This document shows, in pieces, positions 1 through 64,000 of a DNA stretch of 64,000 nucleotides. The translations under genes were made by a program, and so were the position numbers. The notes beneath the pieces are model-generated. The model was not told where the DNA came from. It saw only the letters and a program-made list of their open reading frames with translations, and made no database searches. The DNA is taken from NCBI RefSeq assembly GCF_024714475.1, contig NZ_JAMZMI010000001.1, forward strand, positions 186,001 through 250,000, read 5' to 3'. The first letter of the stretch is position 1, and the number at the start of each line of letters is the position of its first letter. This DNA comes from Marinoscillum sp. MHG1-6 (GTDB lineage: Bacteria > Bacteroidota > Bacteroidia > Cytophagales > Cyclobacteriaceae).

Positions 1-2
1 TC

Positions 3-56
3 CGTGCTGAGGCTGATGGGTATACTGAAGAACAAATAATTGATCAGCTGCTCTGA
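3..56 (+). CDS. C-terminal end of an unidentified protein (partial)
   Basis: One plus-strand frame is open from the window edge and ends in TGA at 54-56, giving a short tail that ends TEEQIIDQLL. The tail looks like an amphipathic C-terminal helix, and the frame would converge on pheS with only 8 bases between the stops. The visible part is 17 residues, far too little to name a family, and another plus frame is also open to base 39. It is the better of two weak options. Confidence 0.3.
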   Translation, partial: RAEADGYTEEQIIDQLL

Positions 57-64
57 GAAGGGGA

Positions 65-1072
65 TCAGAATTGCTTCAGGAAGCGAATATCATTTTCTGA
101 GAACAGCCTGATATCATCAATCTGGTATTTCAGCATAGCAATACGTTCGATGCCCATACCGAATGCAAAACCACTGTACTCCTTTGGATCGATTCCACAG
201 CTCGTCAAAACATTAGGGTCTACCATTCCTGCACCACCAATTTCAACCCAGCCCGAGTATTTACAGATTTTGCACCCGTCTCCTTTACAGATGAAGCAAC
301 TGATATCAATCTCAGCAGAAGGTTCTGTGAATGGAAAATAAGATGGTCTGAACCTGATTTTTGTTTCCGGTCCAAAAAACTCCTTGGCAAAGTGGTACAA
401 CGTCTGCTTCAGGTCTTTGAAGCTTACTTCTTTGTCGACGTAAAGCCCCTCTACCTGATTGAAGAAACAATGCGCACGTGCAGAGATCGCCTCATTTCGA
501 TAAACCCTTCCGGGCATAATCGATCTGAACGGAGGTTTTCCCTTTTCCATCAACCGCGTCTGAACGTTTGAGGTATGCGTTCTTAAGAGAATATCAGGAT
601 CCTTTTCGATGAAATAGGTGTCCTGCATCTCTCTTGCAGGGTGATTTTCAGGAAAGTTGAGTGCCGTAAAATTGTGAAAGTCATCTTCGATCTCAGGACC
701 ATCCGAAACGTTAAAACCCTGTCGCTCAAAAATCTGAATGATACGATTCTTAACCTGTGTCAAAGGATGAATGGACCCTGCACTGGGTACAGGAGGCAAA
801 GTAAGATCAAGTCCTACTACCTCATCGGCACTTTGGTTATTGACCGCTTCAATGAGACTATTGAATTTTGCCTGGGCTTCTTCTTTAAATTCATTTAAAA
901 GCGCACCGAACTCCCGCTTTTGCTCGTTTGGGACTTTTTTGAATTCATCGAAAAGTTCAGAAATAACTCCTTTTTTGCTGATAAACTTCAGGCGAAAATC
1001 CTCCAGTTCCTGTTTGGACTTTGCCATTGCGCTTTGTAGCTCTGCCTTGTAGCTTTCAATCTTTTCCTTCAT
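65..1072 (-). CDS. pheS: Phenylalanine--tRNA ligase alpha subunit
   Basis: This is the catalytic alpha chain of the cytoplasmic heterotetrameric PheRS, which charges tRNA-Phe with phenylalanine. At 335 residues it has the family's normal length. The N-terminal 90 or so residues form the coiled-coil arm that binds tRNA, and the class II synthetase core follows. Motif 2 lies around [20 protein letters not shown], and motif 3 around [12 protein letters not shown] near the C-terminus. Four cysteines in the [17 protein letters not shown] stretch resemble a small metal-binding loop seen in many bacterial PheS. The beta subunit (pheT) is not in the window. A TACTTTTG box at 1093-1100 suggests its own promoter, so it is probably not just the tail of the upstream polysaccharide operon. 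Identification is secure. Confidence 0.97.
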
Positions 1073-1092
1073 TTCCTCGAGTTATGAGGTCA

Positions 1093-1100
1093 CAAAAGTA
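1093..1100 (-). promoter_or_regulatory. Candidate -7 promoter box for pheS
   Basis: On the minus strand this reads TACTTTTG, a full match to the Bacteroidota -7 consensus TAnnTTTG, 20 bases upstream of the pheS ATG. No convincing TTTG -33 element lies at the right distance. The call is an inference from the motif and its position. Confidence 0.4.
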
Positions 1101-1118
1101 ATAACTGCCAACTAATCA

Positions 1119-2222
1119 CTAGGCTGATTTCGAGATATAAAGGGATTTTTGGTCCTTTTCTGCAAGAGAAGCCATCCTCTGCTCCTTTCTGGAAGCAAAG
1201 AGATCAACGGTACCCCCAAAAGCAACCATGAATGCAAAGCAGATCAAAATGATAAATTCCTGACGGAGAAACTGATCCAGAACCAGCGACAACGCAGCTG
1301 TCGAAACATTGGCTATGATCAAAGCTATTGTAGCTGTTGAATGGGTCATCCCAAGATTCAACAGGGAATGGTGGATATGGTTTCTATCCGGAACCATGGG
1401 TGAGCGGCCGTGCCAAATTCGTATGGCAAAGACCCGAAGCGTATCATAGATCGGAACAATCAAGAGAGCGATGCCCATAGCCACCGGCGCCTCAACATTC
1501 ACTAAGGGCCCATAGCCACCAATATTAGCAAGGTCAATGGATTTAATACAGAGCACGGAGACCATAAATCCAAGAAACATCGATCCCGTATCTCCCATGA
1601 AAACCTGAGACGGATACCAGTTAAAGAACAGAAAAGCCATGAGGGCACCTACCAGGCTCAGACTCATTGCCGCCAGAACTATCTCTCCTGAAAAATAAAA
1701 GAAGTAGGCAAAAACGGTCAGGATAAACACCGCCACTGACCCAGCCAGCCCATCGATACCATCCACCAGGTTGAATGAATTGGTTAGCACCACAATCATG
1801 AAAATGGAAATGATCTCCTGCAGACCGTAGGGCAACTCATGTAGACCAAATAAACCATAAAGGCCCTGAAGTTTGATTTCGGAAAAGTACACTACTAAAA
1901 AGGCTGACAAAATCTGCACCGCCAATTTTTGTTTTGCCTGCAAGCTGGACACATCATCACGCACTCCTAAAAGAAAAATCATGAGCATTCCCGCCAGGAA
2001 GAATTTATAAACTGCGAGGTCAGCCAAAGAAATGGATAAAATGATCGCTATTAAAAAACCCACAAAGACCGCTGCCCCACCAAACGAAGGCGTGCTTACA
2101 TCATGTACCTTTCGCCGATCCGGCATATCCAGTAAGTCAATTGATTTGGACACTTTAATAATGATGGGCATCAATATAAAAGTGAGCAGGAAACCGGTAA
2201 GGATGGCAATAAAAAGTGACAT
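1119..2222 (-). CDS. WecA/TagO-type undecaprenyl-phosphate sugar-1-phosphate transferase
   Basis: This is a polytopic inner-membrane enzyme of the MraY/WecA/TagO family. The family moves a HexNAc-1-phosphate, usually GlcNAc-1-P, from UDP-sugar to undecaprenyl phosphate to start a lipid-linked glycan. The 367 residues show about ten or eleven hydrophobic segments and the family landmarks. The DMPDRRKVHD motif is at about 33-42, a LLGVRDD acidic loop near 85-91, NSFNLVDGIDGLAG near 148, and the HIHH motif (NHIHHSLLNLG) near 283. It follows fcl in the same direction after 67 bases and has its own TATATTTG box plus a palindrome, so it may be expressed separately. It could serve O-antigen or another glycan rather than the two clusters next door, each of which carries its own initiating enzyme. 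The substrate sugar cannot be read from sequence. Confidence 0.9.
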   Translation of the reverse strand: MSLFIAILTGFLLTFILMPIIIKVSKSIDLLDMPDRRKVHDVSTPSFGGAAVFVGFLIAIILSISLADLAVYKFFLAGMLMIFLLGVRDDVSSLQAKQKLAVQILSAFLVVYFSEIKLQGLYGLFGLHELPYGLQEIISIFMIVVLTNSFNLVDGIDGLAGSVAVFILTVFAYFFYFSGEIVLAAMSLSLVGALMAFLFFNWYPSQVFMGDTGSMFLGFMVSVLCIKSIDLANIGGYGPLVNVEAPVAMGIALLIVPIYDTLRVFAIRIWHGRSPMVPDRNHIHHSLLNLGMTHSTATIALIIANVSTAALSLVLDQFLRQEFIILICFAFMVAFGGTVDLFASRKEQRMASLAEKDQKSLYISKSA

Positions 2223-2227
2223 TCAGA

Positions 2228-2244
2228 ATTTGCTATTAGCAAAT
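2228..2244. promoter_or_regulatory. 17-bp palindrome overlapping the -7 box of the WecA/TagO-type gene
   Basis: The bases form a perfect inverted repeat of two 8-base arms, ATTTGCTA and TAGCAAAT, around one central T. It ends 5 bases before the ATG and covers the TTTG half of the -7 box and the expected transcription start. The position would suit an operator for a dimeric repressor. It could also be chance in AT-rich DNA. Confidence 0.4.
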
Positions 2245-2247
2245 ATA
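2240..2247 (-). promoter_or_regulatory. Candidate -7 promoter box for the WecA/TagO-type gene
   Basis: On the minus strand it reads TATATTTG, an exact TAnnTTTG match 17 bases upstream of the ATG at 2222. The upstream stretch to 2289 is very AT-rich and has no clear -33 TTTG. The implied 5' leader is only about ten bases. Confidence 0.5.
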
Positions 2248-2289
2248 AAATTTTTAATAATTTATAGAATTATTCCTTAAGTCACAATA

Positions 2290-3219
2290 TTACCAGGCGG
2301 AGGTGTCCACCTCTTGATAAACCTGCTGAATTCCCGTTCTGAGATCAATTTTAGGAGTCCATCCCAGCTTATTCAACTTAGAGCTGTCCATCAGTTTTCG
2401 CGGAGTGCCATCCGGTTTGGAGGTATTGAACTCGATTTCACCCTCATATCCGACCACTTCGGAGACCATTTGAGCCAATTCTCCAATGCTCACCTCCTGA
2501 CCCGAACCGACATTGATGTGCTCCCGTGCAGAAAAATTATCCATGAGAAAAATGCAGGCATCTGCCAGGTCATCTACGTGCATGAACTCACGTAATGGCT
2601 TGCCCGTACCCCATACCTCAACCACAGGCTGCCCTTCTTCCTTGGCTTTATGGAATTTACGAATCAGTGCGGGCAGGACATGTGAATTATTGAGATCATA
2701 ATTGTCATTCGGACCATACAGGTTAGTAGGCATGGCACTGATAAAGTCTACACCATATTGATCTCTGTATGTCTCGCAGAGTTTGATCCCGGCAATCTTC
2801 GCCACAGCGTAGGGCTCATTGGTAGGCTCCAGAGAATCAGTCAATAGGCTTTCCTCCTTAATGGGCTGCTCGGCAAATTTTGGATAGATACAAGAGCTTC
2901 CAAGAAAACATAATTTTTTCACCCCATTGGTATAGGCATGATGAATCACATTGGCTTCGATCATCAGGTTGTCATAAAGAAACTCACCACGATAGATATT
3001 ATTGGCATTGATCCCACCTACTTTGGCAGCCGCCAAATAAACATATTCGGGACGCTCCGCCTCAAAAAAAGAAGCCACCGCTTTTTGATCCTTTAAGTCC
3101 AGCTCTTTGGATGTTCTAACCACCAGATTATTGTAGCCCAAATCAATCAGTTTCCTCATGATGGCTGATCCCACCATCCCTCTATGGCCGGCAATATATA
3201 TTTTGCTATCCTTATTCAT
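2290..3219 (-). CDS. fcl: GDP-L-fucose synthase
   Basis: This short-chain dehydrogenase (309 residues) converts GDP-4-keto-6-deoxymannose to GDP-L-fucose by epimerisation at C3 and C5 followed by NADPH reduction. The N-terminal Rossmann motif is GHRGMVGSA (about 11-19). The catalytic Ser is in the GSSCIYP stretch near 107, and the Tyr-x3-Lys pair is in PYAVAKIAG near 136. Gmd lies 30 bases upstream and makes its substrate, so the two genes form the complete two-step GDP-fucose route from GDP-mannose. They sit at the 3' end of polysaccharide cluster 1, implying a fucose-containing glycan. No gene for GDP-mannose synthesis is in the window. Confidence 0.96.
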
Positions 3220-3249
3220 CTCGCACTATGTCTTGCAGTCAACACCAAA

Positions 3250-4362
3250 TTATTCTGCCTGGTTCAGGATATCATGCCCGCCTTCCAGTAGGTATTTATC
3301 CTTGGCAAACAATTTCAGGTCAGCATCCATCATTTCCTCCACAAGCATTGGTAAATCATATTCCGGTTTCCACCCAAGTTTTTCCCTGGCTTTAGTTGAA
3401 TCTCCGATCAAAAGATCCACCTCCGTAGGTCTGAAATATTTTGGATCGATGTAAATCACCGGCTGGCCTACTTTGAAAGCATACTCCTCCGTAGAAACAG
3501 ACTTCACATATCCAACCTCATCGACCCCTTCTCCTTTAAATTCCAGTTCCACTCCAACATGGCCAAAAGCCATTTTCAGAAAGTCGCGAATGGAGGTAGT
3601 CACCCCGGTAGAAAGCACAAAATCTTCCGGCTTCTCCTGCTGCAGCATTAGCCACATACCACGCACATAATCCTTTGCATGCCCCCAATCTCGCTTCGCA
3701 TCCAGGTTACCCATGTACAGACTATCCTGTAGTCCGTAAGCCATTTTTGAAACTGCCCGTGTAATCTTGCGTGTTACAAAAGTTTCACCGCGTAGTGGTG
3801 ATTCGTGGTTAAAAAGTATGCCGTTGCAAGCATACATATCATAGGCCTCCCGATAATTAACCGTAATCCAGTAGGCATACATCTTGGCTACTCCATATGG
3901 AGAGCGAGGATAAAAAGGAGTCTTCTCAGTCTGAGGCACCTCCTGAACTTTTCCATAAAGTTCTGAGGTAGATGCCTGATAAACTTTGGTCTTCTTAGTC
4001 ATGCCTAACAACCTTACCGCCTCGAGCAATCTCAGCGTACCTACAGCATCCACATTAGCCACATATTCCGGAGTATCAAAACTGACACGTACGTGTGACA
4101 TTGCCCCCAAATTATAAATCTCATCAGGTTGGATTTCCTGAATGAGTCTGGTTAGGTTCATCGAATCTGTCAGATCACCGTAGTGAAGAAACATTTTGGT
4201 GTTTTTACCATGTGGATCCTGGTAGAGGTGATCAATCCTGTCCGTATTAAATAAGGAAGAGCGTCGTTTTATCCCATGTACTTCGTAACCCTTTTCCAGG
4301 AGAAGCTCACATAAGTATGCCCCATCCTGTCCTGTTATTCCCGTTATTAACGCCTTTTTCAT
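3250..4362 (-). CDS. gmd: GDP-mannose 4,6-dehydratase
   Basis: Gmd catalyses the NADP-dependent dehydration of GDP-D-mannose to GDP-4-keto-6-deoxy-D-mannose, the first committed step to GDP-fucose. The 370-residue protein opens with the SDR nucleotide-binding motif [10 protein letters not shown] and the family signature [18 protein letters not shown]. The catalytic YxxxK is in [13 protein letters not shown] near 152, and the [16 protein letters not shown] stretch near 185 is diagnostic of Gmd. It lies 15 bases downstream of the initiating transferase gene and 30 bases upstream of fcl, so co-transcription is likely. The product could also feed rhamnose or perosamine synthesis in other organisms, but the adjacent fcl points to fucose. 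Confidence 0.97.
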
Positions 4363-4377
4363 ATCTATTTTTCTTAG

Positions 4378-5754
4378 CTAGTATGCATTTTCATTACTTC
4401 TGATCATGGAGATGGCCGTCAGCACGATGATCTTAAAATCGAGTAGCAACGACCAGTTCTTCACATAGAATCGATCCAGTTTGACCCTGCCCTGGATATC
4501 ACTGAGTGTCGCTGTTTCCCCTCGAAAGCCCTTGGCCTGTGCCAGCCCTGTAATGCCGGGTTTCACGGCATGCCTCTGAATAAATCGATCAATTTTTTTC
4601 CGAAACTCCTCATTATGTTGCACCGCATGTGGTCTGGGGCCAACTACCGACATATCACCGGTTATGACGTTGAAAAACTGTGGAAGTTCATCAATACTGG
4701 TCTTTCGCAGTAAAGCACCAAATTTGGTAATTCTACTATCCCCTTTTTTGGCCTGTACCACCCTTCGATCATCGTGAACATACATCGTTCTGAATTTCCA
4801 GATCAAAAACTTCTGATTGTTCAGTCCATTTCTCTCCTGCTTAAAGAAAACAGGGCCTTTGGATTCCAGCTTTATTAATAACGCCACGATCGGAAGCAGC
4901 CAGGAGAGTAAGCAAATGGTGATGAATAATGAAAAGACCAGATCAAATGACCTTTTAACAACTTTGTTCAGTTTTTTATCCAGCGGTAACGCTGTCAGGT
5001 TAATGGTAGGGACAGATCCATAACTCTGTATGACCATGTTCCCCAAACCCAGCGAACTGAACTGACTGATGATTTTCACCTGGATCAAATTGTTTTCAGC
5101 AAAGTTGATCAGGTCCATGGCCTGCTGTTCGTTCAATTTAGGGAGGTAACAGAATATGATATCAACTTCATTCGCAAGTGCGAATTCCTGAACATCCTCC
5201 AAATCTCCAATGACGTCCTCATCTTTTTTCTTGTCAAAGTAGCCCAGGAATTTATATCCTATTCCTTTATCTACCTCAAACAGGTTAACAAGGTCGTCTC
5301 CTACCCGGCTTTTCCCAATGATAATCACATTCCTGGCATTGAACCCCTTTGATCGATAGTATCTGATGCTATAATGCCAGATGGAGCGCCAAATGACGCA
5401 TAGCATGGAGAAAAAGAAATATACATAAAACAGGTGCTCCCTAGAATAATGATATGGTTTGGTCACAAACCACAGGGCGAACATGATGGCCAGGTTCACC
5501 ACCAGCGCTGATAGCGCTGAATTGAGATGGTCCAACAGGCGATTTTCTCTGTTGATCTCATGAAGCTTGGAGCCGAAGAATACGCCAATCCACAACACAT
5601 TGATCGTTAGGAAAAGTAGATCATACTCGTTCTGACTAAAGAACAGAATATCAAACTTCAGGACATTGGCCAGCGCTATAGACAGATTCAACGCCAGTAG
5701 ATCTGCCAATAGGAAAATGATCGGGAAATATTTGGAATAGCGCTTGGATGCCAT
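4378..5754 (-). CDS. wcaJ: Initiating undecaprenyl-phosphate glycosylphosphotransferase of cluster 1 (WcaJ-type)
   Basis: This is a polyprenyl-phosphate hexose-1-phosphate transferase (458 residues) that would load the first sugar, typically glucose-1-P, onto undecaprenyl phosphate. The N-terminus has four hydrophobic segments within residues 10-135. A central Rossmann-like domain begins at VIIIGKSRVG. The C-terminal bacterial sugar transferase domain starts near residue 268 with KRSFDLVFS. It contains the KFRTM motif, the SIDELPQ motif, and the VVGPRPH motif with the conserved Arg-Pro-His. The gene ends cluster 1 just before gmd. A paralogue with the same architecture ends cluster 2 (17568-18935), so each cluster has its own starter enzyme. 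The sugar specificity is inferred. Confidence 0.93.
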   Translation of the reverse strand: MASKRYSKYFPIIFLLADLLALNLSIALANVLKFDILFFSQNEYDLLFLTINVLWIGVFFGSKLHEINRENRLLDHLNSALSALVVNLAIMFALWFVTKPYHYSREHLFYVYFFFSMLCVIWRSIWHYSIRYYRSKGFNARNVIIIGKSRVGDDLVNLFEVDKGIGYKFLGYFDKKKDEDVIGDLEDVQEFALANEVDIIFCYLPKLNEQQAMDLINFAENNLIQVKIISQFSSLGLGNMVIQSYGSVPTINLTALPLDKKLNKVVKRSFDLVFSLFITICLLSWLLPIVALLIKLESKGPVFFKQERNGLNNQKFLIWKFRTMYVHDDRRVVQAKKGDSRITKFGALLRKTSIDELPQFFNVITGDMSVVGPRPHAVQHNEEFRKKIDRFIQRHAVKPGITGLAQAKGFRGETATLSDIQGRVKLDRFYVKNWSLLLDFKIIVLTAISMIRSNENAY

Positions 5755-5791
5755 TGAGGTTCTTCAAATAATCAAGCGAAGATAAAGAATT

Positions 5792-6607
5792 CTATTTCGT
5801 TACATTCTTTTTACTCGATGTGTAAAAAATGAATTGCTCAAATAAAAATTTTAATAGTTCCCAACTTGTACGAGCCATTTTAAAATAGAAATTCATAAAA
5901 GATGAATAACCATATTTATCTATCAGATTCCACCATAGATTTAAGTCTTTAACCCTCTTTTTTCGACTCACTGCATTACCATGAAACCTAAATGAAACCA
6001 GAGGTTCAGGAATCAAACCAAATTGCCCCTCTGCCTTTAAAAACTTTAAGACTAAATCTATATCTACTTTTGAAGTCAATGATTTATTGTACCCACCGGC
6101 TTCAATTGCAAAATCTCTTTTAAAGAGAAGTCCGGAGTGCTTATATGGTATTCTAGGATTTCTGAATATGGCATTTCTAAAACTATGAGCATCTTTAAAC
6201 TCCACATAGTCTGATTTCTTTACCTTTCCATTGGGATACAATTCTTGATTGTTACAATAAAAAAAATCAATCTCGGGCGAAGCACTCAGCGTCTTCTTCC
6301 AATGGGAGATTGCCCCCTCCACCAGTAAGTCATCGGAGTCCAGAATTAATACATATTTGCCTGAAGCCTCATGCAATCCCACCTGCCTTGCCGTAGCTAC
6401 TCCCTTATTTTCCTGAAAAATGACTTTAATACCATTTTTTAAACCTCTTAACCATTCAATAGTTACGTTGTCAGAACCATCATCCACAATCAACACCTCA
6501 CATTCGATTAAATCCTGCTCTACTACACTCCTGATACACTCTTTAAGCAATTCAAGCCTATTATAAGAAGCAAGTAGTATTGTAATTAATATCTCCTTTT
6601 CCGACAC
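5792..6607 (-). CDS. Family 2 glycosyltransferase
   Basis: This is a GT-A fold, GT2-family transferase of about 271 residues. Its start shows the usual beta strand ITILLASYNR, then the VLIVDDGS motif, and the metal-binding ILDSDD (DxD-type) near residue 95. A short C-terminal part with a hydrophobic segment may touch the membrane. I set the start at GTG 6607; a TTG two codons upstream (6613) is also possible, and no ATG is available. The gene is AT-rich compared with the export genes to its right. It should add one sugar to the cluster 1 repeat unit on the cytoplasmic side; donor and acceptor are unknown. Confidence 0.85.
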   Translation of the reverse strand: MSEKEILITILLASYNRLELLKECIRSVVEQDLIECEVLIVDDGSDNVTIEWLRGLKNGIKVIFQENKGVATARQVGLHEASGKYVLILDSDDLLVEGAISHWKKTLSASPEIDFFYCNNQELYPNGKVKKSDYVEFKDAHSFRNAIFRNPRIPYKHSGLLFKRDFAIEAGGYNKSLTSKVDIDLVLKFLKAEGQFGLIPEPLVSFRFHGNAVSRKKRVKDLNLWWNLIDKYGYSSFMNFYFKMARTSWELLKFLFEQFIFYTSSKKNVTK

Positions 6608-6625
6608 GATCAACGATTAATTAGA

Positions 6626-7597
6626 TCAACTAAACAAATCATAATACTCCTTATTCCAAAGTTTTAATCTTCGCGATTTTTCCTCCTTAATTCCACGCTG
6701 TAATACCCTTTGATTGTCAATGCAATTTTTGATGCATTTATCGAGACCGATTAGGTTCTTATTAACAGCGATACCTATTGTTCCATACATCTTCTTCAAT
6801 GTTTTCGTAGCTGAATAAATTGGAACCCTTTCGTATCCAATAGCCTCATTTATTGCACATAATTGAGTATTCTCCTTTGTAGTAAAGCAAAAAATACCTG
6901 TGGCTCCAGAAAATAATTTTTCATATTCCTGATTAGCTAAAAACCCTGTCAATGTTACATTTTGAATACTTTCTAATCTATTCCGAAGTTCCAAGTCCAA
7001 TTTATGTTTTGGCCCTGTGATGTATACAAAGCATTCGTTGTTTACAAAATCAGAAGACTCAAGATATGACACAAGAACTTCTAACGGTTCATCACTGGCA
7101 AAACTTGCAGGAAATACAAAGTACGGTATCAGTATTTTTTTCCTCTGAATCTGGCCTGTAGGAATTGCTGGAGGATCTGGTACAACCTTGGCCAAAACGT
7201 CAACCAAATGAAATTTTTGTTCGACTTCATCTTTAAAATCTTCATTGTGAAATAAAAGAAGATCTGGAGACTTAATTAATTGTCGGAAGAATGGAATTTT
7301 GGACCAAAAGTCCGAGAAGGTACCATTATGACAATCAAGTATGATTTTGAAGGAACCGATGACCCTGATAAATGGTATCGTATAAAGAATAATATTTGGA
7401 GGGCTAACCAATACTATTACTTCAATTTTTTTTCGTTCCTTATAGACTGCTGCAATGGTTTTAAAGAAAGCCATTAAGTAATCAAGGGGTTTGAAAATCT
7501 TACTTCTGAAAGTTGGGGAAATATGAATATCTCTTAAGCCTGTAATAACAGAGATTGAACAAGACCTTCTAATATATGACCCCCATGAAATTATCAT
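6626..7597 (-). CDS. GT-B type glycosyltransferase (diverged GT4-like)
   Basis: The 323-residue protein has the layout of a GT-B glycosyltransferase. An N-terminal half has strands such as IEVIVLVSPPNIILY and KIILDCHNGTFSDFW. A C-terminal half has the donor-site pattern VTLTGFLANQEYEKLFSGA and a glutamate-containing stretch CAINEAIGYERVP that resembles the E-x7-E region of GT4 enzymes. Similarity to named families is weak. It lies between wzy and a GT2 gene in cluster 1 and most likely adds a sugar to the lipid-linked repeat. The first residues (WGSYIRRSCS) look slightly truncated for the family. The ATG at 7597 is the only good start I see. Confidence 0.7.
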   Translation of the reverse strand: MIISWGSYIRRSCSISVITGLRDIHISPTFRSKIFKPLDYLMAFFKTIAAVYKERKKIEVIVLVSPPNIILYTIPFIRVIGSFKIILDCHNGTFSDFWSKIPFFRQLIKSPDLLLFHNEDFKDEVEQKFHLVDVLAKVVPDPPAIPTGQIQRKKILIPYFVFPASFASDEPLEVLVSYLESSDFVNNECFVYITGPKHKLDLELRNRLESIQNVTLTGFLANQEYEKLFSGATGIFCFTTKENTQLCAINEAIGYERVPIYSATKTLKKMYGTIGIAVNKNLIGLDKCIKNCIDNQRVLQRGIKEEKSRRLKLWNKEYYDLFS

Positions 7598-7631
7598 ATA
7601 GCAATCTTTAATTAAACCTGAACCAATTTAT

Positions 7632-8885
7632 TTAGTTGACATTTACGATAAGCTCTTTCTCCTTATCATCAAGCTGTTGAGAGAGTAATAAACCGATGGT
7701 CAAAAAAACAAAAACGTTTCCCCTAAATCCCATCGCCGCTTCCGAATACAGGAAATTCACCACCCAACCTACAAAACCAATATAAACCACGTAATATTGT
7801 TTTAACTCCGTTTTCTGATAGCGATTTAATATTGACTTGGCTACTTTGTATAGAAACAAATAAAAAATGAACGCAATGATTCCAATTTGTCCCATCATTG
7901 AGCCAAAACCGCTTTCGCCCCCACCGAGTGATTCCAATAGGGGCGACGAATAATTGCCTGTGGCACCTAAACCCAATCCAAAAATATTACCTTTTAAAAT
8001 GATCAGTAGGCCAGAGTAAAGTCCACTAATGTGAGAAAGTGGGCCTATTCCGATACCTAAATAATAGATTATCGCTCCAAAGACAAAAAAGGGAATCAAA
8101 ATCAGCAAAATAAAGTATGCCCTTTTAGGTATGAAGTTATGAAACAAGCACATAAAAAAAACGATAATAAACCCCTTAGAATAAGTCAAAACTCCAACGA
8201 TCAATAATAACGGACAAACAAAAAATTTAACAGCTGATTGCCTCGAAAAATAAGCAAAAGGGATTAGATAAATACAGTAGGACGCTAGTGGCTTGGTTTC
8301 TGCATAGAAGGAGACAATTCTTCTTGTTTTATCTCCTATTAAAGGATATAAGTCATAACTATAAAATTTTCCCGATGACTCAACACTTAACTTTCCCGCA
8401 GCAAACAGATCCCCTTTATCCTGCCAGTATCGCGGAAGGTGCATAAGGTCATCCCAAAAGGTTATATCTATTAAGTATTCGAAAAGGCCAAAAACCGCAA
8501 TTGGAATAAATAATATGTAATGCCATTTTAGGTACTCAGACAAATTGAAATTTTTGAATAAATTAATACCTATAACGAACGCTGAAATAAGCGTTAGTAT
8601 CTTTCTTAGGGCCATAATACGGAATGAGATTTCAGCTCCTGTAATTACAAAAAAATCAAAAAGCAACAGGCCTATCATTAGACCTATTGTTATTAAATAA
8701 TTAAATGAACCAAACTTTAACTTGCCATTCGAAATAGCCAATGTGCCCAATAATAATAGCAAGACATCATTGATAGCAGGTAATTTGAAAAATATTGGGT
8801 TATAAGTTAAGCGATATAACAAAAGGCTCGCAAATGATGAGATATGGGTGCTTAGAATCAAAATGATAACGACTAACCTTTTCAC
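7632..8885 (-). CDS. Wzy-like polysaccharide polymerase of cluster 1
   Basis: This membrane protein of about 417 residues has ten or more hydrophobic segments and a large loop in the middle (about 150-190), the usual shape of O-antigen polymerase/ligase (Wzy/WaaL) proteins. Sequence conservation in that family is low, so the call rests on topology, length and place among glycosyltransferases and wzx. An ATG at 8945 would overlap the upstream GT2 gene by 64 bases. I prefer the GTG at 8885, which forms a 4-base GTGA overlap with that gene's stop, as at several other junctions here. It would polymerise flipped repeat units in the periplasm. Confidence 0.75.
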   Translation of the reverse strand: MKRLVVIILILSTHISSFASLLLYRLTYNPIFFKLPAINDVLLLLLGTLAISNGKLKFGSFNYLITIGLMIGLLLFDFFVITGAEISFRIMALRKILTLISAFVIGINLFKNFNLSEYLKWHYILFIPIAVFGLFEYLIDITFWDDLMHLPRYWQDKGDLFAAGKLSVESSGKFYSYDLYPLIGDKTRRIVSFYAETKPLASYCIYLIPFAYFSRQSAVKFFVCPLLLIVGVLTYSKGFIIVFFMCLFHNFIPKRAYFILLILIPFFVFGAIIYYLGIGIGPLSHISGLYSGLLIILKGNIFGLGLGATGNYSSPLLESLGGGESGFGSMMGQIGIIAFIFYLFLYKVAKSILNRYQKTELKQYYVVYIGFVGWVVNFLYSEAAMGFRGNVFVFLTIGLLLSQQLDDKEKELIVNVN

Positions 8886-9829
8886 CCTCTTCCTAAAATT
8901 GTCAATAATTGTTTTGTTATGCGATATGACAAGAGGTAGATACAATCATGTATATAACTTATTGTTAATCGCTTTCTATAAGTAAGGAGTGCAGACCCAA
9001 GATATGAATACGGCACGTAGTAAGAAGGAACTCTCAAAAACCTTCTAAATGCCTTGTTCCTAATACGAGCTGTCAAATCAAGGTCATTTTTCTCAACAAA
9101 TCGATCCAGCCAAACAAAATAGTCTATACATGCACCTATTTTCCTACGCACTATTTCATTCGATATGTTAGGGGAAATATTTTCACCACTCCTCCTCCAC
9201 TTTACTCTTGCGCCTGAAATGGTATGGATACCTTTTGCAAGACCCAATTTCATCCATGTTGCATCATCACTAAACCAAGCCAAATCAAATAATTGGAACC
9301 CATTGCACTTCTGATATGCGGATTTTCTAAATATATACTCAACCACGTAGCTTTTGATATATCCCCTTGATTTGCCTTTAAAGAAAGCCTCAACAGTCAT
9401 ATGATGGTCAAAACATAAACCCCTCTCTATTATTTCATCATTTTCATCAATTACATCCACATTCAAGTGAAAAAGATCAACAGCATCTTTTAATTGTAAC
9501 TCATCGTAAAATAGCTGAACACAATCGGGGTCCATAAGATCATCATCTGAAAACAACCAAATCCACTCCTCATTTTGGGTCAATCCAATACATCTTTCCC
9601 AATGACTGACTAAGTTTTGGGATCCTAAGTTTCTCTCAAACCGTCTGTAAACGATATTTAAATGATCCTTGAACTCTTTAACAATCTCTTCCAGATCGTG
9701 AGGACTACAATCATCCCCTATGTAAACATTGAAGCTTTTATTAGACTGATTGCTTAATGAGCGTAACGTTGAACGCAAGAATGTACGCTTATATGCAGGG
9801 ATAACAATTGCCAGGTTGATATTTAACAT
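8882..9829 (-). CDS. Family 2 glycosyltransferase
   Basis: This is a GT2 enzyme of 315 residues with a clear GT-A N-terminal domain: LAIVIPAYKR, then VYIGDDCSP near residue 36, and the metal-binding WLFSDDD near 94. An FSDDATWMKLG stretch near residue 186 resembles the acceptor-side ED/DD motif. The C-terminal 60 residues are basic and partly hydrophobic. It lies 18 bases downstream of wzx and overlaps the preferred wzy start by 4 bases. The likely role is adding a sugar to the cluster 1 repeat unit; the sugar is not predictable. Confidence 0.88.
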   Translation of the reverse strand: MLNINLAIVIPAYKRTFLRSTLRSLSNQSNKSFNVYIGDDCSPHDLEEIVKEFKDHLNIVYRRFERNLGSQNLVSHWERCIGLTQNEEWIWLFSDDDLMDPDCVQLFYDELQLKDAVDLFHLNVDVIDENDEIIERGLCFDHHMTVEAFFKGKSRGYIKSYVVEYIFRKSAYQKCNGFQLFDLAWFSDDATWMKLGLAKGIHTISGARVKWRRSGENISPNISNEIVRRKIGACIDYFVWLDRFVEKNDLDLTARIRNKAFRRFLRVPSYYVPYSYLGSALLTYRKRLTISYIHDCIYLLSYRITKQLLTILGRG

Positions 9830-9847
9830 CCTTCGTAAATTATAGCT

Positions 9848-11368
9848 TTACCTTTTTTTAAAAACTAGATCAACCAAAGGTTTCATTTGGGAGGTTCTAA
9901 TTAGGAACACACTAATCATTATAAGATAAATCAACCCAAATAAAATAGATTTTAACACCAAGCTGGCCAAAGGCTTTAGCTCACCGGAGTATTGGCTAAA
10001 TAATTCGTTCACCAACAAAAAAGAAACCGCTGATATTACAAAAACAGGAACAACCCTTTTAAAAAAAAGTTTAAATGAATTGACCATCATGATCCGAGGA
10101 ATGTAATAGAAATAATAGGTTAACATCTGAATGCTGATATAAAATGTATAAGCAAAAACCGCGGCCCTATAATCCATAATTGGAATCATGTACCAGGCCA
10201 ATATTAAAGAAAGCACACAACCAATTGCCGAGCTTAGGGCAATAACTTTTGTTTTTCCAGATGCCAATACAACAGATGAAATCGCGGATATATGTAAATA
10301 GAAGCAGGTGATCAGGGCTACATTTAGCCAAGCTCCCAAATTCGTAAATGTCGTTCCAACATATAGCGTCAGTACTTCTTGAGAGTTCAATACAAGACCG
10401 AAAATAAGCAGACTTAAAAATATTGTTATGTAAAGTGTCCCATTCTCAACGGTCTTCTTAAGCTTTTCGAAATCCTTCTTTGCATAATACTTGGATACTT
10501 CCGGAAGTAAAACCTGCATGAAAATCCCACCAATCACTACCAGGAAGGACGAAATCGTTTTAATAATTTGATAATCCGCAACACTCTCAACTCCAATTTC
10601 ACTTCGAGCACCCAATAATATTGGCTGAAGCTCTAAAGCTGAAAGCTGAAAAACAGCCATCGCAAAAAGATTTAGGCTATAATGGAATACTTCTCTAAAC
10701 TTATTCCAATCCCATTTTGGTCTAATAAAATCAAGTAGTCGTAGTCCTACTGTTTGAACCCTGACCAAAATTACCACAATTGGTCCGAGAGCACATGCCG
10801 AATAGAACAAGAAAAATTGTACGAGGGTAAAATCAAAGTGAATGCTCAGTATGGTCGCTAATACAATTAACACCGTCCTTACTATTTGTGCTTTATTGAC
10901 CCATCCCACTCCCTCGTAAGCCGTAATGATCTGAATAACTACAAAAGATGGCCAATTAATTAATGAAAACCCCGAAAGGATGATCATCATGTAGAAAAAT
11001 TGAGAATATAACTCATTGTCAAAGTCAAAAAAAACATTCGAATAAATGCCAAAGACCGATAGTATTGTAACATTGATTATTCCTATAGCCAAATAAAAAA
11101 CGATACTTGACCTGGCTACTGACTTAATCTTTTCAAGATTGCTTTCAGCAAACCACATTGAAAAATATCTTATTGAACCATTATTCAAGCCCATTTCCAT
11201 TAGACGCAAATAAGCATTCAAAGAAAAAGCCAGAGCAAAAAGGCCATAGCCTCCTTTCCCAAAATGGGATATCAGCAAGGGGACAATAAAAAATTGTACT
11301 GCAGCGGTGGAAAATTTAGAGATAAGCGCCCAAATTGAATTTGAAAGAATTCTTCTGCTGGTGCTCAT
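9848..11368 (-). CDS. Wzx-like polysaccharide flippase of cluster 1
   Basis: This is a 506-residue integral membrane protein of the MATE/MOP exporter superfamily with about 14 hydrophobic segments. The N-terminus (SNSIWALISKFSTAAVQFF) and the FGKGGYGLFALAFSLN motif are typical of polysaccharide transporters that flip undecaprenyl-PP-linked repeats across the inner membrane. It lies two bases after the FrhB-like gene and 18 bases before a GT2 gene, inside cluster 1. Cluster 2 has its own shorter flippase (415 residues), and the two are not close copies, which fits different repeat structures. Confidence 0.88.
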   Translation of the reverse strand: MSTSRRILSNSIWALISKFSTAAVQFFIVPLLISHFGKGGYGLFALAFSLNAYLRLMEMGLNNGSIRYFSMWFAESNLEKIKSVARSSIVFYLAIGIINVTILSVFGIYSNVFFDFDNELYSQFFYMMIILSGFSLINWPSFVVIQIITAYEGVGWVNKAQIVRTVLIVLATILSIHFDFTLVQFFLFYSACALGPIVVILVRVQTVGLRLLDFIRPKWDWNKFREVFHYSLNLFAMAVFQLSALELQPILLGARSEIGVESVADYQIIKTISSFLVVIGGIFMQVLLPEVSKYYAKKDFEKLKKTVENGTLYITIFLSLLIFGLVLNSQEVLTLYVGTTFTNLGAWLNVALITCFYLHISAISSVVLASGKTKVIALSSAIGCVLSLILAWYMIPIMDYRAAVFAYTFYISIQMLTYYFYYIPRIMMVNSFKLFFKRVVPVFVISAVSFLLVNELFSQYSGELKPLASLVLKSILFGLIYLIMISVFLIRTSQMKPLVDLVFKKR

Positions 11369-11370
11369 TA

Positions 11371-12588
11371 TTAAACTCCTCTAAATTTTTTTTTGAGCCT
11401 TAAGAAGGTTCCCAGAAATTCCTTAAGAATTGTCAAACATTTTTTAAAGGGTACATGCCTATAAGAACTTAACCTAAATGTATTCAATGGCATTCTTGTT
11501 AATACCGTAAAGGCCAAAGCTCTTATTGAGTAATATTTCCTCCTGTGCAATTGATATGGCTGCATCTTCCCTATATCTTCCTTATTGAGATCAGCAGATG
11601 CAATGTGTGTATTGAGCATTTTTGTATAGAGCATTTTGGCTTGATCTGTTCTACAAATCACCAAGCTTTCACCCTTCCTCTCAGTAAAATCCGGGTATCC
11701 GTCTATCGTGTCCCAGGCATCTCCGACAGCAAAGTCCGCCATTATTCCTATGCCATCGGGGCAAATTTTACATCGGAAACAGATATCCTTACCCAATACC
11801 TGGCCCCAAGAATCATTATAACTTCTGCTATGCCTTACCCCTTTGTTATCCACAAAAGAAAAGTTGCCTGGCCATCCATCACCTCTATACCGTAAATTGT
11901 TGATAGGATAAGATGGATTGCTCATTGCTATCAATTTCTTGGTAGCATTTAAACTGGGTATTCCTGCACATAGGAGGGCAATAGTTACCCTAATTCGATC
12001 CTGAAATTCCGGATACCCTTTGATAAACCTCTTAATTGTTGCCACATCACACGGTTTTCCAACAAAACCGAACACTTCATTCGATCCATTTAGTATTTCG
12101 ATGATATCATCGAAAATTAGTGAGGGTGCGTAACGGGAAGATGCATTACTGAGCACATCAGCGGAGGTCCTGGATCTTTTTAAGATATTCCTTTCATAGT
12201 CATCGTCATCCACTCCCACTTGAAGTATTGTGTCTACATACGACGATTCCAATAAATAGCTGGCTATAGCAGTAATAACCCCTCCTGAACTAGATTTTTG
12301 TCTAATCTCTTTATCCAGAGAATGGGCCTTAGTAATACTTAAGCTGGGGCCATACAATTCTGAAAAACTCTCTTTCTCTTCCTTGCATACCAGGTTAACC
12401 CCCGGGCATATATTCTCTATCTGATTCTCAATATTACTATCGTAGCGAGTAACATTTGGATGCAAAAACCCATCTTCCCCCAAAAACATATGGCTACCTT
12501 CTCCATACAGTGAAGTGCAAATGCCGCATCCGACACATAAACCAACTTTATCAATCTCTCTTACAACAGAAGGTTTATTCTTCTTCAT
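11371..12588 (-). CDS. FrhB-like iron-sulfur protein (F420 hydrogenase/dehydrogenase beta subunit family)
   Basis: The 405-residue protein belongs to the family named after the F420-reducing hydrogenase beta subunit. An N-terminal ferredoxin-like site has C18, C21 and C24 (CVGCGIC) and C61 in a CPG motif, fitting one 4Fe-4S cluster. The family's flavin/F420 core follows, with SSSGGVITA near residue 100 and GKPCDVATIKRF near 177. A second cysteine set, CFRCKICPDG, lies near 273 and is followed by ADFAVGDAWD. Members are common in polysaccharide loci beside pyruvyltransferases, where their reaction is unknown. Here it overlaps the pyruvyltransferase gene by 4 bases (ATGA) and precedes wzx by 2. 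A redox step on a sugar or on the pyruvyl donor is conceivable but unproven. Confidence 0.85.
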   Translation of the reverse strand: MKKNKPSVVREIDKVGLCVGCGICTSLYGEGSHMFLGEDGFLHPNVTRYDSNIENQIENICPGVNLVCKEEKESFSELYGPSLSITKAHSLDKEIRQKSSSGGVITAIASYLLESSYVDTILQVGVDDDDYERNILKRSRTSADVLSNASSRYAPSLIFDDIIEILNGSNEVFGFVGKPCDVATIKRFIKGYPEFQDRIRVTIALLCAGIPSLNATKKLIAMSNPSYPINNLRYRGDGWPGNFSFVDNKGVRHSRSYNDSWGQVLGKDICFRCKICPDGIGIMADFAVGDAWDTIDGYPDFTERKGESLVICRTDQAKMLYTKMLNTHIASADLNKEDIGKMQPYQLHRRKYYSIRALAFTVLTRMPLNTFRLSSYRHVPFKKCLTILKEFLGTFLRLKKKFRGV

Positions 12589-13802
12589 TTCTTCAACTCC
12601 TCCGCCATTTCATTAATCAATGATTCGATGCTAGGACGGATTATGTCCTCATCTGATTTGGCTATAATATTCTTTAATTCGACTCTATTCAAAAAAGCGT
12701 TTTTCACACCTTCAATTAATTCTTCATCATTCGACGTCATGCAGTTTCCAATAAATGAATATTTCAATGTATGCTCAAACAATCCAATGAACTTTCTACT
12801 ATATGCCATCGGAAAAACAGGTACTCCGGCGGAAAATGCTGCAATACAAGAGTGCATTCTTGCGCCAATAAAAAAATCCATTCCGGCGATATATGACTTT
12901 GCGTCAATGGCACTTTTAAAAATCGGAGCTAAGAGGAGACCATCATGGCTATTAACGATTTCCTCGCATACCGGAACATCTCCCTCGCCACTTTTCGAAG
13001 TATCAACAACATGTGGAATAATGTGCAGCTCTACTCCCAATCCAAGAAAATATTCTATTATTCGCTCAATCACATCACGATAATTCACTTTCAAATTGAA
13101 CTGATTCGATTGAGTATAACCACCTTTCCAAAGCAACCCCGAAACATTTAACCCTACCTTAATGAGATCACCTTCCAATTTTCTCTGTTGAAATGGTAAT
13201 AAAAAAGCCATATCAACGGACTTATTAATTTCTTTCCCTGGAAAATTTTCTTGTGCATATTCGAAGCTCTGTTCGTCTCGGGCGTATATAAGATCAATCG
13301 GCTCCAACGCCTTTTTTGATTCAGACAAAGCCTTACTTGAAAAGAATGGCCCTATGGTTTGTGGCAATAAAATTTGCCTCTTTTTTAATAATGACAGGAA
13401 TATCTTAGAGTTAAGGATTCGGTAAAACCTTTTATTTCCATAAATGTCTGAAAAGCTATCACCTTCCCCTACATCAAGAATTAAGTTCATCGTGCTAATT
13501 CTGCCCAGTCCATATTTCCGGGGGTTCAAAATATATTTTACCACGGATTTAATGGAGAAATAATCAAAAGCCATGATATTATCGAATTCTATTTCCTCCC
13601 CATCCAAAACCACTTTATCTCTATGGGTAATTGATGAGCCAATAATGGTAAGCTCAATTGGAATGTTCGCCAACTTAGCACTTTTATCGAGCAACGCTAT
13701 CGCCGAATATGCCAACGCTGACACGCCTAGATTGGGATTATATGGATTGGCCCAGATAATACCTACTTTCAACTTTTTATTCATTGTCCCAGAATCATTC
13801 AT
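12585..13802 (-). CDS. Polysaccharide pyruvyl transferase family protein
   Basis: This 405-residue protein fits the WcaK/CsaB/AmsJ family, which transfers pyruvate from phosphoenolpyruvate to sugars to form acidic ketals. Landmarks are IIWANPYNPNLGVSALAYS at the start, LILDVGEGDSFSDIYG near residue 106, LLPQTIGPFFS near 144, and FFIGARMHSCIAAFSAGVP near 310, which is typical of the family. Its start overlaps the wzz stop by 8 bases and its end overlaps the FrhB-like gene by 4, so translation is probably coupled. Pyruvylation would add negative charge to the cluster 1 polymer. An inner ATG six codons downstream is a possible start. Confidence 0.88.
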   Translation of the reverse strand: MNDSGTMNKKLKVGIIWANPYNPNLGVSALAYSAIALLDKSAKLANIPIELTIIGSSITHRDKVVLDGEEIEFDNIMAFDYFSIKSVVKYILNPRKYGLGRISTMNLILDVGEGDSFSDIYGNKRFYRILNSKIFLSLLKKRQILLPQTIGPFFSSKALSESKKALEPIDLIYARDEQSFEYAQENFPGKEINKSVDMAFLLPFQQRKLEGDLIKVGLNVSGLLWKGGYTQSNQFNLKVNYRDVIERIIEYFLGLGVELHIIPHVVDTSKSGEGDVPVCEEIVNSHDGLLLAPIFKSAIDAKSYIAGMDFFIGARMHSCIAAFSAGVPVFPMAYSRKFIGLFEHTLKYSFIGNCMTSNDEELIEGVKNAFLNRVELKNIIAKSDEDIIRPSIESLINEMAEELKK

Positions 13803-14886
13803 TATCCAAAAAGGAAACTATTAGAACCCAAAGAGCACTTAACGTAAAACCTCCGAATAACATTACAATCATCAAAATAGACAATCGGATATTACTTTTT
13901 TCCGAAGGAATGTCAACAGGCTCTAAAATCGTAAATACAGGGGTTTCTTCTTTAACCTTTATTTTTGCTTGCTCCAGTTGACTTGCTAAACCTTTAAAAA
14001 CCTCAAAGGCTATATCAACTTCATTTTCCAGACGATTCTGCTCTATTTGTACCAATGAACTTGTCACATTCCTATTTCTATCTGAGTATATGGCCAATTT
14101 TTGTTGTTTCAGACCATATAGCCTTTCTGCTTCCCTATAACGCTCCTGAATAAACTCCATACTGATTTGAGCTTTTTCGATCTTATACCGAATTACCTCA
14201 TTCGTCAACTTGTCTACCACCATATTAGCCAGCACCGCGGCCGCATATGGGTCGGGCATTTCAACCTCCACCGAAATCACACCATTTTCGGGGTTAGTCC
14301 CAATCTCAATTCTATCAATCGTTTTCTCAATTATCTTCGCCTGCTCTTTTGATAGTCTCACATACTCTCCATCAGTAGCTTCAGAAACTTCTGGTTTAGT
14401 AGCATTAAGCTTTGATTTTATCTTACCAGGAAGACCAACGGTATATTCAAAAAGGAGACCTAACAATCCAGGAGAATAAACCTCTTTAAAATATATAAAG
14501 GAAGACATGGTTGTATCCAAGCTCTCAAAACGAATGGGTTCATTGATGAGTGAATACATAAATGGCTTACTTGAAACCAACTCAGGATACAAACTAGGAG
14601 AAAGACCCCCAGCTGATCCTGACATTGAACTTAAATCAATACCCGCAAGTCCAGCAAGACCTCCCAAAGTACCCAAATTGCCCAGGCCACCTTCCTGAGT
14701 CTCCGGCAGAAGCTTACAGGTTGATGTATACTCGTCCTTCGATGTAAAAGCTACAAATAGACCAACCAGTACGAATATCCCAGTAAACTTGGCAATGAAC
14801 TTCCTTCTGGACCAAATATGTTTCGCCAACTCCACCAGATCAATCTCATCATCGTAGGTAACTTTGCTTTGCTTTTCTTCGCTCAT
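13795..14886 (-). CDS. Wzz-type chain length determinant of cluster 1
   Basis: This polysaccharide co-polymerase (363 residues) has an N-terminal transmembrane segment (about 33-52) and a second near the C-terminus (about 334-358), with a large periplasmic part between them. The conserved start of the periplasmic domain, TSKDEYTSTCKLLPE, is followed by a glycine-rich stretch (about 76-105). A long coiled-coil-like region spans about 230-310, and the PVDIPSEKSNIR proline motif sits before the last helix. There is no C-terminal BY-kinase domain and no Walker motifs, so it is Wzz-like rather than a full Wzc. It lies 10 bases after wza and should set chain length with Wzy and Wza. A paralogue (27455-28558) serves cluster 2. 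Confidence 0.92.
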   Translation of the reverse strand: MSEEKQSKVTYDDEIDLVELAKHIWSRRKFIAKFTGIFVLVGLFVAFTSKDEYTSTCKLLPETQEGGLGNLGTLGGLAGLAGIDLSSMSGSAGGLSPSLYPELVSSKPFMYSLINEPIRFESLDTTMSSFIYFKEVYSPGLLGLLFEYTVGLPGKIKSKLNATKPEVSEATDGEYVRLSKEQAKIIEKTIDRIEIGTNPENGVISVEVEMPDPYAAAVLANMVVDKLTNEVIRYKIEKAQISMEFIQERYREAERLYGLKQQKLAIYSDRNRNVTSSLVQIEQNRLENEVDIAFEVFKGLASQLEQAKIKVKEETPVFTILEPVDIPSEKSNIRLSILMIVMLFGGFTLSALWVLIVSFLDNE

Positions 14887-14896
14887 GATTCCTGCG

Positions 14897-17344
14897 TTAT
14901 TTAGCTACCAATGTATTAATGACTAATGCCAGCGTACCTAAGCTGGTCGCAATCCCCATCCATTCTCCCGGTGTCATACGGACACGCTCTCGCTTCTCAG
15001 GAACAATGACCTCTGCTCCGGCTGTCACCGTAGGATAATCCTTAAAGAATAAGAAGGACTTCGTCTTCTTGGCGGTCCCATTGGCATAGATCACATAGAT
15101 CTTGCGCTTCATGGCCCGGTCTCCAAACCCACCGGCCTTGGCTATGTAACGCCCCAGGGAGGTAGAACCATCATAATGGATGGTACTCGGATAGAGCACC
15201 TTACCTCTCACCTTGATCGTCTCCAGTTGCCTTGGTACATTGAGAATATCTCCTTCCTTCAAGATAAGGTCATACTTGGACCCCGGATTCCTGACAATCT
15301 CGTCCAGGTAGATACCAATGGTCTCCCTACCTTTGAAGTCCAGCTCATTGTCCCTCAACAACGTATCACGTTGATAAAGGGCTGTCAGTTTCTGCTTCTT
15401 CACCTCGGTCACCTCGTCACGTGACTCCTCTGAATCCGGATTGTACTCTGATAACCTCACTAAAGAAGCGCCTTCTGCATAAGCATATTGATTCAGACCT
15501 CCAGCACGCTTCAACACGTCGGAGATACGTTCATTTTTCTTTTCCAGCACATATTTCCCCGGGTATTCCACCTCACCTACAACCTCCATCATTTTCTGTG
15601 TATTGAAAAAAGGTGAAGTTCGGATCACTACCAGATCAAATGGCTCCAACACAAAATTGGAAGCCTCCTCATCGATCTTCAGATTGGCACTGATCGAGAA
15701 GTTGAAGATCTCAGCGCTGTATGTCTCACCTTTTGGGTCATCATAAATTCTTCTCGCTACCTCAACGAAGGACTTTGCAGCACCCTGCTTGAACCCTCCT
15801 GACAGGTAAATGAGGTTTTCCACTGTCATTCCTTCGAAATAGTCATACTCGCCCGGCATCCTTACCTCACCCTGCACTTTGATGTTATAGTTTTCTCGCA
15901 GATCAAAAATGGATCGCACCTTAATCAGGTCTTCGCTTTGCAGCTCCATGTCAAAGCCACCCTCTACCAGATCCTTAGGACTGAAAGCGATGTTGCTCAA
16001 GGTAAAATCTCCATTTTCACGAACGATCAATGCCTGCTCCCTGAAAACATCTCCCCGGAATCCATCAGCAGCATTGATCAGTTCCGATAGCATCATCCCC
16101 TCTGCAAACTCATATTCCCCCTCATGATTCACGGCACCTTCTACTCTTACACGCCCTTTAAACTTTGAGGAAATCACTCCAACTTCTGCATAATCTCCAT
16201 TCTTCAAAGTGAGACTTTCAAACTCTCCGGAAAAGACGGTTTTGACCGTTTTGAAATTTTGCTCATTTCGTTGCAGGGAGATACTCCTGGTGTAGGCCTC
16301 CATGCCAAAGCCTCCCGCAAACTTCACGAGATCTGCCACCGTCTCCGTTTCCAGCATTTCATAATAAGCCGGCCTCTTTACCTCGCCGTTGATGCCCACC
16401 CTGATGCCATATGGCTGCACCAAAATCACATCCTGATCCTGAAGGGCAATGTTTTCTCCACCACCTTCGACGATGTAACTATAAGCATCCAGGTCAGTCA
16501 CTTTCTTACCGCCACGAAATACCGCTATCGTCCTGAGTGATCCATTTTCTGATGGCCCTCCTGCCACGTATAAGGCATTGAAAGCGGTAGCAAAAGAGGA
16601 CAGGGTGTAGGTACCCGGCTGCTTCACCTCACCGACCACGTTTACCTTGATGGTACGTAATTTCCCCAGCGTTACCTGGGCGTAAGTATTGCTCCCAAGC
16701 GTACTGTAAATAGCTCTTAATTTTGATTTTAGTTTGGTATCTGCCTGCTCAATGGTCAATCCATTCAAATAGATGGGCCCAACACCCATGATGTTCACAT
16801 TACCATCCGGGCTAATAGGTAACTGGTAGCTTTGCTCTGAGGCACCCCAGATATCTATCAGCACCTGGTCACCCGGCCCCAACAAATAATTTTGAGGCGT
16901 GGCTACATTCAAAGAGGGCTCAAAGGAAAGTTTCTTATTGTTAAAGAAATCCGTGCCAAAAACCTTCAGCTCCAACTCTTCCTCAGCGGTACCTTCCGCC
17001 ACTTCAACCGGCTTGTCAATTTTTTCAGGCATCTGACGCGAGCGATCTTCTCCCACTTCTGCCATGGTCGTTTCTGTACTTCCTGATTTTGACTGTACCT
17101 CCCTGATTCTCTTTCGTAGTTTGGAAATCTGTGCGGAACTCATCCCACGGGCTCTGGCCATTTGCTCGAGCTGTTGCTCTGTCATGCCAGTAGCAGCCGC
17201 ACGCTCCAGGTACATCTCGATCTGCGCATCGGACATGTCGTCTACATTCACATTCTGCAGGTTGTCCGGATCAATCTGACCCAGCACCTGAACTATATTG
17301 ATACCGATTAGTAATGCTACGAATAAGAGTCTTTTTCCCATCAT
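14897..17344 (-). CDS. wza: Wza-like polysaccharide export protein with SLBB domains, cluster 1
   Basis: This is a large outer-membrane export protein of about 815 residues. A cleavable signal (KRLLFVALLIGINIVQVLG) has no lipobox Cys. A short helical domain of about 60 residues follows and ends in RARGMSSAQISKLRKRI. The polysaccharide export domain starts near residue 150 with YLLGPGDQVLIDIWG, then come several SLBB repeats (for example VNVVGEVKQPGTYTL and VRVEGAVNHEGEY). A hydrophobic helix lies at the C-terminus. E. coli Wza is about 380 residues, so this is the long form. I set the start at the ATG pair 17344/17341, because the next upstream start is a TTG inside the promoter box. It opens cluster 1. 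The cluster 2 paralogue (28562-31024) has the same domain order. Confidence 0.93.
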   Translation of the reverse strand: MMGKRLLFVALLIGINIVQVLGQIDPDNLQNVNVDDMSDAQIEMYLERAAATGMTEQQLEQMARARGMSSAQISKLRKRIREVQSKSGSTETTMAEVGEDRSRQMPEKIDKPVEVAEGTAEEELELKVFGTDFFNNKKLSFEPSLNVATPQNYLLGPGDQVLIDIWGASEQSYQLPISPDGNVNIMGVGPIYLNGLTIEQADTKLKSKLRAIYSTLGSNTYAQVTLGKLRTIKVNVVGEVKQPGTYTLSSFATAFNALYVAGGPSENGSLRTIAVFRGGKKVTDLDAYSYIVEGGGENIALQDQDVILVQPYGIRVGINGEVKRPAYYEMLETETVADLVKFAGGFGMEAYTRSISLQRNEQNFKTVKTVFSGEFESLTLKNGDYAEVGVISSKFKGRVRVEGAVNHEGEYEFAEGMMLSELINAADGFRGDVFREQALIVRENGDFTLSNIAFSPKDLVEGGFDMELQSEDLIKVRSIFDLRENYNIKVQGEVRMPGEYDYFEGMTVENLIYLSGGFKQGAAKSFVEVARRIYDDPKGETYSAEIFNFSISANLKIDEEASNFVLEPFDLVVIRTSPFFNTQKMMEVVGEVEYPGKYVLEKKNERISDVLKRAGGLNQYAYAEGASLVRLSEYNPDSEESRDEVTEVKKQKLTALYQRDTLLRDNELDFKGRETIGIYLDEIVRNPGSKYDLILKEGDILNVPRQLETIKVRGKVLYPSTIHYDGSTSLGRYIAKAGGFGDRAMKRKIYVIYANGTAKKTKSFLFFKDYPTVTAGAEVIVPEKRERVRMTPGEWMGIATSLGTLALVINTLVAK

Positions 17345-17359
17345 CAATTTTCTTGGCTG

Positions 17360-17388
17360 CAAATATATAGCGTGCAGATAACTTCAAT
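17360..17388 (-). promoter_or_regulatory. Promoter of polysaccharide cluster 1
   Basis: The minus strand carries TATATTTG (17367-17360), an exact -7 match, with ATTG (17388-17385) 17 bases upstream as a one-mismatch -33 element. The -7 box ends 15 bases before the wza ATG at 17344, leaving a leader of about ten bases. This is the only good promoter between the end of cluster 2 and wza. It probably drives wza, wzz and the genes behind them. Confidence 0.6.
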
Positions 17389-17567
17389 CCCTTTAATAGG
17401 CTTAATATCAGGGCTTATCCTAGCCGCCGTTAAACCCGACAGCCATGCCCCAACAGCCGACCCTCAAACAATGGAAAATGTTGGAAGGGAGGTCGAATTA
17501 ATTTTTAGCAGGCGTTATTCGCCTTGAGGAACTCCAAAAATATTAACAGGAAGTACTGATGCTTTCG
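17389..17567. other. Intergenic stretch between clusters 2 and 1
   Basis: This 179-base stretch upstream of the cluster 1 promoter has no plausible reading frame. It contains a richer G+C patch around 17415-17465 and a small inverted repeat, AGGCG and CGCCT (17510-17524), with no T-run on the minus side. I see no clear terminator for the preceding gene, so read-through from cluster 2 is possible. Confidence 0.4.
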
Positions 17568-18935
17568 TTAATAGGCATTCTCATTCCCGTTAAGGATCGA
17601 GTAGATGGTCAGCACCAGGATCTTAAAATCCAACCAAAGGGACCACCTTTTTACATAGAAGCGATCGAGCCTTACGCGGGAACTCATATCTGTATGGTGT
17701 GCCGTCTCTCCACGGAATCCTTTGGCCTGTGCCAGCCCGGTGATACCCGGTTTAATGGCATGACGTTGCGCAAACTTCTCGATGTAGGACTCGAACGATT
17801 CGTTCAGCTTCAGCGGATGAGGCCTTGGACCTACCACCGACATATCACCGATGATCACATTGATAAATTGAGGAAGCTCATCGATGCTGGTCTTTCTCAA
17901 GATGGCGCCGACTTTGGTAATGCGGCTATCTCCTTTAGTGGCCTGCTTTGTATCGGCCTCCGCATTCACTTTCATGGTGCGGAACTTATAGCAGTAGAAA
18001 GGCTGGTTACCACGTCCATGTCTCAACTGTTTGAAAAATACCGGGCCTCTGGACTCTAGTTTGATCAATAACGCCACAATGGGTAACAACCACGGAAATA
18101 TCAACACCGCAAAAATACTTGCAAATAACAGGTCAAAGGAACGTTTGAAAAATCGGTTAATCCGGTAATCAAGGGGAATCTCATTCACGTTAAGCACGGT
18201 AGAGCCACCCACATACTGTACGCCCATGCTCGGGCTACTGAGACGAGAAAAAGGTGAGATCATTTTGAGCTTGACCAGGCGACTTTCCGCCAGGTTCATT
18301 ACCTGCTGTAGCTGACGATCGTCAAACTGCTCCATCGAACAAAAAATGATGTCTATCGGATGATCCTTGATAAAGCGGTCCAGGAATCCGAGGTCCGTCC
18401 AGTTGGTGTCTTCATGTACACCAATGAGCCGGTAACCAAGTCCCTTATCCTTTTCAATGGTACGGAGCAGATTCTGAACAGATCTCCCATTACCCAACAC
18501 CACCGCAAGCCTTATATTATATCCCTTGGTTCGGTAATGCCTGATCATGAAGAGCCAAAGCACCCTCCAGCTAATAAACAGGGCACCCATAATGGTGTAG
18601 GCATAGAATATATGAGACCTGGGGTAGTAATCCGGACGCAGGAAGAACCATACGGCAAACCAGGCTCCCACGTTGAAAACTACTGCAGTAAGTGCATCAT
18701 TGATATGCTCGGGAATTTTCCTTTCCCGGGGCATTTGTCCCAACTTAAAAAAGAGGAAAGCTACTATCCAAAAGATATTCATGAGCCAATGGAACAACGC
18801 AGACGGCTCCAAGGCAGGATAATGGACCCCAAAGACAATCCAGTTGGACATATAAAAGCCAACATTGACACAAATCAAATCCACCATTAAAAAAACAATG
18901 GGGAAAAACGGAGAGAATCTATGATCGCGAGTCAT
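17568..18935 (-). CDS. wcaJ: Initiating undecaprenyl-phosphate glycosylphosphotransferase of cluster 2 (WcaJ-type)
   Basis: This is a paralogue of the 4378-5754 enzyme with the same order. Four hydrophobic N-terminal segments come first, then a Rossmann-like domain (LAVVLGNGRSV). A C-terminal sugar transferase domain carries KRSFDLLFAS, YKFRTMKV, KTSIDELPQ and VVGPRPHPL. It should load the first hexose-1-phosphate of the cluster 2 repeat. I start it at ATG 18935 (455 residues), which aligns with the paralogue's N-terminus. The longer frame begins at a TTG (18959) that lies inside the TACATTTG box. The two copies differ enough in the N-terminal and middle parts that they are not a recent duplication. 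Confidence 0.93.
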   Translation of the reverse strand: MTRDHRFSPFFPIVFLMVDLICVNVGFYMSNWIVFGVHYPALEPSALFHWLMNIFWIVAFLFFKLGQMPRERKIPEHINDALTAVVFNVGAWFAVWFFLRPDYYPRSHIFYAYTIMGALFISWRVLWLFMIRHYRTKGYNIRLAVVLGNGRSVQNLLRTIEKDKGLGYRLIGVHEDTNWTDLGFLDRFIKDHPIDIIFCSMEQFDDRQLQQVMNLAESRLVKLKMISPFSRLSSPSMGVQYVGGSTVLNVNEIPLDYRINRFFKRSFDLLFASIFAVLIFPWLLPIVALLIKLESRGPVFFKQLRHGRGNQPFYCYKFRTMKVNAEADTKQATKGDSRITKVGAILRKTSIDELPQFINVIIGDMSVVGPRPHPLKLNESFESYIEKFAQRHAIKPGITGLAQAKGFRGETAHHTDMSSRVRLDRFYVKRWSLWLDFKILVLTIYSILNGNENAY

Positions 18936-18956
18936 TCCTAATAGCGGTTCCGGATA

Positions 18957-18964
18957 CAAATGTA
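18957..18964 (-). promoter_or_regulatory. Candidate -7 promoter box for the cluster 2 initiating transferase
   Basis: On the minus strand this reads TACATTTG, a full TAnnTTTG match, 22 bases upstream of the ATG at 18935. A TTTC at 18984-18981 is 16 bases further upstream and may be a weak -33 element. It supports the shorter start and separate expression of this gene. The remaining upstream gap (18985-19143) is AT-rich and shows no other feature. Confidence 0.5.
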
Positions 18965-19143
18965 CGACATCCGTTCTGAAGAAACTTTCAAATTGAGAAT
19001 TAACTGAATGTAGATAATTTTTATTGCGAAAATTTCAAAATCACTCTCTAGAACAGTATTATTTTGTTTTTAATGCAATAAATAGCGTATGTACAGAATC
19101 CCATTTTGACGAAAACAGAAGCTTTCTATGAGCTCCGATATTA

Positions 19144-20247
19144 TTAATTGTTGACCAAGCCCTTAAACAGATGATCATACTCCTGTGCAATGCGCTCCCA
19201 GGTATATTTTTCTGTGATTCTGCTTCGGCTTATCACCCTCTTTTCTTCAATCATGCCTTCCTGATTGTCCAAAAATGCAACCTGATCGACGATTGATTGT
19301 ATTTTCTTTTGGAAATAGAAACCATGTTTATCATCCAGAAGTACCTCCCGGCTAAAAGGTGTATCCAGCGCCAAAATGCAACAACCATAAGCTAATGCTT
19401 TGAGCAGAGTAGGATTCGTGCCTCCATATTCATGGCCATGAACGTATATATAGGCATTGGAATAGAGTTCCATTAACAATTCCTGATCCTTTACATATCC
19501 GGTAAAAATTATTTTATCCGAAGCAAAGGATTTGATATTTCTTGCATACTCGTCTTCATAAGGCACATCACCAACAATGACGAGCTTCTTTTTAGATGAA
19601 GTTTTGGAAAAAGCCTCAACGATCAGGTCTGCATTATTATCCGGAATTAATCTACCCACAATCAGATAATACTCTCTCGGTATTATCCCTATTGACTCTA
19701 ACCGGTCCGCCTGACGACTTTCTTTCAAATGCGCACCATATTCAATCACCACGGAATCCTTGTTAAATTCTTCCAGGTAAATCCTACGCATTTCTTCCGA
19801 ATCCGAAATCAATTGATCAAATACTTTTGTGGATAACCTGGAGGCCCAATAAAAATACCTTGCCCCAAAACCTTTCCATTTGGGCCTTTGCCATTCCAGT
19901 CCATCTGTAATGATCGCAGTTCGTTTCCTGAATAACTTCGTCAACAATCCAAAGGGTCCATTGGCTGTATTGACATAGAGAATAATATCAAACCTCAGAA
20001 AAAGGAGTGCATGCAAGGTTGCCAAAAAACTATTACTCAATTGAGATAATGCTTTGGTATCTACGGTGGGGATATAGTGAATATGAATACCATTGACCTC
20101 TTTAGGTCTTTCGGTATACAAATGCCTATGCGCATAAACATGGATTTCATGTTTCTCTTTTAATAATTCAAAAGTCTCTTTAACAAAGGTTTCATAACCT
20201 GAATAGACATAAGGATAACCACGTGAACCAATTATTGCTATTTTCAT
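19144..20247 (-). CDS. Family 4 glycosyltransferase with DUF1972-type N-terminus
   Basis: This 367-residue GT-B enzyme opens with IIGSRGYPYVYSGYETFVKE, the hallmark of the DUF1972 domain found in rhamnosyl- and other hexosyltransferases of polysaccharide loci. The C-terminal half holds the GT4 donor site: YLIVGRLIPDNN near 188 for the phosphate-binding region, and HEYGGTNPTLLKALAYG near 285 with the expected glycine-rich and acidic residues. It overlaps the upstream GT4 gene by 4 bases (ATGA). It is the last transferase gene of cluster 2 before the initiating enzyme. Rhamnosyl specificity is plausible because rfbBAC are nearby, but this is inference. Confidence 0.88.
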   Translation of the reverse strand: MKIAIIGSRGYPYVYSGYETFVKETFELLKEKHEIHVYAHRHLYTERPKEVNGIHIHYIPTVDTKALSQLSNSFLATLHALLFLRFDIILYVNTANGPFGLLTKLFRKRTAIITDGLEWQRPKWKGFGARYFYWASRLSTKVFDQLISDSEEMRRIYLEEFNKDSVVIEYGAHLKESRQADRLESIGIIPREYYLIVGRLIPDNNADLIVEAFSKTSSKKKLVIVGDVPYEDEYARNIKSFASDKIIFTGYVKDQELLMELYSNAYIYVHGHEYGGTNPTLLKALAYGCCILALDTPFSREVLLDDKHGFYFQKKIQSIVDQVAFLDNQEGMIEEKRVISRSRITEKYTWERIAQEYDHLFKGLVNN

Positions 20248-21335
20248 ATAGTCGCCTCGATTAAAATTTTAAATAAATTTTCCGAGCTTCTTCCCCAAGA
20301 AAATTTATCCGCTACTCGCAAACCCTCTGTAATTAAGTTTTCCTTTACTCCTTCGGAATCAAGCAACTCAAGGCCGTCTTCAATGGACTCCAAACTATTG
20401 GGATCCACAAAAATAGATGCCGTTTCAAATAGTTCTTCAAAAACAGGAATTCTTGAAACAACCGTTGGGGTTCCAAGAGCCATAGCCTCTAAAGGAGGCA
20501 AGCCAAACCCCTCTGCAAAGCTTAAATAGCAAAATGCCATAGCTTCTCGTATAAGGACACCTAGTTGATCATCAGGCACATACCCAATAAATGAAACATG
20601 CTGGGTATCGACAGCCTTCAATTCCGAATACAAAGAGTCTTTTTGTCCAGCAATTACCAGTTGCGTATCCTTGGATTTACAAAAATCTCTGGTTCCATTA
20701 ATTAGACCCAATATGTTTTTCCGATCATTTAGTCTTCCATAATACAATAAGTAGTTTTTCAAAATTCCATACTTCGCTTTAACATCTTGATAATTGAAAT
20801 TATCTATTTGCCCAAATCTTCCGAGATCAACACCATTATATAAAACCTTCACCTTAGCTGCTCCGCCATACCCATTCCGAATCAAACGTTGTTTTTCTGT
20901 TTCAGAAATTGTGATTATCCCATTTGCATTCTTAGCCGACGGCTTTATGAATTTAAAATATACCCTTTCGATCCAAGAAAAATACTCCGGAAAATCGTCA
21001 AACAGGACATCATGAATAAACAAAACGTAGTTAACCCTTGACAGAAATGGTCCGAAATTGTGAAGTAATAGCACATCATACGCTCTACTTTTTAGCCTGA
21101 ATGTTAGAAATAAATTTGATAACAAATTGATTCTAGCCCATATATAGGATACTTTAAAACCCAAAGCAGAATACCTTAAACCATTTTCCCTATCTCTTGA
21201 ATCAAGTAATAATTCAATCTCGTTCTCCTCGTCAATATAATTTATCAGATTAGACAGATATGCTTCAAGCACCACCTTACCACTTATTGGGCCTGAAAAA
21301 AGCCATTTTGCATCAATCAGAATATTTCTTTTCAC
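20244..21335 (-). CDS. Family 4 glycosyltransferase
   Basis: This GT-B glycosyltransferase of 363 residues has the GT4 C-terminal donor domain. YLLYYGRLNDRKN near 198 carries the Arg/Lys pair, and FAEGFGLPPLEAMALGTP near 275 is the classical E-x7-E motif. The N-terminal acceptor domain includes YVLFIHDVLFDDFPEYFS, seen in mannosyl- and other hexosyltransferases. The start codon is GTG (21335); no ATG is available nearby. It lies 7 bases after the acyltransferase gene and overlaps the next GT4 gene by 4. It would add one residue to the cluster 2 repeat. Confidence 0.9.
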   Translation of the reverse strand: MKRNILIDAKWLFSGPISGKVVLEAYLSNLINYIDEENEIELLLDSRDRENGLRYSALGFKVSYIWARINLLSNLFLTFRLKSRAYDVLLLHNFGPFLSRVNYVLFIHDVLFDDFPEYFSWIERVYFKFIKPSAKNANGIITISETEKQRLIRNGYGGAAKVKVLYNGVDLGRFGQIDNFNYQDVKAKYGILKNYLLYYGRLNDRKNILGLINGTRDFCKSKDTQLVIAGQKDSLYSELKAVDTQHVSFIGYVPDDQLGVLIREAMAFCYLSFAEGFGLPPLEAMALGTPTVVSRIPVFEELFETASIFVDPNSLESIEDGLELLDSEGVKENLITEGLRVADKFSWGRSSENLFKILIEATI

Positions 21336-21342
21336 ACTTTAT

Positions 21343-21942
21343 TCAATCATCCGATTCAAACCTTGAACGCTCCCAATTTCTATAACTTTCCCTAACGCGT
21401 TGAAGAATAAAGCCTTTTTTATTAAAAGATGGAATTTCAAATTGCCCGGGAAGATTGACAATAAAGCTCTTTGTTCTGTCGACTGTTTTCTTATTCAACT
21501 CTTCATCTAAAGGCAAATTTGATATTTTTCGTGCAGGACTACCCACATAAATTCCAGATTCCGTAATGGTTTTGTTAATTAGGGAATTCGCTCCAACTAT
21601 CACATCTGAACAAATTTCTACACCGGGCATAACTATGCTATTTACTCCGATGTAAACATTATTATTTACCCGAATGACTCCATACCTAACCTTATCATAA
21701 CCCTTAATAATATTAGAATATGAACTATCATGATTTACAAATCGTACACCCGATGAAATTATCACGTCTGATCCAATCTCAATCAAATATGCCGTCCAAG
21801 GTTCATAGAGAAAACCGTACGCATCAACTATTTGTACACGTTCGCCCACTTTTGCTCCTTGCTTTCTGAGGCTCCTTATGAATCGATTGTTACGGTTGTA
21901 TTTCTCCTTTAAAGCCCAAAAATGTTTCTTGATAAAATCCAA
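21343..21942 (-). CDS. Hexapeptide-repeat acyltransferase (WbbJ/LacA-like)
   Basis: The protein (199 residues) is a left-handed beta-helix acyltransferase, most likely an O-acetyltransferase using acetyl-CoA. The signature is the run of hexapeptide repeats from about residue 85 to 145: NNNVYIGVNSIVMPGVEI, then VIVGANSLINKTI, then GSPARKI. A His in the FVNHDS stretch near residue 73 is a candidate catalytic base. Only a TTG start at 21942 fits the frame; the upstream ATG is out of frame. It sits between the STELLO-like and a GT4 gene in cluster 2 and probably decorates the repeat unit. The acyl group and acceptor are unknown. Confidence 0.86.
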   Translation of the reverse strand: MDFIKKHFWALKEKYNRNNRFIRSLRKQGAKVGERVQIVDAYGFLYEPWTAYLIEIGSDVIISSGVRFVNHDSSYSNIIKGYDKVRYGVIRVNNNVYIGVNSIVMPGVEICSDVIVGANSLINKTITESGIYVGSPARKISNLPLDEELNKKTVDRTKSFIVNLPGQFEIPSFNKKGFILQRVRESYRNWERSRFESDD

Positions 21943-21957
21943 ACCTTCACCATTAAA

Positions 21958-22923
21958 TTATATATGACTAAAAAATAATTCGATGAGTTTTAGCTCTTTG
22001 GCTTGAACGATTTCATTTTCAGCCAATCCGTCGTAGATATTGTACACATTATCCTTTATTGTTTGTCCCTTCTTACTTCGGCTGATGGCTATATCAAGGG
22101 CCTTTTCAATTGTTAAATACATTGGTATTTCAGATTCAAAGTCCTTTATATAGTCATGCGGGTTCCTCAACTGACGCACTGTTGACTCTAAAAACCCTAA
22201 ATGCGCATCTTCAGACCAAAGAACTGGTTGAGCAATAATTCCTCTCAAGATATCTGTATAACGAAAAGTAACTGTTGTAGGCAGATAGAGCAATGGAAAG
22301 AAAGTCTGATCGATCCAGGTATTCTGACTATTAAATGGAGTTACACAGTTTTTCTCAAGAATTACCGGAGGTCTTTTGGAAAAAGCTACATGCTCATCCG
22401 AAACCAATCGATATATCGCATCCACATCTGGGTCTTCATCAGCCAACCCCTGCCAAACCCCCACTGTTGGTCTACTAATAGTAGAAGTTGGCAAGGGCTC
22501 CAGATTTAATATCTCTTTAAGAGGCAATCCTCTAGGCCAAATCCTATGATTTGTAAATAACTTATAGATATTAACAAATCCAGATTCATTTATTGATTGG
22601 GCCTGGTCAATTTGCTTAGGGAACCCCCAATTACTCAAAGGGATATTGTCGTCATCTGTATCTACAATACCCGTTGCCCCACTCTGAATAGCATAAACAT
22701 ATCCTAACATTTTTCTGCAATAGTGATTAAAGGGCAAAGAATTGGCGAATTCTGAATAGAGTTCCATTTGATCCTTCACGCTTAAGAATACTGCGCCCTC
22801 GCATACCCAATTCTCCGGAGATTTCTTATCCCCAACAACCACCACCCTGTTAGGTTGTATTTCAGCAAATTTTTTGACGGCCTCAGTTGGCTCAAAAATT
22901 GAAGTAATTATGATAAAATCCAT
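21958..22923 (-). CDS. STELLO/DUF288-like glycosyltransferase family protein
   Basis: The 321-residue protein resembles the DUF288/STELLO family, GT-A-like proteins best known from plants and nematodes, with scattered bacterial members in polysaccharide loci. Seen here are VVVVGDKKSPENW near residue 30, NHYCRKMLGYVYAIQSGA near 74, and IVDTDDDNIP near 94, a metal-site-like DxD. WQGLADEDPDVDAIYRL lies near 165, and the FRYTDILRG stretch near 237 is also typical. It overlaps the next upstream gene by 16 bases and precedes an acyltransferase gene. A role as a sugar transferase in cluster 2 is inferred; no bacterial activity is known to me. A GT2-like enzyme is the main alternative. Confidence 0.75.
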   Translation of the reverse strand: MDFIIITSIFEPTEAVKKFAEIQPNRVVVVGDKKSPENWVCEGAVFLSVKDQMELYSEFANSLPFNHYCRKMLGYVYAIQSGATGIVDTDDDNIPLSNWGFPKQIDQAQSINESGFVNIYKLFTNHRIWPRGLPLKEILNLEPLPTSTISRPTVGVWQGLADEDPDVDAIYRLVSDEHVAFSKRPPVILEKNCVTPFNSQNTWIDQTFFPLLYLPTTVTFRYTDILRGIIAQPVLWSEDAHLGFLESTVRQLRNPHDYIKDFESEIPMYLTIEKALDIAISRSKKGQTIKDNVYNIYDGLAENEIVQAKELKLIELFFSHI

Positions 22924-23885
22924 TCCTCTTTTATTTTCGAAATATTATTATATGTTAGTTTGTTAAGCCCTTTAAAATATTGATGTGCTGACTCATCTAA
23001 ACCTGAAATTTTCTGAGATTTTTCCAAAAAATCAGAAGTCGAATAACACAGTTCATTATCAATTAACTCTTCATATAAAGGATGAAAATCGATTAATGGT
23101 ATTCCTCCAGATCCAATAATATCAAACAAAACTCCAGAAATAAAATAATCAGAATACTGCCTTGAAACAGGCACATAGATAAGACCTACCCCAATTTCAG
23201 CCTGATATTGAGCATCACTTAAATATTCATTCGTAAATGTTATATTGTCTGATGATGATAGCTCAGCTAAGACCCCTGCATCAACTTTGCCTTTAAGATA
23301 AAAATGGAAATTGCCATTAGTACTCCGTACCAACTTAATCGGATTCCTTTGATCATTAATGTGACCTAGCACTTTTATTGTTTTCTGATCAAAATTCATG
23401 TTTCTCTCAGCAACTGAATAAATTCTATCATGAACCACCAATCCACTTCTATAAAATTGGTCTTTATGGTAACTATTCGTGAAAATGACATGTTTGGCTT
23501 TTTCAACAACCCTTAAAAACAACCCTTTAAATATTCCCTTTTCGAAATACTGGGCTGAAATAATACAAACCGAATAGTTCTTCGCAAATAATGTGACAAA
23601 CAACCAAAATGGAACATTCCCCTGAGACAGAAATAAAATTTTTTCCTTTCTGTAGCTCCATAATGAAAGCATATAATTATAAAAAAGACCAACCCATAAA
23701 AATAACTTCCTTACCGGCCGTCCCTGTGTAGAACTCATTTTGGATTGAATATTCGCAATGACTCTGTTATGCAATAATCTACACTCTGAATCCTCGCTTT
23801 CTAATAGCTTCAGGTAATGATCTTGAAAACGCAAAAAGTGCCCCTTTGAATCAAATGCCGGGTCGAAGAGATAAATCGATTCCAA
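22908..23885 (-). CDS. Uncharacterised protein of cluster 2, possibly a GT-B glycosyltransferase
   Basis: I do not recognise this 325-residue protein. It has no signal peptide. A hydrophobic stretch around residues 66-78 and another near 100-120 alternate with soluble segments. The second half has a pattern reminiscent of a GT-B donor domain: IKVLGHINDQRNPIKLV near 170, DAQYQAEIGVGLIYVPV near 226, and DIIGSGGIPLIDFHPLYEEL near 260. The latter could be the nucleotide-binding end of a diverged GT4. Only a TTG start (23885) is available. It lies between a GT4 gene (8 bases away) and the STELLO-like gene (16-base overlap), so it is surely a working part of cluster 2. Confidence 0.6.
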   Translation of the reverse strand: MESIYLFDPAFDSKGHFLRFQDHYLKLLESEDSECRLLHNRVIANIQSKMSSTQGRPVRKLFLWVGLFYNYMLSLWSYRKEKILFLSQGNVPFWLFVTLFAKNYSVCIISAQYFEKGIFKGLFLRVVEKAKHVIFTNSYHKDQFYRSGLVVHDRIYSVAERNMNFDQKTIKVLGHINDQRNPIKLVRSTNGNFHFYLKGKVDAGVLAELSSSDNITFTNEYLSDAQYQAEIGVGLIYVPVSRQYSDYFISGVLFDIIGSGGIPLIDFHPLYEELIDNELCYSTSDFLEKSQKISGLDESAHQYFKGLNKLTYNNISKIKEEWILS

Positions 23886-23892
23886 AGTTATT

Positions 23893-25032
23893 TTAATTGC
23901 TGGTAATTTGATTGAAAAACTGATTGTAGATTCTTAGCACATTTTCGTATTGAAAACCTGCCACAGTATCTCTTGTTATAGTATCGTCAGGTCCATTGAT
24001 TTTCACAAATAACTCTCGCGAATATATTAAGTCTATGGCTCTAACAGCCTCTTTCAAGTCCGAATCTTGATAAAATGCTCCATTCACACCTTCGGTAATT
24101 AAATTGACGGCATTTCCATTTCTATTTGAAACTATTGGAATCGAATTGTTTAATAACTCGATGTAAATGCGACCAAATGCCTCGAATTTATAAGGCAAAA
24201 TTGCAAAATCATACTGATCGAATTCAATTGAATCAATTGGATGATATCCTATAAGGTTGACTTTACCTGGAAATTTAGCGGCAATTGATTCAACATCGTC
24301 TACCTGGATTCCATCACCGTAAATATCCAGGGTAATATCCTGGCCGGTTACAGCATTATAATTATGAATTATTTTAACAGCCTGAAGCGGTTGTTTGGAA
24401 TCGTCTAATCGCCCTATGAATATTGCTCGATTATTCCTTTTTCTTTCGCAATTATTGCTACAGATGACTTCCTTCAAAATTGGGTTTGGCAATACCTCCT
24501 TCTTTATTGGAAAATCCTTAAACTGATTTTGAGTCAATACCGAATTCGAAATCAACACATCAAAACTGATCAACTCCCTTTTAATATCTATTTCCAATTG
24601 CCAATCAAATTGTTCTGAAAAATGTTCTCTACAGTGGTAAACCACTCGTTTCGCAATACCAAGCCTTTTCAGGTAAAGGCCCAGATAAGGAGTAAATGTA
24701 TTACTGTAGGCCAGATCATATTTGCCTCTACTTCTTAAAGTATTATAGTTCAAGGTTAGTATTAGCAGGGTTAGAATCCTTTTTATGCTTGAATGCACAA
24801 ATACCTTCCAGGCTGGCTTATTTTTACTTGACACAAAATGATAAAGTGGTAACCTAATCACTTTGACTCGGTCCAAATTAATAATAGTGGCCAACCTTCC
24901 TTCACCAGGAACGATTAATGTCAGTTCGTTATTCAGAGAAAGGGAATTAATCACAGGAGCAATACTCCTTTCCGCTCCATAACCATCTACCGTAGGCACT
25001 AAAAATACGATTTTTAACGCTTTCAACTGCAT
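23893..25032 (-). CDS. Family 4 glycosyltransferase
   Basis: This is a GT-B, GT4-like enzyme of about 379 residues. The N-terminal domain starts LKIVFLVPTVDGYGAERS, with the Gly-rich acceptor-side loop. The C-terminal domain has RAIFIGRLDDSKQPLQAV near 208 and a donor-site region around YDFAILPYKFEAFGRIYIEL, where an acidic residue replaces the usual E-x7-E spacing only loosely. I start at ATG 25032, which follows the upstream wzy stop by 4 bases. A longer frame from TTG 25062 would overlap wzy. It should add a sugar to the cluster 2 repeat. Confidence 0.86.
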   Translation of the reverse strand: MQLKALKIVFLVPTVDGYGAERSIAPVINSLSLNNELTLIVPGEGRLATIINLDRVKVIRLPLYHFVSSKNKPAWKVFVHSSIKRILTLLILTLNYNTLRSRGKYDLAYSNTFTPYLGLYLKRLGIAKRVVYHCREHFSEQFDWQLEIDIKRELISFDVLISNSVLTQNQFKDFPIKKEVLPNPILKEVICSNNCERKRNNRAIFIGRLDDSKQPLQAVKIIHNYNAVTGQDITLDIYGDGIQVDDVESIAAKFPGKVNLIGYHPIDSIEFDQYDFAILPYKFEAFGRIYIELLNNSIPIVSNRNGNAVNLITEGVNGAFYQDSDLKEAVRAIDLIYSRELFVKINGPDDTITRDTVAGFQYENVLRIYNQFFNQITSN

Positions 25033-25036
25033 ATAT

Positions 25037-26173
25037 TTAACTGTTTTCAATTCCGCTTGCAATTACAAACGACATATACCCATAAATGAAAAACTCAGTC
25101 ATATTATAGGATGCCAACATTGATGCAGTAACCAAAAGAACAAATCCTATCTTTTCATATTTAGAATTAATCTTGCGATAAACTCGATAATAGAAATTTC
25201 CTAAGGCAAGCAATCCCACGATTCCTAAATCATGTGCAACTTGTGCTATTCCTGACCCCAACCAACCCTCTGCTCCAAATATGTGATGTGAATTACCAAA
25301 TTGGGTACTAAACAAGGTATCGGCGCTGAAAATCCCTTTACCAAAAATTGGGCTTTCAATAAACCCTTCAAAGGCAATAGTATACGCATAAAACCTACCA
25401 AAAGCAGAGGCATTATTAAATAATTCTTCTAAAAAACTATATAAGAACTTATATGATAATACAAATAAACCTATGCTGCTAGCAATCGCTAGAAATGCAA
25501 CCATTAAATTCAGGTAGCTCATTCTAGCTTTTTCAATTACCCAGACTTGAAAAAATGTAAATAGCTTTCCCACTATGAAAAGAAGGATCGCTGATCGAGT
25601 AAACGTCAAAATCAGACCGGATAATAAAATGGATTTTTCTCCTTTTGTCAGATTATTTAAAAACAAAGTCATTAGGCAAATCTGAGCTAAGAAATTCGGT
25701 TCAAATGTGAGCGATCTCATGGACGGAATTAACCCTTCTCTATGCCCTGGGGCAACCAAACTTGTTTTCAAACCAACAAAATAAAGTGCTAACCCAAATA
25801 GTCCGATAAAAATTAAAGCAAGCGTCATCCTTACCCAAAGCTTATCTAGTTCGCCCACCCGATAATACTTATTAAGTACACAAACAAGCAGAAGCAAATC
25901 CACATATCGGATAACGAAACCTAAAATAGACGCAATATGATTTATGCTTCCATTATTAACTAATTCTGAACCAATAAGTGCAAGTATTACCAACAAAAAG
26001 CTTTTTGTTTGGTCAAAGGCCAACCGAAATTTATCGAGGTTATCAAATGCCACAATTACGAAAACAGGCATTAACCAGAGATACAAATCGTACCCCATGA
26101 ACTTGGCATCAATGAAAACCACTGCAAAAAGCAATGGAAAAATGAAATAAGTATCAATTGCCTTTTTAGGCAT
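25037..26173 (-). CDS. Wzy-like polysaccharide polymerase of cluster 2
   Basis: This is an integral membrane protein of about 378 residues with ten or more hydrophobic segments and a longer loop (about 265-305) containing FGNSHHIFGAEGWLGSG, a place where polymerases of this kind often carry conserved His/Arg residues. There is no strong family motif, so the call rests on topology and on its place right after wzx. The ATG at 26173 is preferred. A TTG at 26188 would make a 4-base TTGA overlap with the wzx stop and cannot be excluded. Some WaaL-type ligases look the same. Confidence 0.72.
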   Translation of the reverse strand: MPKKAIDTYFIFPLLFAVVFIDAKFMGYDLYLWLMPVFVIVAFDNLDKFRLAFDQTKSFLLVILALIGSELVNNGSINHIASILGFVIRYVDLLLLVCVLNKYYRVGELDKLWVRMTLALIFIGLFGLALYFVGLKTSLVAPGHREGLIPSMRSLTFEPNFLAQICLMTLFLNNLTKGEKSILLSGLILTFTRSAILLFIVGKLFTFFQVWVIEKARMSYLNLMVAFLAIASSIGLFVLSYKFLYSFLEELFNNASAFGRFYAYTIAFEGFIESPIFGKGIFSADTLFSTQFGNSHHIFGAEGWLGSGIAQVAHDLGIVGLLALGNFYYRVYRKINSKYEKIGFVLLVTASMLASYNMTEFFIYGYMSFVIASGIENS

Positions 26174-26184
26174 TATTGCAGGGT

Positions 26185-27432
26185 TCAAACTATCTTAAGT
26201 TTCTTAACCATCAAAAACTTAAACAAATTTTCCACGATTAATACTAGAGCAATAGCATAAGCGGCGCCCTGAACTCCAAATTCAGAAACCAAAATTAAAT
26301 TTAAGCCCACTGAAAGTACCACAAAGATTACGGATATATTCGTTATTATACGATCATGACCTGTCATAATTAAAGTTATGCCAACTACCCCGGTAGCCAT
26401 ATTCACAAACTGGCCAATTGCTAGAATTATTAAAAGCGGATATGCACTCAAGAATTCTTCCCCCCAAAATCCAACAAGTACTTTCCCGTATAAAACAAAC
26501 ATCCCTAAAATTGATGCGCCAGTTACCAGTAACAAACCAGAGGTACGACCAATCAGCCCCTTCAATTCATGCCTCTTTCCTTGATTGTACATTTCCGCAA
26601 TTTTAGGTGCAAGAACTGAACTTACTATTTGCAACAACAATACCGTTGTAAACGCCAATTTTTGAGCAATAGAAAAGAGCCCAATCTCTTCAGCACCACA
26701 AAAAAAACCAATAATAAAAGGTGAAATAACTAAAGTTATATTCGCCGTTATCGAGAGCAGAAAAAGTCTCGAAATAGATTGTTTTAATTTTTTAAGAATG
26801 TTTTTGTATGGAAACCTATACTCGAATACATGCTTCCAATATGCTAGAGATACAATAAAGACAACTATTCTACACCCTAGAAAAATTATCGCTATGTCAA
26901 GTAATTCAATCACACTAACAGACCATGAACAGAATAAAATAATGCCAATACAAATCAGAAATACTCCAATCACCTGATCAAAAAGATTACCCTGCCACAC
27001 CTTATTAAATCCATTTAAGGCCGCCGAAATATTCTTTGTTAATGATTGTAATACTACGCTTATTACAAATAGGGCAAGAGGAACCTCAATAGAGGAATCA
27101 GAAAAAAAAATACTCGAAATGAAAGGAGAACAAAGAACAAGAATCAGCGATAACAGAACAGATATTCCCAAACAAAAGTATTGGGTTGATAAAAAAATAT
27201 TCGAAATTCTTTCCAGTTGATTGCCCGCTTTAGCAATTGCTACCTCTCGAGTTATTATGTGAGGCATGCCAAAGGAAAACAAAACCAAAATAAAAACAGA
27301 AAGGTTATTAATAAATTCAAACCTTCCAAAATCCTCCAAACCTAACTCTCTGCCTAAATAAACACTAATCAAGAAGCTACTACAAACGCCTATTCCCTTC
27401 AAAAAAATTGAGATGAATGTATCCTTTAACAT
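26185..27432 (-). CDS. Wzx-like polysaccharide flippase of cluster 2
   Basis: This is a 415-residue membrane protein with about 12 hydrophobic segments, in the polysaccharide transporter branch of the MOP superfamily. The N-terminus has LKGIGVCSSFLISVYLGREL followed by GLEDFGRFEFIN, the usual first-helix signature. It lies 22 bases downstream of wzz and directly before wzy. It should flip the undecaprenyl-linked repeat of cluster 2. It is about 90 residues shorter than the cluster 1 flippase and quite different in sequence. Confidence 0.88.
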   Translation of the reverse strand: MLKDTFISIFLKGIGVCSSFLISVYLGRELGLEDFGRFEFINNLSVFILVLFSFGMPHIITREVAIAKAGNQLERISNIFLSTQYFCLGISVLLSLILVLCSPFISSIFFSDSSIEVPLALFVISVVLQSLTKNISAALNGFNKVWQGNLFDQVIGVFLICIGIILFCSWSVSVIELLDIAIIFLGCRIVVFIVSLAYWKHVFEYRFPYKNILKKLKQSISRLFLLSITANITLVISPFIIGFFCGAEEIGLFSIAQKLAFTTVLLLQIVSSVLAPKIAEMYNQGKRHELKGLIGRTSGLLLVTGASILGMFVLYGKVLVGFWGEEFLSAYPLLIILAIGQFVNMATGVVGITLIMTGHDRIITNISVIFVVLSVGLNLILVSEFGVQGAAYAIALVLIVENLFKFLMVKKLKIV

Positions 27433-27454
27433 AAATTGGCACCAGTATAGTACG

Positions 27455-28558
27455 TTAAACCTTCAATTCCTCTCTCAATGAAGGAAGCACCAAATTCGTG
27501 ACAAAAACGAAACCTGAACCACTGAGAAATCCTGCAATTAAGGCAATCAAGAGCATTACTAGCCTTTTGGGACTTGCCTTTTTTAAAGGAACTTTGGTAG
27601 GTTCTAATACGGTGAAAACCGGCTTATCTTCATTGATTTCCAACATAACCTGTTCCATTTCCCGTGCGAGCTGATCAAATACACTAAAAGCCAAATTGTA
27701 ACTTGCTTCTAAGCCTTCCTCTTCTGACTTTGCTCTGGAAGTATTTACGTACTGATTACGATCTCGAAAGACAGCTAATGCCATTTGTGCCCGTTCGAAT
27801 TCTTGCTTTTTATTTTGATATTGTTCTGACACATATTTTAACTTGTTTTGTTTTTTGGATAGGACGTAATTTTCCAAATATTCAGTGATGTAAGTTTTTG
27901 TAAACCTTACGATTTTTGCGGCTACCATAGGGTCTTGCATCTCCACTTCGATCTTGATTACTCCGAGCTCCTCATCCCTATCGACTTGAATACGGCCTAA
28001 TAAATCTTCCACTATCTTCTGTTGTTCTTCCGTTAAGACTATTAAATCTTCCTTTAACATCTCATTGATGAATTCTTTATTGCCCTTTTCTTTGTTCAAC
28101 CAATTTAGGATCGTAAAAGGAAATTTTACTATTTTCGACAATATCCCCTTTTTATAATGCTTTAAATAATAGTTGTTAAGGGTCATTGAGTCATTTAAGC
28201 TTGGAAAATAAAATCTCTCGCTCAACAAAGACATTAGGAAAGGAGTGCTTTGCGCAACACTGCCATAAATTCTTGGATTTATCATCACTTGATCTCCAGT
28301 CATACTGCCCAAATTAAATCCAGCAAGTGATGCAATTCCACCGATAGGTCCTCCGACTGGCATCTGACTAGAATTATTTTCGGGAATTAGCGTACAAAAG
28401 GTCTTATATTCGTTGGGCGTAGTAAAAGCGATTAGAAAGCCTAAGAGCAAAAAGACTCCAGTCCATTTCAGTAGAAAATTTCGTTTTAACCAAATAACAT
28501 TCACCACCTCAAGTAGGTCTACATTATTTTGTTCATAAATTGAAGAACCTTTACTCAT
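27455..28558 (-). CDS. Wzz-type chain length determinant of cluster 2
   Basis: This paralogue of the cluster 1 Wzz (367 residues) has the same plan: an N-terminal membrane helix (about 32-50), then TPNEYKTFCTLIPEN, then a Gly-rich stretch ending in SMTGD. A predicted coiled coil lies at about 235-310, and a C-terminal helix at about 335-357 is preceded by the proline motif PTKVPLKKASPKR. No kinase domain is present. It lies only 3 bases after wza of the same cluster. It is expected to act with Wza, Wzx and Wzy of cluster 2. Tyr-kinase control, if any, must come from a gene outside the window. Confidence 0.92.
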   Translation of the reverse strand: MSKGSSIYEQNNVDLLEVVNVIWLKRNFLLKWTGVFLLLGFLIAFTTPNEYKTFCTLIPENNSSQMPVGGPIGGIASLAGFNLGSMTGDQVMINPRIYGSVAQSTPFLMSLLSERFYFPSLNDSMTLNNYYLKHYKKGILSKIVKFPFTILNWLNKEKGNKEFINEMLKEDLIVLTEEQQKIVEDLLGRIQVDRDEELGVIKIEVEMQDPMVAAKIVRFTKTYITEYLENYVLSKKQNKLKYVSEQYQNKKQEFERAQMALAVFRDRNQYVNTSRAKSEEEGLEASYNLAFSVFDQLAREMEQVMLEINEDKPVFTVLEPTKVPLKKASPKRLVMLLIALIAGFLSGSGFVFVTNLVLPSLREELKV

Positions 28559-28561
28559 AAG

Positions 28562-31024
28562 TTAGTTAGCCAAATTATTAATAATCAACGCCAATGTGGC
28601 CAATCCTGTACTGATGCCAATCACTTCCTGGGGCAGCATTTTCCTCCGTTCCGGTTTTTCCGGGATGATAATCTCTGCTCCCGGCTCCACATCCGGATAA
28701 TTCTTAAGCCACAAAAAACTATTCGTCTTGTCAGTGGTCCCATTGGCATAAACCACATAAGCCCTTCGCTTCCTGGCATCTTCTGTAAAACCTCCCGCCT
28801 GACCCACAAATTGCTTCAAAGAAGATGATTTGCTATATCTCACGATTCCTGGTCGTAGCACCTCTCCCCGTACTCTTACTGTTTGTAATTTGCGAGGCAC
28901 ATTCAAAATATCTCCGGACTTTAAGATCAGGTCATATTCAGATCCCGGATCATCCATTATTTTTTTCAGCTCAATCCCTATCGGTTCTAATTCTTTGAAT
29001 TCTTCTTCTCCGCTATCTACCAGCGTATCACGCCTTATCAAGCCTTCCAACTCCTCCCGTCTCACATCAGCTACCGTTTTATTCTCGTCTTCCGCTGCAA
29101 AGTAATCCGACTTACGGATCAGGGAAGCCCCTTCCACAAAAGCAATGCTTGTAAAGCCACCGGAACGTCTGATCAAATCAGAAATACGCTCCGTTTTACT
29201 TTCCAAAGCATATTTCCCGGGAAACTGAACCTCTCCATCAACCTGTACAATGGCTTGTCTTTCATAGAAAGGGGATTTGCGAATGACCACGAGATCAAAA
29301 GGTGCCAGTTTAAATGATGATGCCTCCTCAGAGAGTCCCAGGTTTTCACTGATCGGAAAATTGTAAACCTCAGATGCCTTCGTATCCTCATCAGGCTGAC
29401 TGGTCACCCTACGAGAGATCTCCACCACAGAGCGTGCTGCGGCTTCGCTAAATCCTCCGGCCAGTAATATTAAATCTTCCACGGTCATACCACTTACAAA
29501 AGGAAAATCTCCTGGTGCCCTCGCTTCTCCGTCAATGGTCAGAATAAGCGCCTCACGCAGATCAAAGATGGATTGTATTTTGATCAGGTCCCCGCTGTTC
29601 AGTTCAAAGTCGACAGACCCTGAAAGAACTTCAACAGGTTCAAAAGGTATATTGGATAATGTCAAATCTTCATTTTCACGGATGATCAGGGCACGCAAAA
29701 GGAAAGCATCCTTTCGCAGGCCATCAGCCAGCGCGATTGCATCTGAAAGCTTCATGCCTTCCTGTAGCTCAAAAGACCCAGGATGGTTCACTGCGCCTTC
29801 TACCCTTACCCGGTTCACAAAATAATTTGATATTTTGACGATCTCTACTTCGTCCCCATCCTGAAGATTCAGGCTTTCAAATGCTCCTTTACCCACTGTC
29901 CTAATGGTCTTAAAGTTTTCCGCATTACGCTGCAACGAAACACTTTTGGAATAGGCCTGGCCATTAAAACCTCCACAAAAATCCAGCAACGATGCCAGCG
30001 TTTCATCCGCTTTTACTTCGTAGATCATCGGGCGCTTCACCTCTCCGTCAACTTTTACATGAGCAACATAAGGTTTCACCAGCACCACATCCTGATCCTG
30101 GAGTTTGATTGCTTCACCTTCGCCATAAATCAAAAATTTGTAAGCATCCAGCTCAGCTACCTTTTTCCCATTTCTAAATACAAAAATTTCCCTTAGGGAA
30201 CCAGACTCGCTCGGGCCTCCGGCCTGATACAGCGCATTGAACGCCGTTCCAAAAGAGGATAATTGATAGGTGCCGGGTTTTGCAACTTCACCAACTACAT
30301 TAACTGATATGGTCTTGATCTGACCAAGAGACACCTGATAGAAAGTATTGCTACCCAGGCTGGAGAAAATAGATTTAAGCTTTATACCCAGCTTGGATGC
30401 TGCCTTTTCTACAGTCAAGCCATTAAGGTAAACCGGTCCCAGCCTCGGAATGAGGATTGAGCCTTCAGGAGAAATTGTTAGTCGATAGGTGACTTCAGAA
30501 GCCCCCCAGATATCAATGATCATTTCATCTCCCGGGCCTAACAAATAATTCTCAGGAGTCGGGATATTCATGCTCGGCTCAAAAGTCAGTTTACCGTTGG
30601 TGAAAAATGCCATGCCAAAAATTTCAGATGGCTCGTCAAGGGAATCAGTATGAATATAAAGATCTGCATAGGGATCAAAATCAGTGTTAATCTCCTCAGC
30701 CACTTGAGGCAGCCTTCGAACCCGAGCATCGGCATTGACTTGTCCGGAAACACTTGCAGCGCCTCTTTGTAAGGCTCTGGCTTTCAATTTGGCAATCTGG
30801 GCCGGAGACATCCCCCGGGCCCGGGCCAATACCTCGAGCTGTTGCTCGGTGTAGCCACTGGCCTTGGCCTTTTCTAAAAAATTTTCAAGCTGTTCATCTG
30901 TCAAGTTATCAACCTCAATATTTTGAAGGTTCGCAGATGTGCCTAAATTCTGAGCACCCAGATGTGTAGCCACACATAATATGACCATCATGGCAGCCAG
31001 CTGGTTCTTAATCATCACTGTCAT
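28562..31024 (-). CDS. wza: Wza-like polysaccharide export protein with SLBB domains, cluster 2
   Basis: This is the cluster 2 counterpart of 14897-17344, about 820 residues. A signal peptide (LAAMMVILCVATHLGAQ) is followed by a helical N-terminal domain with LEVLARARGMSPAQIAKLKAR. Then come the export domain (YLLGPGDEMIIDIWG), several SLBB repeats, and a hydrophobic C-terminal helix. I start at ATG 31024, or possibly the in-frame ATG at 31015. The longest frame begins at a TTG inside the -7 box and is unlikely. It is the first gene of cluster 2, 3 bases before wzz. The near-identical architecture of the two Wza proteins shows that both clusters use the same export design. Confidence 0.93.
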   Translation of the reverse strand: MTVMIKNQLAAMMVILCVATHLGAQNLGTSANLQNIEVDNLTDEQLENFLEKAKASGYTEQQLEVLARARGMSPAQIAKLKARALQRGAASVSGQVNADARVRRLPQVAEEINTDFDPYADLYIHTDSLDEPSEIFGMAFFTNGKLTFEPSMNIPTPENYLLGPGDEMIIDIWGASEVTYRLTISPEGSILIPRLGPVYLNGLTVEKAASKLGIKLKSIFSSLGSNTFYQVSLGQIKTISVNVVGEVAKPGTYQLSSFGTAFNALYQAGGPSESGSLREIFVFRNGKKVAELDAYKFLIYGEGEAIKLQDQDVVLVKPYVAHVKVDGEVKRPMIYEVKADETLASLLDFCGGFNGQAYSKSVSLQRNAENFKTIRTVGKGAFESLNLQDGDEVEIVKISNYFVNRVRVEGAVNHPGSFELQEGMKLSDAIALADGLRKDAFLLRALIIRENEDLTLSNIPFEPVEVLSGSVDFELNSGDLIKIQSIFDLREALILTIDGEARAPGDFPFVSGMTVEDLILLAGGFSEAAARSVVEISRRVTSQPDEDTKASEVYNFPISENLGLSEEASSFKLAPFDLVVIRKSPFYERQAIVQVDGEVQFPGKYALESKTERISDLIRRSGGFTSIAFVEGASLIRKSDYFAAEDENKTVADVRREELEGLIRRDTLVDSGEEEFKELEPIGIELKKIMDDPGSEYDLILKSGDILNVPRKLQTVRVRGEVLRPGIVRYSKSSSLKQFVGQAGGFTEDARKRRAYVVYANGTTDKTNSFLWLKNYPDVEPGAEIIIPEKPERRKMLPQEVIGISTGLATLALIINNLAN

Positions 31025-31033
31025 AGTTAGCCG

Positions 31034-31041
31034 CAAATATA
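31034..31041 (-). promoter_or_regulatory. Candidate -7 promoter box of polysaccharide cluster 2
   Basis: On the minus strand this is TATATTTG, followed by CGGC, an exact match to TAnnTTTG, 9 bases upstream of the ATG at 31024 and 18 upstream of the in-frame ATG at 31015. I see no good -33 element. The implied leader is very short, or absent if 31024 is used. Confidence 0.5.
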
Positions 31042-31077
31042 AGTCAGCATATTGGTGATATGGAACGTTAGACTAAA

Positions 31078-31836
31078 TCATAACTTTCCCTTAACCAAAA
31101 AATAAGGATTCAGTAAATTTTCCTTGTTATAAGTTACTGGAATTGAGGAATTTGCAATATTAACCGCACCACCCGCTTCCTCCACTAAGATCTGCGCAGC
31201 AGCGGTATCCCACTCCATGGTAGGGGCATAGCGAGGATAAAGATCTGCTTCACCTTCCGCCACCATCAACAACTTCAGCGAGCTTCCTTTAGAGACGATT
31301 TCAGGATCGGTCAACCGGCTCATGAACTGTTCGGTCTCCTCATTCAAATGGGACCTGGAGGCCACTACTTTTAGTTGTGGGTCGGAAAGGTTCTTATCGT
31401 TAACGGAGATTTGGCTACCGTTTTTAAAGGCTCCTTCTCCCTTGACCGCCCAAAACAGGTCTTTCAAAACCGGCGTATAGACCACTCCCATTACGGGTGT
31501 GTTCTTTGCAATGAGAGCGATATTCACGGTAAACTCCCCATTCTTTTTGATGAACTCCTTCGTACCATCCAGGGGATCAATCATCCAGAAAAGGTCCCAG
31601 TCCTTTCGTTCTTCATAAGCCACTGCGCTGCCTTCTTCGCTTAAGATAGGTAAACCTGTTTGCTCCAAATAACCAACAATCGCATGGTGAGAAGCCTTAT
31701 CCGCTTTGGTCAGCGGGGAGTCATCCGATTTTGCCTCAACGGAAAAATCTCCGGATTCATAGATCTCGATAATTTTTTCGCCTGCATCGATGGCCGCCGC
31801 TTTGGCCACCTCCAATAGTTTTTGATAATCTGCCAT
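31078..31836 (-). CDS. cysQ: 3'(2'),5'-bisphosphate nucleotidase
   Basis: CysQ (252 residues, normal length) hydrolyses PAP, the by-product of PAPS use, to AMP and phosphate. It belongs to the lithium-sensitive inositol monophosphatase superfamily. The metal-binding motifs are SEEGS near residue 64, MIDPLDGTKEFI near 86 (the DPLDGT signature), and EWDTAAAQILVEEAGG near 205. It closes the sulfate activation block behind cysN. A hairpin with a T-run lies between them, ending 10 bases before the cysQ ATG, so cysQ may be only partly co-expressed. Next to the PAPS genes, a PAP-recycling role is well supported. Confidence 0.95.
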   Translation of the reverse strand: MADYQKLLEVAKAAAIDAGEKIIEIYESGDFSVEAKSDDSPLTKADKASHHAIVGYLEQTGLPILSEEGSAVAYEERKDWDLFWMIDPLDGTKEFIKKNGEFTVNIALIAKNTPVMGVVYTPVLKDLFWAVKGEGAFKNGSQISVNDKNLSDPQLKVVASRSHLNEETEQFMSRLTDPEIVSKGSSLKLLMVAEGEADLYPRYAPTMEWDTAAAQILVEEAGGAVNIANSSIPVTYNKENLLNPYFLVKGKL

Positions 31837-31837
31837 A

Positions 31838-31866
31838 TAAAAAAGATTCCCGCCGGGAGCGGGAAT
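31838..31866 (-). terminator. Rho-independent terminator or attenuator between cysN and cysQ
   Basis: An 8-base perfect stem (ATTCCCGC at 31846-31853 and GCGGGAAT at 31859-31866) with a 5-base loop is followed on the minus strand by CTTTTTT. The T-run ends 3 bases before the cysQ ATG. It would end the cysN transcript, or act as an attenuator or a fold over the cysQ start. Confidence 0.75.
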
Positions 31867-31895
31867 ATTATTACACTAAATATTTTACAATTTTA

Positions 31896-33191
31896 TTAAA
31901 TGATCATTCCGGCTGCTACTGTCTCATTAGTAGCGTCATCAACTAAAATGATACTTCCGGTTTGTCTGTTTTTGCGATAAGAGTCGACCAAAACCGGCTT
32001 CGTCGTACGGATCTGGATCCTCGCGATGTCATTCATCTTGATGTCCTTGTCCTCTTCATTACGATGAAGCGTATTGATATCCAGTTTATACCTTACTTCT
32101 TTGATCATCGCCTTCATGTCCGAAGTCGTATGTCTCAAAGTATATTTGGCTCTAGGCATCGGACCCTTAGGATTCAACCAGCAGATCATCACCTCCAGGT
32201 CCTGCTTCGGCTCCGGCTGATTGTTTGATCTTACCAACATATCTCCTCTGCTGATGTCAATGTCATCTTCTAAAGTAATCGTCACCGACATTGGTGCGAA
32301 GGCCTCCTCGATAGGGCCATCAAATGTATCAATAGATTTGATTTTTGAGCTAAAGCCGGACGGTAATGCTGTTACTTCGTCTCCCGGCTTGAAGATACCT
32401 CCTGCGATACGGCCGGCATAGCCTCTGTAATCGTGGTATTTATCTGACTTAGGTCTGATCACCGTTTGCACCGGGAAACGACAGTCAATGTGATTTTGGT
32501 CACTGGAGATGTGGATATGCTCAAGGGTATGAAGTAGTGTAGAACCTTCGTACCACGGTGTTTTCTCACTTCTGTTCACCACGTTATCTCCATTCAGGGC
32601 ACTGATCGGAATAAAACGTACATCTTTCACATCCAGCTTGGCCGCAAAGTCCTCAAAGTCATGAACGATTTTGTTGTACTGCTCTTCACTGTAGTCAACC
32701 AAATCCATCTTGTTCACACAAACGATGATGTGCGGGATCTGAAGGAGTGAAGCAATGATTGAGTGTCGGCAGGTTTGGTCTACCACACCATTTCTCGCAT
32801 CGATAAGGATCAGGGCACAGTTGGCTGTAGAAGCTCCTGTCACCATGTTTCGGGTGTACTGGATGTGTCCCGGAGTATCGGCGATAATGAATTTTCTCTT
32901 TGGCGTAGCGAAATATCTGTAAGCTACATCAATGGTGATTCCCTGCTCACGCTCATCTTTCAGACCGTCGGTAAGCAATGCCAGGTCCGTATGCTCCAGG
33001 CCTTTTCTTTCACTCGAAAGTTTCACCTGATCCATCTGATCCTGAAAAATAGACTTGGAGTCAAAAAGTAATCTACCAATCAAAGTACTTTTACCATCGT
33101 CCACACTACCCGCAGTAGTAAAACGTAGTAGTTCCATATCCAGGTAAGCATTAGCTTTGGCCTCTTGCATTGGCTCTGAATTTTGTGTCAT
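31896..33191 (-). CDS. cysN: Sulfate adenylyltransferase large (GTPase) subunit
   Basis: CysN (431 residues) is the EF-Tu-like GTPase subunit that drives ATP sulfurylase with CysD, forming adenosine 5'-phosphosulfate from ATP and sulfate. It has the P-loop GSVDDGKSTLIGRLL near residue 31, switch II DTPGHIQYTRNM near 109, and NKMDLVD near 164, followed by beta-barrel domains. There is no fused APS kinase domain, matching the separate cysC upstream. The gene starts within the stop of a four-helix-bundle gene (ATGA overlap), which separates it from cysD. In most genomes cysD and cysN are adjacent, so the interruption is unusual. Confidence 0.96.
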   Translation of the reverse strand: MTQNSEPMQEAKANAYLDMELLRFTTAGSVDDGKSTLIGRLLFDSKSIFQDQMDQVKLSSERKGLEHTDLALLTDGLKDEREQGITIDVAYRYFATPKRKFIIADTPGHIQYTRNMVTGASTANCALILIDARNGVVDQTCRHSIIASLLQIPHIIVCVNKMDLVDYSEEQYNKIVHDFEDFAAKLDVKDVRFIPISALNGDNVVNRSEKTPWYEGSTLLHTLEHIHISSDQNHIDCRFPVQTVIRPKSDKYHDYRGYAGRIAGGIFKPGDEVTALPSGFSSKIKSIDTFDGPIEEAFAPMSVTITLEDDIDISRGDMLVRSNNQPEPKQDLEVMICWLNPKGPMPRAKYTLRHTTSDMKAMIKEVRYKLDINTLHRNEEDKDIKMNDIARIQIRTTKPVLVDSYRKNRQTGSIILVDDATNETVAAGMII

Positions 33192-33538
33192 TTTATTTTA
33201 TTTCTTAATGAATTCAACTGCTTTGAGGTTTTTTCCAATCGTGACATTAACACCTCTAAACTATCAGTATGAATAAATTTTAATTTTACTGCAATTTCTA
33301 ATTGTGTTCTCACTTCAAAACAGGATCCAAGGGCGATCTCAATAAACCTTTTAAAGTCCTTCTCCGAAGTTCGACTGCAACCTTCTGCAAAATTAGATGA
33401 AATTGAAACTGATGCTCTTCTTAATTGTGATATGAGTCCAAACTTTTCCTCAACAGGAAACGAATTCGTCAATCCATAGATAAGGGTGCAAATTTCAATT
33501 CCATCATTCCATATTTCATATTTAGTATAATCTCGCAT
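33188..33538 (-). CDS. Four helix bundle protein (S23/IVS-encoded type)
   Basis: The 116-residue protein matches the four-helix-bundle family first known from reading frames inside 23S rRNA intervening sequences. Family features are FPVEEKFGLISQLRRASVSI near 28, the SNFAEGCSRTS motif near 48, and FIEIALGSCFEVRTQLEIA near 64. Its biochemical role is unknown. It sits inside the sulfate operon between cysD and cysN and overlaps the cysN ATG by 4 bases. A tract of degenerate GCYAAnn repeats lies directly upstream. It is most likely a mobile or semi-mobile passenger rather than a part of sulfate activation. Confidence 0.88.
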   Translation of the reverse strand: MRDYTKYEIWNDGIEICTLIYGLTNSFPVEEKFGLISQLRRASVSISSNFAEGCSRTSEKDFKRFIEIALGSCFEVRTQLEIAVKLKFIHTDSLEVLMSRLEKTSKQLNSLRNKIK

Positions 33539-33540
33539 AA

Positions 33541-33643
33541 ACTATGGCTAACAGCTAATGGCCAAAGCAAACGGCCAACGCCAAAAGCTAAAACCAAATG
33601 CCTAATAGCCAACGCCAAAAACCAAAAGCCTCAGTGCCAACTG
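33541..33643. repeat. Degenerate heptamer tandem repeat (about GCYAAnn)
   Basis: Between the cysD stop and the four-helix-bundle ATG lies about 100 bases made of roughly 15 degenerate units of 6-8 bases with consensus GCYAAnn, such as GCTAACA, GCTAATG and GCCAAAA. The 13-mer GCCAACGCCAAAA occurs twice, at 33574-33586 and 33608-33620. It is not protein-like, not a CRISPR and not a terminator. Confidence 0.75.
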
Positions 33644-34549
33644 CTAAAAATACCCCTGCTTCTTCCTGTCTTCCATTGAAGTCTCTGAGCGCTTATCATC
33701 CTCTCTGTTTCCTCTTTCCGTCTGGCGCGCAGCAGCTACTTCTTCTACGATTTTCTCAAGGGTATCAGCATCTGACTCGTCTCCTCCGGTGATGGTGATA
33801 TCTCCCAGGGTTCTGAATCGGATCTTTTTCGTTACAATTTCTTCTTTAGGATCTACCTGAATATGGTCTGAAACCGGAAGCCATGTGTTGCTTCTTCGGA
33901 TCACCTGTCTTTCATGCGCAAAGTAAAGGGATGGAATCGCAATGTTCTCCAAAAGGATATACTGCCAAACATCCATCTCTGTCCAGTTACTCAAAGGGAA
34001 CACTCGGAAATGCTCACCATGATGATGCTTACCGTTGAACAGGTTCCAAAGCTCAGGTCGCTGATTTTTTGGGTCCCACTGTCCGAACTCATCTCTGTGA
34101 GAAAAGAAACGTTCTTTTGCTCTGGCCTTCTCCTCATCTCTTCTCGCTCCTCCGATACAGGCGTCAAACTGGTTTTCTTCGATGGTATCCAATAGGGTCA
34201 CCGTCTGGATCGCGTTTCTGTTGGCATTTCTACCTCGCTCTTCAGCGGCCTTTCCTTCATCGATTGATTTCTGCACCGAACCGACGATCAATTTTGCCCC
34301 CAATTCCTCAACCAGGTTATCACGGAAATCCATGGTTTCCGGGAAGTTGTGTCCGGTGTCAATGTGAACCAATTGGAACGGAATTTTAGCCGGGTGAAAG
34401 GCCTTTCTTGCCAGGTGGGTAACCACAATTGAATCTTTACCTCCTGAGAAAAGAATGGCAGGATTTTCAAACTGCGCAAAAACCTCTCTCAACACATAAA
34501 TAGATTCTGCTTCTAACTCTTTTAAGTGAGTAAGATTATAGCTGCTCAT
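33644..34549 (-). CDS. cysD: Sulfate adenylyltransferase small subunit
   Basis: CysD (301 residues) is the catalytic subunit of ATP sulfurylase in the PP-loop N-type ATP pyrophosphatase superfamily. It shows the P-loop SGGKDSIVVTHLA near residue 36, VHIDTGHNFPETMDFRD near 62, and the RDEEKARAKERFFSHRDEFG stretch near 157, all diagnostic. The RGNREDDKRSETSMEDRKKQ tail is the usual CysD ending. It starts a single base after the cysC stop. The partner cysN lies downstream, separated by the repeat tract and the four-helix-bundle gene. Together they make APS. Confidence 0.97.
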   Translation of the reverse strand: MSSYNLTHLKELEAESIYVLREVFAQFENPAILFSGGKDSIVVTHLARKAFHPAKIPFQLVHIDTGHNFPETMDFRDNLVEELGAKLIVGSVQKSIDEGKAAEERGRNANRNAIQTVTLLDTIEENQFDACIGGARRDEEKARAKERFFSHRDEFGQWDPKNQRPELWNLFNGKHHHGEHFRVFPLSNWTEMDVWQYILLENIAIPSLYFAHERQVIRRSNTWLPVSDHIQVDPKEEIVTKKIRFRTLGDITITGGDESDADTLEKIVEEVAAARQTERGNREDDKRSETSMEDRKKQGYF

Positions 34550-34550
34550 G

Positions 34551-35147
34551 CTATTTTATTTTTGATAATAATTGGTCAATAATCTCTTTCAACGAAACCT
34601 CAACGGATTTTCCAGCGGTTTCTACATGGATGTCAGGATTCTCAGGTCTTTCAAAAGGTGAATCTATCCCGGTGAAATTAGGGATCTTCCCTGCTCTCGC
34701 CTTGGCATATAAACCTTTGACATCGCGCTGCTCACATACCTCCAGCGGGGTATCAATAAATACTTCAATGAAATTGTCCTCACCTACCAGCTCCCTGGCC
34801 ATTTGTCTGTCCTCTCTAAATGGAGAGATAAACGCAGTCATCACCACCAGGCCGGCATCGACAAAAAGCTTGGATACCTCTGCAATACGTCGGATGTTTT
34901 CCTTTCTGCTGGCATCCCCGAAATCAAGGTCATTATTCAGACCCGAACGGATATTATCCCCATCCAGAATGTAGGTATTCAGTCCCTGATTATACAGGAA
35001 GGTCTCCAATGCGCTGGCCAGGGTAGATTTACCTGACCCTGAAAGACCTGTAAACCAAATTAATTTCGGACGATAGCCATTCTTTCGAATGCGATCTTCC
35101 AATTTAATGGCATGGTCGTGAGGTATGATATTTTCTCTGTGGTCCAC
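34551..35147 (-). CDS. cysC: Adenylylsulfate kinase
   Basis: CysC (198 residues) phosphorylates APS to PAPS, the sulfate donor for sulfotransferases or PAPS reductase. The Walker A motif is [11 protein letters not shown] near 34-44. It is followed by [18 protein letters not shown] near 58 and [12 protein letters not shown]-like residues near 101 that bind the nucleotide. The start is GTG at 35147, as no in-frame ATG precedes it. It heads the sulfate block, 42 bases after a nucleotide-sugar dehydrogenase gene in the same direction. A cysH-type PAPS reductase is absent from the window, which favours a biosynthetic use of PAPS. Confidence 0.96.
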
Positions 35148-35189
35148 TGGAAATATGTGCTTTATTTGAAAAGCCTAATAATTAAAGCT

Positions 35190-36446
35190 TTAGAGGCGCG
35201 AATCTACTAAATCGGGACTTAATATCCCCTTGACATCGAAGATTACTTCTGTGTTAAGTCTAATTTCAGCCCATGGAAGGGCTTTAAATTCATTGTGAGC
35301 TACGGCTAGAATAATTGCCTGATAATGACCCGGATCCATCTGCGAGATCAGGTCCACCTGGTATTCCTCCTTCGCTTCCCCGGGATCGGCATGAGGATCA
35401 TACACGTCCACGTCAATCGCATAACTCTTTAGCTCATTCAGAACTTCAATCACTCCGGTATTGCGTATATCGGGACAATTTTCCTTAAAAGTGAGCCCTA
35501 ATATCAGCACTTTAGCATTCGGTCCAAGCACCTTTTTTTGAGACATGAGTTTGATGGTACGTTGTGCCACCTCTGCCCCCATATGATCATTGATCTTTCT
35601 TCCCGACAATATTACCTGCGGATGATATCCCAGCTCTTCAGATTTATGGGTGAGGTAGTATGGGTCCACCCCTATACAATGTCCACCGACCAGACCCGGT
35701 GTGAACGGGAGAAAGTTCCATTTGGTGCCGGCAGCTTCCAGTACTTCCCGGGTATCAATCCCCATTTTGTGAAAGATATGTGCCAGCTCATTGACAAAGG
35801 CGATGTTGATGTCCCTCTGGCTGTTTTCGATGACTTTGGCCGCTTCTGCCACCTTAATACTTGAGGCTTTAAAAGTCCCTGCGTCGATGATCGAATGATA
35901 AAACTTATCAACTTTTTCAGCTACTTCTGGCGTGCTTCCACTTGTCACCTTCAGGATATTGGTCAGGCGATGCTCCTTATCTCCGGGGTTGATTCTTTCA
36001 GGGGAATAACCACAATAAAAATCTTTATTGAATTTAAGGCCGCTTTCCCTTTCAAGAATCGGAACACAAAACTCTTCCGTGCATCCGGGATACACCGTAG
36101 ACTCATAAACGACAATGTCGCCAGGTTTTAAACACCCCGCAATCGTTGCGCTTGCCTTCGCTAATGGTTGCAGGTCCGGTTTTTTGTTAGCATCAATAGG
36201 TGTGGGGACGGTGATAATGTAGAAGTTCACCTCTCCAAGATCCTTTGAATCCGATGTGAATTTGAGGGATTTGGCTAACGAAAGTTCCTGAACATCCACT
36301 TCCTTCGTCCTGTCAACGCCCTGCTCCAGCTCGGCAATGCGTCTGGAATTAATGTCAAACCCGACAGTCGGGTACTGTCTTCCCGCAGTTACTGCCAGTG
36401 GTAATCCAACATATCCAAGACCGATGACAGCAACCCGGTAGTCCAT
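35190..36446 (-). CDS. UDP-N-acetylhexosamine 6-dehydrogenase (TviB/WbpA/WecC family)
   Basis: This nucleotide-sugar dehydrogenase of 418 residues oxidises C6 of a UDP-HexNAc to the uronic acid with two NAD. It has the Rossmann motif IGLGYVGLPLAV near residue 7. YGCTEEFC-type family residues lie near 124, and the catalytic Cys is in GLVGGHCIGVDPYYLTH near 254. The YSPERINPGD motif near 149 and the lack of a C-terminal GRNL motif place it with TviB/WbpA/VipA rather than with UDP-Glc dehydrogenase. The separate Ugd gene nearby covers that role. The substrate, UDP-GlcNAc or UDP-GalNAc, cannot be told apart here. It is 12 bases downstream of the UDP-xylose synthase gene. Confidence 0.88.
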   Translation of the reverse strand: MDYRVAVIGLGYVGLPLAVTAGRQYPTVGFDINSRRIAELEQGVDRTKEVDVQELSLAKSLKFTSDSKDLGEVNFYIITVPTPIDANKKPDLQPLAKASATIAGCLKPGDIVVYESTVYPGCTEEFCVPILERESGLKFNKDFYCGYSPERINPGDKEHRLTNILKVTSGSTPEVAEKVDKFYHSIIDAGTFKASSIKVAEAAKVIENSQRDINIAFVNELAHIFHKMGIDTREVLEAAGTKWNFLPFTPGLVGGHCIGVDPYYLTHKSEELGYHPQVILSGRKINDHMGAEVAQRTIKLMSQKKVLGPNAKVLILGLTFKENCPDIRNTGVIEVLNELKSYAIDVDVYDPHADPGEAKEEYQVDLISQMDPGHYQAIILAVAHNEFKALPWAEIRLNTEVIFDVKGILSPDLVDSRL

Positions 36447-36458
36447 CCAGCTATTCGT

Positions 36459-37400
36459 TTAGCCTAGCACCTTTTTGGTGAAATACTCCAGCGTCGGCTT
36501 CAATCCTTCGGCACGTGAAAATTTCGGCTCCCAGTCCAAAATCTCCTTTGCCAGAGAGATGTCCGGCTTTCGCTGTTTCGGGTCATCCTTAGGAAGTGGC
36601 TGATAAATGATTTTGGATTTACTTCCGGTGAGTCTTAGGATTTCCTCACCAAATTCATTGATGGTAATTTCTTCAGGGTTCCCCAGGTTGACCGGACCTG
36701 TGTAATCAGACAGCAGCAATCGATAAATACCCTCCACCAAATCATCCACATAGGTGAAGGATCTCGTTTGGGTTCCGTCTCCGAAGGCTGTCAGGTCTTC
36801 CCCTCTCAATGCCTGAGAAATAAAAGCCGGCAACACCCTGCCATCATCCAATCGCATACGCGGTCCAAAGGTGTTAAAGATCCTGACGATCCTTGTTTCC
36901 AGTCCATGAAAGGTATGATACGCCATGGTCAGGGCCTCCTGAAAGCGCTTGGCCTCGTCATAAACTCCGCGTGGACCTACGGGATTCACATTCCCCCAAT
37001 AGTCTTCCTTTTGAGGATGAACCAATGGATCACCATAGACTTCCGAAGTGGAGGCGATCAACATGCGTGCACCCTTTGCTTTCGCCAATCCCAGGCAATT
37101 ATGTGTACCTAACGAGCCCACTTTCATGGTCTGGATTGGCATTTTCAAATAATCTATCGGGCTGGCAGGTGAAGCAAAGTGTAAGATATATTCCAGCTCA
37201 CCCGGCACGTGAACGAACTTTGAAACATCGTGATGATGAAATTCAAAATCCTTGTCTTTTAATAAATGTTCTATGTTGGCTAAATCACCAGTGATCAGGT
37301 TATCCATCGCCACTACATGATAGCCTTCGGCTAAAAACCGATCGCATAAATGGGAGCCCAAGAAACCCGCACCTCCTGTAATTAGAACTTTCTTTTTCAT
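36459..37400 (-). CDS. uxs: UDP-glucuronate decarboxylase (UDP-xylose synthase)
   Basis: This extended SDR of 313 residues would decarboxylate UDP-GlcA to UDP-xylose through a 4-keto intermediate. The NAD motif is [14 protein letters not shown], and the UXS signature [20 protein letters not shown] lies near residue 72. The catalytic YDEAK follows NPVGPRGV near 142, and [17 protein letters not shown] near 173 is also typical. Its start overlaps the ugd stop by 4 bases (ATGA), so it is translated with the enzyme that makes its substrate. The combination implies xylose in one of the glycans or another UDP-4-keto-pentose product. Identification by motif is strong. Confidence 0.93.
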
Positions 37401-38710
37401 TTTTTGATGGTTTTTCGCCCAATGCTGAAGTAGTCAAATCCTAGCTCATGCATCTGATTCAAATCGTAAAGATTACGACCATCAAAAATAACTTTGTTTT
37501 TAAGGGATGTTGCCACCTTGTCGAATTCCGGAGTGCGGAAAACCGGCCATTCCGTCATGATCATCAACGCATCAGCACTCTCAAGGGCATCGTACTCGTC
37601 GTGAGCAAAATAGATCTTGTCCCCAAAAATCTCCTTCACATTCTCCATGGCCTCCGGATCATATACCTTCACCTTTACGCCAAGGCTCAACAATTTGGTG
37701 ATGTTTTCCAATGCCGGTGCCTCACGAATATCATCAGTATACGGCTTGAAAGCCAGCCCCCAAATCGCTACGGTTTTTCCACTTAAGTCACCACCAAAGT
37801 AGTCTTTTAATGGGTCTACCAATTTCTCTTTTTGGATGCTGTTCACGGCCATCACAGATTTCAGGATTTTGAAATCGTAGTTCGCCTCATCAGCTGATTT
37901 AGCCAACGCCTGAACGTCCTTAGGAAAGCAGCTTCCACCGTAACCGATACCCGCAAAAAGGAATCGCTTACCAATCCTGGTATCCGTGCCTACGCCCTTT
38001 CTTACCATATCTACATCTGCTCCCAGTAGCTCGCACATGTTAGCGATTTCATTCATGAAAGTGATCTTGGTTGCCAGGAAGGAATTAGCTGCGTATTTGG
38101 TCAATTCTGCAGATTTCACATCCATAAAGATGATCGGATTACCCTGACGTACAAATGGTGTGTACAGCTTTTCCATCACCTTTTGGGCCTTTTCAGACTC
38201 GGCACCAATCACTACGCGATCAGGCTTCATAAAGTCTTCGACTGCTACCCCTTCTCTTAGAAACTCAGGGTTAGATACCACATCGAAATCAACTTTTGCA
38301 CCTTTGGCAACTGCAGCAGTCACCTTATCTGCCGTACCAACCGGCACAGTGCTCTTATCAACAATTACCGTATAGTCCTTAAGGATAGGACCGAGGTCAT
38401 TGGCTACTTTAAGCACATACTTTAGGTCAGCGCTTCCATCTTCTCCCGGAGGTGTTGGCAAGGCCAGAAATATAATCTGAGCACCCTCGATTCCCTCTTT
38501 AAGATCTGTAGTAAAATCCAATCTCCCCTGGCGTACGTTTCTTTCGAAAAGCACTTCTAATCCAGGCTCATAGATGGTTATTTTACCTCCCTTAAGCTTG
38601 TTAACTTTTGATTCATCAATATCCACGCAGGTCACATGATTTCCTGTTTCAGCAAAACAGGTCCCTGTCACTAAGCCTACATATCCGGTTCCTACTACGG
38701 CAATTTTCAT
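37397..38710 (-). CDS. ugd: UDP-glucose 6-dehydrogenase
   Basis: Ugd (437 residues) oxidises UDP-glucose to UDP-glucuronate with two NAD. It shows [18 protein letters not shown] at 7-24, then [20 protein letters not shown] near 70, and the substrate-site DKSTVPVGT near 118. The catalytic Cys is in [16 protein letters not shown] near 260, and the C-terminal FDGRNLYD near 415 is diagnostic of Ugd. It feeds the downstream UXS enzyme and the upstream UDP-GlcA 4-epimerase, so UDP-GlcA is the branch point of this block. It is 23 bases downstream of rfbC in the same direction. Confidence 0.96.
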
Positions 38711-38732
38711 TTATATATTCAAGTTTTTGTAA

Positions 38733-39263
38733 TCAAATTTCAATCAATGGATGCACCAAATCTTTGGCTGACACAAGCACCTCATCAAGGCCTGAGCCCC
38801 AATCTATATTCAGTTTTGGATCGTCGTATCTCATGCCACCTTCCTGATCCGGAGCATAAAAGTTGTCTACCGCATAATGAAATATGGTATCATCCTCCAG
38901 CACCCTATACCCATGGGCAAATCCACGAGGCACCAAAAATAGTATGTCCGGAGAATTTATCTCTAATTTGAAGTGCTGAAGATAGGTTTCGGACTCTGGT
39001 CTGATATCCACCACCACATCCAACACAGATCCTGAGACCACGCCTACCAATTTTGCCTGTGAATAATCCCCCTTTTGATAATGCAACCCTCTCAATACTC
39101 CCTTTGAAGATTTCGCAAAGTTGACTTGCTTCACATCAAAGTCGATTCCTTCTTGCTGTAAGTTCTTTTGATTGAAGGACTCCATAAAAAAACCACGCTC
39201 ATCCCCAAACAAATTCGCTTTGATAATATAGCAATCCTGAAGTGGAGTCTTTATTATTTCCAT
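38733..39263 (-). CDS. rfbC: dTDP-4-dehydrorhamnose 3,5-epimerase
   Basis: RmlC-type epimerase of 176 residues, the usual size. It converts dTDP-4-keto-6-deoxyglucose to dTDP-4-keto-L-rhamnose. The cupin fold motifs GVLRGLHYQ near 54 (with the catalytic His) and [14 protein letters not shown] near 110 are present, and so is [14 protein letters not shown] near 134. Its start overlaps the rfbA stop by 10 bases. The usual last step enzyme, rfbD, is not present between rfbC and ugd or anywhere in the window, so the final product may be made by a distant gene or may not be rhamnose. Confidence 0.94.
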
Positions 39264-40120
39264 TTCAATACGTTCTTTAGATATTCTCCGTATCCGCTTT
39301 TAATCAAGGGTTCGGCAAGTCCCAAAAGCTCCTTTTCATTAATGAATCCCATTTTATACGCGATTTCCTCTATACAGCCAATCTTCAGGCCTTGTCGTTC
39401 TTCAATTGCTCTCACAAATTCACCCGCCTGCATCAATGAGTCAATCGTGCCTGTATCCAGCCAGGCCGTGCCTCGATCAAGCGGCATAACATTTAATTTC
39501 CCCTTCTGCAGGTATCGGTTATTTACCTCTGTAATCTCCAGCTCCCCTCTTGCACTTGGCTTAATATTCTTAGCGATATCCACCACTTCATTATCATAAT
39601 AATAAAGTCCCGGGATCGCATAATTCGACTTGGGTTCAGCAGGCTTTTCTTCAATGGAAAGTGCTCTTCCTTCTTTATCAAATTCAACCACCCCATATCG
39701 CTCAGGGTCATTCACGCGATAAGCAAAAACGACCGCACCATCCGGATCAACACAGGACTGAAGCTTTTTTGAGAGGCCGGAAGCGTAGAAAATATTGTCC
39801 CCCAGCACGAGCGCCACCTTATCATTCCCTATAAATTCTTCTCCAATCAAAAAGGCTTGTGCCAATCCCTCGGGTTTTTCCTGGACAGCATAGCTAAACT
39901 CACAGCCCAATGATTTCCCATCACCCAACATCTGCTGAAACAAGGGGAGGTCTCTTGGAGTAGAAATGATCAGTATTTCGCGAATGCCGGAGAGCATAAG
40001 GATAGACAACGGGTAATAGATCATCGGTTTATCATAAACCGGAAGCAACTGCTTACTCACTGACAAGGTCAATGGGTGCAGTCTCGTCCCTGATCCTCCC
40101 GCTAATATTATTCCCTTCAT
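39254..40120 (-). CDS. rfbA: Glucose-1-phosphate thymidylyltransferase
   Basis: RmlA (288 residues) forms dTDP-glucose from glucose-1-phosphate and dTTP. The nucleotidyltransferase start [18 protein letters not shown], the [18 protein letters not shown] stretch near 31, [12 protein letters not shown] near 107, and [20 protein letters not shown] near 157 are diagnostic. It starts 78 bases after rfbB and runs into rfbC by a 10-base overlap. The dTDP sugar made could go to rhamnose or another 6-deoxyhexose. Length and motifs leave no real alternative. Confidence 0.96.
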
Positions 40121-40197
40121 TTTACTTGTTTTTTATTGTCAAAATCGCTGACTTCATTGATAGACCTTTTTCAGACAGGCCTTAAATCATGAATGGT

Positions 40198-41244
40198 CTA
40201 TTGGTACTGGTCTTTATAATAATTTTGATAATCCCCGGAAACGATATCTTCCAGCCATTCCTTGTTATTGAGGTACCAATCCACAGTCTTTTCTAAACCT
40301 TCTTCAAACTGTAAGGACGGTTCCCAGCCCAATTCGTTTTTCAGCTTGGTAGCATCTATGGCGTAGCGTAAGTCGTGACCGGCCCGATCAGTCACATATG
40401 TAATCAACCCTTCAGACTCACCTGCTGCTCTCCCCAACTTCTCATCCATAATGTTACACAAGAGACGAACGAGGTCTATGTTTTTCCATTCATTGAATCC
40501 ACCGATATTATAGGTTTCTCCATTTTCCCCCTTATGGAAGATCACGTCAATAGCTCTCGCATGATCGATCACATAGAGCCAGTCGCGTACATTTTCCCCC
40601 TTTCCGTAAACAGGGATGGGCTTCTTTTGCTGAATATTATTAATCACCAACGGAATCAACTTCTCCGGAAAATGATTGGGGCCATAATTATTGGAGCAAT
40701 TTGAAATGACCACAGGAAGCCCGTAGGTATTTTGATAGGCTCTCACGAAATGATCGGAAGATGCCTTCGATGCAGAGTAGGGCGATTTAGGATCGTAGGG
40801 AGTTGTTTCCAGGAAAAATCCTTCTTCACCGAGGGCACCATAAACTTCGTCAGTGGACACATGATAAAATCTTTTCCCTTCCTTTCCCTGCCAGGCATTT
40901 TTAGCGGCATTCAATAAGGTCACTGTTCCAATGACATTGGTCTCCACAAAAGCCATCGGGTTTTTGATCGAACGATCTACGTGCGACTCCGCCGCTAAAT
41001 GGATCACCCCGTCAAAATCATATTTCTCAAATAAGGAAACGATGAAAGGGCCATCACAAATGTCCCCTTTGATGAACTCATAGTTATCCTTCCCTTCGAT
41101 GTCCTTCAGGTTCTCCAGGTTTCCCGCATAGGTCAATTTGTCCAAATTGTAAACCTTGTAGTTGGGATACTCATTGACAAACCTCCTCACCACATGCGAA
41201 CCGATGAAACCCGCTCCGCCCGTTATCAATATACTTTTACTCAT
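40198..41244 (-). CDS. rfbB: dTDP-glucose 4,6-dehydratase
   Basis: RmlB (348 residues) converts dTDP-glucose to dTDP-4-keto-6-deoxyglucose with bound NAD. It has the Rossmann motif GGAGFIGSHVVRRF and NLDKLTYAGNLENL near 34, which is characteristic of RmlB. HLAAESHVDRSI follows near 84, and the active-site YSASKASSDHFVRAY near 157 supplies the Tyr-Lys pair. Its substrate is made by rfbA 77 bases downstream. It follows the UDP-GlcA epimerase gene by 27 bases and shares the same operon direction. Confidence 0.96.
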   Translation of the reverse strand: MSKSILITGGAGFIGSHVVRRFVNEYPNYKVYNLDKLTYAGNLENLKDIEGKDNYEFIKGDICDGPFIVSLFEKYDFDGVIHLAAESHVDRSIKNPMAFVETNVIGTVTLLNAAKNAWQGKEGKRFYHVSTDEVYGALGEEGFFLETTPYDPKSPYSASKASSDHFVRAYQNTYGLPVVISNCSNNYGPNHFPEKLIPLVINNIQQKKPIPVYGKGENVRDWLYVIDHARAIDVIFHKGENGETYNIGGFNEWKNIDLVRLLCNIMDEKLGRAAGESEGLITYVTDRAGHDLRYAIDATKLKNELGWEPSLQFEEGLEKTVDWYLNNKEWLEDIVSGDYQNYYKDQYQ

Positions 41245-41271
41245 CTGAATAGCTTCATTCCGGCCACGAAA

Positions 41272-42303
41272 TTACACATTATAATAGTTTCTAAACCAAT
41301 CCAGGAATTGCTTCATGCCATAAGCCACCGTAGTAGAAGGCTTAAAGTCAACCATTTCATACAATTCAGTCGCATCCGCAAAGCTCTGCGGAACGTCCCC
41401 GATTTGTAAGGGCAGGAAGTTGATCTCCGCCTTTTTACCGATTACCTCCTCGATGGCTCTGATAAAATCCATCAATTTTACAGGAGAGTTGTTACCAATA
41501 TTAAATATCCTGTATGGCCCAAAACTGGTAGAAGGATTAGGGTTGTTAGAATTCCACTTCGGATCGGGCAAGGACGAATTTGGCAGTAGCCGGACGATTC
41601 CCTCCAGGATGTCATCTATATAAGTAAAATCTCTGAGCATGTCTCCATGATTGTAGACATCTATAGATTCACCTTTGAGCATTTTAGTTGCAAAAATAAA
41701 TAGCGCCATATCCGGACGGCCCCACGGCCCATAAACGGAAAAGAACCTCAAACCTGTAGTAGGGATCTTATAATTTACGGAATAGGCATGGGCCATTAAT
41801 TCATTCGTCTTCTTGGAAACGGCATACAAAGAGACCGGATGATCAATATTGTGTTTTACAGAAAAGGGGAGGGTCGTATTGGCTCCGTAAACCGAGCTCG
41901 AAGATGCGTACACCAAATGTTTAATCCCATAATGCCGACAAGCTTCAAGAATATTCAGGAAAGCCGTAATGTTATAATCGACATAATCCTGAGGATGGGT
42001 GAGAGAATGCCTGACGCCTGCCTGTGCTGCCAGATTCACAGCATAATTAAATTGATGTTTTTCAAAGCATTCAAAAAGCCTTTCTTTCTCCATCAGGTTG
42101 AATCGATAAAAAGTGAAGCCATCAAATTCGGACAGCAACTTCAAACGATCTTCCTTCAGATTCACATCATAATAATCATTGACCATATCTATCCCCACCA
42201 CCTGGTGACCTTCCCTCAATAGCCTTCTGGCTAGATGAAATCCTATAAACCCTGCAGTGCCCGTCACTAGTATCGGCTGCGCTTCTATCTTTAGTTCCTT
42301 CAT
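41272..42303 (-). CDS. UDP-glucuronate 4-epimerase
   Basis: An extended SDR of about 343 residues that interconverts UDP-GlcA and UDP-GalA. It opens with ILVTGTAGFIGFHLARRLL, then GIDMVNDYYDVNLKEDRL, a signature that separates GlcA 4-epimerases from GalE. The NLAAQAGVRHSL motif lies near 84, with YAVSKKTNELMAHAYS near 154 for the catalytic Tyr-Lys. I start at ATG 42303. The longer frame begins at a TTG at 42336 inside a promoter-like TTACTTTG (42334-42341). It is the first gene of the nucleotide-sugar operon and diverges from ccmB. Confidence 0.92.
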   Translation of the reverse strand: MKELKIEAQPILVTGTAGFIGFHLARRLLREGHQVVGIDMVNDYYDVNLKEDRLKLLSEFDGFTFYRFNLMEKERLFECFEKHQFNYAVNLAAQAGVRHSLTHPQDYVDYNITAFLNILEACRHYGIKHLVYASSSSVYGANTTLPFSVKHNIDHPVSLYAVSKKTNELMAHAYSVNYKIPTTGLRFFSVYGPWGRPDMALFIFATKMLKGESIDVYNHGDMLRDFTYIDDILEGIVRLLPNSSLPDPKWNSNNPNPSTSFGPYRIFNIGNNSPVKLMDFIRAIEEVIGKKAEINFLPLQIGDVPQSFADATELYEMVDFKPSTTVAYGMKQFLDWFRNYYNV

Positions 42304-42550
42304 GAAAAGTAATGGCATTCTTATAAGACAGGCCAAAGTAATACAATAATGCCTTAACCTAAGTTCGATTAATAAACTCTAAAAACACTCCAACACTGCC
42401 CTTTTGATCTTATGAAAAACGTTCCTCCTCTTTATGGTGAGCCAAAATCAGGTAGGAGCTAGCAAAATACCAGGAAGATACCTCCATTGCATTGCGATAT
42501 GACAGTATTGGAGTGTTTTGATATCGAACTCCGATTTTAGCATAAGGTTA

Positions 42551-42558
42551 TAAATTTG
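42551..42558 (+). promoter_or_regulatory. Candidate -7 promoter box of the ccm operon
   Basis: The sequence TAAATTTG followed by CGGCG is an exact TAnnTTTG match only 5 bases before the first ccmB ATG. Transcription would then start at or just inside the start codon, implying a leaderless mRNA or use of the second ATG. No TTTG lies at a normal -33 distance; GTTTTG ends 30 bases upstream. Confidence 0.4.
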
Positions 42559-42563
42559 CGGCG

Positions 42564-43217
42564 ATGATGGACCAAGTAATTGCCCTGGTAAAAAAAGATT
42601 TACAAGTCGATTGGAGAAACCGCTACCCGGTAGCCGGACTTATCCTCTATATTATTGTACTGGTAATCATCGGCTACCTGTCATTCGCTAACTTCATAGA
42701 ACCGGAGGTTTGGAATGCCCTATTCTGGACCATCCTGTTATTTACCTCGGTAAATGCCATTGCCAAAAGCTTTATCCAGGAGGATGACCGATCTTTATAT
42801 TACTTTTTCACAGCAAAACCCATAGCCATCATTTTGGCCAAGCTGGTCTATCACTGCGTGTATCAGTTGATTTTGCTCGCCATTGCATTAATGGCTTTTT
42901 CGCTGTTTTTGGGAGGGCCGACAGGCAATCTTCCATTGTTCTACCTAAACCTGATCGTGGGGTCGCTTGGGTTGTCCAGTGCCTTTACATTGATCTCGGC
43001 CCTGGCCTCCAAGACCAATAACCAGTCGATCATGATGGCCATCTTAGGTTTCCCGGTAATTATTCCGGTACTGATCCTCGCCATTTCCAACTCTAAAATG
43101 GTCATTTTAGGCGGTGGCTGGGCAGACATATCCACCAACTTCATTGCGCTCGTGAGTGTGAATATGATTATCATTGCGCTGACTTTTATCTTGTTTCCAT
43201 TTACCTGGAAATCATAG
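42564..43217 (+). CDS. ccmB: Heme exporter protein CcmB
   Basis: CcmB (217 residues) is the membrane subunit of the CcmAB ABC transporter that releases holo-CcmE during cytochrome c maturation. It has six hydrophobic segments and the typical N-terminus with a KKDLQVDWRNRY cytoplasmic stretch. The FIQEDDRSLYYFFTAKP region near 70 and the FPVIIPVLILAI segment near 165 are also family-like. There are two consecutive ATG codons (42564 and 42567). The ATPase gene ccmA is not beside it, which is common in Bacteroidota. It starts a tight plus-strand operon with ccmC. Confidence 0.9.
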   Translation: MMDQVIALVKKDLQVDWRNRYPVAGLILYIIVLVIIGYLSFANFIEPEVWNALFWTILLFTSVNAIAKSFIQEDDRSLYYFFTAKPIAIILAKLVYHCVYQLILLAIALMAFSLFLGGPTGNLPLFYLNLIVGSLGLSSAFTLISALASKTNNQSIMMAILGFPVIIPVLILAISNSKMVILGGGWADISTNFIALVSVNMIIIALTFILFPFTWKS

Positions 43218-43219
43218 CT

Positions 43220-43891
43220 ATGCAATATCTTTTGAGGACGAATTGGTGGAAATGGGCATGTGCCATATTGTTGATTTACGTAGTCATCGCCGGACTGCTT
43301 ATGCCCACACCTCGATTACCCATTTTGAATGAAACGATAAGGGTGCTTCACTTCCATGTACCCATGTGGTTCGGAATGTTGTTCCTTTTCATGGGATCAG
43401 TCATTCATGCGATCAAATACCTCTCTTCGGGAAAGCAAATCAATGATACAATGAGCCAAAGCCTGGCTACCGTAGGAGTTTTCTTTGGGATTTTGGGGAT
43501 GGTGACCGGCATGTTTTGGGCGACCTTTACCTGGGGTGAGCCATGGAGCAGTGATCCAAAGCAAAATGCCTCTGCCATCGGTCTCCTGATTTACTTTGCA
43601 TATTTCATCCTAAGAGGTTCGATTCAGGACGAGCAGCAGCGATCTAAAATTTCTGCGGTCTACAACATTTTTGCCTTCGCAGCCATCATCCCCTTACTGT
43701 TTATCCTGCCCCGATTAACGGATAGTCTTCATCCGGGAAATGGTGGAAACCCCGGCTTCAACAGCTATGACCTGGATAGCCGGTTAAGAACTGTTTTCTA
43801 TCCGGCAGTGATCGGATGGACCTTGCTCGGGTTCTGGATTGCGAGCATTAGAATCAAATTACAAAATATCAACCATCAGCTTGATGATTAA
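43220..43891 (+). CDS. ccmC: Heme handling protein CcmC
   Basis: CcmC (223 residues, six membrane segments) brings heme to CcmE in the periplasm. The tryptophan-rich loop is ATFTWGEPWSSDPKQNASAI near 95, a Bacteroidota form of the WWD motif. Candidate heme-ligand histidines are in VLHFHVPMWFGM near 40 and in SLHPGNGG near 172, flanking the loop on the outside. It starts two bases after the ccmB stop, and its end overlaps the small ccmD by 8 bases. The family call is strong. CcsA is related, but neighbours and length support CcmC. Confidence 0.92.
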   Translation: MQYLLRTNWWKWACAILLIYVVIAGLLMPTPRLPILNETIRVLHFHVPMWFGMLFLFMGSVIHAIKYLSSGKQINDTMSQSLATVGVFFGILGMVTGMFWATFTWGEPWSSDPKQNASAIGLLIYFAYFILRGSIQDEQQRSKISAVYNIFAFAAIIPLLFILPRLTDSLHPGNGGNPGFNSYDLDSRLRTVFYPAVIGWTLLGFWIASIRIKLQNINHQLDD

Positions 43892-44075
43892 TCTTTTAAC
43901 CATACTATCACTGTTATTACAGGTGCCTATGGCCGACACTTTTCGAAGTGACGGAAAAATTTATGTAGTCATAGCCATCATTTTGATCATCCTTTTGGGA
44001 ATGTTTTTTTATCTATTTCGCTTAGATAAGAAGATCGGTCAAATCGAGGAAGAACTAAAAGACAAGGAAAAGTGA
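43884..44075 (+). CDS. ccmD: CcmD-like small membrane protein
   Basis: The small protein (63 residues from the ATG at 43884) has one hydrophobic helix (IYVVIAIILIILLGMFFYLF) and a charged cytoplasmic-like tail, KKIGQIEEELKDKEK. It lies exactly between ccmC and ccmE, the position of CcmD, which stabilises the CcmC-CcmE heme complex. A first hydrophobic stretch (MINLLTILSLLLQVP) may be a signal or the start may be the inner ATG before ADTFRS. It overlaps ccmC by 8 bases and the GTG of ccmE by 4. Similarity to proteobacterial CcmD is only in shape. Confidence 0.8.
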   Translation: MINLLTILSLLLQVPMADTFRSDGKIYVVIAIILIILLGMFFYLFRLDKKIGQIEEELKDKEK

Positions 44076-44476
44076 AAAAAACACATATCATCGGAATTCT
44101 GGTGATCGCCGTGGCCATCATTGTGATCATTTCCACAGCGGGAGATGCCAGTGCTTATGTAACTTTCAAAGAAGCTAAAGAGATGTACGACCATGGAAAT
44201 AAAAACAAAATCCATGTGGTTGGTACATTGAAAAAAGCGGAAAACGGAGACATCCTGGGTATTCAAACAAGCCCGGATATGCTTTCATTCAAGTTTACCA
44301 TGCTCGATGAAAATAACTTCGAGCAAGAGGTTTTTCATCCTAACCCTATGCCGACGGATTTCTTGAGGTCAGAACAGGTGGTAGTGGTAGGCTCCTATGA
44401 AAATGGCAAATTCATTGCCGACAAGATCTTACTTAAATGCCCATCAAAATATCAGGAAGAGGGAGTTAACGTCTAA
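44072..44476 (+). CDS. ccmE: Heme chaperone CcmE (CxxxY type)
   Basis: CcmE (134 residues) is a membrane-anchored periplasmic heme chaperone with one N-terminal helix (about 5-22) and an OB-fold domain. The heme-binding site, normally HxxxY, here reads CPSKY with Cys123 and Tyr127. The Cys replaces the covalent-heme histidine, as in the variant pathway called System I*, described in archaea and Desulfovibrio. The start is GTG and overlaps the ccmD stop (GTGA). It sits between ccmD and ccmF. The substitution is read directly from the codon TGC at 44438-44440. Confidence 0.93.
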   Translation: MKKTHIIGILVIAVAIIVIISTAGDASAYVTFKEAKEMYDHGNKNKIHVVGTLKKAENGDILGIQTSPDMLSFKFTMLDENNFEQEVFHPNPMPTDFLRSEQVVVVGSYENGKFIADKILLKCPSKYQEEGVNV

Positions 44477-44479
44477 GAA

Positions 44480-46999
44480 ATGGTGCATCTTCTCATTGGA
44501 AATTTAGGCCACTTGCTTGTCATAGTGGCCTTTGTTACTTCTTTACTTGCTACATTTTCCTTCTGGAAATCCACTAACAATCAGGAATCCACATGGGCCG
44601 GTTTCGCCAAATGGATGTACTACATTCATGTGATGGCGATTTTGGGAGTATGTACCACCTTATTCCTCATTATCAACCAACAATATTTCGAGTATCATTA
44701 TGCCTTTAGCTATACTTCGAAATACCTTCCAATTTACTACCAGATTTCAAGTTTTTGGAATGGTCAGGAAGGCTCCTTCCTGCTTTGGATGTTCTGGAAT
44801 GCCATACTGGGTGTAATCCTGATCCAAACAAACAAGACCTGGAAGGCTCCGATGATGATGTTCTTTTCATTTACACAGGTTTTCCTGGTATCTATGATCA
44901 TGGGCGTTGTGATATTCGGAGGGAAGATCGGAAGCTCTCCATTTATGTTACTAAGAGATGTAGTAAGCGATCCTATCTTCGATATTGATCCCAACTTTAT
45001 CCCCGAAGATGGCCGTGGGCTGAACCCCCTACTTCAGAATTATTGGATGGTAATCCACCCACCGACCCTTTTCCTGGGTTTTGCTACTACAGTTATTCCG
45101 TTTGCCTATTGCCTGGCAGGACTTTATACAGGAAGGTTCAAAGAATGGATACGACCCGCACTACCCTGGGCACAATTCTCAGCAGCCGTACTTGGTTTGG
45201 GAATTTTGATGGGTGCCTATTGGGCTTATGAAACCCTGAACTTTGGAGGGTACTGGAACTGGGACCCTGTGGAAAATGCCATTTATGTACCCTGGCTGGT
45301 GATGGTGGCAGCCATTCATACGATGATCGCCTTTAAGAAGAATGAAACGGCACTCAAGGCATCCATCATTCTGGTAATTACCACCTATGTGTTGATTGTA
45401 TATTCCACCTTCCTGACTAGAAGTGGTATTCTTGGCAATGCTTCGGTCCACTCCTTTACCGACCTGGGTCTTTCCGGTCAGTTGCTGATCTACCTTTTTG
45501 TTTTCATCATCCTTTCAATAGTGGTGGCAGCCAGAATCTGGCCTTCCATCCCTTCAGCAAAAGAGGAGGTGTCCGCTTACTCACGAGAGTTCTGGATTTT
45601 CATTGGAGCCACTGCTTTAAGCCTGATGGCCTTTCAGGTGATCATCCCAACTTCTATCCCTGTGTGGAATGAGATCATTGAATTCTTTGGCGGCAACTCC
45701 AACCTGGCTCCACCCGCTGAGCAGGTAGAATTTTATACCAAATTTCAACTGTACTTTGCTGTCGCCATTGCGCTGCTTTCCGGTACCGGGCAATTCTTCT
45801 GGTGGAAAAAGATGGACAGAGCCGAACTCAAAAAACAGCTCAGCACCCCTGTGATGATCGCGCTGATCTTATCGGCCTTAATCATAGTCATCTTCAAAAT
45901 ACAGGTAGCCGGTTATATCCTATTGCTCACCGCCTCTGTGTATTCAGTCGTAGCCAACACCAAAATTTTCCTCTCTGTTGCCAAATCAAACATCAAACTA
46001 TCAGGGGGGGCCATCACCCACATTGGTGTGGCATTCATGCTGCTGGGAATTCTGTTCTCCTCAGGCTATTCCAAAATCCTGTCTAAGAACAACACCGGTT
46101 TGGTCTGGAGTAAAGAGTTTCCGGATGAGGTGAACCAAAATAATCTGTTGCTCTTCCTGAATGAGCCTCGCCAAATGGCCGATTACTCCCTGACTTACAA
46201 GGGAATTAGAAAACTTAGCAAAGACTACGGCTACGTTGATCTCAATGACATTGAAGGGGCTATTTCTCCTTTGGAAATCATCATCGCCCGTGAGACGAAA
46301 ACGAGCACCGGAGAAATGCTACAGCCAGGAGATACCATTGACATTTTCAACCCCGAAAACAGTTATTTCGAGGTGGAATACCAAAAGCATTCAGGCGCAA
46401 GCTTTACGTTGTTTCCACGACTTCAGATGAATGAGTCCATGGATATGCTGGTTTATTCACCAGATATTAATCGGACAGTAACAGCCGATCTCTATACCCA
46501 TGTCAGAACCTTCCCCGATCCGGAATCAGAAACCAACTGGAGTGAGGTCAAGGAGGTAAAGGCGGAGCCCGGAATGACGTTCTTCATCAATGACTATGTG
46601 GCCAAATTTGTGAGCATGGAGCCCCTCGATGAGGTAGCTGGTGTCGCGATGAAAGATGGTGACCTTGCTATTAAAACCCTAATTGAGATCCAAGGTGAAA
46701 ACAAGACCTACCAGGCCGAGCCCATCTACATCATCAAAGACAAAATGGCGGGCAGAATTCCATATGTCGTAAATGATCTCGCTTCCAAAATCACGGTGCA
46801 AAGTATCTTACCTGAGGAGAACAGCTTTGTTTTTGGGGTGAGCACTACACAGAAGGACTGGATCATCATAGAGGCGGTTGAAAAACCGTGGATCAATATC
46901 CTATGGCTGGGTACTTTACTATTGGTGATTGGATTTGGTGTGGCCACGAATCGTCGCTACACCGAGTTTGTAAAAATGCGTGATAAGGGAATGGAATGA
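44480..46999 (+). CDS. ccmF: Heme lyase CcmF
   Basis: CcmF (839 residues) is the large membrane protein that joins heme from CcmE to apocytochrome c. It has more than a dozen hydrophobic segments. The WWD-type periplasmic heme motif is GGYWNWDPVENAIYVPWL near 254, and histidines lie in MVIHPPTLFLGF near 191 and in NASVHSFTDLG near 316. A long C-terminal periplasmic domain (about 560-800) precedes a last helix. It starts 3 bases after ccmE, and its stop overlaps the next gene by 4 bases. The family's usual length is 630-650, so this belongs to the longer Bacteroidota form. Confidence 0.94.
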   Translation: MVHLLIGNLGHLLVIVAFVTSLLATFSFWKSTNNQESTWAGFAKWMYYIHVMAILGVCTTLFLIINQQYFEYHYAFSYTSKYLPIYYQISSFWNGQEGSFLLWMFWNAILGVILIQTNKTWKAPMMMFFSFTQVFLVSMIMGVVIFGGKIGSSPFMLLRDVVSDPIFDIDPNFIPEDGRGLNPLLQNYWMVIHPPTLFLGFATTVIPFAYCLAGLYTGRFKEWIRPALPWAQFSAAVLGLGILMGAYWAYETLNFGGYWNWDPVENAIYVPWLVMVAAIHTMIAFKKNETALKASIILVITTYVLIVYSTFLTRSGILGNASVHSFTDLGLSGQLLIYLFVFIILSIVVAARIWPSIPSAKEEVSAYSREFWIFIGATALSLMAFQVIIPTSIPVWNEIIEFFGGNSNLAPPAEQVEFYTKFQLYFAVAIALLSGTGQFFWWKKMDRAELKKQLSTPVMIALILSALIIVIFKIQVAGYILLLTASVYSVVANTKIFLSVAKSNIKLSGGAITHIGVAFMLLGILFSSGYSKILSKNNTGLVWSKEFPDEVNQNNLLLFLNEPRQMADYSLTYKGIRKLSKDYGYVDLNDIEGAISPLEIIIARETKTSTGEMLQPGDTIDIFNPENSYFEVEYQKHSGASFTLFPRLQMNESMDMLVYSPDINRTVTADLYTHVRTFPDPESETNWSEVKEVKAEPGMTFFINDYVAKFVSMEPLDEVAGVAMKDGDLAIKTLIEIQGENKTYQAEPIYIIKDKMAGRIPYVVNDLASKITVQSILPEENSFVFGVSTTQKDWIIIEAVEKPWINILWLGTLLLVIGFGVATNRRYTEFVKMRDKGME

Positions 47000-47781
47000 A
47001 TCCGTCAATAGGCATCATCGGCGCTGGAAATTTAGCTTTTCATCTCGCAAAAGCCTTTCACAAGTCTGGATGCCCACCAATATTTTTGGCTGCAAGAAAC
47101 ACGGAAAAATTATCTGACTTTATTCCCTTTTTAAGTAAGCAGACAATCATCTCTCCGCTGGAGGCGCCATCTCCCAAAAATTTGGATTTAGTTATTCTGG
47201 CTGTGTCTGATGATGCCATTGCTTCTGTATCGGGAGCGCTTCAATTTTCTGAACGGACACTGGTCGTGCATACCTCAGGTTCAAAACCGATGGAGCTGTT
47301 AAAGGAATCGGGGATCAAAGACCATGGGGTTCTTTACCCGCTTCAGAGTTTTTCCAAATCCAAAACGTTAGATTATTCCGAAGTACAATTTTTCATTGAA
47401 ACAAATTCAGAACCAAGCCTTCAACGGTTGCAAACTATCGTCTCCCGGATATCCCGAAAAGTGAACCCACTTTCGAGCGAGAAGCGATTAAGACTTCATC
47501 TCGCTGCAGTCATAGCCAACAACTTTACCAATTTGCTTTATGCGATCTCTGAGGAGCAACTTAAGCTAGCTGGTTTGGACCTATTCGTTCTGGAGCACCT
47601 GATTAGGGAAACCACGGAAAAAGCACTTGAACTTAGTCCGAAAGCCGCTCAGACCGGACCGGCGATCCGAGGGGATCAGGAAATTATTCAATCACATCTT
47701 AAAATGCTGGAAGATCAGCCAAAAATTCAGCAGATGTACGATCTCTTGAGTAACTTAATCGCTCAAAAGCTCAAGCATTGA
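46996..47781 (+). CDS. Rossmann-fold DUF2520 protein
   Basis: This 261-residue protein has an N-terminal NAD(P)-binding fold, starting IGIIGAGNLAFHLAKAFHKSG. A C-terminal helical DUF2520 domain follows, with HLAAVIANNFTNLLYAISEEQL near 171 and GPAIRGDQEIIQSHLKML near 222. Related proteins resemble pyrroline-5-carboxylate reductases or ketopantoate reductases, but no activity is settled. It overlaps ccmF and the prenyltransferase gene by 4 bases each, so the three may be translated together. A link to heme or to isoprenoid lipids is not shown. I would annotate it only by domain. Confidence 0.85.
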   Translation: MNPSIGIIGAGNLAFHLAKAFHKSGCPPIFLAARNTEKLSDFIPFLSKQTIISPLEAPSPKNLDLVILAVSDDAIASVSGALQFSERTLVVHTSGSKPMELLKESGIKDHGVLYPLQSFSKSKTLDYSEVQFFIETNSEPSLQRLQTIVSRISRKVNPLSSEKRLRLHLAAVIANNFTNLLYAISEEQLKLAGLDLFVLEHLIRETTEKALELSPKAAQTGPAIRGDQEIIQSHLKMLEDQPKIQQMYDLLSNLIAQKLKH

Positions 47782-48641
47782 ATCGTCTACTCAAATACGA
47801 TTTCGTTGGATTTTTATTAGCTAGTCGCCTACCCAATCTCTTCATTATTGGGAGTACGCAGTATCTAACAGCTCTTCTTTTGGTTTCAGATTTTACGGAC
47901 AAGCCAGGGATCATTTATTCCCTATCCTTTTTTCTCATGGTGACGAGTACGTTAGCCATCGCTGCAGGCGGTTACATTATAAACGACTACTATGACCAGA
48001 AAATTGACATGATCAACCGCCCAAAGGAGGTGGTCGTAGGCACCCGGCTTCGACGACGACTGGCCATGGCGGCACATTTGGCACTCACCTTAGGTGGTAT
48101 TGTGCTGGGATTTTACCTCAAAATGTCGCTCGGGATAGTACACCTACTTTCGGGTTTCTTATTATGGTATTATTCCAACTCCCTGAGAAGGATCCCAGTT
48201 GTCGGCAACCTGGTCATCGCAGCGCTGTCGGGGCTTTCACTGCTCGTAGTTCTGATCTACCTGGACCGAAATGACCCTCTGGTTTTCGCTTACTCCATTT
48301 TTGCAGCCACCATCATCCTTATTAGAGAGGTAATCAAAGACATGGAAGACGTAAAGGGAGATGCTACTTTTGGCGCTCAATCCATTCCCCTCGTCTGGGG
48401 TATCCGCGGCGCTAAAGTTTTTATTTATATCGTAATAGCCGGAGGATCATTTGCCCTCATCTCCTTTCTGATCCTGGTAAACAGCTGGCCAGTGCGCTAC
48501 TACTTTCTTGCATTATTTCCCATTTTCGTATGGTTCAGCTTCCGATTATTCAAAGCTGATAAACAAAGGGACTATAGCCGACTGATTGATTTCACAAATC
48601 TCATCATCTTTACGGGCCTAATCAGTATGCTCATCATTTAA
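47778..48641 (+). CDS. UbiA-family prenyltransferase
   Basis: This membrane prenyltransferase of 287 residues is in the UbiA superfamily. The first aspartate motif is NDYYDQKIDMINRP near 75, and the second is KDMEDVKGD near 193, as needed to bind prenyl diphosphate through magnesium. Bacteroidota versions are often named geranylgeranylglycerol-phosphate geranylgeranyltransferase after archaeal enzymes, but menaquinone-type (MenA/UbiA) roles are also possible. The start is TTG at 47778, making a TTGA overlap with the preceding stop; no ATG lies near. The substrate is not readable from the sequence. Confidence 0.86.
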   Translation: MNRLLKYDFVGFLLASRLPNLFIIGSTQYLTALLLVSDFTDKPGIIYSLSFFLMVTSTLAIAAGGYIINDYYDQKIDMINRPKEVVVGTRLRRRLAMAAHLALTLGGIVLGFYLKMSLGIVHLLSGFLLWYYSNSLRRIPVVGNLVIAALSGLSLLVVLIYLDRNDPLVFAYSIFAATIILIREVIKDMEDVKGDATFGAQSIPLVWGIRGAKVFIYIVIAGGSFALISFLILVNSWPVRYYFLALFPIFVWFSFRLFKADKQRDYSRLIDFTNLIIFTGLISMLII

Positions 48642-48648
48642 CTATCTA

Positions 48649-49221
48649 ATGGATATCAACATAGCCATCTTTGCCTCAGGAAGCGGGTCGAATGCCGAAA
48701 GGATCATCAAGGAATTTGAGGGGACCCTGCTGAAGCCATGCGTGGTGTTTTGCAATAAGCCTAATGCCTTTGTTCTGGAAAGAAGCAAGAAACTTGGGGT
48801 ACCCGCTGTTGTTTTCAATCGAGAGGAGTTCAGTTCAGAAAATTTCTTAGATAAGCTCTCGGCCTTCAAGATCGATTTCATTGTCCTGGCAGGCTTTCTA
48901 TGGAAAGTTCCTGAGTATCTGATTAAAGCCTATCCGAATAAAATCATAAATATCCACCCCGCATTATTACCCAAATATGGCGGAAAAGGAATGTATGGTA
49001 GCCATGTTCATGAGGCCGTCGTCGCAAATGGAGAACAAGAAACAGGCATCACCATCCACCTTGTAAATGAAAACTACGACGAGGGGCGACATATTTTTCA
49101 GGCCAAATGCCCGGTAACCCCAAATGATACCCCGGAAACCGTGGCTTCAAAAATTCATGAGCTGGAATACGAACATTTTCCGGCAGTTATAGCACAATAC
49201 ATCTCCGATTACAAGGTTTAA
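48649..49221 (+). CDS. purN: Phosphoribosylglycinamide formyltransferase
   Basis: PurN (190 residues) uses 10-formyl-tetrahydrofolate to formylate GAR in the third step of purine synthesis. The start INIAIFASGSGSNAERIIKE carries the phosphate-binding GSGSN loop. IINIHPALLPKYGGKGMYG near 99 supplies the catalytic Asn-His pair, and the partner Asp is in NYDEGRHIFQAKCPV near 142. It lies 7 bases after the prenyltransferase gene and 104 bases before purH, another purine gene. Family and function are secure. Confidence 0.95.
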   Translation: MDINIAIFASGSGSNAERIIKEFEGTLLKPCVVFCNKPNAFVLERSKKLGVPAVVFNREEFSSENFLDKLSAFKIDFIVLAGFLWKVPEYLIKAYPNKIINIHPALLPKYGGKGMYGSHVHEAVVANGEQETGITIHLVNENYDEGRHIFQAKCPVTPNDTPETVASKIHELEYEHFPAVIAQYISDYKV

Positions 49222-49236
49222 AAGCAGATAAGTTTT

Positions 49237-49244
49237 TAGTTTTG
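49237..49244 (+). promoter_or_regulatory. Candidate -7 promoter box for purH
   Basis: TAGTTTTG followed by CGGC is an exact TAnnTTTG match. A TTTA at 49217-49220 may be a weak -33 element with a 16-base spacer. The ATG of purH lies about 80 bases downstream at 49326, so here the leader is longer than in most of the window. Confidence 0.4.
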
Positions 49245-49325
49245 CGGCTTGTTTGATTGGGGTCGGGCAAACTCACAGAACTTATTGACTATCAACCATT
49301 CCGGCCTCACCTTTTTGTAACAACC

Positions 49326-50852
49326 ATGAGTGAAGTAAAAATTAAATCGGCCCTAATCTCAGTATTCTACAAAGACGGTCTTGACCCTATCGTTGAAAAA
49401 CTCAACGACCTTGGAGTGAAGATTTATTCTACCGGAGGTACTCAGAAATTCATTGAAGATAAAGGCATAGATGTAACACCTGTTGAAAATGTGACAGACT
49501 ATCCTTCCATCTTTGGAGGTCGCGTTAAAACACTTCACCCAAAAATATTTGGTGGTATCCTACACAGAAGAGGTCACGAAGGTGATGAAAAAGAGAAGGC
49601 TGAGTTTGAGGTTCCTTCCATTGACCTGGTGATTGTGGACCTTTACCCATTTGAAGAGACGGTAGCCAGCGGGGCCAGTGAAGAAGACATCATTGAAAAA
49701 ATTGACATTGGAGGTATCGCACTGATTAGAGGAGCAGCCAAGAACTTCAAGGATGTAGTGATTGTAAGCTCAAGAGACTACTATGCTGACCTGCTCAACT
49801 TACTGGAAACCAAAAATGGAGAAACCAGTCTTGCAGATAGAAAACTGTTTGCAACCCGAGCGTTTGATACTTCATCTCATTACGACTCAGCCATCTTCAA
49901 CTACCTGAATGGCGAGAATGAAGTCCCTTCTTTCAAGCTAAGTGCCGGAAAAGGAAAGGTTTTGAGATATGGAGAAAATCCGCATCAAAAGGGAGTTTTC
50001 TACCAGGAGTCAGCGCCTTACTTTGATCAGATCCACGGAAAAGAAATCTCTTATAACAACCTGGTAGATATTGAAGCTGCCATTCAATTGATCGCTGAAT
50101 TCCAGGGAGAGACGGCATTTGCCATCCTGAAGCACAATAACGCATGCGGTATTGCGACCGGTAGTGATGTAAAAGAAGCTTACCAAAGGGCTTTCGCGGC
50201 TGACACTGTCTCTGCCTTTGGCGGGGTGCTTATCACCAACAAAGAGGTAGACAAAGCTGCGGCAGAAGAAATGAACAGCCTGTTCTTTGAAATATTGGTT
50301 GCTCCCGGATTTACTGCGGACGCCCTTGAAATACTTCAAGGCAAGAAAAACCGCATCTTACTTGTTCAGAAAAAATCATGGGACCGTGCTTTGATCCACA
50401 AAAGCATGTTGAACGGTACGCTTGTTCAGGATTTTGACTCAGTAACCGACAGCAAAGAGGGACTGAAGGTTGTCACCAATACGGCACCTACAGATAGTGA
50501 AATTGAAAATCTTCTTTTTGCTTCCAAAGTTTGTAAGCATTCCAAGTCGAACACCATTATCCTTGCTAAGGATGGTCAGATGTTCGCCAGCGGTGTAGGA
50601 CAAACATCAAGGGTGGATGCTTTGGAACAAGCTATCGAAAAAGCAAAGAAATTTGGCTTTGACCTGAATGGAGCTGCCATGGCATCAGATGCTTTCTTCC
50701 CATTCCCGGATTGTGTAGAAATCGCTGATAAGGCAGGAATCAAGTCTGTCATTCAACCAGGGGGTTCGGTAAAAGACCAGCTTTCTATTGACTATTGCAA
50801 TGAACATGGCATTTCAATGGTGTTCACAGGCACACGACATTTCAAACACTAG
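49326..50852 (+). CDS. purH: Bifunctional AICAR transformylase/IMP cyclohydrolase
   Basis: PurH (508 residues from ATG 49326) does the last two steps of IMP synthesis. The N-terminal cyclohydrolase (MGS-like) domain has IKSALISVFYKDGLDPIV, YSTGGTQKFIEDKG, and VKTLHPKIFGGILHRRG. The C-terminal transformylase domain has LRYGENPHQKG near 219, LKHNNACGIATG near 268, and QTSRVDALEQAI near 424. A longer frame begins at a TTG (49257) without support and would exceed the family's usual 508-530 residues only slightly. I chose the ATG, which aligns with known N-termini. Identification is certain. Confidence 0.96.
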   Translation: MSEVKIKSALISVFYKDGLDPIVEKLNDLGVKIYSTGGTQKFIEDKGIDVTPVENVTDYPSIFGGRVKTLHPKIFGGILHRRGHEGDEKEKAEFEVPSIDLVIVDLYPFEETVASGASEEDIIEKIDIGGIALIRGAAKNFKDVVIVSSRDYYADLLNLLETKNGETSLADRKLFATRAFDTSSHYDSAIFNYLNGENEVPSFKLSAGKGKVLRYGENPHQKGVFYQESAPYFDQIHGKEISYNNLVDIEAAIQLIAEFQGETAFAILKHNNACGIATGSDVKEAYQRAFAADTVSAFGGVLITNKEVDKAAAEEMNSLFFEILVAPGFTADALEILQGKKNRILLVQKKSWDRALIHKSMLNGTLVQDFDSVTDSKEGLKVVTNTAPTDSEIENLLFASKVCKHSKSNTIILAKDGQMFASGVGQTSRVDALEQAIEKAKKFGFDLNGAAMASDAFFPFPDCVEIADKAGIKSVIQPGGSVKDQLSIDYCNEHGISMVFTGTRHFKH

Positions 50853-50858
50853 TAAACA

Positions 50859-50888
50859 TTTGCAATTACCACTATATTCGTAACTTTC
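50859..50888 (+). promoter_or_regulatory. Promoter of the mreB operon
   Basis: TTTG at 50859-50862 is followed after 18 bases by TAACTTTC at 50881-50888, one mismatch from TAnnTTTG. This is the best two-part Bacteroidota promoter in the window. The mreB ATG is at 50916, leaving a leader of about 20 bases. Confidence 0.6.
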
Positions 50889-50915
50889 CGCACCTAAAAA
50901 ACTAGCGCGCAACAC

Positions 50916-51944
50916 ATGGGGTTTTTCGATTTCTTTAACAGTGACATAGCCATTGATTTGGGTACAGCTAATACCCTTATCATCAGCAAGGACAAAATCG
51001 TGGTAGACGAACCATCGATTATTGCCATAGATAAAAACAATAACAAGGTCTTGGCTATCGGAAGGGAAGCCATGCAGATGCATGAAAAAACCCACGAGAA
51101 TATCAAAACTATTCGTCCCCTGAAAGATGGTGTGATCGCTGACTTCCATGCTGCGGAACACATGATCCGTGGTATGATCAAAATGATCGAGTCTGCGAAT
51201 AACAAGTTCTTTCCTTCTTCTCACCGCATGGTGATTTGTATCCCGTCCGGTATTACTGAAGTAGAAAAAAGAGCCGTAAGGGATAGTGCGGAGCATGCGG
51301 GCGCGAAGGAAGTTTATATGATCCATGAGCCCATTGCAGCGGCGATAGGTATTGGCATCAAGATTGAGCAGCCGATTGGTTCCATGGTGGTAGATATCGG
51401 GGGTGGTACTACTGAAATTGCGGTAATCGCCTTGAGTGGTATTGTGTGTGATCAGTCAATCCGTGTAGCAGGTGATTCTTTCAACAAGGACATCCTGGAT
51501 TACATGAGAAGACAACACAACCTTCTGATAGGTGAAAGAACGGCTGAAAGAGTTAAAATAGAGGTAGGCTCAGCGCTGACAGAGTTGGATGACGGACCGG
51601 AGGATTTTGAGATCAGAGGTCGTGATTTAATGACAGGGATACCGAAGGTGATCAAGATTTCATACAGTGAAATTGCCTTCGCTATCGATAAGTCGGTTTC
51701 TAAAATAGAGGAAGCAGTGCTCAAAGCCCTGGAAATTTCTCCTCCCGAGCTTTCTGCTGATATCTATGATAATGGTATTTACCTGACCGGTGGTGGTGCT
51801 TTATTAAGAGGACTGGATAAGAGGTTGGCTATGAAAACCAAATTACCAATCCATATTGCAGAGGATCCATTGAGAGCAGTGGTTCGTGGAACTGGCTCAG
51901 CGCTTAAAAATCTGAATGCTTACAAGCCGGTTTTAATGACATAA
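50916..51944 (+). CDS. mreB: Rod shape-determining protein MreB
   Basis: MreB (342 residues) is the bacterial actin homologue that guides lateral wall synthesis. It shows the phosphate-1 loop IDLGTANTLI near 14. PSIIAIDKNNNKVLAIGREA and IRPLKDGVIADFHAAEHM are classic MreB segments, and phosphate-2 is VVDIGGGTTEIAVI near 158. The adenosine motif is YLTGGGALLRGLD near 288. It is the first gene of a plus-strand wall operon with mreC, mreD, PBP2 and rodA, each starting within 7 bases of the previous stop. Cell shape in this lineage is often rod or filament, which fits. Confidence 0.97.
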   Translation: MGFFDFFNSDIAIDLGTANTLIISKDKIVVDEPSIIAIDKNNNKVLAIGREAMQMHEKTHENIKTIRPLKDGVIADFHAAEHMIRGMIKMIESANNKFFPSSHRMVICIPSGITEVEKRAVRDSAEHAGAKEVYMIHEPIAAAIGIGIKIEQPIGSMVVDIGGGTTEIAVIALSGIVCDQSIRVAGDSFNKDILDYMRRQHNLLIGERTAERVKIEVGSALTELDDGPEDFEIRGRDLMTGIPKVIKISYSEIAFAIDKSVSKIEEAVLKALEISPPELSADIYDNGIYLTGGGALLRGLDKRLAMKTKLPIHIAEDPLRAVVRGTGSALKNLNAYKPVLMT

Positions 51945-51951
51945 GGCTTAG

Positions 51952-52770
51952 ATGCGAAACCTTCTCAACTTCCTATATCGGTTTAGAACCTTTGGGTTTT
52001 TTCTTTTACTGGAAGCGGTTTGTGCATGGCTGATCATATCATATAATCAGCGGGTCAATGCTTCTTTTTTAAACTCAAGTAATTTTTTAGCGGCCAACAT
52101 CAACTTGGCGGCAAGCAATACTTCAGATTACTTAAGCCTTTCAAGAGTTAATGAACAGCTCCTGAAAGAAAACACTTTCCTAAGAAATGAATTAGCCCGG
52201 ATAGTCCTTGACTCGACGCATGTTCAAAAGGACTCCATTCAACAGTTTGAATACATTCAGACCAAAGTCATCAGTAACACCTTCCAGCGGTCTCAAAATT
52301 ACTTCACGCTTAATGCGGGATCCGGGAGTGGATTAGAACCGGGAATGGGCATCATATCCTCTTCCGGAGTTGTGGGAAGGATCAAGTCCGTATCACAAAA
52401 TTTCGCAACCGGCATCTCCCTTTTGCACCGAAATCTGATGATCTCAAGTAGCATAAAAAGATCAAATACTTTATGCACCGTGCAATGGGATGGAGCTTCA
52501 CCTTACGAGGCAGAGCTGAAGTTTATTCCGCGTCACATACCATTGATCGAAGGGGATAGCATTGTCACCTCAGGATACAATGCCGTTTTCCCTTCAGGGA
52601 TTTTTATTGGAACCATTTCCTCCTTTGAGCTGGACCAAAAAGATGCCTTTTACCAGGCTAAGGTAAAATTGGGTGTCGACTTCACTTCTTTGGACTATGC
52701 CTATGTCATCAAAAACAACCTGGCCGTGGAGCAGGACAGTTTGGAAACACAAACCCTGATGAACGAATGA
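51952..52770 (+). CDS. mreC: Rod shape-determining protein MreC
   Basis: MreC (272 residues) has an N-terminal membrane helix (about 10-30), a coiled-coil region near 55-85, and a periplasmic beta domain with NYFTLNAGSGSGLEPGMGI near 118 and GVVGRIKSVSQNFATGISLL near 140. It scaffolds MreB, PBP2 and RodA. The family's typical length of 270-300 is met. It starts 7 bases after mreB and overlaps mreD by 4 bases (ATGA). Identification is secure by motif and context. Confidence 0.93.
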   Translation: MRNLLNFLYRFRTFGFFLLLEAVCAWLIISYNQRVNASFLNSSNFLAANINLAASNTSDYLSLSRVNEQLLKENTFLRNELARIVLDSTHVQKDSIQQFEYIQTKVISNTFQRSQNYFTLNAGSGSGLEPGMGIISSSGVVGRIKSVSQNFATGISLLHRNLMISSSIKRSNTLCTVQWDGASPYEAELKFIPRHIPLIEGDSIVTSGYNAVFPSGIFIGTISSFELDQKDAFYQAKVKLGVDFTSLDYAYVIKNNLAVEQDSLETQTLMNE

Positions 52771-53276
52771 TCAGAATAAACTACATAAGGCAAGTCATTC
52801 ATCTGTTCGTTTTTCTGATCTTACAGATTCCCCTGATCAATAAGTTTATTCTATTTGATAAGGCCTTTGGTTTTTTCTATTTGGGATTCATTCTTTTCTT
52901 GCCGGTAGGGTTAAACCGAAACCTCACGATGATTATCGGGTTTTTATCCGGCCTGGTAATCGACGTTTTTAGTAATACCCCGGGAATCCACGCTGCTGCT
53001 ACGGTTCTTATCACCTTTGTGAAAGATTACTGGTATTCTTTTGCAATCGGTGAGGATGAGGAGCCTAACCTGAGTTGGAATGATCTCAAAGGCTGGGGCA
53101 GCGTCAAGTTCTTATTACCATTGATCACCCTGCATCACACCATTATTTTCGTTCTTGAGAACAATGGATTCACAGAATTTGTCATCTTAATGAACAAAAT
53201 CCTGTTGAGTAGCGCTTATACTTTTATAACCGTGTTTTCATTGAGCTTGCTTTTAGCTCCAACAGAAAGAAAGTAA
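52767..53276 (+). CDS. mreD: Rod shape-determining protein MreD
   Basis: MreD (169 residues) is a small polytopic protein with about five or six hydrophobic segments, including FFYLGFILFLPVGLNRN and IIGFLSGLVIDVFSNTPGIH. The Asp-containing LVIDVF segment and TPGIHAAATV loop are usual for the family. Sequence conservation is low in general, and the position between mreC and PBP2 makes the call firm. It overlaps mreC by 4 bases and PBP2 by 1. Confidence 0.88.
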   Translation: MIRINYIRQVIHLFVFLILQIPLINKFILFDKAFGFFYLGFILFLPVGLNRNLTMIIGFLSGLVIDVFSNTPGIHAAATVLITFVKDYWYSFAIGEDEEPNLSWNDLKGWGSVKFLLPLITLHHTIIFVLENNGFTEFVILMNKILLSSAYTFITVFSLSLLLAPTERK

Positions 53277-55162
53277 TGAGCAGTAGACGTATCGTCATAC
53301 AAGTCCTGATTCTGGCCATTGCGATGGTGTTTACCATCCGGCTTTTTTCTATTCAGATTGTGAATGACGATTATAAGCTGGCGGCTCAAAATAACATCAT
53401 CCAAAAAATAGTAGAATATCCCTATCGTGGATTGGTATATGACCGAAATGGAAAACTGGTCGTGTACAACACGCCGGTATACGATCTCATGATTGTCCCG
53501 AAAGAGCTGAATCTTGCTGACTCAGCTAAGATCTGCCAACTCATCGGCATGGACCATGCGACCTTCATGATGAAATACCAAAAGGCCAGAAGGTATTCAG
53601 CCATTCTTTCCTCAAAACTGCAGGACCAGATTCCAAATCATGAATTCGCACGTATTCAGGATGAGCTGGTGAATATCCCGGGGCTATACCCGCTTCCCAG
53701 AACAGTTAGGGAGTATCCGGAGAACACACTGGCCAATGCGCTTGGCTATGTTCGGGAAATAAGCCGCTATCAGCTCGACCGAGACACAAGTGGATATTAC
53801 CATCCCGGTGATTACACTGGCATCAAAGGGATTGAGTTGGAATACGAAAATGCCCTGAGAGGTAAGCGTGGCATGAGCTACAAAATCGTCAATGTTCAGG
53901 GTGTTGTAAAAGGTGCCTTCAAAGACGGAGAACTGGACTCTTCTTCCATTCCCGGAAAGAGTATTCACCTAACAATTGATTCTGAATTGCAGCGATATGC
54001 GGAGATCCTAATGGAAGGAAAGGTTGGTAGTGTGGTGGCACTTGACCCTAAAACCGGAGAGATTCTGGCTTACGTTTCCGCACCTTCTTACAATCCGAAC
54101 CTACTTAGCGGCAGGGATTTGGGCAAAAACTATTTAATGCTTCAGGAAGATAGCCTCAAGCCACTTTTCAATCGACCAATCCAGGCTATGTATCCTCCAG
54201 GTTCGATGTTTAAAACGGTGCAAACTTTGATCGCCATGCAGGAAGGAGTATTAGGTCCTTATGAAAAAATCATGTGTGATTACAGCCCTATGGGTGACCA
54301 CGCCCCCAAGGGCATCTATGACGTAGACCGTGCCATTGCACTTTCCTCGAACACCTTTTTATATAAGATTTTTAGAAGAGTGATGTTACAGGACAAAAAC
54401 CCCAATGTCTACATTGACTCTCGAATCGGTTTGGAAAACTGGAACAATCAGGTCCGAAAGTTTGGGCTGGGAAGCGAGCTGGGAGTGGATCTGCCCGGAG
54501 AAAAAAGTGGCAATGTGCCCACGGTAGCCTATTACGATCGCGTCTACGGAACCAATAGATGGAAATTTTCAAATATCTACTCTTTAAGTATTGGCCAGGG
54601 AGAAATTCAGGTGACTCCAATTCAAATGGCAAACCTCAGTGCTATCCTGGCAAATAGAGGATATTACTACACACCTCATATCGTTCGAGAAATTGATGGC
54701 GAGCCAACCCGTGGCTATGCAGCAAAACATACCGATATCAATGCGGAATATTTTGAGCCGGTTATCAGCGGAATGGAAAATACAGTGCTAAGGGGAACTG
54801 GTTTCAGAGCACGAATTACAGATATTATCGTATGTGGAAAGACCAGTACGGTTGAAAATCCACATGGAGAGGATCACTCAGGTTTTATGGCATTTGCTCC
54901 AAAGGACAACCCGCAAATATCTGTAGCAGTCTATGTTGAAAATGCCGGACAGGGAGCAAGAGCAGCTGCTTCCACAGCAGGGCTTGTGATAGAAAAATAC
55001 CTGAAAGGTGAGATCTCCCGGCCTTGGATTGAGGAGTACGTTCTGAAAGGAGATTTTTCTGACTTCAAACCTGTCAAAAAGAAAACAACGGTAGATACAA
55101 CGAGTGCCGGAAGCGTGAAACCAGCCACCAACAGCGAATCTAAGAAGAATAATGAGGGATAA
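53276..55162 (+). CDS. mrdA: Penicillin-binding protein 2 (elongasome transpeptidase)
   Basis: Class B PBP of 628 residues with one N-terminal membrane helix (about 7-24), a dimerisation/linker domain that begins near RGLVYDRNG (about 50), and a C-terminal transpeptidase domain. The active-site SxxK is S310-M-F-K313 (PPGSMFKT), SxN is S357-S358-N359, and the third box reads K522-T523-S524 where KTG is the rule. The last 25 residues are Lys/Thr/Ser-rich and look disordered. It cross-links peptidoglycan with RodA, the glycosyltransferase encoded just after it with an 11-base overlap. The KTS is read straight from codons 54839-54847. Otherwise the protein looks intact. Confidence 0.95.
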   Translation: MSSRRIVIQVLILAIAMVFTIRLFSIQIVNDDYKLAAQNNIIQKIVEYPYRGLVYDRNGKLVVYNTPVYDLMIVPKELNLADSAKICQLIGMDHATFMMKYQKARRYSAILSSKLQDQIPNHEFARIQDELVNIPGLYPLPRTVREYPENTLANALGYVREISRYQLDRDTSGYYHPGDYTGIKGIELEYENALRGKRGMSYKIVNVQGVVKGAFKDGELDSSSIPGKSIHLTIDSELQRYAEILMEGKVGSVVALDPKTGEILAYVSAPSYNPNLLSGRDLGKNYLMLQEDSLKPLFNRPIQAMYPPGSMFKTVQTLIAMQEGVLGPYEKIMCDYSPMGDHAPKGIYDVDRAIALSSNTFLYKIFRRVMLQDKNPNVYIDSRIGLENWNNQVRKFGLGSELGVDLPGEKSGNVPTVAYYDRVYGTNRWKFSNIYSLSIGQGEIQVTPIQMANLSAILANRGYYYTPHIVREIDGEPTRGYAAKHTDINAEYFEPVISGMENTVLRGTGFRARITDIIVCGKTSTVENPHGEDHSGFMAFAPKDNPQISVAVYVENAGQGARAAASTAGLVIEKYLKGEISRPWIEEYVLKGDFSDFKPVKKKTTVDTTSAGSVKPATNSESKKNNEG

Positions 55163-56420
55163 CCTGCTGATATATAAACTGGATTGGCTGTCCATCAGCT
55201 TTTACATCCTTCTTATTATTGGAGGTTGGCTGAATATCTATGCGGCTGATTATGACCCCGACATTGCTGAAGGAATCTTTAGTTTGAAAATGAGCTCCGG
55301 GCGGCAATTGATCTGGATTGGTACCAGCGCCATCCTCGTACTTTTGATCATGCTTTTGGACTTTAAGATCTACTCCACCATTTCATATGCAGTTTACGGA
55401 GTCATGATCTTCTTCCTTATTGCTGTTTTGATCTTCGGTGAAGAAGTAGCGGGATCCAAATCATGGTTTGAGCTCGGCGCTTTCAAATTTCAACCTTCAG
55501 AATTCACCAAATTCGCAACTGCTCTTGTATTGGCCCGCTTCCTGAGTAAAACCAACCGAAAATCTGACAACTTAAAGTCACAATCGATCGGTGTGGGGCT
55601 TCTTATGTTACCACTCATCTTAATAGTCCTCCAGGGAGACCTCGGTACGGCCATGGTTTTTGGAGGACTGATTTTGGTGATGTTCAGAGAAGGGATGCAT
55701 CCGGTAATTTTGATGGTTGCCATTGGAGTAGTGTTACTTTTCCTACTGACACTTTTACTCGATCAGGTGGTCCTGTTTATTATTATTGTCGTGATCACAG
55801 CCCTATTGATTGGGTTAATGGCTAAGGATCCGAAAAAAATTGCGGTTATCCTCATAGGAGCAGTTATAGCCGGGGGTTTTGTCAAGAGTGTTGACTTTAT
55901 CCTTTCGGATGTATTGAAGCCACATCAACAAAAAAGGGTGATGTCATTGATCAATCCTAACGCGGATCCGCTAGGCATTGGTTGGAATGTTACTCAGTCC
56001 AAAATCGCGATTGGATCAGGTGGATTCGGCGGAAAGGGCTATCTCGAAGGTACCCAGACCAAGTTCGATTTTGTACCAGAGCAAACCACCGATTTTATCT
56101 TCTGTACGATTGGAGAGGAGCAAGGATGGATAGGAAGTACCTTACTTATTGTCTTGTTTACCGCATTGTTTCTGCGACTGGTTTTTCTGGCTGAAAGACA
56201 AAAATCCAAATTCGCCCGAATCTATGGGTATGGTGTTATGTCCATACTATTCTTCCACTTCACCGTGAACATAGCCATGACCATCGGGCTGTTTCCCGTA
56301 ATCGGTATTCCACTTCCTTTTTTTAGTTATGGGGGTTCTTCACTCTGGGGTTTTACCATCCTGCTATTTATTTTTCTAAAGCTGGATGCCAACAGGATGA
56401 ACGTACTTCAGAGGATGTAG
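55152..56420 (+). CDS. rodA: Peptidoglycan glycosyltransferase RodA
   Basis: RodA (422 residues) is a SEDS-family polymerase with about ten membrane segments that works with PBP2. Typical segments are GSKSWFELGAFKFQPSEFTK near 97, LQGDLGTAMVFGGLILVMF near 157, and FVPEQTTDFIFCTIGEEQGW near 297, which carries the conserved acidic residues. The GIPLPFFSYGGSSLWGF motif near 385 is also classical. It closes the wall operon. Its stop lies one base from the stop of the convergent acidic gene, leaving no room for a separate terminator. Confidence 0.95.
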   Translation: MRDNLLIYKLDWLSISFYILLIIGGWLNIYAADYDPDIAEGIFSLKMSSGRQLIWIGTSAILVLLIMLLDFKIYSTISYAVYGVMIFFLIAVLIFGEEVAGSKSWFELGAFKFQPSEFTKFATALVLARFLSKTNRKSDNLKSQSIGVGLLMLPLILIVLQGDLGTAMVFGGLILVMFREGMHPVILMVAIGVVLLFLLTLLLDQVVLFIIIVVITALLIGLMAKDPKKIAVILIGAVIAGGFVKSVDFILSDVLKPHQQKRVMSLINPNADPLGIGWNVTQSKIAIGSGGFGGKGYLEGTQTKFDFVPEQTTDFIFCTIGEEQGWIGSTLLIVLFTALFLRLVFLAERQKSKFARIYGYGVMSILFFHFTVNIAMTIGLFPVIGIPLPFFSYGGSSLWGFTILLFIFLKLDANRMNVLQRM

Positions 56421-56421
56421 C

Positions 56422-57672
56422 TTATCTAAACTTTCTAAAAACTACTTTGAGGAGTTCTTTCACGACATCACTGTTCATGTCCCACTCGTAGGTTTTGGCA
56501 TAATCCTGCACCAACAACTCAACGGCATCATCGAAAGATGAACACCCTTCGATCATTTCTACCGCTTCCTCAAATACCTCACGTTCATCATCGAATAACT
56601 CTTTGACAAACATGAATTTATTATTCACAGAGATGGCCTGCATAATGCTACTCACTTTGGAATGCTCCATGCTCTCTGCAAGCGTTACCTTCTCCTGCTT
56701 CTCATATGCCTGATTGACAATTTTCGGGGGTTCCTCTGCTAATGCCTCGTTCAAAGGTTTGACATCATCTTCCAATGCTTCGTCCTGATCTTCATCAATA
56801 TCAGATTCATCAGAAACTTCCATTTCGTCCTGCTCTTCAGACTCTTCATCATCCAAATCAGATTCATCCTCATCTTGCTCTTCAAACGCTCGTGCTTTCT
56901 CCTCTTCAAAATCCTCCTCTAAGTCCTCTTCCTCGGACGATTCAAAATCAGCTACATCTTCATCCTCCAATGATTCACCTGAAAGCTCCCCCGATTCGAA
57001 AAAACTACCTTCGAAATCCACATCATCCTCTGAAACCGGTCCGTTCACCTCTTCCTCAGAGCCAACAAGATCCTCAAACGAGACTGGTAAAACGCTCGCG
57101 ATCAATCCCAACTCTGACTCCAAGACTTCGGCCAAATCCTGTTCAGCAAAGTAATCACCACTCGCGTCCAACATTTGCTCAGCAGGCGCATCCAGATGCC
57201 CGGAAAACAAATCGGTGATTTCCTGCTTTAACACTTTGAGGTATTTCAGTAAATTTCTGGCATTCTTCTCGGTAAGCACGATGCTCTCTTTCCCCTTATA
57301 CTCTTCCTTAAGAAATGCTGAAGGGTCAGCCAACAGTGTGAGCGTTTGTGATACACTTTCCTTTAACAAACCCTGAAAATGTTCCTGCCCCATGCTGATT
57401 TTCTTGGACAGGACATTCATAAATGTGATGAGTTCCTTTCTAACCTCCGCATCCTTAAAATCAAAATAAGGACTCTCCATTTGCTTCATTTCTTCCTGCC
57501 ATTTCTCAAATAGGATTTTTAGGACAAAGAAGTTAATTTGCTTGGATGGGGTCACCGAAAGGATTTCCTGACCAATAATCTGGTCTTTCTCCTTAAAAAA
57601 ATCCCCAGCTACCTTTTGAGAAAAGCTGAGGCTATATTGATCAATAAAAGATTCGTTTGGTTTCTTTTGCAT
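56422..57672 (-). CDS. Uncharacterised acidic protein
   Basis: I do not recognise this 416-residue protein. Residues 1-190 look helical and soluble. A very acidic stretch of about 120 residues (about 190-310) consists largely of Glu, Asp and Ser and is probably disordered. The last 80 residues form a compact domain, starting ISVNNKFMFVKELFDDE and holding SFDDAVELLVQDYAKTYEWD, which resembles conserved tails of other Bacteroidota proteins of unknown role. There is no signal peptide or membrane helix. It is the only minus-strand gene between 42564 and 63632, convergent with rodA and divergent from the ferredoxin gene by 20 bases. A structural or adaptor role is a guess. Confidence 0.8.
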   Translation of the reverse strand: MQKKPNESFIDQYSLSFSQKVAGDFFKEKDQIIGQEILSVTPSKQINFFVLKILFEKWQEEMKQMESPYFDFKDAEVRKELITFMNVLSKKISMGQEHFQGLLKESVSQTLTLLADPSAFLKEEYKGKESIVLTEKNARNLLKYLKVLKQEITDLFSGHLDAPAEQMLDASGDYFAEQDLAEVLESELGLIASVLPVSFEDLVGSEEEVNGPVSEDDVDFEGSFFESGELSGESLEDEDVADFESSEEEDLEEDFEEEKARAFEEQDEDESDLDDEESEEQDEMEVSDESDIDEDQDEALEDDVKPLNEALAEEPPKIVNQAYEKQEKVTLAESMEHSKVSSIMQAISVNNKFMFVKELFDDEREVFEEAVEMIEGCSSFDDAVELLVQDYAKTYEWDMNSDVVKELLKVVFRKFR

Positions 57673-57692
57673 GAAGTAAAAATACTAACGAA

Positions 57693-58022
57693 ATGCCAGA
57701 GGTAATTATTGAAAATCTGCATAGTAAAGCTATTCATTGTGAAACGAAAACAGAAAGACTTCTGGACATTTTGAGTGCGGAGACAGATTGGATGTCCACA
57801 TGTGGCGGAAGAGGCATGTGCACAACATGCGCAGCACAAATTCTGCATGGGGGAGAACAGCTTAACCATGAGACCGAAGCCGAGCTAAAATGGAGGAGAT
57901 TAGGAAAGTTGCCTGAAAATGAAAGACTAGCCTGCCAATGCCTCATTTCAAAAGATGTTTCCAGCCTGAAAATCAGGGTGCCGGATCGAAATAAATTCCC
58001 GGGAATCAATTATTCCGACTAG
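57693..58022 (+). CDS. 2Fe-2S ferredoxin
   Basis: A small plant-type ferredoxin of 109 residues. The iron-sulfur ligands are in STCGGRGMCTTCAAQI (C-x5-C-x2-C, near residues 31-43) and a last Cys in ERLACQCLIS near 88. It is longer than a minimal ferredoxin because of an insert before the last Cys (EAELKWRRLGKLPEN). It is likely an electron carrier in the cytoplasm. It stands 6 bases before tdk, with no partner oxidoreductase next to it, so its redox partner is unknown. Confidence 0.9.
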   Translation: MPEVIIENLHSKAIHCETKTERLLDILSAETDWMSTCGGRGMCTTCAAQILHGGEQLNHETEAELKWRRLGKLPENERLACQCLISKDVSSLKIRVPDRNKFPGINYSD

Positions 58023-58028
58023 ACCAAT

Positions 58029-58610
58029 ATGTTCCTAGAACCCAATGCCAGTCATTTCAATGCAAAGTCCGGATGGATAGAAGTCATCTGTGGGTCTATG
58101 TTTTCGGGAAAGACAGAAGAACTGATCAGGAGGTTGAATCGAGCGATTATTGCACAGCAGCATGTAGAAATTTTCAAACCCATCATCGACAAACGATATT
58201 CGAAGAAGAAGGTAGTTTCGCATAACGAGAATGAGGTTAGCAGTACTCCGGTGGCATTCGCGAATGATATCCTTTTGCGGGCCACTGATTGTGATGTGGT
58301 GGGAATCGATGAAGCTCAGTTCTTTGATCATGACATTGTTGAGGTGGTCAATAGGCTCGCCTTTGAAGGCAAACGAGTGATTATCGCTGGACTGGATATG
58401 GATTTTCGAGGAAGACCTTTTAAGCCGATGGATGAACTCATGTCCATCGCAGAATATATCACTAAGGTTCATGCGATCTGCATGGAGTGTGGAAAATTGG
58501 CTTCTTACTCCTATCGAAGGACTAAATCCAATAAAACCGTCGTTCTAGGAGAGAAAGATATCTATGAAGCACTTTGCCGAAATTGTTTTTATGAAAAATT
58601 GGATCATTAG
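58029..58610 (+). CDS. tdk: Thymidine kinase
   Basis: Type II thymidine kinase of 193 residues that phosphorylates thymidine in the salvage pathway. The P-loop is [12 protein letters not shown] near 22, the DEAQFFD motif near 95 holds the catalytic Glu, and the zinc-binding cysteines are CMECG near 155 and CRNCF near 186. The YSYRRTKSN lasso region is present. It lies 6 bases after the ferredoxin gene and overlaps the start of porZ by 20 bases. Function is certain from the motifs. Confidence 0.96.
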
Positions 58611-60759
58611 CGCTTGTTTTCTTGGTGTTATACTAATCTCCAATGCCCAGGACATTCCGATTGGTCAATGGAGATCTCACCACAGTTATCGAAATGCAAG
58701 ACTCCTGACGGCGTCGGAGAACAAAGTGTTTGCCGCCACGGAAAACGGACTCTTCTCTTATGATCTGACGGATCAGTCCCTTCGAAAAATCACCAAAAAT
58801 GATGGGTTGTCAGGCGCAGGAATTACCTCCATGCACTACAGCCCTACAGGTGAATCCCTTGCCCTGGGCTATGCATCGGGTATCATTGATATCATAGATG
58901 ATGATGGCATCCATGGAGTACGAGATCTGAAAGACCTGAACGACACCACTCAAAAAACCATTTTTGATTTGACGTCCTATGGAGATCAAATTCTGGCGGC
59001 GACCAATTTCGGTATTCTGGTTATCTCATTAGGGGATATGGGTATCATTGACAACTATCAATCCATAGGTCCGGATGCCGCTGATCTTCCGGTTTATGAA
59101 ATTACTACCCACAATGACAGTTTATACGCCATTACCTCTCTGGGAATTCAACATGGTTCCTTGCTTGAAAACTTACTTGATTTTAATAACTGGCAATCAG
59201 TGAACACCAATGAAGCCAGCAACTTCAAAGGACTTTGTTCCTTGGGAAACGCTATTTATACGATCGAAAATGACACGTCGATTTCTCAAATTTTGGGCGA
59301 CACATCCGTAGTCATTTGGTCGTCATCAAACCCCATCATTGCAATTCAGGATATTCAAGGAACCTTACACGCTCTATTGTCCAACGAATTGATCAGTATC
59401 TCTTCTGGTATTGCTACTCCAATAAAGTCATTTCAAACATTGGCGTCACCCAATGATATGCTCTTCAAAAATGAAATCTGGATTGCGGATGGACAATGGG
59501 GGTTATCCAACATTGGTGAAGTAAGCCTTTTCCCGGGAGGACCTTTGAGTGATCAAATTCAACGAATGAGACTCATCGATAATCAAATCTACGGCCTCTA
59601 CGGCCCAGAGGCTAAAGAATTTACCGGAACCTTCGATGGGATGGGATATGATATTTTTAGCAACGGAAGCTGGAGCACCTACGAAATCGTTGGGTTTGAC
59701 AACATTACTGATGTTGCACAATTTCAGGGTGAGCTCATATTCTCCTCAGCAGGAAAAGGGCTCTACTTCCAGAATGAAAATGTAATTCGCAACTCATCCA
59801 ATTCCATTTTGGCTAACAGCAATACATACCCTATTCCGATCATTAGCTCCCTGAGTGCCGGAAATTCTTTGTGGGTGACTTCCTATGATAATACCATCCC
59901 GCTAATAGAATATACTGCGGATTTGGACTGGAGACAATTTACCTCCGCCGAATTGGGCACCTCTTTTCCGGTCAACTCAGCAATTTCCGACTTTGAAGTG
60001 CTTTGGATCTACGATCAACTTGGCGGATTAATCGCAGCCTATCCTGAAGATGCAAAGTATAAATCCATAACGACATCCGAAGGGCTTGCAAGCAATGAAG
60101 TAAATAGTTTGGCAATAGATGAGGATGATGAATTATGGGTAGCAACCACGTCAGGTGCATCCTATTTCCCAACAGCCTCCTTCGTATTTGAGGAGTTTTT
60201 CCAAAATGGAAGCGCGTTAATATTCAATGAAGGAGAGTACTATGACCAACAAAATGTATACGCTGTAGCCACTGACGGGGGAAGAAGAATTTGGGTAAGT
60301 AGTGAGGACGGACTTTCAGTATTCAACAATTCACTTACGAGGCAAGAACAGTTTTTTACAGAAGATAACAGTCCTCTGCCTTCCAACCATATCCTTCAGA
60401 TGGAATATAATCCTGCCAACGGCGAAATGTTTATCCTCACTGATCAGGGATTGGTCTCCTATAGAAGTAGCTCATCCGCAGGACAAAAAACTCATCGTTC
60501 GGTTAACATTTTCCCGAACCCCGTAAGACCGGAATATGATGGATTAGTGGGCATCTCAGGACTGGTAACTGATGCCAATATCAAAATCACTGACATCAAC
60601 GGTAATCTCATTGCAGAAATCGATGCTAATGGTGGAACTGCATCATGGGATCTTAGGGATTATAGAGGTAACAAAGCAAGAACAGGAATCTATCTGATCT
60701 TCAGTTCTGATGCTGAGGGTTCCGAGACACATATTGGAAAAATAGCCGTTGTACGCTGA
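58591..60759 (+). CDS. porZ: PorZ-like type IX secretion system protein
   Basis: A secreted beta-propeller protein of about 722 residues. A signal peptide ([20 protein letters not shown]) is followed by [20 protein letters not shown] and propeller repeats of the two-component-regulator type (for example [20 protein letters not shown]). A C-terminal sorting-like domain starts near [14 protein letters not shown] and ends HIGKIAVVR. In Porphyromonas, PorZ helps deliver anionic LPS to the type IX secretion attachment complex at the cell surface. I chose ATG 58591 because it starts a clean signal peptide; it overlaps tdk by 20 bases. Its stop overlaps the recO ATG by 1. Confidence 0.88.
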
Positions 60760-61445
60760 TGATTGTCAAAACCAGAGGCATTGTAATCAACTACATCAAG
60801 TACCAGGAATCAAGCATCATCGTCCGTGCATTTACGGAGGATTCAGGCATGAACTCCTACATTGTCAATGGCGTTAGAAGCTCGAGATCAAAAAAAAGCA
60901 TTGGGTTTTTCCAGCCCTTTTCCTTGCTTGACCTCATCGCATATGTCAACCCAAACCGCGATATCCAGCGGCTTTCGGAATGGAAGACCTTTCAACCTAC
61001 CTTTCAGATCCATCAAAACATATCAAAAAGTACAATTACACTATTCTTATCAGAAGTGCTTGGAAAAATCCTCGTGCACGAACCTGATGAAAACAAAGGA
61101 CTTTTCGAATTTCTCTGCAATGCTATAGCAACCTTGGAGGCCCTGGACTCGAACGTCCACCACTTTCATCTCCATTTTCTTTTGAATATGATACCACATC
61201 TCGGCTTTGGGATAAGTGATGGAGATGAGCTGGTCAATTCCATGGAACTAGAAAATGTGCATAATGACCGGGCAGCCATTGAACTAATCACCCAAATGCT
61301 CAACAGTGATTTATCAATCCCAATAGCTTCTAATGCCACCACACGACTCGCTGCATTAGAAACTGTGCTTTCCTACTTCAATCATCATAACCTCCAGGTT
61401 GGTGAAATAAAATCACTTAAAGTGCTCCATCAGGTGTTCGGATAG
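60759..61445 (+). CDS. recO: DNA repair protein RecO
   Basis: RecO (228 residues) loads RecA and anneals DNA in the RecFOR recombination repair pathway. An N-terminal OB fold is clear: KTRGIVINYIKYQESSIIVRAFTEDSG, then the basic RSSRSKKSIGFFQPF DNA-binding stretch. An all-helical C-terminal part follows, with LLNMIPHLGFGISDG near 147. The zinc-finger cysteines known in some RecO proteins are missing, as is normal in many Bacteroidota. It is fused in frame order to porZ by a 1-base overlap. The call is solid from order of motifs and length. Confidence 0.92.
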   Translation: MIVKTRGIVINYIKYQESSIIVRAFTEDSGMNSYIVNGVRSSRSKKSIGFFQPFSLLDLIAYVNPNRDIQRLSEWKTFQPTFQIHQNISKSTITLFLSEVLGKILVHEPDENKGLFEFLCNAIATLEALDSNVHHFHLHFLLNMIPHLGFGISDGDELVNSMELENVHNDRAAIELITQMLNSDLSIPIASNATTRLAALETVLSYFNHHNLQVGEIKSLKVLHQVFG

Positions 61446-61460
61446 TATGAAAAATGATCT

Positions 61461-61468
61461 TATTTTTG
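61461..61468 (+). promoter_or_regulatory. Candidate -7 promoter box for the 2-oxoglutarate dioxygenase gene
   Basis: TATTTTTG is an exact TAnnTTTG match 17 bases upstream of the ATG at 61486. No clear -33 element is seen. It suggests separate transcription of the dioxygenase and chrA genes. Confidence 0.4.
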
Positions 61469-61485
61469 GCTAGACACCAATTACT

Positions 61486-62445
61486 ATGGATCAGATACTG
61501 TACTCCGAAATACCTTCCTTAGACCTCGCCGACTTTACTTCCGAAGACCCGGCACTAAAAGCAAAATTTGTAAAAGACCTCGGAGACGCCTATCAAAACA
61601 TTGGTTTCGTAGCAATCAAAAACCATGGACTGTCGAACTACACTACTACCAGGCTTTATGATGCAGTAAAATCTTTTTTCAGTCAGGACGATGATTTGAA
61701 AAGGCAGTATGAAGTACCGGAACTAGCCGGACAGCGTGGATATATTAGTAAGGGCAGGGAAAAAGCAAAAGGTAGAAATACCGGAGACCTCAAAGAATTC
61801 TTTCATGTAGGTCAGCCGGATCACAACAAGCTGGAAGAATATCCGGAAAATATCTGGCCTAAAGAGGTTCCTGATTTCCAAAAATATACCCTGGAGGCAT
61901 TTAAAACCCTCGAAACGGCGGGTATCCATATGCTGCGTGCTATTGCTATCCATTTAGGTTTAGATGAATATTTCTTTGATGATAAGGTCAAAAAGGGAAA
62001 CAGCATTCTCAGACAAATACATTATTTCCCTATCGAAAACCCGGACGAACTTCCTCCGGATGCCGTACGCGCTGCCGAACATGGAGACATCAACCTGATC
62101 ACACTACTGATGGGAGCCAGCGCAGACGGGTTGCAAGTACTCAGAAGAGATGGAGAATGGATTTCTATAACGGCTTTGCCAAACCAGATCGTGGTAAACG
62201 TAGGGGACATGTTGGATCGCCTCACGAACCACAAGCTTAAATCAACCATACATCGTGTAGTTAATCCTCCTCGTGAATTAATGGGCACTTCAAGGTACAG
62301 CATCCCATTTTTCATGCACCCCATATCATCCATGGATCTCACCTGTCTGAAAAACTGTGTGAACGAGGAAAACCCTAAAATGTATGAAGACATGACCGCC
62401 GGAGAATTTTTAGATCAAAGACTAAAAGAAATCGGACTGAAGTAA
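61486..62445 (+). CDS. 2-oxoglutarate- and Fe(II)-dependent dioxygenase (isopenicillin N synthase-like)
   Basis: A non-heme iron oxygenase of 319 residues in the isopenicillin N synthase/2OG-Fe(II) superfamily. The iron ligands are H and D in AEHGDINLITLL near 197 and the second His in LKSTIHRVVNPP near 253. The R-x-S site, SRYSIPFFMHP near 270, binds the co-substrate. An N-terminal DIOX_N-like domain with IGFVAIKNHGLS lies near 37. The substrate is unknown; no biosynthetic cluster surrounds it. It lies 2 bases before chrA and is probably co-transcribed with it. Confidence 0.9.
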   Translation: MDQILYSEIPSLDLADFTSEDPALKAKFVKDLGDAYQNIGFVAIKNHGLSNYTTTRLYDAVKSFFSQDDDLKRQYEVPELAGQRGYISKGREKAKGRNTGDLKEFFHVGQPDHNKLEEYPENIWPKEVPDFQKYTLEAFKTLETAGIHMLRAIAIHLGLDEYFFDDKVKKGNSILRQIHYFPIENPDELPPDAVRAAEHGDINLITLLMGASADGLQVLRRDGEWISITALPNQIVVNVGDMLDRLTNHKLKSTIHRVVNPPRELMGTSRYSIPFFMHPISSMDLTCLKNCVNEENPKMYEDMTAGEFLDQRLKEIGLK

Positions 62446-62447
62446 AT

Positions 62448-63632
62448 ATGTCTGTAACCAGGGTTAGATATATTATCTTTTTGAGGGACGTATTGATTTT
62501 GTCCCTGACCTCCTTCGGAGGCCCAACAGCCCACATGGGAATGTTCCTGGATATGTTAGTAAAAAAAAGAGCCTATCTAACCGAACAAGATCTCATCGAA
62601 CTTTATGCCTTATGTCAGATTCTGCCGGGACCTACCTCCACTCAGACCATTACATCAATAGGATTTAAAATAGGTGGACCCGGATTGGCCTATTTGACCT
62701 TGCTCGTCTGGGCACTTCCCGCCGTGACAATCATGACAACGCTTGGCATCATGATGACTTTCTTCCAGGAAATGGACATTTCCCTGGACTTCTTAAAGTT
62801 CATTCTACCCATTGCCGTGGGAATTGTAGCTTACTCAGCCTATCGCATTTCCAGTAGCGTAGTTAGCAGTAAAACAGGTTTTTTCCTGATGATCATTTCC
62901 ATTTTGGGGGCCTATTTATTCAGGACACCCTTTGCTTTCCCTATTATGATCCTCATTGGCGGTTTTGTGACCGCATTTAAATTCAAAAAGCATGAGCCCG
63001 TGGAGGAAAAAGGCACCATCAAAATCAAATGGGCCAATTTTTTCTTATGGCTGGCAGTCTTTTTATTCGCAGCCATTTTAGGGGGAATAACAAAGAACCT
63101 TCCAATCAGACTATTTGAAAACTTCTATAGAAACGGTAGCCTGATTTTCGGTGGTGGCCAGGTACTGGTGCCTCTCTTGTACACTGAGTTTGTAGAATTC
63201 AAAAGATACTTAACCTCTGAAGAGTTCTTGTCAGGTTATGGATTTGTTCAGGCCTTACCGGGTCCTGTTTTCTCCTTTAGTGCCTATGTAGGTGCTGTAA
63301 GCATGCGTGATACCAGCATCCTGTTTCAAGTCATCGGGGCTTTAATGGCTGCTGCAGGGGTTTTCCTCCCCGGAACGTTCCTTATCTATTTTGTCATTCG
63401 ATTTTGGGAAGACCTTAAAAAGTACCGGATCGTAAGAGCGTCACTTGAGGGGATCAATGCGGTAAGTTCCGGGATGGTCATCGCTGCCACTTTCCTGCTT
63501 CTGGAACCGATGGAGCCCAGCACCCTAAACTATCTCCTTTTGATTGGAACGGCATTTCTCTTGTTCTTTACGAAGATTCCGACGCCTGTAGTCATCATCG
63601 TAGGATTGGTCACCGGAATTATTCTGCAATAA
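62448..63632 (+). CDS. chrA: Chromate transporter ChrA
   Basis: A CHR-family membrane transporter of 394 residues with two homologous halves, the long-chain form. The first half has SFGGPTAHMGMFLDMLVKK and the LCQILPGPTSTQ motif near 55. The second repeats this as IFGGGQVLVPLLYTEFVE and YGFVQALPGPVFSFSAYVG near 265. Such proteins export chromate, or may act on other oxyanions such as sulfate, in exchange for protons. Ten or more hydrophobic segments are present. It ends just before a bidirectional terminator. Whether it confers chromate resistance here is inference. Confidence 0.93.
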   Translation: MSVTRVRYIIFLRDVLILSLTSFGGPTAHMGMFLDMLVKKRAYLTEQDLIELYALCQILPGPTSTQTITSIGFKIGGPGLAYLTLLVWALPAVTIMTTLGIMMTFFQEMDISLDFLKFILPIAVGIVAYSAYRISSSVVSSKTGFFLMIISILGAYLFRTPFAFPIMILIGGFVTAFKFKKHEPVEEKGTIKIKWANFFLWLAVFLFAAILGGITKNLPIRLFENFYRNGSLIFGGGQVLVPLLYTEFVEFKRYLTSEEFLSGYGFVQALPGPVFSFSAYVGAVSMRDTSILFQVIGALMAAAGVFLPGTFLIYFVIRFWEDLKKYRIVRASLEGINAVSSGMVIAATFLLLEPMEPSTLNYLLLIGTAFLLFFTKIPTPVVIIVGLVTGIILQ

Positions 63633-63633
63633 A

Positions 63634-63663
63634 AAAGCCGTGATTCCTAAGAACCACGGCTTT
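63634..63663. terminator. Bidirectional rho-independent terminator
   Basis: A 9-base stem, AAAGCCGTG and CACGGCTTT, with further pairing TTC/GAA across a mismatch and a 4-base loop, lies between the convergent chrA and OmpH-like genes. It ends in T-runs on both strands, so it can stop transcription from either side. Confidence 0.85.
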
Positions 63664-63683
63664 ACAGATATATGGTAATCCTT

Positions 63684-64000
63684 TTATTCTGATTTTGCAG
63701 GAGGTGTCACTCCCAATTTTTTCAGGATAAGGTCAGACACATCATCATCTTCTCTTGCGTAAAGCAATACATCAAAACCAGGAGTCCCTGCACTGAAAAT
63801 GTGTGTGTAGCTGTTTTCCTTAGCCACCTGCTCAATAGCATTACCAATTTTCTCGTAAACTGGCTTTAGCAATGTGTTTCTCTTGTTCATTAGAGATGTC
63901 TCAGCATCCTGACTGAACTTTTGAATTGACTGCTGAAGTTGCTGAATTTCCTGCTCTTTGTCAGCTCTTATCAGCTCATCATAAGTGGCTACATTTTGCT
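63684..64000 (-). CDS. OmpH/Skp family periplasmic chaperone (partial)
   Basis: The 3' part of a minus-strand gene runs off the right edge; about 105 residues are visible. The upstream frame reads YDELIRADKEQEIQQLQQSI, a long charged and Gln-rich helix typical of the Skp/OmpH tentacle. A C-terminal segment follows with VYEKIGNAIEQVAKENSYTH, the usual end of the family, and DVLLYAREDDDVSDLIL. The ATG at 63890 is internal and not the true start. Skp chaperones carry outer-membrane proteins through the periplasm. The signal peptide and the first helix lie outside the window. Confidence 0.88.
   Translation of the reverse strand, partial: QNVATYDELIRADKEQEIQQLQQSIQKFSQDAETSLMNKRNTLLKPVYEKIGNAIEQVAKENSYTHIFSAGTPGFDVLLYAREDDDVSDLILKKLGVTPPAKSE

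Follow-up and report, generated by a model that had tools for sequence, protein, structure and literature searches.

Cytochrome c maturation genes of Marinoscillum sp. MHG1-6 point to System I*, with a cysteine-type CcmE, as the probable standard form in Bacteroidota

Five co-directional genes, ccmB-C-D-E-F, span positions 42564 to 46999 of the window (the whole stretch of 64,000 nucleotides of Marinoscillum sp. MHG1-6 DNA that was analyzed) and raise the question of how cytochromes c are matured when CcmE carries a cysteine in place of the heme-binding histidine and ccmA, ccmG and ccmH are missing alongside. On both gene order and missing neighbors, the ORFs and family matches of the neighborhood bore out the preliminary description, which had gone on to suggest a Bacteroidota version of System I*, a variant pathway published between 2006 and 2011. 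Heme attachment is needed in this organism, given the approximately 11 Cytochrome_CBB3 (cytochrome-c-domain) matches in its genome. Our main reading, to which we assign a probability of roughly 0.8, is that the genes encode bacterial System I* cytochrome c maturation and that this is the standard form in Bacteroidota; at the level of sequence, it is based on gene content, the CcmE motif and its conservation, the absence of CcmH and ResB, a CcmA profile and an insert in CcmF.

All five genes lie on the forward strand. The first, ccmB (42564 to 43217), encodes the heme ABC transporter permease subunit and matched Pfam CcmB with 54 bits (cut-off, 24.9); its score fell below the NCBIfam equivalog cut-off, i.e., the protein is divergent. 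Next comes ccmC (43220 to 43891; Pfam Cytochrom_C_asm, 57.8 bits), the product of which loads heme onto CcmE. In an alignment with E. coli CcmC, both heme-ligand histidine positions (H46 and H171) were found to be retained, and the WWD motif reads WGEPWSSDPK. The tryptophan directly preceding the aspartate of this motif is missing from the Bacteroidia rows of the CcmC alignment; it is retained in E. coli (VWD) and in most lineages outside class Bacteroidia. The small membrane protein CcmD is encoded at 43884 to 44075 (Pfam CcmD_alt, 65.7 bits), with an uncertain start codon, the ORF being open from a TTG at 43839.

The ccmE gene (44072 to 44476), which ends with ILLKCPSKYQEEGVNV, encodes a 134-aa heme chaperone that matched Pfam CcmE with 45.7 bits (E value, 8.8e-12; cut-off, 24.6). 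Within it, bases 44438 to 44452 encode CPSKY, residues 123 to 127. In a phmmer comparison with solved structures, weak when taken alone (E value, 0.12), C123 and Y127 were aligned with the HDENY motif of E. coli CcmE (1sr3 and 8ce8), and a 34-row CcmE alignment, in which K122 and Y127 are invariant, E. coli included, likewise placed C123 at the position of the E. coli heme histidine, H130, and Y127 at that of Y134. With a cysteine at the one place and a tyrosine at the other, the initial observation that CPSKY replaces the heme-binding histidine was correct, and the HxxxY of classical System I is absent from this CcmE. Heme is predicted to attach to C123, with Y127 as its predicted axial ligand. 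A cysteine-type CcmE from Desulfovibrio carries covalent heme and works without CcmG and CcmH (PMC3601427), and the cysteine of the Methanosarcina CXXXY motif is required for heme attachment (PMC9084895); by analogy with this work, we infer that C123 binds heme covalently. A plasmid-borne CcmE of Natronorubrum bangense (L259:1240-1695) has neither CxxxY nor HxxxY at the usual place, where it reads RAHEGEHPDDH.

The motif is no local oddity. CcmE was found in 54 of 59 genomes of an order-level sample and in 161 of 247 genomes of a phylum-level sample, and CPSKY was present in every CcmE read, namely, 30/30 from the former, 30/30 from the latter and all 32 Bacteroidota loci of the CcmE alignment. 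Allowing for 10 genomes that the alignment shares with the order- and phylum-level reads, this amounts to 82 distinct genomes other than the one under study, with CPSKY in 82 of 82 and HxxxY in none. A search of named genomes with CcmF yielded 80 loci, 71 of which hold CcmE, in each case with CPSKY (71/71); since these loci were found by CcmF and not by the motif, the count is free of motif bias. Carriers include Fulvivirga, Cecembia, Belliella, Dyadobacter, Spirosoma, Hymenobacter, Pedobacter, Mucilaginibacter, Sphingobacterium, Chitinophaga, Saprospiraceae, Balneolales and Ignavibacteria. Judged by every genome and locus read, then, the cysteine type is the rule of the phylum and no peculiarity of this cluster. 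The label of a Bacteroidota version of System I* is largely right. No plasmid-borne CcmE relatives were found by tblastn. Two contigs, titled Comamonas and Sphingomonadales, hold Bacteroidota-type ccm genes with CPSKY and are probably the result of binning errors in metagenome-assembled genomes.

A 2011 review ranks CPSKY first in frequency among the motifs of variant CcmE proteins and names delta-proteobacteria, Chloroflexi and Firmicutes as carriers of System I* (PMC3601427). The reviews searched and the archaeal paper (PMC9084895) do not mention Bacteroidetes, and our literature searches found no description of System I* in Bacteroidota, although the papers that defined System I*, Allen 2006 and Goddard 2010 (the latter on Desulfovibrio), may list some Bacteroidetes. 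Cytochrome c maturation in this phylum is hardly mentioned in the literature searched; the pathway described here is carried by most of the Bacteroidota genera sampled outside the CcmE-free group. It offers a clean natural experiment on two questions: by what means a thioether-type carrier releases its heme, and what performs the task of CcmH.

The assembly (4.10 Mb in 25 contigs; listed completeness, 100%) was searched family by family. Neither a second CcmE with HxxxY nor a full ccmGH set, both of which had been named as findings that would argue against a System I*-like pathway, occurs in it: there is a single PF03100 match, the CcmE of the window, there is no CcmH match and no CcmG match exceeds the family cut-off. 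CcmH (PF03918) is absent from all 59 genomes (this one and 58 relatives), while the same search was positive in the controls E. coli, Caulobacter, Thermus and Deinobacterium; across the phylum, weak matches were seen in 7 of 247 genomes, 2 of them over the cut-off. Weak CcmH-like matches of this kind were noted in ORFs of 250 to 320 aa at five loci, all from genomes of one taxonomic family (f34) outside class Bacteroidia. These results bear on the possibility of an ordinary System I in which ccmG and ccmH lie elsewhere and the change from histidine to cysteine is cosmetic. It is true that one ccm gene, ccmA, lies apart from the others (see below), but with no CcmH in the genome or its 58 relatives, no CcmG above the cut-off, and with published swaps between histidine and cysteine at the CcmE heme site tolerated in neither direction (PMC3601427), we regard that explanation as largely refuted and scarcely credible.

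The absence of CcmH is no hallmark of System I*. The variant pathway had been described as lacking CcmH, which is indeed absent here, but about one-third of the System I* bacteria have it (PMC3601427). The plasmid-borne ccm locus of Cytobacillus firmus (NZ_CP107028) resembles the present one in having a CPSKY CcmE, but it retains CcmH, and an ABC ATPase adjoins its ccmB. Motif and CcmH loss are therefore separable, and the motif alone is no proof of a CcmH-free reaction.

The claim that ccmA is lacking held for the neighborhood only. Neither here nor in the order-level loci examined does ccmB have an ATPase gene as a neighbor. In some lineages outside class Bacteroidia (five loci), an ABC ATPase precedes ccmB, and with one such ATPase as the query, the best match in the genome under study was a 199-aa protein encoded on another contig (C18, 70744 onward; L152:8745-9341). 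In a tree, 27 unlinked and 5 ccmB-adjacent ATPases formed one clade (support, 99/99), adjoined, with weak support (82/52), by E. coli CcmA. Against the NCBIfam CcmA model (TIGR01189), the 199-aa ATPase scored 106.5 bits, below the cut-off of 131.6, though this was still the best of 184 families; since every ABC ATPase matches that model, rendering it uninformative on its own, a clade-specific profile was used instead. At an E value of ≤1e-40, this profile found a match in 158 of 161 genomes with CcmE and in none of 86 without, counts that are not independent and yield no probability, as the CcmE-free genomes mostly belong to one large related group, yet that show no exception in the other direction. 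Only in 19 of the 140 genomes with both places listed was the profile match less than 6 kb from ccmE. Outright loss of CcmA, with CcmB working without an ATPase, would agree with the empty place next to ccmB here and in the order-level loci; given that the unlinked ATPase clusters with ccmB-adjacent ones, is present in nearly all CcmE genomes and never occurs without CcmE, we hold it to be highly improbable. Shared clade and co-occurrence instead indicate that ccmA has been relocated and not lost. As ccmA lies outside the operon across most of the phylum, the gene content of an operon can by itself mislead. The moved ccmA and the enlarged CcmF discussed below are the parts worth following. In many Cytophagales (eight loci), the same ATPase gene follows genes that we take, from reading the neighboring protein sequences, to be lpxC/fabZ and lpxA.

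The components CcmABC(D)F that define System I* are thus present, with CcmB, CcmC, CcmD and CcmF encoded in the window and a CcmA-type ATPase on another contig. As in the System I* of Desulfovibrio, there is a cysteine-type CcmE, no CcmG or CcmH in the operon and a machinery of the CcmABCDEF type; the unlinked ccmA sets the present form apart. The archaeal Ccm of Methanosarcina acetivorans likewise has a CXXXY CcmE and no CcmH or CcmI (PMC9084895), but archaea lack CcmD and the Methanosarcina CcmF is split in two, whereas the present system includes CcmD and has a single, enlarged CcmF. With the System I of E. coli (CcmABCDEFGH), finally, the families CcmB to CcmF are shared, as are all four heme histidines of CcmF and the two histidine positions of CcmC, whereas CcmE has cysteine for histidine, CcmG and CcmH are missing, ccmA lies elsewhere and W216 of CcmF is lost. 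By gene content and motif, the Bacteroidota form falls within System I* as defined, with CcmF features not shared by the outgroup CcmF proteins examined.

Under our main reading, CcmB with the unlinked CcmA ATPase, CcmC and CcmD would load heme onto CcmE, which would carry it covalently through C123 of CPSKY, by a thioether where E. coli uses a bond to histidine; Y127 would serve as the axial ligand. CcmF would then accept the heme and, without help from CcmH, attach it to the cysteines of apocytochrome CXXCH motifs, while general thiol reductases (one DsbD and several thioredoxin-like proteins) would keep these cysteines reduced. That the system can function without CcmH is suggested by the same work on Desulfovibrio and Methanosarcina.

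CcmF, the cytochrome c synthase, is encoded at 44480 to 46999 and comprises 839 aa, compared with 647 aa in E. coli. It was assigned by its family match, by alignments and by an AlphaFold model (pLDDT, 91.5) that matches Thermus CcmF (6zmq) with a TM score of 0.84 by target length. The heme histidines are present (H193, H280, H324 and H514), all four E. coli positions being conserved in 28/28 and 64/64 aligned CcmF proteins. Extra periplasmic residues lie within the stretch from 670 to 803 (46487 to 46888), as recognized in the alignments and in the predicted structure. A conserved periplasmic aspartate and the proline that precedes the last helix are separated by 133 residues here, about 110 of them extra, and by 128 to 269 in the Bacteroidota proteins of the main CcmF alignment (n = 64), compared with 20 to 23 in five outgroups (E. 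coli, Cytobacillus, Pseudonocardia, Ruegeria and Natronorubrum). One phylum member (locus L100) has a CcmF without the insert (31 residues). An insert that tracks CPSKY was considered and rejected, Cytobacillus having the motif and no insert; its CcmF (660 aa) moreover keeps the W216 tryptophan, so that motif, CcmH, place of the ATPase, insert and tryptophan are independent traits.

In the model of the insert region (pLDDT, 95.4), a second series of strands follows the first at an offset of 100 to 102 residues, which suggests that the insert forms a second beta cap. HHalign aligned a single stretch at an offset of 102 residues, as in the predicted strands, with a probability of 5% and an E value of 0.008, which is not significant, leaving a tandem duplication of the cap unproven by sequence. 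The insert corresponds to no Pfam family, and when the isolated periplasmic domain served as the query of a fold search, no hit was significant, CcsBA ranking third (probability, 0.30). Such a domain could bind or cap the substrate, and one hypothesis is that it has replaced CcmH in the handling of apocytochromes. In thiol chemistry the insert cannot replace CcmH, being free of cysteine in 59 of 64 proteins. This speaks for an alternative in which the heme step proceeds as proposed, an unrelated TlpA- or ResA-like thioredoxin replaces CcmH and the insert has another role or none. Six thioredoxin-like matches in the genome fell short of the CcmG cut-off, the highest-scoring being a 196-aa ORF, and one DsbD is present, although no candidate gene adjoins the ccm genes; we consider this division of labor a serious possibility, somewhat short of even odds.

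The second peculiarity of CcmF concerns electrons. In E. coli, W216 is part of a proposed tryptophan relay that passes electrons to the incoming heme (PMC10663686). None of the 64 Bacteroidota proteins has a tryptophan at this position, the substitutes being mostly small or aliphatic residues (here A235, 45182 to 45184), and W253 is retained. Tentatively, and with more doubt than confidence, we suggest that the Bacteroidota synthase is CcmF alone, that the second beta cap before the last membrane helix took on apocytochrome binding when CcmH was lost and that, with the cysteine-type CcmE and an electron route changed by the loss of W216, it represents a distinct phylum-wide type of synthase. 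The same loss, and the membership of CcmC and CcmF in the WWD family of CcsA, could be taken to mean that CcmF obtains its heme by a route resembling that of System II, with CcmE a minor accessory whose cysteine carries no heme. This is very unlikely: the genome has no match to ResB (PF05140) of System II, so that System II is not the alternative, and CPSKY is conserved without exception, with CcmA, CcmB, CcmC and CcmE all retained. In two near-complete members of the family (G006 and G014), CcmE is missing and ResB-type proteins of approximately 1,020 to 1,060 aa occur in its stead, as if System II had replaced System I* as a whole.

Upstream of the ccm genes, a long run of minus-strand genes contains two polysaccharide export genes about 11 kb apart (14897 to 17362 and 28562 to 31036), each encoding approximately 820 aa with Poly_export and SLBB domains.
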